Origin: a virus
Direction: 5' to 3' (one strand)
DNA: 26,337 nucleotides
IMG/VR virus record: IMGVR_UViG_3300021959_000327
Span: 1-26,337 of that record
Below the pieces are notes generated by a model that had not been told where the DNA came from, made no database searches, and saw only the letters and a program-made list of their open reading frames with translations. Within the stretch, counting starts at the first letter, position 1; each line of letters begins with the position of its first letter. Of this stretch, positions 1 through 26,337 are shown in pieces. The translations under genes were made by a program, and so were the position numbers.

Positions 1-1721
1 TTGTTGACGCTACTGGCGTCAGCTTAAAACCTCTTGGGCTTAGAGCAGAAGACATAAGGTTTGCGACTCTCGGCGGCGAGCGTATGCGCGTCGATTCATC
101 AGGCATTGATGTCACGGGCAGCGTCACGGCAAATCCAACAGGCGGCGTGGTCACGCTAGGTGCAAACGGTTTTATCACGTCAAAACAATCGCTAGATGTC
201 GCGACTGCTGGTGGACGTTTTGTTGGCGAAAGCAACCGTGGAGCACTGGGCCAGATTCAGATTGAGCAAACCACGACTGGGGCTGATGGCGGGTATATTA
301 AACTTGCAACCTCTGCCAGCGGGTCCACATCTCCGACCGAAAGGGTTCGTATAACCCAAGAAGGCAACGTGGGAATCGGGACGATGTCCGTTTCGTACCC
401 ATTCGTTGTTTCTGATGGAGGAAACCTTGGGTTTGAATTTTCACCTAATGACCAAAACACTGGTGTAAATAGACTGTATTCATACGACAGAGGAACCAGT
501 GCATACAAAGATTTTAAACTATCTGCTTCAGAAATTATCTTTGGATATGGCTCATCTGGTGGAAATGAAGCCGCTCGTATAGATGCCAGTGGGAACCTAC
601 TGGTGGGGCGCGATTCGAATTCTTTTGGGTCAGATCCGGGACTTGTGTTTAGACCAAACAATGATAGTTATATTATAGCTGACGATCGTCCATCAATTAC
701 TATGCGAAGGAATAACAGCGATGGCGCTATAGCTCAGTTTTATCGTGACGACACAATCGTAGGTAGTATTGGTGCGTACAACTCCGCTAGCTATATCCAA
801 TCTGGTTCTGCGGGAAGTTACACAGGTCTTTATTGTAACACTAACAAGATTGAGCCAGTTGGTGATGCGAGTGGAGACATCAGGGCTGACGCTACTGTTG
901 ACCTTGGTTCTACTGCTAATCGCTTCAAAGACCTCCACCTATCAGGCACTGCATATCTACCAACAGTAGACATCGACAGTGGTAGTATCGTTGGATGTAC
1001 TGAAGTTGGTAGTGCTGCATCACCAATCTCTTCTGGTGAGTTTAACACATTAACAGTAAACACTAACCTATCGGTTCCAGGCACCATTTCTCCAAATGGA
1101 ATCGTATTTAATGATGCTTCCGCATTGGGTGGTGGTCGTTACGATCAGGCAATGACGTTCGGTAATGACTCTGACTTGGCTATCTACCACGATGGGTTGC
1201 ATTCTTATATTACGGACAAGGGCACTGGTGATTTAAAAATAACAACAAGTGCATTTAGAGTTAGAAATGCTGCTGATACGCAGAATCAGATTGTTGCTGT
1301 GCAAGGTTCTAGTGTCACACTTTATCATAACGATTCAGTTAAACTCACGACTACGTCCTCTGGCGTTACAGTCACAGGTCTCTTAACTGCTGATACTAAA
1401 TCGTTTACCATTGACCATCCTACTAAGGAAGGAATGAAGTTACGTTATGGTTCACTTGAAGGACCAGAACACGGTGTGTATGTTCGTGGTAGATTGAACG
1501 GTGAGAACACTATTGAATTACCAGAAGTGTGGTTGGGTCTTGTTGATGCTGACACAATTACAGTTAATTTAACACCTATAGGTAAAGGTGAATGTTGGGT
1601 AGAAGATATTCAGGATAATACTGTTAAGGTCGGTGGTCATCTTAACTGCTTCTATATGGTTCTTGCTGAACGCAAGGATGTTGATAAATTAGAAGTGGAG
1701 TTCCCTGCCGATGGGAGTTAG
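1..1721 (+). CDS. Long tail fibre protein, 5' end outside window
   Basis: The reading frame is open from base 3 through the first ATG at 84, and the codons before that ATG encode a typical fibre motif (...GGERMRVDSSG), so the ATG at 84 is internal and the gene starts before the window. The protein is made of short marine-phage fibre modules: ERVRITQEGNVGIGT near residue 90 (counting from 84), DLGSTANRFKDLHLSGT near 270-290, and the beta repeat DLAIYHDGLHSYITDKGTGD near 360. The last 107 residues (from base 1398) form a distinct terminal domain with IDHPTKEGMKLRYGSLEGPE, which in my recollection caps many T4-like marine phage fibres in place of a peptidase S74 domain. Role: a trimeric host-recognition fibre. 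The first ~700 bases are GC-richer than the rest, suggesting module exchange. It overlaps the next gene by 11 bases. The fibre call is firm; which fibre of the particle is not known. Confidence 0.85.
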   Translation, partial: VDATGVSLKPLGLRAEDIRFATLGGERMRVDSSGIDVTGSVTANPTGGVVTLGANGFITSKQSLDVATAGGRFVGESNRGALGQIQIEQTTTGADGGYIKLATSASGSTSPTERVRITQEGNVGIGTMSVSYPFVVSDGGNLGFEFSPNDQNTGVNRLYSYDRGTSAYKDFKLSASEIIFGYGSSGGNEAARIDASGNLLVGRDSNSFGSDPGLVFRPNNDSYIIADDRPSITMRRNNSDGAIAQFYRDDTIVGSIGAYNSASYIQSGSAGSYTGLYCNTNKIEPVGDASGDIRADATVDLGSTANRFKDLHLSGTAYLPTVDIDSGSIVGCTEVGSAASPISSGEFNTLTVNTNLSVPGTISPNGIVFNDASALGGGRYDQAMTFGNDSDLAIYHDGLHSYITDKGTGDLKITTSAFRVRNAADTQNQIVAVQGSSVTLYHNDSVKLTTTSSGVTVTGLLTADTKSFTIDHPTKEGMKLRYGSLEGPEHGVYVRGRLNGENTIELPEVWLGLVDADTITVNLTPIGKGECWVEDIQDNTVKVGGHLNCFYMVLAERKDVDKLEVEFPADGS

Positions 1722-2421
1722 TTACGGGCCTAGTATTACAACCGATGGCTTGATAATGCGAATCGACCCAGCCAATCTCAGGTCTTATTCTGGGACTGGT
1801 TCTAGTATTACTGATGCCGCAAGTGGAAGAGTTGGAACAATCTCTGGCGTTACTATCAGTGGCGGTACATTTGATTTTGACGGTGTTAATGACCTGATTG
1901 ATATGAACAATTCGTATATTGATCAAACTTCAAATACACTAATCAGTGGAGATGGTACAGGACAAAGCGACTATACTTTAGAAGCTTGGATATATGTTCG
2001 CACATCTCAAGGCGGTACTACCGATGCTGACAGCATTATAGGTTCTACCGGCGTCGTCGGCGTAGGTATGCAAGTTGGGATTGTTAACGGAAACCCTCGA
2101 ATAAATTTTGGTGCTAGAAGTACCAGTAATTTTTATGGTAGTGAATTTTCTTATAATCAATGGTATCATGTGGTTTTTTGTCATCAACAAAATTCTTTCA
2201 CAAGAGTTTATATGAATAGTGAATTAGATGTTACAGCAAGTTCTACTTCGTTTGATATCTTTCCTGGTGTTTATGGTAATATTACTATAGGAAACTCTAG
2301 TGCTCGTGTTACAGGATTTTTTGATGGTAAGATGGGTCCTCTCTCAATTTATAATAAAGGATTGTCAGAATCAGAGGTTTATAAAAATTTTTTGGCTCAT
2401 CGTGCGAGGTTTGGTTTATAA
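1711..2421 (+). CDS. LamG/concanavalin A-like adhesin, 236 residues
   Basis: This is a single LamG (concanavalin A-like) jelly-roll protein. Hallmarks are FDFDGVNDLIDM (near 55-65), the strand DYTLEAWIYV (near 90), QWYHVVFCH, and the closing segment with FFDGKMGPLSIYNKGLSE. The N-terminus (YGPSITTDGLIMRIDPAN) is the usual opening of phage LamG proteins. The C-terminus NFLAHRARFGL matches the pattern at the end of the next protein. LamG folds bind glycans, so a tail-fibre tip adhesin or decoration is likely, but no ligand can be read. Translation is probably coupled to the upstream fibre gene: the ATG lies inside its last codons, with GGAG 11 bases upstream. Its stop codon shares a base with the next start (TAATG). 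Confidence 0.8.
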   Translation: MGVSYGPSITTDGLIMRIDPANLRSYSGTGSSITDAASGRVGTISGVTISGGTFDFDGVNDLIDMNNSYIDQTSNTLISGDGTGQSDYTLEAWIYVRTSQGGTTDADSIIGSTGVVGVGMQVGIVNGNPRINFGARSTSNFYGSEFSYNQWYHVVFCHQQNSFTRVYMNSELDVTASSTSFDIFPGVYGNITIGNSSARVTGFFDGKMGPLSIYNKGLSESEVYKNFLAHRARFGL

Positions 2422-3665
2422 TGGGATTTTTAACTAGAACACAAGTCGGGACACATATTGTTAACGATAGTTTGATATTTTATTATGATATGAACAATAA
2501 ACAGCGTTCATTTAAAGGTAAACCTACAACCAACCTTTTCGCTGGTTCTGTTAATGATTATTCTGGGTGGGATGTAAATAATACGGACCATACTTATTAT
2601 GATCCGTCACCAGAAGTTAAATTTTTTGAGAAAACAACAAGCACAGTTGCATTTTACACATTTAAAGATTCTACTTTGGATGGCACATCACAGTATACAC
2701 AATCAATCTATGTTAAACCAGTTGAAAGAGAATATTTACAAATAGCACCTTCAGACGGATTTCCTATCAGTCAGTATGCTAATTATTATTTAAACGGGGA
2801 AGGAAGTATTACCGGAACGGGTTCTGCAAAAGCCACTATAACACTGATTAAATTTGGAAGATACAGTGGTTGGTATCGTTGTACATACACCGAAACCTCA
2901 AATAGTAGTTTCGGTAGAATGATATATGCAATTGTTAATTCATCTGCAGCAACAAGATTGGAATCGTATTCAGGGACGATTGGGTCCGGTTTGTTAATTC
3001 TTGATCCTCAATTGGAGGTTAATTCATTCGCAACACCTTTTGTTGACGGAACAAGAAGTGATACTCAGTCCCTTGTTGATTTGAAAGGTGGCCATGAAAT
3101 TACAGTTAAAGATCTGACATATCCGAACGATAATCGGGGGTTTAACTTTTCATCTACTACTTCAAGACTTGATATTGAAGCATCCGCTCTATCTGCTCAG
3201 GCTTCGTCTGGAAATTGGACAATTGAAATGTGGTTAAAGAGAACCGCACTAAGTGGAGGCATAGAAGCTTTTTTACAAACAGGTTCGGGGAATAATTTTC
3301 TTTGGTATTTTCGACTAGATACGGGAACTGTAGAACTGGAAAATACAGCGAGAGTTACATGGAGTTTTACGCCCACGACTGGTGTCTATTATCACTTTGT
3401 AGCAACAGGAACTGGTGGTACCGTCGAAGTCTTTATTAATGGTGTATCATTAGGAACTAACGCTGCGACAACTACATTTTCGATTGCGTATGCTAATGGA
3501 ATTTGTGTAGGTCAAGAGTTAGATTCTAATGCAGCAACTCCCTCTGTTGACCCTAATCAAAGATTTCAAGGAGAGATACCTTTAGTTAGATTTTATGATC
3601 GAGTATTGGCTGATGCTGAAGTCCGTCAAAACTTTATCGCCCAAAGAAAACAATTCGGTCTTTAA
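2421..3665 (+). CDS. Two-domain LamG adhesin, 414 residues
   Basis: The N-terminal half opens with NDSLIFYYDMNN and the GKPTTNLF motif and then looks like a carbohydrate-binding-module-type beta sandwich (SIYVKPVEREYLQIAP, GWYRCTYT). The C-terminal half, from about residue 240, is a LamG domain (NWTIEMWLKR, GVYYHFVATGTGGTVEVFINGV, GEIPLVRFYDRVL) ending NFIAQRKQFGL, the same ending pattern as its upstream neighbour. I infer a second adhesin of the same operon, perhaps an alternative or additional receptor binder on the fibre tip. The start codon overlaps the preceding stop by one base, and there is no strong Shine-Dalgarno sequence, so translational coupling is likely. It is the last gene before a new late promoter. 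Confidence 0.78.
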   Translation: MGFLTRTQVGTHIVNDSLIFYYDMNNKQRSFKGKPTTNLFAGSVNDYSGWDVNNTDHTYYDPSPEVKFFEKTTSTVAFYTFKDSTLDGTSQYTQSIYVKPVEREYLQIAPSDGFPISQYANYYLNGEGSITGTGSAKATITLIKFGRYSGWYRCTYTETSNSSFGRMIYAIVNSSAATRLESYSGTIGSGLLILDPQLEVNSFATPFVDGTRSDTQSLVDLKGGHEITVKDLTYPNDNRGFNFSSTTSRLDIEASALSAQASSGNWTIEMWLKRTALSGGIEAFLQTGSGNNFLWYFRLDTGTVELENTARVTWSFTPTTGVYYHFVATGTGGTVEVFINGVSLGTNAATTTFSIAYANGICVGQELDSNAATPSVDPNQRFQGEIPLVRFYDRVLADAEVRQNFIAQRKQFGL

Positions 3666-3674
3666 TTTTTTTTA

Positions 3675-3686
3675 TATAAATAAATA
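3675..3686 (+). promoter_or_regulatory. T4-type late promoter (double box)
   Basis: TATAAATA at 3675-3682 is a perfect T4 late-promoter box, overlapped four bases later by a second NATAAATA box (AATAAATA, 3679-3686). It stands between the LamG gene and the 1533-residue fibre gene. By T4 spacing, transcription would start near 3688 or 3692, leaving a leader of about 28-32 bases. The box is followed directly by GAACAT. Confidence 0.8.
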
Positions 3687-3719
3687 GAACATGTCAACAA
3701 TAGGTTTGGAATACCCGCT

Positions 3720-6700
3720 ATGGCCCTCGATGATAAAGATATTTTAATTACACCCAATACCGGCAGCGCCAACGAACCGAAGATTGAGTTTGTTGGTGCA
3801 GATGCCAGTGGTAATGACACCATTACTCTTAGTACCAGTTACGATGGTACGGTTTCTACCCTTTCTTTTGAAGCTTCTTCAGGACAACTTTTCAGTGTTG
3901 CAAACGTTGACAGTGATGGAGATGGGTATTTATTTGCTGTTAACGATAAGTCGGGTATCCCTTCTTTACAGGTAGAGGTTGATGGTACTGTTATTCTTAA
4001 TCCCAATGTTGGCAATGTTATCGTTGGTACTTCTACAGATGATGGTTCTAATGTATTTCAAGTTTCCGGCAATTCTAAATTAACGGGTGATGTTTCTGGT
4101 ATCACCGATCTTTATATCGACGATCAAATTATTTCTACAGGTGATACAAACACCTATTTTCAATTTCACGCGGCAGATCAAATGCGAATGGTTGCTGGTG
4201 GAACAGAAAGACTTGAAATAACTAATGTTTCGCCTCACGTTCTTGTTACGGGTAACTTAAAAGTTCAAGGTAACATTGAAGCAACGGGTACTCTTGATAC
4301 GACAGGTCAGAACGACCTCGCTGTTACTGATAGAAAAATTACCTTAAACGATGGTGAAACTGCATCGGGTGTTAATGGTGGTACTGGTGGTGAACTTGCG
4401 GTATCAGGTATTTTCATTGATAGAGGACAATTAGATTCTGCATCATTTATATTTGACGAAGTTGATGATAAATGGAAGGCTAGATTAAATAGTGCATTTG
4501 ATACACCTGCGCTGGCAACTTTTGCGGCAGCGACATTGGAAGGTAATTTAAATTGGTCTTATATTCAGAGCAAACCAGACCCCGTTGTTACTGTCGAATT
4601 ATCGGGTGATGTCACTGGTTCTGGAAACGCTACGCTCACGGACTTGGGTAATGGAACAGTTTCATTAACCACAACTATTGCTGCAAATAGTGTTGCTTTA
4701 GGTACGGACACGACAGGTGCGTATGTTGCTGATATTGTTCAAGGTAACGCAATCAGTATTTCCGAAACAGCAAATAATGCGGAAGGAAACGTAGTAACCA
4801 TTAATCACGCTGATACATCATCAGTGGGTAACTTATCTTCTGATAATGCGAACGGTGTTGTACTTCAAGATATTTCATTCACCTTTGATACTTATGGTCA
4901 CACAACTGCGGCTTCTGTAGCAACAACTGACTTAGACAGCAGGTATATAAGGTCTTTCCAAGTAGAAGATGGTGATGGTACTGAAGTTGCGATTAACCAG
5001 GCGAATGAGTGGAAATTTGTAGAAGGTGCTGGAGATGGTGCTACTATTGATATTAACTGGACAGATACTACGGATGGTAGTGATGGTGATCCATATGATT
5101 TAACTTTTAGTGTAACTAACACAGATAAAGGTTCTTCACAAAATATTTTCAAAACCTTTACTGTTGACGATACTGACACTGAATATACTTGGGCCACAAC
5201 AGGTTCAGCTGTCGCTGATACCAATTCAGATACGCTGACATTTGTTAGTGGAAATGATTTTGACGTTGATGTTGATGCCGACTTGGATGCTATTCGTTTT
5301 CAACATGTTGATATAACAAGAACTGACACAACATCTAGTGCATCCCCAACATATGGCGGCACATTCTCCGTTATTGATTCGTTAACCACCAATGCACGTG
5401 GTCACGTTACTGCGGCTAACGTCAAAACAGTAACGGTTCCTGCTAGTGATAATACAAATACGACTTATGATTTATCAATCATTCAGACAGGTGGAGACAA
5501 TGACAACCCGGCAATTAGATTAGCGGCTGGGGGTTCTGGTTCAGGAAACGACGATTTAACACTTACAGGTGGGGGTGCGATTACAATTACTCGTACTTCC
5601 GACACTGGAGTTACTATTGACCATACTGATACATCAACACAAGCAAGTGTCGATAATAGTGGAAACACATTTATCCAAGATATTACACTTGATACATATG
5701 GACACGTCACTGGTTTAACAAGTGCAACCACCTCAATCGGTGATGCGACAATTACTCTTTCCGCTGGGACCGATTTAGGAACGGGTGGGGCCTTCACTAC
5801 AAACCAGACAGGTAATGAAACTATTACCTTCAATCATTCAGATATAACAAGAACTGACACTACATCAACAGATGCTCCAGCATATGGCGGCACATTTGAA
5901 GCAGTCACAAGTGTTACTAGTAGCGCTAGAGGTCACATTACTGCCATTGATGTTTCCACTATTACAATTCCAGCAAGTGATAATACAGATACAACGTATT
6001 CTATCAGTACCGTGGCCGGTGGTGATGGTGTATCAGAAAAAATTCGATTAACTGCTGGTGGTTCTGGTTCTGGAACTGACGATATTATATTGGCAGTAGC
6101 ACAAACTGGTAGTACTGACGGTCTTGACATTTCTGAAAGTGGTGATACAATCACTTTTGCACACCATGACACATCTACTCTTACTGGTCAACAAGGTACT
6201 GCTGGTATTGCAAACATCACCGTAGATGAGATGGGTCACGTTACAGCAGTAGGTACCGCAACATATAATAATTATGTTCACCCGTCTTACACAGCAAGAA
6301 CCGTTGCAGTCAACACCTCCGGTGTTCAGGTGCTTGATACACTGAATATCACGGTAGACACTATCGGTTCTGTTACGGTTGCAAATGCCGCAACAAGAAC
6401 ATTACCTAGTGCAGGCTCGAGTACTACTGGTGTGGTCACCTCGGCCGCACAAACTTTTGGCGGTAAGAAAACATTTGCGAATGGTATAGAATTAACTAAC
6501 GGGGCCACGGCGCAAGCTATAGAATTTCATCGCGATGAGGGCGTGTTAAGCATCACGGCAGGCGAGGTTTTGGGTGACATCAACTTCTATGGTACAGACG
6601 AAAATATAAAAGATCTTAGTGTTCGTATTAGAGCGACTGCATATAACGAGTGGAACACTAGCACCGATATATCAGACGCTCCAGGCGAATTATCAATATG

Positions 6701-8321
6701 GGTAGTCAGAGATGGAACAGACACTTTATATGAAACTTTAACTATTAATCAGGCTGAAGTTGTTGTTAATGAAGGTAGTCAAGACGTTAATTTCAGGGTG
6801 GAGAGCAATACCAATACTAACGCACTTTTTGTTGACGGGGGAACTGGCCATGTTGGCGTGGGTGGGGTGGCCAATTCCGTCGCGGACTTGACTGTGAGCG
6901 CCAGTAGTCCGATCGTACAATTAACGGACACAGCGGTAAGCTCTGATTGGGACGTAGGTGATACCTTCGGTATTATTCAGTGGAACGGTGAGGGTAACTT
7001 AATAACACGAATTGAATCTAGACAAACATTAGAAAATCAGATTGTCCCTTACGGCGGTTTCGTCGTTGCCACTGGCACCGGGTCTAACACCCCTGAAAGA
7101 ATGGTAATTGATCATAATGGTTGTATTACCATGGTCGCTGGAGGCACCACCGCGAGCAGTACTCTCAATTTCCTAGCCGACCCAGGCACTTCAGATGATA
7201 GAATTAATTTATCTCTACAGCAAGAATTTAGAAGAACGACTGGGGCAGCTGATTTGGGAGCCGCAGTGGTTTTATCTGGTGTCGCCAGGGCAGCCCTGAC
7301 GAACAACCAAGATTCCGATTTATTTACCATCATAGGGTCTACTAATGTAAACGCTCGATACTTTGCAAATGCTTCAATTTCTTTATATAAACCCGCCGGG
7401 GCCGCGGAGGAAGGCGGTATAAAATTTTCTACGGGCAAGCATAATTTCATCACTCCCAGCACCTTAACCGAGAGGATGCGTATAACCGAAGACGGCAACG
7501 TGTTGATTGGTTTGATCTCAGGTCAAGATGCGCTAATTCACGCCCAATCACCTAAGACAAACTATCTTGACTACGCCACTGTGTTTGCTGGTGGAACTGA
7601 CGCAAATAATGGTCAACATAGTATTTCATTGATGACTGCGGGTAATGGTTTATCGGGAATCATAGGCTCAAACTTGTCTATTGACGGCGCTACTTTTAGT
7701 CAGTCAGTATCGGCTAGAAGCAGTGCTTATATTTCATTTGCGAACGCCACTACAGCGGGCAAAATTTCCGTCATAGATTTTGGAGGATTTACCCCTGGCA
7801 CTACTACAGCGTTGGTTAAGATGAGGCTGGATGGCGACGGCAACTTTTACATTGGAACTACGACAACTGGCGGCAATGTTGCAAATGGCTTTACAATTCA
7901 AAATTCTGCTGGTGCAACCTATACGGCCCTTGGTCATCCAAATGGTACGTCTTCGGGTGCAGCGTATACGATCTTTTCGTACAATTCAGGCACGATTGGG
8001 TCTATTACTCAAAATGGTACAACTGCCGTTTCCTACAACACATCATCAGACCAACGCCTCAAGTACAACATTGCAGCCGCTGATGACGCAGGTAGCAAGA
8101 TCGACGCTATCCAAGTACGAAAGTTTGATTGGAAGGTTGACGACTCACATCAAGACTACGGCATGGTGGCTCAAGAACTACTTGAGGTTGCACCTGAAGC
8201 AGTAGCACAAGGCGAGACTGAAGACGACATGATGGGCGTTGACTACAGCAAGTTAGTCCCAATGATGATTAAAGAAATCCAATCACTACGAGCAAGAATT
8301 AATGCGCTTGAAGCTGAATGA
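3720..8321 (+). CDS. Giant tail fibre with C-terminal peptidase S74 chaperone, 1533 residues
   Basis: The N-terminus (MALDDKDILITPNTGS, then LFAVNDKSGIPSLQVEVDG) is the conserved baseplate-proximal start of marine T4-like fibres, and contains an acidic D-x-D-x-D-G loop near residue 64 that could bind calcium. Residues ~390-850 carry five G-H-(T/V/I)-T hairpins arranged in a tandem ~177-residue unit. Residues ~925-1430 are fibre modules of a different, GC-richer type (ERMRITEDGNVLIG). The last ~90 residues are an intramolecular chaperone (endosialidase type, peptidase S74): SDQRLKYNI, DYGMVAQELLEVAPEAV and a C-terminal coiled coil (MIKEIQSLRARINALEAE). Known family members trimerise, then cut themselves before the Asp of S-D-x-R-L-K, so the mature fibre should end near residue 1443. 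A late promoter lies just upstream. It overlaps the next gene by 20 bases. Role: receptor-binding fibre. Confidence 0.9.
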   Translation: MALDDKDILITPNTGSANEPKIEFVGADASGNDTITLSTSYDGTVSTLSFEASSGQLFSVANVDSDGDGYLFAVNDKSGIPSLQVEVDGTVILNPNVGNVIVGTSTDDGSNVFQVSGNSKLTGDVSGITDLYIDDQIISTGDTNTYFQFHAADQMRMVAGGTERLEITNVSPHVLVTGNLKVQGNIEATGTLDTTGQNDLAVTDRKITLNDGETASGVNGGTGGELAVSGIFIDRGQLDSASFIFDEVDDKWKARLNSAFDTPALATFAAATLEGNLNWSYIQSKPDPVVTVELSGDVTGSGNATLTDLGNGTVSLTTTIAANSVALGTDTTGAYVADIVQGNAISISETANNAEGNVVTINHADTSSVGNLSSDNANGVVLQDISFTFDTYGHTTAASVATTDLDSRYIRSFQVEDGDGTEVAINQANEWKFVEGAGDGATIDINWTDTTDGSDGDPYDLTFSVTNTDKGSSQNIFKTFTVDDTDTEYTWATTGSAVADTNSDTLTFVSGNDFDVDVDADLDAIRFQHVDITRTDTTSSASPTYGGTFSVIDSLTTNARGHVTAANVKTVTVPASDNTNTTYDLSIIQTGGDNDNPAIRLAAGGSGSGNDDLTLTGGGAITITRTSDTGVTIDHTDTSTQASVDNSGNTFIQDITLDTYGHVTGLTSATTSIGDATITLSAGTDLGTGGAFTTNQTGNETITFNHSDITRTDTTSTDAPAYGGTFEAVTSVTSSARGHITAIDVSTITIPASDNTDTTYSISTVAGGDGVSEKIRLTAGGSGSGTDDIILAVAQTGSTDGLDISESGDTITFAHHDTSTLTGQQGTAGIANITVDEMGHVTAVGTATYNNYVHPSYTARTVAVNTSGVQVLDTLNITVDTIGSVTVANAATRTLPSAGSSTTGVVTSAAQTFGGKKTFANGIELTNGATAQAIEFHRDEGVLSITAGEVLGDINFYGTDENIKDLSVRIRATAYNEWNTSTDISDAPGELSIWVVRDGTDTLYETLTINQAEVVVNEGSQDVNFRVESNTNTNALFVDGGTGHVGVGGVANSVADLTVSASSPIVQLTDTAVSSDWDVGDTFGIIQWNGEGNLITRIESRQTLENQIVPYGGFVVATGTGSNTPERMVIDHNGCITMVAGGTTASSTLNFLADPGTSDDRINLSLQQEFRRTTGAADLGAAVVLSGVARAALTNNQDSDLFTIIGSTNVNARYFANASISLYKPAGAAEEGGIKFSTGKHNFITPSTLTERMRITEDGNVLIGLISGQDALIHAQSPKTNYLDYATVFAGGTDANNGQHSISLMTAGNGLSGIIGSNLSIDGATFSQSVSARSSAYISFANATTAGKISVIDFGGFTPGTTTALVKMRLDGDGNFYIGTTTTGGNVANGFTIQNSAGATYTALGHPNGTSSGAAYTIFSYNSGTIGSITQNGTTAVSYNTSSDQRLKYNIAAADDAGSKIDAIQVRKFDWKVDDSHQDYGMVAQELLEVAPEAVAQGETEDDMMGVDYSKLVPMMIKEIQSLRARINALEAE
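5310..6371 (+). repeat. Tandem 531-base (177-codon) repeat inside the fibre gene
   Basis: Two diverged head-to-tail units start at 5310 and 5841 with the identical 20-mer gatataacaagaactgacac. Each encodes DITRTDTTS..YGGTF, then ARGH(V/I)TA, PASDNT(N/D)TTY, AAGGSGSG or TAGGSGSG followed by (N/T)DD, and a second G-H-V-T hairpin. G-H codons fall at 4896, 5400, 5700, 5931 and 6234; 5400 to 5931 is 531 bases and 5700 to 6234 is 534. The 4896 copy is a more degenerate relative upstream. The second unit decays toward its end, so the right boundary is approximate. Confidence 0.75.
8046..8051 (+). other. Predicted autocleavage site of the S74 chaperone (Ser1443/Asp1444)
   Basis: Codons tca-gac encode the Ser-Asp of S-D-Q-R-L-K. 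In the endosialidase chaperone family, cleavage occurs between this Ser and Asp, with Ser and the Lys five residues later as the catalytic pair. Both are present here (Ser1443, Lys1448), so self-cleavage should release a ~90-residue fragment. Confidence 0.7.
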
Positions 8322-8607
8322 AATACTTACAGGTACAGACCCTAAATGTTGGGCTATTTTTGAACGCCAAAGGCGTATACATAAGCACATAGAACAACAC
8401 GGGATGGTCAACCCAATAGTGGTTAACAGCAAAAACGAACTTCAATTTGGCGGGTGTCGTTTACAATATGCAGTTTTAAATGACTGGAAAGATATAGAGG
8501 TTATCGTTTGCGATGACGCAGACGAAATCAGAAAAATGCAAGACGCGCATTCATTGTTTGAATACAGTTTTCTTGCTGAAGAATACATAGAACGCAAAAA
8601 GCAATAA
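8302..8607 (+). CDS. Small ParB/Srx-fold-like protein, 101 residues
   Basis: The middle of the protein follows the ParB N-terminal nuclease-like pattern: a helix ending in G-x-x-x-P-I-V-V (HGMVNPIVV, residues 33-41), then L-Q-F-G-G-C-R-L-Q-Y-A (48-57, the place of the usual G-x-R-R-x-x-A box, with Leu replacing the second Arg) and D-I-E-V-I-V-C-D (64-71). The helix-turn-helix and dimer domains of true ParB are absent, so plasmid-type partition is unlikely. In phages this fold occurs in small proteins of uncertain role, sometimes as nucleotide-binding or nicking domains. It starts inside the last 20 bases of the fibre gene and has no strong ribosome binding site, so expression is probably coupled to the fibre. 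The function is unknown. Confidence 0.6.
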   Translation: MRLKLNEILTGTDPKCWAIFERQRRIHKHIEQHGMVNPIVVNSKNELQFGGCRLQYAVLNDWKDIEVIVCDDADEIRKMQDAHSLFEYSFLAEEYIERKKQ

Positions 8608-8651
8608 GATAAATGGGATGATACAACTATTAACTGAATAAGGAGAAACCT

Positions 8652-9026
8652 ATGGCAAGATGGAGATATCTTGTCGTTATGGTTTTGATTATGATGTCTG
8701 GCCCAGTACTTTGTGCAGACATTGAAAAGTGGACAAAAGAACAAAAATGGAACTTTGCCGTTTACTCGGCATTGACAACAATAGATGCTTTGCAGACGCA
8801 TACTGCTATGAAGCATGGTCATTTTAAAGAAGCGAATCCGTTCTATGGTTCTAATGCCAGTAATGCGGAATTGGCAATAGGAATGGCTGCACGTATTGGT
8901 TTTATGTATTTTATGATTGATAAGAACCGAGCTCCCAAATGGATGACTTGGGGTTTAACAACCATAACTGCTGGAGCAGTAATACATAATCACTCTGTGG
9001 GAGTAAGAATAAATGTACGAATATAG
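8652..9026 (+). CDS. Small exported/membrane protein of unknown function, 124 residues
   Basis: A clear signal peptide (residues 1-22: basic start M-A-R-W-R, hydrophobic VVMVLIMM, cleavage probably after L-C-A) is followed by a part with weakly hydrophobic helices near 73-90 and 100-111. Cys21 is not in a good lipobox (Leu precedes it), so lipoprotein processing is unlikely. The pattern D-x-x-Q-T ... E-A-N-P-x-x-G (45-66) ... H-N-x-x-x-G (112-117) resembles a family of small proteins that I recall from phages of Gram-negative bacteria; this is from memory and unverified. Possible roles include an envelope-modifying or lysis/exclusion accessory, but none is demonstrated. A strong AGGAG at 8641-8645 lies six bases before the ATG. 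No good promoter is directly upstream, so it likely shares the fibre transcript. Confidence 0.65.
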   Translation: MARWRYLVVMVLIMMSGPVLCADIEKWTKEQKWNFAVYSALTTIDALQTHTAMKHGHFKEANPFYGSNASNAELAIGMAARIGFMYFMIDKNRAPKWMTWGLTTITAGAVIHNHSVGVRINVRI

Positions 9027-9060
9027 AACCAAATTAATCAAATGAGAAAATCCTTAAACA

Positions 9061-9068
9061 TATAAATA
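9061..9068 (+). promoter_or_regulatory. T4-type late promoter
   Basis: This is a perfect TATAAATA box in the 73-base gap after the exported-protein gene. By T4 spacing transcription starts near 9074, giving a 26-base leader before the ATG at 9100. It is directly followed by GAACAT, the same extension as at the promoter upstream of 3720. Confidence 0.8.
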
Positions 9069-9099
9069 GAACATATAATTTCATTAATCGGAATACAGT

Positions 9100-9459
9100 A
9101 TGTCCTATTATAAAGACCTGACAATTGATCAGGGTTCAACTGCGTCTATTAAAGTATACTTGACGAATAAAGATGGCACTGTTAAGAACCTCTTTAACTT
9201 TATTCCTTCTGCACACATAAGCCCTAACTATAATTTAGACAGCGCTTCCATAACCCCCTTCACTTGTTCTAAAGATTCGGACGCTGGCGTTATTAATCTT
9301 AGTTTAACTCATTTGCAGACAGATTCTTTTAAATCGAATAAAAGGTATGTCTATGACTTAGAAATCGCACGAGACTCTTCAGGAACCGTTGTGGAGGTCG
9401 AACGAGTTATGGAAGGACAATTGTTCATCACCCCCTCTGTAACTAAGTTGACACTCTAA
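9100..9459 (+). CDS. Small beta-rich virion protein, 119 residues
   Basis: The sequence is a short all-beta protein: KDLTIDQGSTASIKVYLTNKDG at the start, an alternating pattern in the middle, RYVYDLEIARD near residue 83-93 and a closing strand VMEGQLFITPSVTK. This pattern (D-L-x-I-D-Q-G ... R-Y-x-Y-D-L/V-E-I ... G-x-x-x-x-x-P-x-V-T) is common in marine phages and resembles the N-terminal domain of BppU-like baseplate proteins, so a baseplate, neck or fibre-attachment role is plausible. It occupies the position held in T4 by wac (neck whiskers, just before gene 13), although it has no sequence likeness to fibritin. It has its own late promoter. Confidence 0.7.
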   Translation: MSYYKDLTIDQGSTASIKVYLTNKDGTVKNLFNFIPSAHISPNYNLDSASITPFTCSKDSDAGVINLSLTHLQTDSFKSNKRYVYDLEIARDSSGTVVEVERVMEGQLFITPSVTKLTL

Positions 9460-9461
9460 TA

Positions 9462-9566
9462 ATGAACACTATCGTTAAAAAAGTGGTTCAAACAAAGACT
9501 AAGGTTAATAAAGTTGTTGTTAATAAAAATACTTTGGTTAATAAAGTAATTATCATTAACCAATAA
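9462..9566 (+). CDS. Possible 34-residue basic peptide with V-N-K repeats
   Basis: An ATG two bases after the preceding stop (TAATAATG) opens a 34-codon frame, MNTIVKKVVQTKTKVNKVVV and onward, with V-N-K at residues 15-17, 20-22 and 26-28. It contains nine Lys, no acidic residue and many Val/Ile. It could be a real small structural peptide translated by reinitiation, or only a repeat-bearing spacer. There is no Shine-Dalgarno sequence. It fills the gap exactly up to the next promoter-like box, which overlaps its stop codon. Coding status is uncertain. Confidence 0.45.
   Translation: MNTIVKKVVQTKTKVNKVVVNKNTLVNKVIIINQ
9503..9546 (+). repeat. Three copies of GTTAATAAA
   Basis: GTTAATAAA occurs at 9504, 9519 and 9537; the first and last are extended to an identical GGTTAATAAAG. 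Spacings of 15 and 18 bases keep the reading frame of the 34-codon ORF, encoding V-N-K each time. Confidence 0.6.
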
Positions 9567-9569
9567 ATA
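9562..9569 (+). promoter_or_regulatory. Possible late promoter, AATAAATA variant
   Basis: AATAAATA overlaps the stop codon of the 34-codon ORF, 20 bases before the gene 13 ATG. It fits the NATAAATA consensus reported for T4-like cyanophages. However, the predicted start (near 9575) falls within the ribosome binding site AAAAGGA (9574-9580), leaving a 15-base leader, so this is the weakest of the promoter calls. Confidence 0.4.
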
Positions 9570-9589
9570 CTTGAAAAGGATTAGAAGTA

Positions 9590-10342
9590 ATGGCATTACC
9601 AAACTCAAGACAATCGTTAATTGATTTCTGTCTTCGTAGACTGGGTGCTCCAGTACTTGAAATTAATATTGATGATGACCAAATCGAAGACAAGGTTGAC
9701 GATGCACTGCAAATGTATCAAGAATTTCATTCTGATGCATCTTATAGAACATATTTAAAACATGTTATCACACAAGAAGATAAGGACAACGGTTACATAC
9801 CGATATCTGGCAATGTGCTTTATGTGTCTCATATGTTTCCATTAAACCCAACATTTTCAAGTGTCAATATGTTTGATATCAAGTATCAGATGATGTTAAA
9901 CAGTTTAGGCGATTTCATGAACTTTGCTGGAGGTATGTCTTACTATTACCAGATGCAACAGTATCTTGAATTTCTTGATATGATTCTTTCGGGTTATCCC
10001 CAAACCACTTGGTCACGACATCAAGATCGTTTATATATTTGGGGAGAATGGCAAAACGGCGATCTGAAAGTGGGAGATTATGTGGTGGCTGAAGTTTATA
10101 CGGTAGTTGACCCTGATACTCACACTTCTGTTTATAATGATATGTTTATTAAGAATTATACAACATCGTTGATAAAACAACAGTGGGGTCTTAATATGAT
10201 GAAATTTGATGGTATGCAATTGCCAGGCGGTGTAACCCTTAACGGAAGACAAATGTTCGAAGACGCAAATCAAGAACTCATACAGTTAGAAGAAAAGTTA
10301 AGGTTGGAACAAGAACTACCACCAGATTTTTTCGTGGGTTAA
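9590..10342 (+). CDS. gp13: Neck protein gp13
   Basis: This is the T4 gp13 family, a head-completion/neck protein that with gp14 forms the collar through which the filled head joins the tail. The N-terminal signature SRQSLIDFCLRRLGAPVLEI, followed by DDDQIEDKVDDALQMYQEFH, is highly diagnostic. Later conserved segments are QYLEFLDMILSG, RLYIWGEW and IKQQWGLNMMKFDGMQLPGG. At 250 residues it is shorter than T4 gp13 (309). AAAAGGA at 9574-9580 supports the ATG at 9590. It is followed after four bases by gene 14 in canonical T4 order. Confidence 0.95.
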   Translation: MALPNSRQSLIDFCLRRLGAPVLEINIDDDQIEDKVDDALQMYQEFHSDASYRTYLKHVITQEDKDNGYIPISGNVLYVSHMFPLNPTFSSVNMFDIKYQMMLNSLGDFMNFAGGMSYYYQMQQYLEFLDMILSGYPQTTWSRHQDRLYIWGEWQNGDLKVGDYVVAEVYTVVDPDTHTSVYNDMFIKNYTTSLIKQQWGLNMMKFDGMQLPGGVTLNGRQMFEDANQELIQLEEKLRLEQELPPDFFVG

Positions 10343-10346
10343 TTAA

Positions 10347-11228
10347 ATGGCAACAAATCCTTATTTTAGTCAGGGAAGAAAAAGTGAACAGCTTCTGTAC
10401 GAAGACTTAGTTATTGAGTCTTTAAAAATGTATGGTCAGGATGTTTATTATCTTCCTCGTGAAATTGTTAACAAGGATGATATTTTTGTTGATGACTCTA
10501 CTTCGCGTTTTTCTGATGCTTATAAAATTGAAATGTACATTGAGAACATTGAAGGTTTTGATGGTGAAGGAGACCTGTTTACCAAGTTTGGTGTTGAAAT
10601 TAGAGATGCAGCCACCTTTATAGTTTCTCGCAGGAGGTGGGGTAGTGTTATAGCCGAAAACGAAGAAAGTGATGTGGTGCAGTTTTTCCGTCCCCGTGAA
10701 GGCGATGTAATATATTTACCACTGTCTCAATCAATGTTTCAGATTATGAAGGTAGAAACAGAGACCCCGTTTTTTCAGTTAAAGAACCTACCAACCTTCA
10801 GAATGCGTTGTGAACTCTTTGAGTATAACGACGAAGACTTTGATACTGACATCGAAGAGATTGACCAAGTAGAAACCTTCTCAGCTTATCAGTATGTAAT
10901 GTCCTTCGCTTCAGTTACAAGTACCTTTGAAGTTGGTGAAACGGTAACTCAGATCAATACTGATTATACCATGAACGGTGAAGTTGTCAACTGGGATGCC
11001 GTAAATAATAAACTTTATCTGGCGCACGTAGGTGCGACTGACGGTGATTTCCACACCTTTACCACCACAGCACAAGTTGAAGGCAACACTTCGGGTGCAA
11101 TAGGAACACCGACCCTAATTGAAGAGTTGCAGAATATTCAACGTGAAGCCCAGAACGATATATTTGATGTTTTTGAAAGTGACTTCCTTGACTTTACAGA
11201 ATCTAATCCGTTTGGAGATCCTTCATAA
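10347..11228 (+). CDS. gp14: Neck protein gp14
   Basis: This is the T4 gp14 family, partner of gp13 in the neck. The start NPYFSQGRKSEQLLYEDLVI, then YYLPREIVNKDDIFVDD and ATFIVSRRRW, is diagnostic. At 293 residues it is longer than T4 gp14 (256). The extra length appears as a beta-rich segment at about residues 186-258 (FEVGETVTQ, GEVVNWDAVNNKLYLAHVGA, VEGNTSGAIG), a module seen also in other marine phage structural proteins. The C-terminus returns to gp14-type helix (IQREAQNDIFDVFESDFLDF). Its stop shares a base with the gene 15 start (TAATG), indicating coupled translation. Confidence 0.95.
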   Translation: MATNPYFSQGRKSEQLLYEDLVIESLKMYGQDVYYLPREIVNKDDIFVDDSTSRFSDAYKIEMYIENIEGFDGEGDLFTKFGVEIRDAATFIVSRRRWGSVIAENEESDVVQFFRPREGDVIYLPLSQSMFQIMKVETETPFFQLKNLPTFRMRCELFEYNDEDFDTDIEEIDQVETFSAYQYVMSFASVTSTFEVGETVTQINTDYTMNGEVVNWDAVNNKLYLAHVGATDGDFHTFTTTAQVEGNTSGAIGTPTLIEELQNIQREAQNDIFDVFESDFLDFTESNPFGDPS

Positions 11229-12025
11229 TGTTTGGTACATATTTTTATCATCAACGAGTTAGAAAAGCAGTAGCAGTCTTTGGTTCATTGTTTAATAACA
11301 TTTATATTATACGTAAAAATTCATCAGGCGAAGTTATCAGTCAGGTAAAAGTTCCTCTGAGTTATGCTCCGAAAAGAAACTTTGTTGAGCGTATAACCCA
11401 AATGAATAACGGAGAAGATGCGGAAAGACAGATTGCAATTAAGTTGCCTCGTATGTCATTTGAAATTGTGTCGATGGAATATGATTTAACAAGACAATTA
11501 CCCAAGACAAACTCAAGAATACAACCGCTTGTATCGGGCAGTTCAAATTCGAATAGAACACGTTTATATACTTCGGTTCCTTATAATATTAATTTCCAAA
11601 TGAATGTATATGCGAAATCACAAGACGATGCACTACAGGTAGTAGAACAGGTTATTCCGTTTTTCAATCCACAATATACTGTTAGTGTAAAACCTCTTGC
11701 CGATTTATCAGCTATTATTGATGATGTGCCTATTGTATTACAGGGGTTAAACTTTCAGGACGATTATGAAGGACCATTAGAAGCAAGAAGAACCATTATT
11801 TACACAATGGATTTTTCAATGAAGGTTAGTTTTTATGGACCTATTTCTACTGGACCTATTATTCGTCAGGTCGATGGTCAAATTTACCAGCAAGGAACTG
11901 GACCTACAGGTGATAGTGACACATTACTCGAAACAATTAGAACGACTCCCAACCCTCTTAATGTGAGTCCGGATAGTGATTTTGGATTTAATTATGATTA
12001 CTTCTCAGCATTGGATAGTGTATAA
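11228..12025 (+). CDS. gp15: Tail completion and sheath stabiliser gp15
   Basis: This is the T4 gp15 family, which caps the head-proximal end of the tail tube and sheath as a hexamer and provides the docking surface for the neck. The N-terminus FGTYFYHQRVRKAVAVFGSL followed by FNNIYIIRK is diagnostic, as are QIAIKLPRMSFEIVSMEYDL, YNINFQMNVYAKSQDDALQV and VEQVIPFFNPQYTVSVKPL. The length of 265 residues is close to T4 (272). It overlaps gene 14 and gene 16 by one base each, so genes 14, 15 and 16 form a coupled translational run. Confidence 0.95.
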   Translation: MFGTYFYHQRVRKAVAVFGSLFNNIYIIRKNSSGEVISQVKVPLSYAPKRNFVERITQMNNGEDAERQIAIKLPRMSFEIVSMEYDLTRQLPKTNSRIQPLVSGSSNSNRTRLYTSVPYNINFQMNVYAKSQDDALQVVEQVIPFFNPQYTVSVKPLADLSAIIDDVPIVLQGLNFQDDYEGPLEARRTIIYTMDFSMKVSFYGPISTGPIIRQVDGQIYQQGTGPTGDSDTLLETIRTTPNPLNVSPDSDFGFNYDYFSALDSV

Positions 12026-12372
12026 TGAAAGATGATAAAAATATAAATGATGATTATAATACCTCGCGTGATACTTACCTCGAACTTATTGATGGTGGTA
12101 AAGAATCACTTGAGTTAATGATACAGGTAGCAAGAGAATCGGAACATCCACGAGCCTTTGAAGTTCTATCCGGTATGATAAAAAACATTGCTGACGTTAC
12201 AGATAAACTTATGGATTTAAATAAAAAACATAAAGATGTAATGAAAGAAGATAAACCGGAACAACAACAAATTACAAACAACAATGTGTTTTTAGGAAGC
12301 ACAACTGACTTACAACGATTATTACAGAATGAAGAAAAGGTGATTGATGCAAAACGTGTTGAGAATGAATAA
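12025..12372 (+). CDS. gp16: Small terminase subunit gp16
   Basis: The position between genes 15 and 17 and the central helices (SRDTYLELIDGGKESLELMI, then ESEHPRAFEVLSGMIKNIAD and VTDKLMDLNKKHKD) identify the T4 gp16 family, a ring-forming regulator that recognises DNA and stimulates gp17. The central part is the coiled-coil oligomerisation core. At 115 residues it is shorter than T4 gp16 (164), so flanking DNA-binding segments are reduced. Its 3' end overlaps gene 17 by 26 bases, as is usual for this pair. Confidence 0.92.
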   Translation: MKDDKNINDDYNTSRDTYLELIDGGKESLELMIQVARESEHPRAFEVLSGMIKNIADVTDKLMDLNKKHKDVMKEDKPEQQQITNNNVFLGSTTDLQRLLQNEEKVIDAKRVENE

Positions 12373-13960
12373 TGTAACCGATACTTACTTAGGTAATGTA
12401 AATATAAAACGTGATGGTATCGTACAAGAGTGGTCAAAAGATGAGGTTCTTGAATATAAAAAGTGTATGGAAAGTCCCGCATATTTTGCGGAAAAATATG
12501 TCAAAATTATTTCGTTGGATCGGGGTCTCATTCCTTTTGATCTTTACCCCTATCAAGAACGCATGTTCCAACACTTTAACAGTAATCGTTTTAGTATTAT
12601 ACTTGCTTGCCGACAATCTGGCAAATCAATTTCGTCTGTCGCCTATCTTCTCTGGTACGCAATCTTCAACCCAGAAAAAACAATCGCAGTACTCGCTAAC
12701 AAAGGGGCCACTTCAAGAGAGATGCTCAGTCGCGTTACACTTATGCTTGAGAATCTTCCTTTCTTTTTACAACCTGGCTGTAAAACTCTCAACAAAGGTT
12801 CTATCGAGTTTTCTAATAATAGTAGGATTATTGCTGCTGCCACTAGCGGGTCTTCTATTCGCGGTATGTCTGTTAATTTGCTCTATCTCGATGAGTTTGC
12901 TTTTGTTGAGCGAGCATCTGAATTCTATACTTCCACCTATCCTGTTGTATCCGCAGGAAAAGACACCAAAGTCATCATCACCTCAACCGCCAACGGTATA
13001 GGTAACATCTTCCACAAGCTGTGGGAAGGGGCAGAACAAGGAACTAACGAGTTCAAAAGTTTTCGTGTAGATTGGTGGGATGTTCCGGGCAGAGACGAAA
13101 AGTGGAAAGCACTAACCGTTGCAAATACAAGCTCTCTCCAATTTGATCAAGAATTCGGCAACACTTTCTTTGGAACAGGTGATACCCTAATAAACGCTGA
13201 GACCCTCTTGTCATTGCGAACAAGAGGACCCCAGCGGGTCTTAGAGGGCGGTCTATTGTCCGTCTATTCTGAAACTCGGCCGAGTCACGAGTACATCATG
13301 ACCGTTGATGTCTCGAAAGGAAGAGGTCAGGACTATTCTACGTTCACTGTTATTGACATTACGACACGCCCATTCGAACAAGTGGCTGTGTATCGGAACA
13401 ATACTATCTCTCCAATACTCTTCCCTAATATTATATATAAGTATGCAACCGTTTATAACAACGCTTATGTTGTAATTGAATCAAATGACCAAGGTACAGT
13501 CGTGGGCAATGGTTTGTATTACGACCTTGAGTATGAAAATCTACACCTTGAATCAGTAGTAAAATCTAATTCGGTTGGGGTTGAAATTACTCGTAAAACA
13601 AAACGTCTTGGTTGTTCAGCAATCAAAGATATCCTCGAAGAAAACAAACTCACTATCCACGATGAAAATACAATATTAGAGATATCCACCTTCGTTGCAA
13701 AGGGTATGTCTTATCAAGCGAGTGATGGTAATCACGACGATTTAATGATGAATTTAGTTATGTTCGGTTATTTTGTTACCACACAGTTTTTTTCAGATAT
13801 GACTGATATCAATCTTAAACAAATGATGTTTGAACAAAAGATGAAAGAAATTGAAGATGATATGGTTCCTTTCGGTTTTATAGATGACGGCAGTGATGCT
13901 ATCGATTTAATAGAACAACAAGAAGAAATGGAAAAAAGAAACTGGCAATTATTGTTCTAA
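12347..13960 (+). CDS. gp17: Large terminase subunit gp17 (ATPase-nuclease)
   Basis: This is the T4 gp17 packaging motor. The ATPase part shows Walker A C-R-Q-S-G-K-S (residues 88-94), Walker B L-L-Y-L-D-E (178-183) and the coupling motif S-T-A-N-G (213-217). The RNase H-like nuclease part shows the acidic triad: Asp321 in MTVDVSKGRGQDYSTF, Glu378 in VVIESNDQG and Asp464/465 in GNHDDLMMN. It acts on concatemeric DNA at the portal, cutting and pumping. I chose the ATG at 12347 because AAAAGG (12335-12340) sits six bases upstream; an in-frame TTG at 12344 and an ATG at 12365 are alternatives. At 537 residues it is shorter than T4 (610) but all catalytic motifs are intact. Confidence 0.97.
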   Translation: MQNVLRMNNVTDTYLGNVNIKRDGIVQEWSKDEVLEYKKCMESPAYFAEKYVKIISLDRGLIPFDLYPYQERMFQHFNSNRFSIILACRQSGKSISSVAYLLWYAIFNPEKTIAVLANKGATSREMLSRVTLMLENLPFFLQPGCKTLNKGSIEFSNNSRIIAAATSGSSIRGMSVNLLYLDEFAFVERASEFYTSTYPVVSAGKDTKVIITSTANGIGNIFHKLWEGAEQGTNEFKSFRVDWWDVPGRDEKWKALTVANTSSLQFDQEFGNTFFGTGDTLINAETLLSLRTRGPQRVLEGGLLSVYSETRPSHEYIMTVDVSKGRGQDYSTFTVIDITTRPFEQVAVYRNNTISPILFPNIIYKYATVYNNAYVVIESNDQGTVVGNGLYYDLEYENLHLESVVKSNSVGVEITRKTKRLGCSAIKDILEENKLTIHDENTILEISTFVAKGMSYQASDGNHDDLMMNLVMFGYFVTTQFFSDMTDINLKQMMFEQKMKEIEDDMVPFGFIDDGSDAIDLIEQQEEMEKRNWQLLF

Positions 13961-13982
13961 ATCATCCCAAAATGTGTAATTA

Positions 13983-13994
13983 CATAAATAAATA
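13983..13994 (+). promoter_or_regulatory. T4-type late promoter (double box) for the tail sheath gene
   Basis: CATAAATA (13983-13990) is overlapped by AATAAATA (13987-13994); both fit NATAAATA. It lies in the 92-base gap between genes 17 and 18. Transcription would begin near 13996-14000, giving a 53-57 base leader. GAACAT follows at 13999-14004. TTACATAA (13980-13987) and TTATGTAA (14010-14017) form an inverted repeat around the start region. Confidence 0.7.
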
Positions 13995-14052
13995 GATTGA
14001 ACATTCGTATTATGTAAATCTTATTATTAGCTAATAAAAAAAGGAAACGATT

Positions 14053-15798
14053 ATGGCTCTTTTTACCCCATCAGCGTCTCCAAGCATTACTGTTAAAGAA
14101 ATTGACTTAACGGGTGTTGTCCCTTCAGTCACGACTTCAACAGGTGCTTATGTAGGAGACTTTTCTTGGGGTCCAGTAGAACAACCAACACTCATTGATA
14201 ATGAGTCTACGTTAATTTCTACTTTCGGATCTCCAAGTACAAGTAATGCTATAGACTTTTTGTCTACTGCAAACTTTTTAAAATACTCAACCAGTCTATA
14301 TGTATCGCGTGTAACTAACGCAGGCGTTAACGCATATGATTCTGACGGTGTTGGTGCTGTTACACCATTGATTAAAAACGCAGATGACTTCGATCTGCAA
14401 AGATCAACTTTGAACACCGCTGAACATACAGTTATTGCTAAATATCCCGGTGTTGCAGGAAGTAGTGTTCGTGTAGAACTTTGTCCCGCAAAGAGCAACG
14501 ATACTACATTATTCGATGGATGGACTTACAAAAGTTATTTTGATGCTGCGCCTGGAACGTCTGCTTATGCGTCTTCAGTAAATGGTGCAGATGACGAAGT
14601 CCACGCAGTTGTAGTTGACGAAGACGGATTGTTATCAGGTACGCCTGGTGCAGTACTCGAAACTTTCCCGTTCTTATCTTTTGCTAAGGACGGAAAAACT
14701 TCTGACGGAAGCGGAAACCATCTTCTCGATGTAATCAACAATCGATCTAGTTATATCTGGATGATCGATGTCAACAAGGTTGGCGGCTCCGCAGCTGAAG
14801 ACTATAATATTAGTTCTGCTGCTGCAAATACCGATTTCGAACCAACCACCGCGACCATAAAAACATTCACTTTAAGTGCTGGTTCTAATGGTTCTGCAAT
14901 TGGTCCTACACAGATCGCTCTAGGTTTTGACGAGTTTGAAAGCAAAGAAAACATTCAGGTAGATTTCTTAATCGCACCCGGTATGACTGCTACTGCTGAC
15001 CAAACCGCTGTAGTGGTGGATCTTGTGGCTACTGCTGGTTCATTACGTAAAGATTGTGTTGTAGTAACGTCACCCGCAAGGTCTGATGTTATTGGTTTAA
15101 CTGCTGGGACTGCGGTAACAGATACCGTTGCTGGTGTTAACGCTTGCGGCGCTTCGTCGTATCTAATAGTTGACAACAATTATTTAAAGGTATACGATAA
15201 GTATAACGATCAGTATGTGTTTATCCCTGCTGCTTCTGCAACTGCCGGTCTTATGGCCGCAACTGATGCTGTTGCTGCACCTTGGTTCTCACCCGCTGGT
15301 CAAAGAAGGGGTCAATATTTCGGGGTCACTTCCTTGGCTTATTCAGCTAATAAGTCACAAAGAGATATATTGTACAAAGCCGGAATTAATCCGATTGTAA
15401 ATCTGCCTGGACAAGGTGTAATTCTTTTTGGTGATAAGACCAAAGAAAACCGTCCGTCGGCATTTGATCGAATTAATGTCCGAAGATTGTTCCTCGCTAT
15501 CGAGAGATCAATCGAACGCGCTGCAAGAAATGTTATGTTTGAATTCAACGACGAATTCACACGTGCAGAGTTTGTTAATATCGTAGAACCGTTCCTGAGA
15601 GAAATTCAGGGTCGACGAGGTATTACTGACTTCCGTGTGGTTTGTGATGAAACAAACAATACTGCTGCAGTAATTGACCGTAACGAGTTTATTTGTTCAG
15701 TGTTCGTCAAACCTGCTCGTTCTATCAACTTTATCACTCTCAACTTTGTTGCTGTTCGCACTGGGGTTGAATTTAGTGAAATAGTTGGTACGGTTTAA
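14053..15798 (+). CDS. gp18: Tail sheath protein gp18
   Basis: This is the contractile sheath subunit, T4 gp18 family. The N-terminus SPSITVKEIDLTGVVPSVTT with GAYVGDFSWGPVEQP is diagnostic. The conserved C-terminal inner domain, which binds the tube and swaps strands with neighbours, has YKAGINPIVNLPGQGVILFG, RINVRRLFLAIERSIERAAR and MFEFNDEFTRAEFVNIVEPF. The middle (about 90-330) is the variable outer part. At 581 residues it is shorter than T4 (659). AAGGAAA (14041-14047) supports the start. It has its own promoter, fitting the high copy number of sheath, and is followed after 26 bases by the tube gene. Confidence 0.96.
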   Translation: MALFTPSASPSITVKEIDLTGVVPSVTTSTGAYVGDFSWGPVEQPTLIDNESTLISTFGSPSTSNAIDFLSTANFLKYSTSLYVSRVTNAGVNAYDSDGVGAVTPLIKNADDFDLQRSTLNTAEHTVIAKYPGVAGSSVRVELCPAKSNDTTLFDGWTYKSYFDAAPGTSAYASSVNGADDEVHAVVVDEDGLLSGTPGAVLETFPFLSFAKDGKTSDGSGNHLLDVINNRSSYIWMIDVNKVGGSAAEDYNISSAAANTDFEPTTATIKTFTLSAGSNGSAIGPTQIALGFDEFESKENIQVDFLIAPGMTATADQTAVVVDLVATAGSLRKDCVVVTSPARSDVIGLTAGTAVTDTVAGVNACGASSYLIVDNNYLKVYDKYNDQYVFIPAASATAGLMAATDAVAAPWFSPAGQRRGQYFGVTSLAYSANKSQRDILYKAGINPIVNLPGQGVILFGDKTKENRPSAFDRINVRRLFLAIERSIERAARNVMFEFNDEFTRAEFVNIVEPFLREIQGRRGITDFRVVCDETNNTAAVIDRNEFICSVFVKPARSINFITLNFVAVRTGVEFSEIVGTV

Positions 15799-15824
15799 GC
15801 ACAACCATTTTAAGGAGAATATAA

Positions 15825-16352
15825 ATGGCAATTTTAGGAGTCGATGACTTTAAGTCAAAATTGAGAGGTGGTGGTGCTAGGCCGAATCTGTTCCAAGCAA
15901 CTGTCAACTTTCCGGCATATGCAGGAGGGGACGTTGAATTGACAACTTTCTTGTGTGAAGCCGCACAGTTACCAGGCTCTGTTGTAGGTCTTATTACGGT
16001 ACCATTCCGTGGGCGTCAGTTAAAAATCGCTGGCGACAGGACTTTCGAACCCTGGACAGTAACAATAATCAACGATACCGATTTCAGAATACGAGATTCA
16101 ATGGAACGTTGGATGAACGGCATGAACGCACACTCAGCAAACACTGGGTTGACTAATCCTATTGATTATCAAGCCGACTTGTTTGTAGACCAATTGGACA
16201 AAGACGGAACTACGCTTAAGCGTTATAACTTCCGTGGATGTTTCCCCACTAATGTGGCACCGATTGATCTTACTTACACATCAGAAAACGAGATCGAAAG
16301 ATTTACAGTTGAATTCCAAGTACAATACTGGGAATCAAATACAACATCTTAA
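15825..16352 (+). CDS. gp19: Tail tube protein gp19
   Basis: This is the inner tube subunit, T4 gp19 family, through which DNA passes to the host. Diagnostic parts are FKSKLRGGGARPNLFQATVN, EAAQLPGSVVGLITVPFRGR, QLKIAGDRTFEPWTVTIIND and DFRIRDSMERWMNGMN. The length of 175 residues compares with 163 in T4. A strong AAGGAG at 15812-15817 sits upstream of the ATG. It is cotranscribed with the sheath gene and ends just before a strong terminator. Confidence 0.96.
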   Translation: MAILGVDDFKSKLRGGGARPNLFQATVNFPAYAGGDVELTTFLCEAAQLPGSVVGLITVPFRGRQLKIAGDRTFEPWTVTIINDTDFRIRDSMERWMNGMNAHSANTGLTNPIDYQADLFVDQLDKDGTTLKRYNFRGCFPTNVAPIDLTYTSENEIERFTVEFQVQYWESNTTS

Positions 16353-16369
16353 ATCTCTACTAAATAATC

Positions 16370-16398
16370 GGGACTCTTTCGAGAGTCCCTTTTATTTT
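16370..16398 (+). terminator. Rho-independent terminator with UUCG loop after gene 19
   Basis: Eight perfect base pairs (GGGACTCT / AGAGTCCC, 16370-16377 and 16382-16389) close a TTCG loop and are followed by TTTTATTTT. It lies 17 bases after the gene 19 stop and 18 bases before gene 20, with no good late promoter between. Portal transcription therefore probably relies on read-through, which would lower portal relative to tube and sheath. Confidence 0.88.
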
Positions 16399-16415
16399 AA
16401 TTCGGAAAGAAAAAT

Positions 16416-18074
16416 ATGGCAGACGATAGCATCTTTAAATTATTTGGTTTTGAATTACGTAGATCTGGAGACAAGAAAAAGAAAAGCCTCGAATCTATTG
16501 TTCCTCCTACCGACGATGACGGTGCAGGATATGTGACTGCCGCTGCTGGCCACTATGGTCAGTATATTAATATGGAAGGTGATAACTCTAAAGATAATCA
16601 CCAACTTATTCTTAGATATCGTGGTGTTGCGACACATCCTGAAGTAGATATGGCAATTGAAGAAATTGTCAACGAATCTATCACTGCTTCAGAACTAACA
16701 TCTAACCTCGAACTATCACTAGAAGATGTAGACGCCCCCGATAAAATCAAAGATCAAATTCAAGAAGAATTCGAAAACATCGTATCTATGTTGAAATTCA
16801 ACGATAATGGACACGATATTTTTCGTTCATGGTATGTTGATGGAAGAATCTATCATCACTTACTAGTGAACGAATCAAATCTTAAAGCTGGTATTCAAGA
16901 AATTAGACACATTGACGCATCCAAGATTCGTAAAGTCAAGAATGTAAAATATAAAAAGGACCCTGCAACAGGTGCAAAAATCGTTGAGAACGTCGATGAA
17001 TTTTATATTTACGAAGAAAAACCCGGCCAACAAAATTCAGCAGTAAAACTTTCTACTGATTCTATCAGTTATGTTACTTCTGGTCTATTGGATGAGACAA
17101 AAAAGAAAGTTGTTTCACACTTACACAAAGCGTTAAAACCTATCAATCAGTTGCGTATGATGGAAGACTCGTTGGTCATCTATCGTCTTGCTCGTGCGCC
17201 TGAACGTCGAATCTTTTACATCGATGTAGGTAACTTACCCCGTGGTAAGTCTGAACAGTATATGAAAGACATTATGGCTAAGTATCGTAACAAGTTGGTT
17301 TATGATGCAAATACGGGCGAATTGAAAGATGACCGTAAACATATGTCAATGTTGGAAGACTTTTGGTTACCCCGTCGAGAAGGTGGTCGAGGAACAGAAA
17401 TCTCTACTTTGCCTGGCGGTGATAACCTTGGGCAAATTGACGATATCATTTATTTCCAAAAGAGATTATATCGTGCATTAAATGTTCCTGTCAATCGATT
17501 GGAACAAGAAGCCCAATTTTCGTTGGGACGTTCTACTGAAATCTCAAGAGATGAGATTAAACTACAAAAATTTATAGACCGTTTACGAAGAAAGTTTTCT
17601 CAAGTATTCTTGGGTATGCTTCGCAAACAACTTCTGTTGAAAGGTATTATTACAGAACAAGATTGGGAAGAATGGCGTAATAACATTATAGTTGATTTTG
17701 TGAAAGATAATTATTTCACAGAACTTAAAGAAACCGAAATTATGAGAGAACGTTTCGGACTTCTTAATGAAGCGTCTGGGTTTGTTGGTAACTATCTCAG
17801 CAAAGAATGGATATGGAAAAATGTTCTTCGTTTGTCAGAAGATGATATGGAAGAAATGCAGAAACAGATTGATAATGAAAGTGACTCGGGCGACTCGGGC
17901 GAAGTAGATTTGGATAGAATGGGGAGTGAAGAAACTCCGGAACCGAAAGAAAAACCCGAAGCGGAACCCGAAGCGGAAGAAGAACCTAAACAAGAAAAAT
18001 ATATACCTACACACGAAGACGAACTTACTGAAGAATTGACAAGGTATATGGCAAGAATTAATGAACAAGATTGA
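16416..18074 (+). CDS. gp20: Portal vertex protein gp20
   Basis: This is the T4 gp20 portal, a dodecameric ring at the head vertex for DNA entry, neck binding and head assembly initiation. Diagnostic stretches are DKIKDQIQEEFENIVSMLKF, LKPINQLRMMEDSLVIYRLA, RAPERRIFYIDVGNLPRGKS, REGGRGTEISTLPGGDNLGQ and FQKRLYRALNVPVNRLE. The length of 552 residues is slightly above T4 (524). The C-terminus (about 486-535) is unusual: an S-D-S-G-D-S-G-E stretch and then a Glu/Pro-rich segment EETPEPKEKPEAEPEAEEEP, presumably a flexible crown extension toward the head interior. The last 14 bases overlap the collagen-like gene. The weak Shine-Dalgarno sequence (GGAAAG, 16404-16409) suits low expression. Confidence 0.96.
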   Translation: MADDSIFKLFGFELRRSGDKKKKSLESIVPPTDDDGAGYVTAAAGHYGQYINMEGDNSKDNHQLILRYRGVATHPEVDMAIEEIVNESITASELTSNLELSLEDVDAPDKIKDQIQEEFENIVSMLKFNDNGHDIFRSWYVDGRIYHHLLVNESNLKAGIQEIRHIDASKIRKVKNVKYKKDPATGAKIVENVDEFYIYEEKPGQQNSAVKLSTDSISYVTSGLLDETKKKVVSHLHKALKPINQLRMMEDSLVIYRLARAPERRIFYIDVGNLPRGKSEQYMKDIMAKYRNKLVYDANTGELKDDRKHMSMLEDFWLPRREGGRGTEISTLPGGDNLGQIDDIIYFQKRLYRALNVPVNRLEQEAQFSLGRSTEISRDEIKLQKFIDRLRRKFSQVFLGMLRKQLLLKGIITEQDWEEWRNNIIVDFVKDNYFTELKETEIMRERFGLLNEASGFVGNYLSKEWIWKNVLRLSEDDMEEMQKQIDNESDSGDSGEVDLDRMGSEETPEPKEKPEAEPEAEEEPKQEKYIPTHEDELTEELTRYMARINEQD

Positions 18075-19149
18075 TAAAATTTCTACTGCTTTTGCTGTTG
18101 TTCATACGCAGAAGGAAATTGAAAAACTTGAGAACAAAATATTTGATGTTCTCGAAGAAGTGCAAACTATTCAAGGTCCGTCAGGTCGTGATGGCAAACA
18201 AGGAGCAAAAGGTGATAAAGGGGTCAAAGGTGATCGAGGCGATAAAGGCGAACGCGGCGAACTTGGTGCCGACGGCGTTGATGGAGCACCAGGACCTGTT
18301 GGCGAGAAGGGAGAACGCGGTGAACAAGGTGAACAAGGACTTCAAGGTGTTGCTGGAATTGCTGGCAAGGATGGAGAACGCGGAGATCGTGGAGAACAAG
18401 GGCCGCAAGGAATACAAGGATTAAAGGGTGATCAAGGAGATCAAGGACCCAAAGGAGACACTGGAGCAACTGGTAACAGGGGTGAAAAAGGTGATCGCGG
18501 CATTGACGGAACCAAGGGAGACATGGGCCCACAGGGATCTAAGGGTGACAAAGGAGACAAAGGAGACAAAGGAGATTCTGGAGTTCGTGGAGAAAAGGGC
18601 GAACAGGGAGAGCGTGGCGAACAAGGGCCACAAGGAATACAAGGTGAAGCAGGACCAGATTATAAAGATAGGTTCGAAAACGCCTTAGAACAATTTAACG
18701 AAAGACTTACAGAAAATTCAGCCATAGTAAATAAAAATGTTGAACGTACCCTTGCTAATGTGCAAAAATCACTTTCGACCCTTGGTGGTGGTGGTTCATA
18801 CAAACTGTTGGACAATGCAGATGTAGAAGCAACCAAATTATCTACAGTGCAGGGAGACAGTATTTTAATATACGACCCACTCAAGAAAAAATTTGTGGTG
18901 GAAAGTTTTCTACAAATCATAGACAGGATAAAAGCAGATTTGGAAGTACAATATAACAGATTAATCGATACCGCCGGGAATTATATCTACATAGGTGAAT
19001 CTTTGCCTGGGACAGATCCTTCTTTGGCTAAATGGAGAATCAAAAGAGTAGATCAACAAGCTGGCGATGATTATGAGATATTATGGGCCGACGGCACAGC
19101 AGATTTTTCTAAAATATGGAATGATCGTCTAAGTTTCACATACTCATAA
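18061..19149 (+). CDS. Collagen-like virion protein, 362 residues
   Basis: Residues 1-38 form a helical, probably coiled-coil start ([20 protein letters not shown]). Residues 39-200 are 54 uninterrupted Gly-X-Y triplets rich in G-D-K, G-E-R and G-P-Q. The Lys-Gly-Asp/Glu pattern is known to stabilise bacterial collagens without hydroxyproline. Residues 201-245 are again helical ([20 protein letters not shown]), probably a trimerisation segment, and the tail (about 245-362) is a mixed domain ending with a beta-like stretch ([20 protein letters not shown]). I infer a rigid trimeric rod on the virion, such as a whisker or head/neck fibre. It starts inside the portal gene, so it is translationally coupled. 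In T4 this position is taken by prohead core genes. The function is unproven. Confidence 0.85.
18175..18660 (+). repeat. Collagen-type 9-base periodic repeat
   Basis: There are 54 consecutive codon triplets beginning with a Gly codon, giving a 9-base periodicity; the most regular part is near 18541-18575 (repeated aaaggagac units). The same periodicity keeps antisense and shifted frames open over this stretch without being coding evidence for them. Confidence 0.85.
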
Positions 19150-19150
19150 T

Positions 19151-19158
19151 TATAAATA
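19151..19158 (+). promoter_or_regulatory. T4-type late promoter
   Basis: A perfect TATAAATA begins one base after the collagen-like gene stop. The predicted start is near 19164, with a 62-base AT-rich leader before the ATG at 19226. GAACAT occurs within the leader at 19182-19187. Confidence 0.8.
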
Positions 19159-19225
19159 ACACATAATATAATAATATATTTGAACATCTTTGTTATTTTA
19201 ATCACACAATAGGAGTAATAACAAA

Positions 19226-21199
19226 ATGGCGCTGATTACAGATCCAGACAATTTGATAGATGCGGCCGTTGATTCCGCACAAAACATTTTTATCAACACA
19301 GCCACGCGAACTATTCAGATTCGGAATAATGTAGCGTCAGGTAATCCCAACAAAGGACCAGAACTATCTAACGATGGTGTCACGCACCAAGCGTTGTATT
19401 CTTTTTTGAAAGAACAGTGGAAGAATGACCCTAAAGCAAAAAACTTAATAGCCTATCCTTTTCCACTTATCGCAATTACACCAGAACAGTTCGAATGGCG
19501 GTTTGGTTGGTCTCCTATAGATGACACCACTCGTTCGTTTATCCGTACTGGGGGTTGGAGAGAATTCGATGTAGATAACACTACTCAATTGCGTGAATAC
19601 ATTGGTACTATCTCTCTTGGTAACATCCAAGGTACTCCGACTGAAGGTGATGCCGGATCTGTTAACCAACACAAAGTTTACTATGGTTTCTTTAACGCCA
19701 CCACAGGTGCTTCTGTTGCTGGTCCTACTGATTACACCTACTCCGGTGAAGCTAATCAGGCCATTGAGACTTATCGTGATTTAAACGGCGACGGATCTCC
19801 TGATTTCGATTATCGAACCCGTGTTTTAAGATTGTTTATTCGTTCACAACCTTATACTGGAGTACAAAACACTGTTGCTTGGACTTTCGACCAAACAGAT
19901 ACAACTGATATTGGTATCATTGGCGGTACAACCCTTCCTTTTAATACACAAAGATTTCCGTTGGTAGAAGGGGAAGATTTGAACATTAAAGATAGGGATG
20001 GTGCTAGTGTCACTGACGCTGTCATAGCCGCTGCTGATGCTGTTGGACAGAAATATTCTTTACAAGGTGACGGTCCTACAATTGATTATCTCGCGGCAGA
20101 CGAACTATCTAATACATTTGGTTACACACAGGATCTTCTGAGTGGACCGTTCAACTTTGGTGTTAAGATCGACGCGACTTCGCCAACTGTTACTCAGTTG
20201 TCTAACTCCGAATTGTACTCATGGGTACAGTATAACCTACGTCAAGATTCAGACATAGAATTTGCCGCTGGTACTGTTAAGAACGGTAAACTTGCTGACG
20301 AACTATTGGCGTTTGTTGGACCTACTTTGACCACGAAACTTGCAACTAACCTTGATCAAAGTGGTACGAAAACTGGTGTTGCGGTTACAAATATTCGTCC
20401 CGCTGACATCAACAACACTCAATTACGTGACACAAACAATAATGTACTGCAATCATTTCCGTTCTCTTCAACGGTTACTGTTACATTCTCATCAGATATT
20501 CTTGCAGATAGTGATCAAGCTAAAGCTTCAGTATATTACGATTACACACGGGAATATACAGGAACCTCGGTAGACATTTCGGGTGCCGGTGCTGCTAGTG
20601 TGTTTGGAAGTTCTTCTTTTGATAGTGCTACAATAACCCTTAGTGGTTTCTCTACTACTCCGTTGTCACCAACCAATAGTGAAGGTCTTGTGTCCACTGC
20701 AACTCCTGCCGACGCTTACTTCAAACTAACTGGTGCTACAAATGCTGATAATAATGTAATTTTTGGTGTAACTCAAAGATATACTGACAACTTATTTTCT
20801 GTCATTACGCTTGATGATACTCCCACATTAGTAGATGAAACAATTACTGGTGGTACAATTCGTACTCATCCCATTAACAGTCCATCAGCTTTGTTAGTCG
20901 ACTCTGCTGGCACCACCACTGAAAACACTGGTGGGGTTGTATCACTTCTTGCTACTCCTCCTCTGTATCAAGGGAATGAAAGAACTGTTAATGCTAGTGA
21001 CGAACTTGTGTTCTCATACGCATACGATGGTAACACTCAGAAGGATAGGGTATCGGGTGCTGACATTGCGATTAACATAAGAGCACTCGGTCTTGCATCT
21101 GGACAATGGGTGGAACAGAGAGCCACAGTGCAAAAAGTTGACAATAACCCTGTATCTGTAATTTCTGCGGTAGAAAGGAACTACAGTAACCCAGTATAA
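19226..21199 (+). CDS. Large virion structural protein, 657 residues
   Basis: The N-terminal ~130 residues (MALITDPDNLIDAAVDSAQN, DGVTHQALYSFLKEQWKNDP, LIAYPFPLIAITPEQFEWRF) match the beginning of a structural protein family I recall from marine T4-like phages; the exact role is not known. Residues 185-195 (DLNGDGSPDFD) form a dockerin/EF-type calcium loop pattern. The rest looks like beta-rich, Thr/Ser-rich domains. The protein ends E-R-N-Y-S-N-P-V, nearly the same as the 685-residue protein downstream. AGGAG at 19211-19215 supports the start. It is expressed from the promoter just upstream and is likely a fibre-, head- or baseplate-associated component. Alternatives cannot be separated from the sequence alone. 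Confidence 0.75.
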   Translation: MALITDPDNLIDAAVDSAQNIFINTATRTIQIRNNVASGNPNKGPELSNDGVTHQALYSFLKEQWKNDPKAKNLIAYPFPLIAITPEQFEWRFGWSPIDDTTRSFIRTGGWREFDVDNTTQLREYIGTISLGNIQGTPTEGDAGSVNQHKVYYGFFNATTGASVAGPTDYTYSGEANQAIETYRDLNGDGSPDFDYRTRVLRLFIRSQPYTGVQNTVAWTFDQTDTTDIGIIGGTTLPFNTQRFPLVEGEDLNIKDRDGASVTDAVIAAADAVGQKYSLQGDGPTIDYLAADELSNTFGYTQDLLSGPFNFGVKIDATSPTVTQLSNSELYSWVQYNLRQDSDIEFAAGTVKNGKLADELLAFVGPTLTTKLATNLDQSGTKTGVAVTNIRPADINNTQLRDTNNNVLQSFPFSSTVTVTFSSDILADSDQAKASVYYDYTREYTGTSVDISGAGAASVFGSSSFDSATITLSGFSTTPLSPTNSEGLVSTATPADAYFKLTGATNADNNVIFGVTQRYTDNLFSVITLDDTPTLVDETITGGTIRTHPINSPSALLVDSAGTTTENTGGVVSLLATPPLYQGNERTVNASDELVFSYAYDGNTQKDRVSGADIAINIRALGLASGQWVEQRATVQKVDNNPVSVISAVERNYSNPV

Positions 21200-21202
21200 A
21201 TA
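21195..21202 (+). promoter_or_regulatory. T4-type late promoter overlapping a stop codon
   Basis: A perfect TATAAATA includes the TAA stop of the 657-residue protein. The predicted start is near 21208, five bases before the GC-rich hairpin, and the leader to the ATG at 21251 is 43 bases with GAACAT at 21242-21247. Confidence 0.75.
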
Positions 21203-21212
21203 AGTGAATAAT

Positions 21213-21230
21213 GGGCACCTTCGGGTGCCC
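21213..21230 (+). terminator. UUCG hairpin: weak terminator or 5' leader stem-loop
   Basis: Seven perfect base pairs (GGGCACC / GGTGCCC) close a C(UUCG)G tetraloop, the especially stable type common in T4. An outer A-T stem (AATAA 21207-21211 with TTATT 21234-21238) can add stability. The tail CCTTTATT is a poor T-tract, and the structure sits right after a promoter, so it may stabilise the 5' end of a new mRNA as well as, or instead of, ending the upstream transcript. Confidence 0.65.
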
Positions 21231-21250
21231 CCTTTATTGGAGAACATATT

Positions 21251-21517
21251 ATGAAAATATCCTTAGACCAAACATGTGGTATACTTAATCGAAGTATTGA
21301 TGAAGTTCTTTATATTGCTAACAACGAGAAACGACTTCCCATATCTTTGGCACAAGATGAAGAGATAATGTATAACGAGGATGGTACAATAACATTTAAT
21401 GAAAACGTGGAAACCAAAGAACCTCAATGGTTTTTTCTATTAGAAGACGTACTTGCATTTAAAAAAGAAATGGACGAAGGACTTGTTGGAAAAGTAGAAA
21501 GTCATTTAAACGATTGA
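21251..21517 (+). CDS. Small protein, possible excisionase/AlpA-type winged helix, 88 residues
   Basis: I do not recognise the gene with certainty. The layout resembles a MerR/excisionase-type winged-helix unit: a first helix pair SLDQTCGILNRSIDEVLYIA, a wing-like RLPISL, an acidic linker, and a closing aromatic strand plus helix QWFFLLEDVLAFKKEMDE (compare W-x-F-x-x-x-D-V-x-A-F in such proteins). The protein is acidic overall, which is unusual for a DNA binder, so it may instead bind protein. TTGGAGA at 21237-21243 gives a good ribosome binding site. It is the first gene of a two-gene insert between two related large structural genes. Confidence 0.6.
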   Translation: MKISLDQTCGILNRSIDEVLYIANNEKRLPISLAQDEEIMYNEDGTITFNENVETKEPQWFFLLEDVLAFKKEMDEGLVGKVESHLND

Positions 21518-21524
21518 GTATATT

Positions 21525-21995
21525 ATGGGATGTGGTGAATGCACTGAGTGTTGCGAATTACTTGAAGTAAAATCATTAAAAGCGACACAAGGTAATATTA
21601 TTGAAACAATTGTCATAGATTCTCCAGCAGGAGAAATGTGCGGTTATTGCGAGAAAAATGTGGGTTGTAAAGTTCATAAGGAGCGGCCTAAGATTTGTCG
21701 CGACTTCTTATGTTCTTATGCACAACACGAAAATGCACCTCTGTTTATGAGACCAGATAAGTGTGGAATTATTTTTGAAAAAATTGACGAGGAAATGTTC
21801 ATAGGAACAGTGAGAGCAGAAGTCACAATAAGTGAACACGGTATGAATCAAATAAAGGTTTTTAATCAACAAGGATATAGTGTAGTTTTAAGAAAACACG
21901 ACACATTACAACCTATGTTATATCCCCGTGATGGTGTGGAAAAATTTAATCTTCTCAAAAAGTTTCTAAAATTGGTAAAGATGAACAATGGCTAA
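21525..21995 (+). CDS. YkgJ-type cysteine-cluster (metal-binding) protein, 156 residues
   Basis: The N-terminal C-x-x-C-x-x-C-C (Cys3, 6, 9, 10), a second group (Cys39, 42, 48) and the highly typical R-P-K-I-C-R-D-F-L-C (Cys58, Cys63) match the YkgJ/UPF0153 family, which binds zinc or iron (possibly an Fe-S cluster) and whose biochemical role is unsettled. The C-terminal ~85 residues are unlike the family core and end in a basic segment. In the phage it may be an assembly or modification accessory; no virion role can be claimed. The ribosome binding site is weak (GAG at 21516-21518), seven bases separate it from the preceding stop, and it overlaps the next gene by eight bases, so all three genes are probably coupled. 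Confidence 0.75.
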   Translation: MGCGECTECCELLEVKSLKATQGNIIETIVIDSPAGEMCGYCEKNVGCKVHKERPKICRDFLCSYAQHENAPLFMRPDKCGIIFEKIDEEMFIGTVRAEVTISEHGMNQIKVFNQQGYSVVLRKHDTLQPMLYPRDGVEKFNLLKKFLKLVKMNNG

Positions 21996-24045
21996 CACAC
22001 CCACCACAGACTTAAATGATATCTATACCGATGGTGCTTGGGGCGAACCAGCCCGAGACGCTGGTGGGTCGACGCCAATTGTTGATGCAGAAGCATACCT
22101 GCAAGGAAACGATTGTAGTTCCCAAGCGCTTCGGGCGAACAAATCTGGTGCGTGTGGAGCAATGTATCAAGCGGTTACTGACCCCGCTGGTTTCACAGAT
22201 GGGACAGACGTTTTTCTCCTTTGGTGGTACTTTCTTTTTCCCAACGCACTTAACGAATTTAATGCAACCCAAGGTCTTGGTCAAGCGTTTCCAGGTCTGA
22301 ACGCGCCTGGCACTGAGTCTGGATATTTTTTAGGTGTAGGTTCTGGTGATGGTAATTCTTATCATTGGGCAGTAGGTGGAAGAGATTACGGTACGTATCC
22401 ATATGGCGGTTGGATTAATATTGCTATTGACCCTTCAACAGGTGCGACCAAAGCAGCAATTCAAGAGGGCACACCTACCGCAGGAACATATACTGCACTA
22501 ACTGCAACACCTAATCCTAGAATTGGTTTGAACCGTGGTCAGGGACATGCGGTAGATGCAGTTCGTTGGGGAAGAGCATCTATAATATTTACGGGTGGTT
22601 CTCCAGCTGGTACCTTTGACGATATGGCGGCACAAAACGATTTAGAAGCCAATCGTTGGGGAATATTTCAAGAAACTGCGGCAGGATATCTTTACAAAGG
22701 GAAACTAGAACTAGGAACAACTGGGGCATCTCTTTTATTTCAAGATTCGAATCAGAGTATATTGATTGATGATACTCGATATTGTTATCCCGAATTTAAT
22801 CTTATTGAAGTTAATAACGCAAGCTCGAATATCATATGGGAAAATGTTGTAGTGAGTAAAGGGGTTGCATATGGTAGTACAATAGATTCGTCGAGAGGTA
22901 ATTTAATTGTTAATGATGACGCAACTACAAACTTAAAAGGTTGTTCATTTACTGATATGGGGTTTTTCAATTTTGGTTCTAATTCTACTAACACGGATGT
23001 AACATTTCGAAGAACAGATGTTGTCAGACAGAACGGAGCGACGTTCACTAATTGTGATTTCGAAGCGACTCATGATTCTGCTCACGCATTACACGTTAGT
23101 GATTCAGGAAACGATATAAGTTTAATTACTGGTTGTAGTTTTATAGCAACACCCAATAAGTCAAATCATGCGATACGTCTAGGAGACGTTGCCCAAACCA
23201 AAACAATTAATTTTTCAGGTAATACTCTGACAGATTATACTGCGGGAACTACTGGTGATTTTGTCGGCACAACAGGAACAGATAGTGCAGCAATAGAAGT
23301 TAACGTAGCAACAAGCCAAACATTAACCATTAACGTTATTAACAATTCTTCTATTCCGTCTATTCAAAATCTTGGTGCGGGGACGGTTTCTATTGTTCAA
23401 TCGGCTACAGTTTCGTTGACTCGTTTGTTGGGTAATACAGAAATTAGTGTACTTGATAACCCATCACCATATTCTGCAACTTCATTACCCGCCCCGAGTG
23501 TGACAACTGTTTCGTCAACTGAGAGAATAAGTGCAGACACATTTGTTGGAGACAATACAAACTATTATCAAATCAATACTGGTGGTACATTCGTTACGAT
23601 TGATGCAGTAGGTTCTGCTGTGTTTAGTAATTTCCCTGGCGTGTTACAGGACACAAACGCAACTAATCCTAGAGCATTAGCCGATGGTGACAAGATACGA
23701 ATCGTAGTTCGAGATGATGATACCAACCCATCATTACAATTGTTTGATGAGTTTGAGGTTGATGCAGACCCAACAGCACCGACTACTACTTCGATAATCA
23801 CAAAAACACTTTCCTCTGGGTTTACTTCTGCGTTTGGAACTGCAATTACTGGTGCAAATTCTAAAACAGTCACAGTAGAAAAAGTAGACGCCAGATTCCA
23901 ATTTGGAACGCCCGTTGGTAACGTACTAGATGTCTTGGCATTTAGAACTGGGTCAGATCCCGTTTTAACATTAAACATTGTTGCTGAAACGGGTAATATA
24001 CCATTGACTCAGGTCGGTGACAGAAACTACAGCAATCCAGCATAA
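21988..24045 (+). CDS. Large beta-rich virion protein with beta-helix-like region, 685 residues
   Basis: The N-terminal ~260 residues look like a jelly-roll domain (TDGTDVFLLWWYFLFPNALN, GYFLGVGSGDGNSYHWAVGG, RYGRASI-like VDAVRWGRASIIF). Residues ~265-460 show the rung pattern of a right-handed beta-helix (IIWENVVVSKG, GCSFTDMGFFNF, NCDFEATHD, ITGCSFIATPNKSNHAIRLG). A Thr/Ser-rich beta segment follows, and the protein ends D-R-N-Y-S-N-P-A, sharing six identical residues (RNYSNP) with the end of the 657-residue protein. Related phage structural proteins are known to me in pattern but not in function. A fibre- or spike-like virion component is the likely role. It starts within the last codons of the YkgJ-type gene. 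Confidence 0.75.
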   Translation: MANTPTTDLNDIYTDGAWGEPARDAGGSTPIVDAEAYLQGNDCSSQALRANKSGACGAMYQAVTDPAGFTDGTDVFLLWWYFLFPNALNEFNATQGLGQAFPGLNAPGTESGYFLGVGSGDGNSYHWAVGGRDYGTYPYGGWINIAIDPSTGATKAAIQEGTPTAGTYTALTATPNPRIGLNRGQGHAVDAVRWGRASIIFTGGSPAGTFDDMAAQNDLEANRWGIFQETAAGYLYKGKLELGTTGASLLFQDSNQSILIDDTRYCYPEFNLIEVNNASSNIIWENVVVSKGVAYGSTIDSSRGNLIVNDDATTNLKGCSFTDMGFFNFGSNSTNTDVTFRRTDVVRQNGATFTNCDFEATHDSAHALHVSDSGNDISLITGCSFIATPNKSNHAIRLGDVAQTKTINFSGNTLTDYTAGTTGDFVGTTGTDSAAIEVNVATSQTLTINVINNSSIPSIQNLGAGTVSIVQSATVSLTRLLGNTEISVLDNPSPYSATSLPAPSVTTVSSTERISADTFVGDNTNYYQINTGGTFVTIDAVGSAVFSNFPGVLQDTNATNPRALADGDKIRIVVRDDDTNPSLQLFDEFEVDADPTAPTTTSIITKTLSSGFTSAFGTAITGANSKTVTVEKVDARFQFGTPVGNVLDVLAFRTGSDPVLTLNIVAETGNIPLTQVGDRNYSNPA

Positions 24046-24053
24046 AAAAAACT

Positions 24054-24061
24054 TATAAATA
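24054..24061 (+). promoter_or_regulatory. T4-type late promoter
   Basis: A perfect TATAAATA lies nine bases after the preceding stop. The predicted start is near 24067, with a 28-base leader to the ATG at 24095. Confidence 0.8.
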
Positions 24062-24094
24062 GAGATTAATAACGCAAGGAATTCGGAGTAATAA

Positions 24095-26337
24095 ATGGCA
24101 GGCGAAAAGAGATATACTAGGATACCACCGGAGAGTACGGGTGATCGGTTGTACATGGTGCATACTGCCGAGATCGAATTTGTTCAAAAATCAGATGCAC
24201 AAGGTGGGAAAACAAATCACGTTTGGAATATTGGTAAACGATATGACATTGCTGGATTTTTAGGTGGTGATGTTCACGTTCACGGTGTTTATGATAAAGG
24301 TGATGGTACAGGTATTCTTGCGGTTCACTACAACTCATCTGCTAAATTTCAAAATGCAGTACCCGAAGCGCTTGCAGTAATTTCTTATAACGGTGATCCC
24401 ATCTGTAAAGTAGGAACTGCATACGATGTTTATGTTCCTACAACACACATTATGGGATACGACAATCCAGAGTATGGATTAGAAATTGATCGTTTCGGTG
24501 CGGCAAACATTAGGTTTTCGGAAGGACAACCAGAACTTGCTGCTTATGGACAGTTGCGTATTGCTAACTCTAAAGTTCTTGCCAGATACAATTTTGATGT
24601 TAGCGCAATGCCTGATCAATTTGCTAACTCTCTTTTAGGTTCTGGCACAACAGTTTGGGATTCAGGTAAGAAATGGATACGTCTTGGTTTAGAAGGCAAT
24701 CTTGGCAATGGCGCTTCTGGAGACCTTGCAACAAACACTTCGCATCTCTATCACCCATTATCATATGGTTCTGGCGTCTTCGTTATTATGGGTACTATGA
24801 TTCCTGATAGTGGTAAAGCAACCTGTGTGAGAAACTGGGGACCATTTGATGCAACCGATGGATTTATGTTCCGTCTTACTGGGTCAGGTCTTTCTGTCGT
24901 ACACCGTAGAACCTTTGACGGTGTTCAAGGCGAAACAATCATACCACAGGCAAATTGGAACGGAGATCGTCTGGATGGTGCTGGTGGCAATGGTAATAGA
25001 TCAGGTGTGACACTTGATGTCACAACGGCAAACCAATATTTCTACGATTATCAAATTTTGGCGGGAGGTTCTATTCGTTGGGGTATTATCATCAACGGTG
25101 AACGAATTATCTGTCACGAAATGGATATGAGTAATCGAACTGACGTTGGATGGCTAACAAATGCTATCGGATTAAGCGCAAGACCTGTCTGTTGGGCAAC
25201 CAAGAGATTGTCTGCTCCAACCGAAGATACTGCTGACTATCTTTATGCACTGGGTGCTGGTGTTTGGACTGATGCTCAAACTGACCCTGTTCAAGAATTG
25301 GGAAAACCAGGATCTCTCGACGAAACGTTCGTGTTCGATAATAAAGTAACTACTGCGGGTGTTCCATATACGCAGGGTGCTTATTACTTAACCTCAATGC
25401 GCCCTATCAGTGTATATCCTGCTGGTTCTCCTGCCGCTGGACAGTTCAATCATTCGTTATATGCACCTGAAACTATTCGTCTTAATTGTTTTAACCAAGA
25501 TGGGTCTTTTCCTGATGGCGAACTTCGAGTATTCTTGAAGTGCATTCTTCGAGGAGAAAAATGGGAAAATCCCAGTTATAGCACAATAGAACGAGACGGC
25601 GATGCGTTTACTTCGGTTGATGGCATTCGTTCTGTATACAACGCCAAAGCGAATCACATTGGTCACGGACCAGAAATTCTTCGAGTGCCTATACGAAACG
25701 GTGTGACCGAGTTAGATCTTGAAAGGTTGTTCGACAATATTCAATATGGTGCGGTAAGACCCAATACAGAAGTAGGTCTTTCAAGACGTAAACAATCGCT
25801 AACTAATATTACTGGCAATTTAGATCGTTACAACAGGGGTGTTAATCGTGTAGAAATCGAAGTTGGACCAGATCCCGAACGAGGTGGTAACATTCACTAC
25901 TTCGAAGAAAAAGATCGAATCGAACTTAAAGATATTGTTGATGCGGGAGCAGATGGTCCCGCAACATTGCTGAACAAAGCATTCTATATGTCTTTCTTGT
26001 CAAGTAACGATGCTTGGTTGTATGATAGCGATGCGGGTGGGTTATCATTACTCGAAAATGATCGTAATACACGAATCATAAACTTCACACCCTCTACTGT
26101 TCAGTTAGGGATTAACAATCTTTCTCCGAGCAATCAAGACAGCGTACAAATTGCTGGTGCGGGAACTGCACTTGTTCTTGATTATGATTCTGATAATGGT
26201 CGAATATATCTTGAAGGTAGAAACAATGCTCTGTTAGACACAGGTCTTGCGGGTGGTACTGCATTCACAGTTAAGAACAGTTCTGGATCAACATTGTTGA
26301 GTACAACATTAACTTCTATTAACACAGTGGGCGTTAA
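24095..26337 (+). CDS. Large virion structural protein, 3' end outside window
   Basis: My own translation from the ATG at 24095 (CGGAG at 24084-24088 as ribosome binding site) gives at least 747 codons with no stop before the window ends, so it is a 3'-partial gene. The start is MAGEKRYTRIPPESTGDRLY. Near residue 142 it has FSEGQPELAAYGQLR, and around residues 215-295 a concanavalin-like core: SHLYHPLSYGSGVFVIMG, CVRNWGPFDATDGFMFRLTG and WNGDRLDGAG. These recall large structural proteins of marine T4-like phages that carry receptor-binding or decoration domains. The later part (to ~750) is beta-rich. It has its own late promoter. A virion structural role is well supported by context; the precise role is not. 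Confidence 0.8.
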   Translation, partial: MAGEKRYTRIPPESTGDRLYMVHTAEIEFVQKSDAQGGKTNHVWNIGKRYDIAGFLGGDVHVHGVYDKGDGTGILAVHYNSSAKFQNAVPEALAVISYNGDPICKVGTAYDVYVPTTHIMGYDNPEYGLEIDRFGAANIRFSEGQPELAAYGQLRIANSKVLARYNFDVSAMPDQFANSLLGSGTTVWDSGKKWIRLGLEGNLGNGASGDLATNTSHLYHPLSYGSGVFVIMGTMIPDSGKATCVRNWGPFDATDGFMFRLTGSGLSVVHRRTFDGVQGETIIPQANWNGDRLDGAGGNGNRSGVTLDVTTANQYFYDYQILAGGSIRWGIIINGERIICHEMDMSNRTDVGWLTNAIGLSARPVCWATKRLSAPTEDTADYLYALGAGVWTDAQTDPVQELGKPGSLDETFVFDNKVTTAGVPYTQGAYYLTSMRPISVYPAGSPAAGQFNHSLYAPETIRLNCFNQDGSFPDGELRVFLKCILRGEKWENPSYSTIERDGDAFTSVDGIRSVYNAKANHIGHGPEILRVPIRNGVTELDLERLFDNIQYGAVRPNTEVGLSRRKQSLTNITGNLDRYNRGVNRVEIEVGPDPERGGNIHYFEEKDRIELKDIVDAGADGPATLLNKAFYMSFLSSNDAWLYDSDAGGLSLLENDRNTRIINFTPSTVQLGINNLSPSNQDSVQIAGAGTALVLDYDSDNGRIYLEGRNNALLDTGLAGGTAFTVKNSSGSTLLSTTLTSINTVGV

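Follow-up and report, generated by a model that had tools for sequence, protein, structure and literature searches.

A collagen-like stem gene directly after the portal gene of T4-like phages, possibly part of a virion appendage with some homology to the Syn5 horn module

In the IMG/VR virus record IMGVR_UViG_3300021959_000327, an open reading frame for a collagen-like protein directly follows gene 20, the gene of the T4-like portal protein, and the question raised by this locus is what a long collagen rod might do in such a place. We analyzed the whole stretch of DNA (26,337 nt, hereafter the window) together with relatives of the gene from IMG/VR. The reading that we favor, with a rough probability of 0.52, is that the product of this gene is the collagen-like stem of a modular virion appendage, which has partial homology to the horn module of cyanophage Syn5. 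It is called the stem gene below.

The stem gene (18061–19149, plus strand) starts with ATG and encodes a product of 362 aa. The 54 Gly-X-Y triplets claimed for it in the original prediction were all found, in residues 39–200 and without a break, and the Pfam family Collagen (PF01391) matched the ORF with an E value of 1.1e-28 (99.2 bits, cut-off 27.2). In 20,000 shuffles of the protein's residues, the longest run was nine consecutive triplets, which excludes a chance origin of the rod. The codon use of the rod is mixed, with 4 Gly codons, 22 codons at X and 19 codons at Y; these mixed codons, and a run length that is kept in the family, ruled out a DNA slippage artefact as its origin. Glu and Asp predominate at X and Lys, Gln, and Arg at Y, there is a single Pro in Y, and the steps KG[D/E] and RG[D/E] occur 13 and 8 times, respectively. 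Such charged X and Y residues with one Pro in Y suggest that the rod would owe its stability to charge pairs. Its computed length is ~46 nm.

Both flanks of the rod are amphipathic or helical, so that the earlier description of the ends as coiled-coil-like was a fair one. Hydrophobic residues filled 64% of the heptad a and d positions in residues 1–38 and only 46% in residues 201–245, where AF2 placed a helix at low confidence. The C-terminal beta domain carries the motif Y[IV]GEAxPG..WRIKR..WADG..F.KIW.DR..TYS in an alignment of 33 members. The model of this domain was of middling confidence (pLDDT 67); a Foldseek search with it gave no match at E <= 0.001 and none in the PDB, and the best VIA-align Z score was 4.3.

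When IMG/VR was scanned with the last 164 residues of the stem protein, 49 loci were recovered. A search for collagen-like genes adjacent to gene 20 had been proposed as a check, and at all 49 loci the gene lay directly after gp20. The members of the family have in common a conserved N-terminal helix, the rod, and the C-terminal beta domain. The rod spanned 51–59 triplets in 36 of the 49 distinct stem proteins, and shorter rods of 17–33 triplets were found in five relatives (L012, L027, L032, L034, and L094). For the N-terminal part, dN was 0.09–0.47 and dS was 0.6–2.9; in the N- and C-terminal parts alike, dN was well below dS, which was often saturated, and this comparison of sequences points to purifying selection on both parts. 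In tblastn searches, whose low-complexity filter masks the collagen rod, the whole protein and its C-terminal part matched nothing in 50,697 phage records even at an E value of 10, and the stem proteins of two relatives used as queries gave no INPHARED match either; by these sequence searches, no INPHARED isolate has the stem gene. Four long relatives had no photosystem genes, so that a cyanobacterial host is not indicated.

The stem gene heads a cassette of ~4–10 kb that separates gene 20 from the head-core genes; the window holds the first part of this cassette (Table 1).

Table 1 Features of the portal gene, the stem gene and the cassette in the window.
Feature	Position	Strand	Evidence
Gene 20, T4-like portal protein (552 aa)	16416..18074	+	Portal_T4 E 2.4e-170, phrog_213
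Portal C-terminal extension (residues 489–552): charged linker, then a helix of 25 residues (528–552)	17880..18071	+	
Overlap of the gp20 3' end with the start of the stem gene, 14 nt	18061..18074	+	ORF coordinates
Stem N-terminal helix (residues 1–38) with a conserved motif of 24 residues	18061..18174	+	Alignment of 43 N-termini
Collagen-like rod, 54 Gly-X-Y (residues 39–200)	18175..18660	+	Repeat count, Pfam, codons, shuffles
Post-collagen predicted helix and GGGG (residues 201–245)	18661..18795	+	AF2, low confidence
Stem C-terminal beta domain (residues 246–362)	18796..19146	+	Family alignment of 33 members; HMM matches
gp53-like protein (657 aa), Syn5 gp53 homologue, all-beta model	19226..21199	+	tblastn, alignment, AF2
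Small cassette protein (88 aa), conserved in place	21251..21517	+	Gene order of relatives
CxxCxxCC-type putative metal-chelating protein (156 aa)	21525..21995	+	Pfam E 0.0016 (below cut-off), phrog_9155 E 1.3e-10
Large cassette protein (685 aa)	21988..24045	+	C-terminal ends of relatives match Syn5 gp54 and Rctr197k gp179
Large cassette protein with a phrog_1645 'virion structural protein' domain, truncated at the end of the window	24095..26337	+	phrog_1645 E 1.7e-26

In those relatives whose contigs extend further, the order after the stem gene is a gp53-like gene, small ORFs, genes for one or two large beta-rich proteins, a phrog_1645 virion structural protein and a protein of ~200 aa. Only after these come a small acidic ORF (gp67-like), a ~66-aa ORF (gp68-like), gp21, gp22, and gp23; the gp67 and gp68 labels on the ~90-aa acidic ORF and the ~66-aa ORF rest on position and make-up. 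With these two separate ORFs standing before gp21 in the relatives, the stem gene does not fit the T4 prohead core genes gp67 and gp68, for which a small gene directly before gp21 would be expected. The original prediction, which noted that T4 has its prohead core genes here, needs amending, since in the relatives the core genes are all present and merely displaced by the inserted cassette. Two departures from the common gene order weigh against the appendage reading: three relatives (L047–L049) had a shorter form with two large genes and a different gene after the stem gene, and in five others (L039 and L041–L044) the gp53-like gene lay ~3 kb from the stem gene. In L041–L044, a putative zinc/iron-chelating gene of the CxxCxxCC type (6405–6848) directly followed the collagen gene, an unusual neighbour in a set of virion genes.

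The nearest isolate, C48C1, has a portal that is 67% identical. Between gp20 and gp21, this phage has nothing but small ORFs, as do Mosig, Melnitz, and P-SSM2, and the distance from gp20 to gp21 is ~0.2–1.6 kb in the nearest collagen-free relatives, which comprise these four phages and many contigs. Six long collagen-free T4-like contigs (42–114 kb) had no gp53-like gene. With gp21 close to gp20 in the collagen-free relatives and no gp53-like gene in the six long contigs, the cassette is accessory, an insertion. The locus is that of the post-gene-20 region of T4-like marine phages (gp67, gp68, and gp21–gp23), with the head-core genes following in both, whereas the isolates have only small ORFs where the collagen cassette stands ahead of the core genes here.

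That the product might belong to a vertex appendage, as originally proposed, is made plausible by the next gene, whose product is a homologue of Syn5 gp53. The two proteins aligned end to end with 32% identity over 439 aa (E 3e-40; tblastn E 4e-28). Syn5 gp55 was matched by the ~200-aa cassette proteins of seven relatives (best E 5.5e-13), whose place in the cassette lies beyond the end of the window. Matches to Syn5 gp54 were C-terminal only and came from two relatives (L066_5, E 3e-10; L070_6, E 9e-5), and the window's own 685-aa protein gave no match to gp54 at comparable strength (weak at most). The horn of Syn5 is reportedly made of gp53 and gp54. It stands on the vertex opposite the tail (PMC10575957).

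The AF2 model of the gp53-like protein was all-beta and multidomain (mean pLDDT 84, pTM 0.77). It had no PDB match at E <= 0.001, the best Z score being 6.7 for one domain, and in BFVD it matched a Syn5 structural protein of 622 aa only weakly (E 3e-4, TM 0.16). The cassette resembles the Syn5 horn cluster (gp52–gp55) in having a gp53 homologue directly after a small rod or adaptor gene, and, in relatives, a gp55 homologue in the same block and a C-terminal resemblance to gp54. It differs in that Syn5 is a T7-like podovirus with its horn cluster near the terminase genes and not after the portal gene, and in that Syn5 gp52 has 114 aa, no collagen, and another C-terminal domain than the stem protein.

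To follow the gp53-like genes outside the T4-like phages, we gathered those of unrelated phages with their surroundings. As the loci were chosen through either the stem gene or the gp53-like gene, it is adjacency, not co-occurrence, that is informative. Where the gene upstream of these gp53-like genes was close, its product was often small and had a beta domain at the C-terminus. Among 9,499 ORFs, an HMM of the stem C-terminal domain matched only stem proteins and small proteins 8–66 nt before gp53-like genes; the matches at non-T4 loci (L113, L114, L115, L117, L118, and weakly Rctr197k gp177) were mostly without collagen. At seven further loci (L110, L120, L123–L125, L142, and L154), the upstream ORF had 14–30 collagen triplets and another capping domain. 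Since the C-terminal domain keeps with gp53-like genes and the shaft is swapped, we infer that the gp53-like protein is bound by this domain, with the shaft acting as a spacer. With an HMM of the N-terminal part, no clear match to stem proteins outside the T4-like phages was obtained (best E 0.029, L116). The seven loci with another capping domain had no T4-like portal in the stretch examined, and Syn5 gp52 ends in the same repeat-like domain (TYxxGxLTxxxY..TKTLxYNxDGTLASIT) as their proteins. By eye, proteins of 118–122 aa before four gp53-like genes (L138, L139, L141, and L150) resemble the product of window positions 9100–9459, which lies before gp13.

Compared to known collagen-like phage proteins (PF01391; SPP1 gp12 and the tail proteins of PHROG 1806), the stem protein has the same plan of an uninterrupted Gly-X-Y rod with flanking, putative oligomerisation segments. 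It shows no sequence match to them outside the repeat and has a different capping domain, and unlike theirs its gene is linked to a gp53-like partner and to the portal gene. Capsid decoration proteins of the SPP1 gp12 type bind the centres of hexamers. In SPP1, gp12 belongs to the head and is a trimer with a collagen-like repeat (PMC7602432).

As predicted, the start codon of the stem gene lies inside the portal gene, its ATG standing 14 nt before the end of the gp20 stop codon. This overlap of 14 nt is kept in 35 of the 49 relatives, and at all 49 loci the stem gene starts between 17 nt inside the portal gene and 6 nt past its stop. No Shine-Dalgarno-like motif was found at the usual spacing before the stem gene, the sole such tetramer being at -20. 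Translation of gp20 and the stem gene is likely coupled by reinitiation, though this would be ordinary here: several neighboring genes in the window overlap by 1–30 nt, and weak start sites are also common there. Because overlaps are common among the window genes, that of gp20 and the stem gene is on its own weak evidence of linkage, and the dosage effect that had been suggested from it found no support. The other part of that suggestion, a link with the portal, is better carried by a C-terminal tail of the portal protein that is exclusive to the stem family.

We compared 161 distinct portals, 89 of which had no collagen gene and enough downstream sequence. A tail of 53–85 residues, made of a charged linker and a short amphipathic helix, was present in all 63 portals with a collagen gene next to them and absent from 87 of the 89 without one. 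In the two exceptions (L261 and L262), the next gene encodes a collagen-free protein of 572 aa with the same C-terminal domain (E 7e-15), so that the tail goes with the stem protein and not with collagen as such. These collagen-free versions lie at 5168–6886 of L261 and 6752–8470 of L262, and the T4-like portal before them, which bears a tail helix, is highly diverged (40% identical). We adjusted the tail motif after inspecting the portals, a first regular expression having misjudged four collagen-bearing and two collagen-free portals; the final motif found the tail in 63/63 and 2/89 portals, and a rule of length plus hydrophobicity in 60/63 and 2/89. On a portal tree built from the core (residues up to 495), the collagen trait changed 10 times, with 6 changes forced by well supported branches, and the tail switched in the same way as the collagen trait in all six independent pairs (p = 0.031, sign test). 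The tail and the start of the stem gene share DNA, and one deletion can remove both. In two portals (L174 and L180), the linker was kept and the tail helix was gone. The pattern of the helix is conserved between portals that are only 48% identical, which speaks for a function.

In T4, the C-terminus of the portal protein is part of the crown, which lies further inside the head than any other part of the portal (PMC4493910), so that a docking role of the tail would act inside, during prohead assembly. By eye, the tail helix (ELxExMxRYMxKLNEQ, window positions 17997–18071) resembles the C-terminal helix of the scaffold protein gp22 (SSxMxxYLxAIxK), which we compared in L064–L071 and L051–L055 and which is found in phages with and without the cassette. 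This resemblance, too, suggests action during prohead assembly. The tail helix usually has an L-x-E step like the gp21 protease consensus, again by eye. It is a tentative and, in our estimate, unlikely idea that the helix is a docking peptide for the stem or appendage through which the portal dictates the site and the single copy of the appendage. If true, portal docking would explain how one capsid vertex is singled out, a matter that is unsolved for the horn of Syn5.

The same evidence bears on three other readings of the gene. It could be part of a set of tail fibre or baseplate adhesin genes encoded in the head region, with the rod as an ordinary tail-fibre shaft. Collagen and gp53-like domains do occur in tail fibres, which counts against the appendage reading; 'triple collagen repeats' are listed among the putative receptor-binding structural proteins of a pelagimyophage (PMC7029224), and the model of the gp53-like protein had weak Foldseek matches to phage endosialidase folds. 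Most PHROG collagen matches are likewise annotated as tail fibre or tail, though they are driven by the repeat, and we did not accept these matches as an indication of function. Upstream of its neck genes, however, the window already carries a large fibre cluster, and the stem gene is tied to gp20 and not to tail genes at 49 of 49 loci and covaries with the portal tail. The tail fibre of Syn5, moreover, is gp46 and not gp53. We therefore regard a tail-fibre shaft as rather unlikely.

A neck or collar whisker, a functional analogue of T4 fibritin (wac) that sits near the portal and helps to handle the tail fibres, would suit the design of a trimeric rod and the link to the neck-proximal portal gene. 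T4 fibritin is ~53 nm long, a scale close to the ~46 nm computed here, but it is a coiled coil and not collagen, and T4 wac lies before gene 13 and not after gene 20. The Pfam scan of the stem protein returned Collagen only, with no match to a fibritin or foldon family, and the part of the portal that covaries with the stem gene is the C-terminus, which in T4 belongs to the internal crown and not to the neck (PMC4493910). This makes a whisker quite improbable. An internal role, in which the stem docks on the portal tail and serves head assembly as a core protein or ruler, would agree with a tail that extends the crown, which in T4 faces the capsid interior, and that resembles the gp22 helix, as well as with the narrow range of rod length in most relatives and the position of the gene among head genes. 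Against it, the C-terminal domain and the gp53-like partner are also found in phages of other kinds, and a complete relative without the stem gene has a normal set of core genes; we consider such a role very unlikely. The variant in which the rod is a ruler of head length is disfavored by the rods of 17–33 triplets in five relatives.

Under the appendage reading, the N-terminal helix would anchor the stem on the particle, and the trimeric collagen rod, stabilised by charge pairs and not by hydroxyproline, would space it outwards. The post-rod helix and the small beta domain may cap the trimer and hold the gp53-like protein, and the stem gene would open an accessory appendage cassette of stem, gp53-like protein, further beta proteins, and gp55-like protein. 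The stem would accordingly form a trimer in contact with the gp53-like protein, be present in the virion, and presumably sit on the head rather than on the tail. The cassette is common in uncultured T4-like aquatic phages and is kin in part to the horn genes of Syn5, a quite different type of phage; we found no description of it in the literature searched. Its stem designs, with or without collagen, and its capping domains appear to be interchangeable. The strict pairing of stem gene and portal tail offers a testable handle on how an appendage may be tied to one special head vertex.

Two minor observations concern the fibre genes of the window. A 1533-aa fibre-like protein (3720–8321) and the tail fibre gp46 of Syn5 have similar C-termini (30% over 99 aa, E 1e-8), and the shared part is probably a self-cleaving fibre chaperone domain. 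Directly after this largest fibre gene lies a 101-aa ORF (8302–8607) whose product resembles, by eye, a ParB/sulfiredoxin-type domain.
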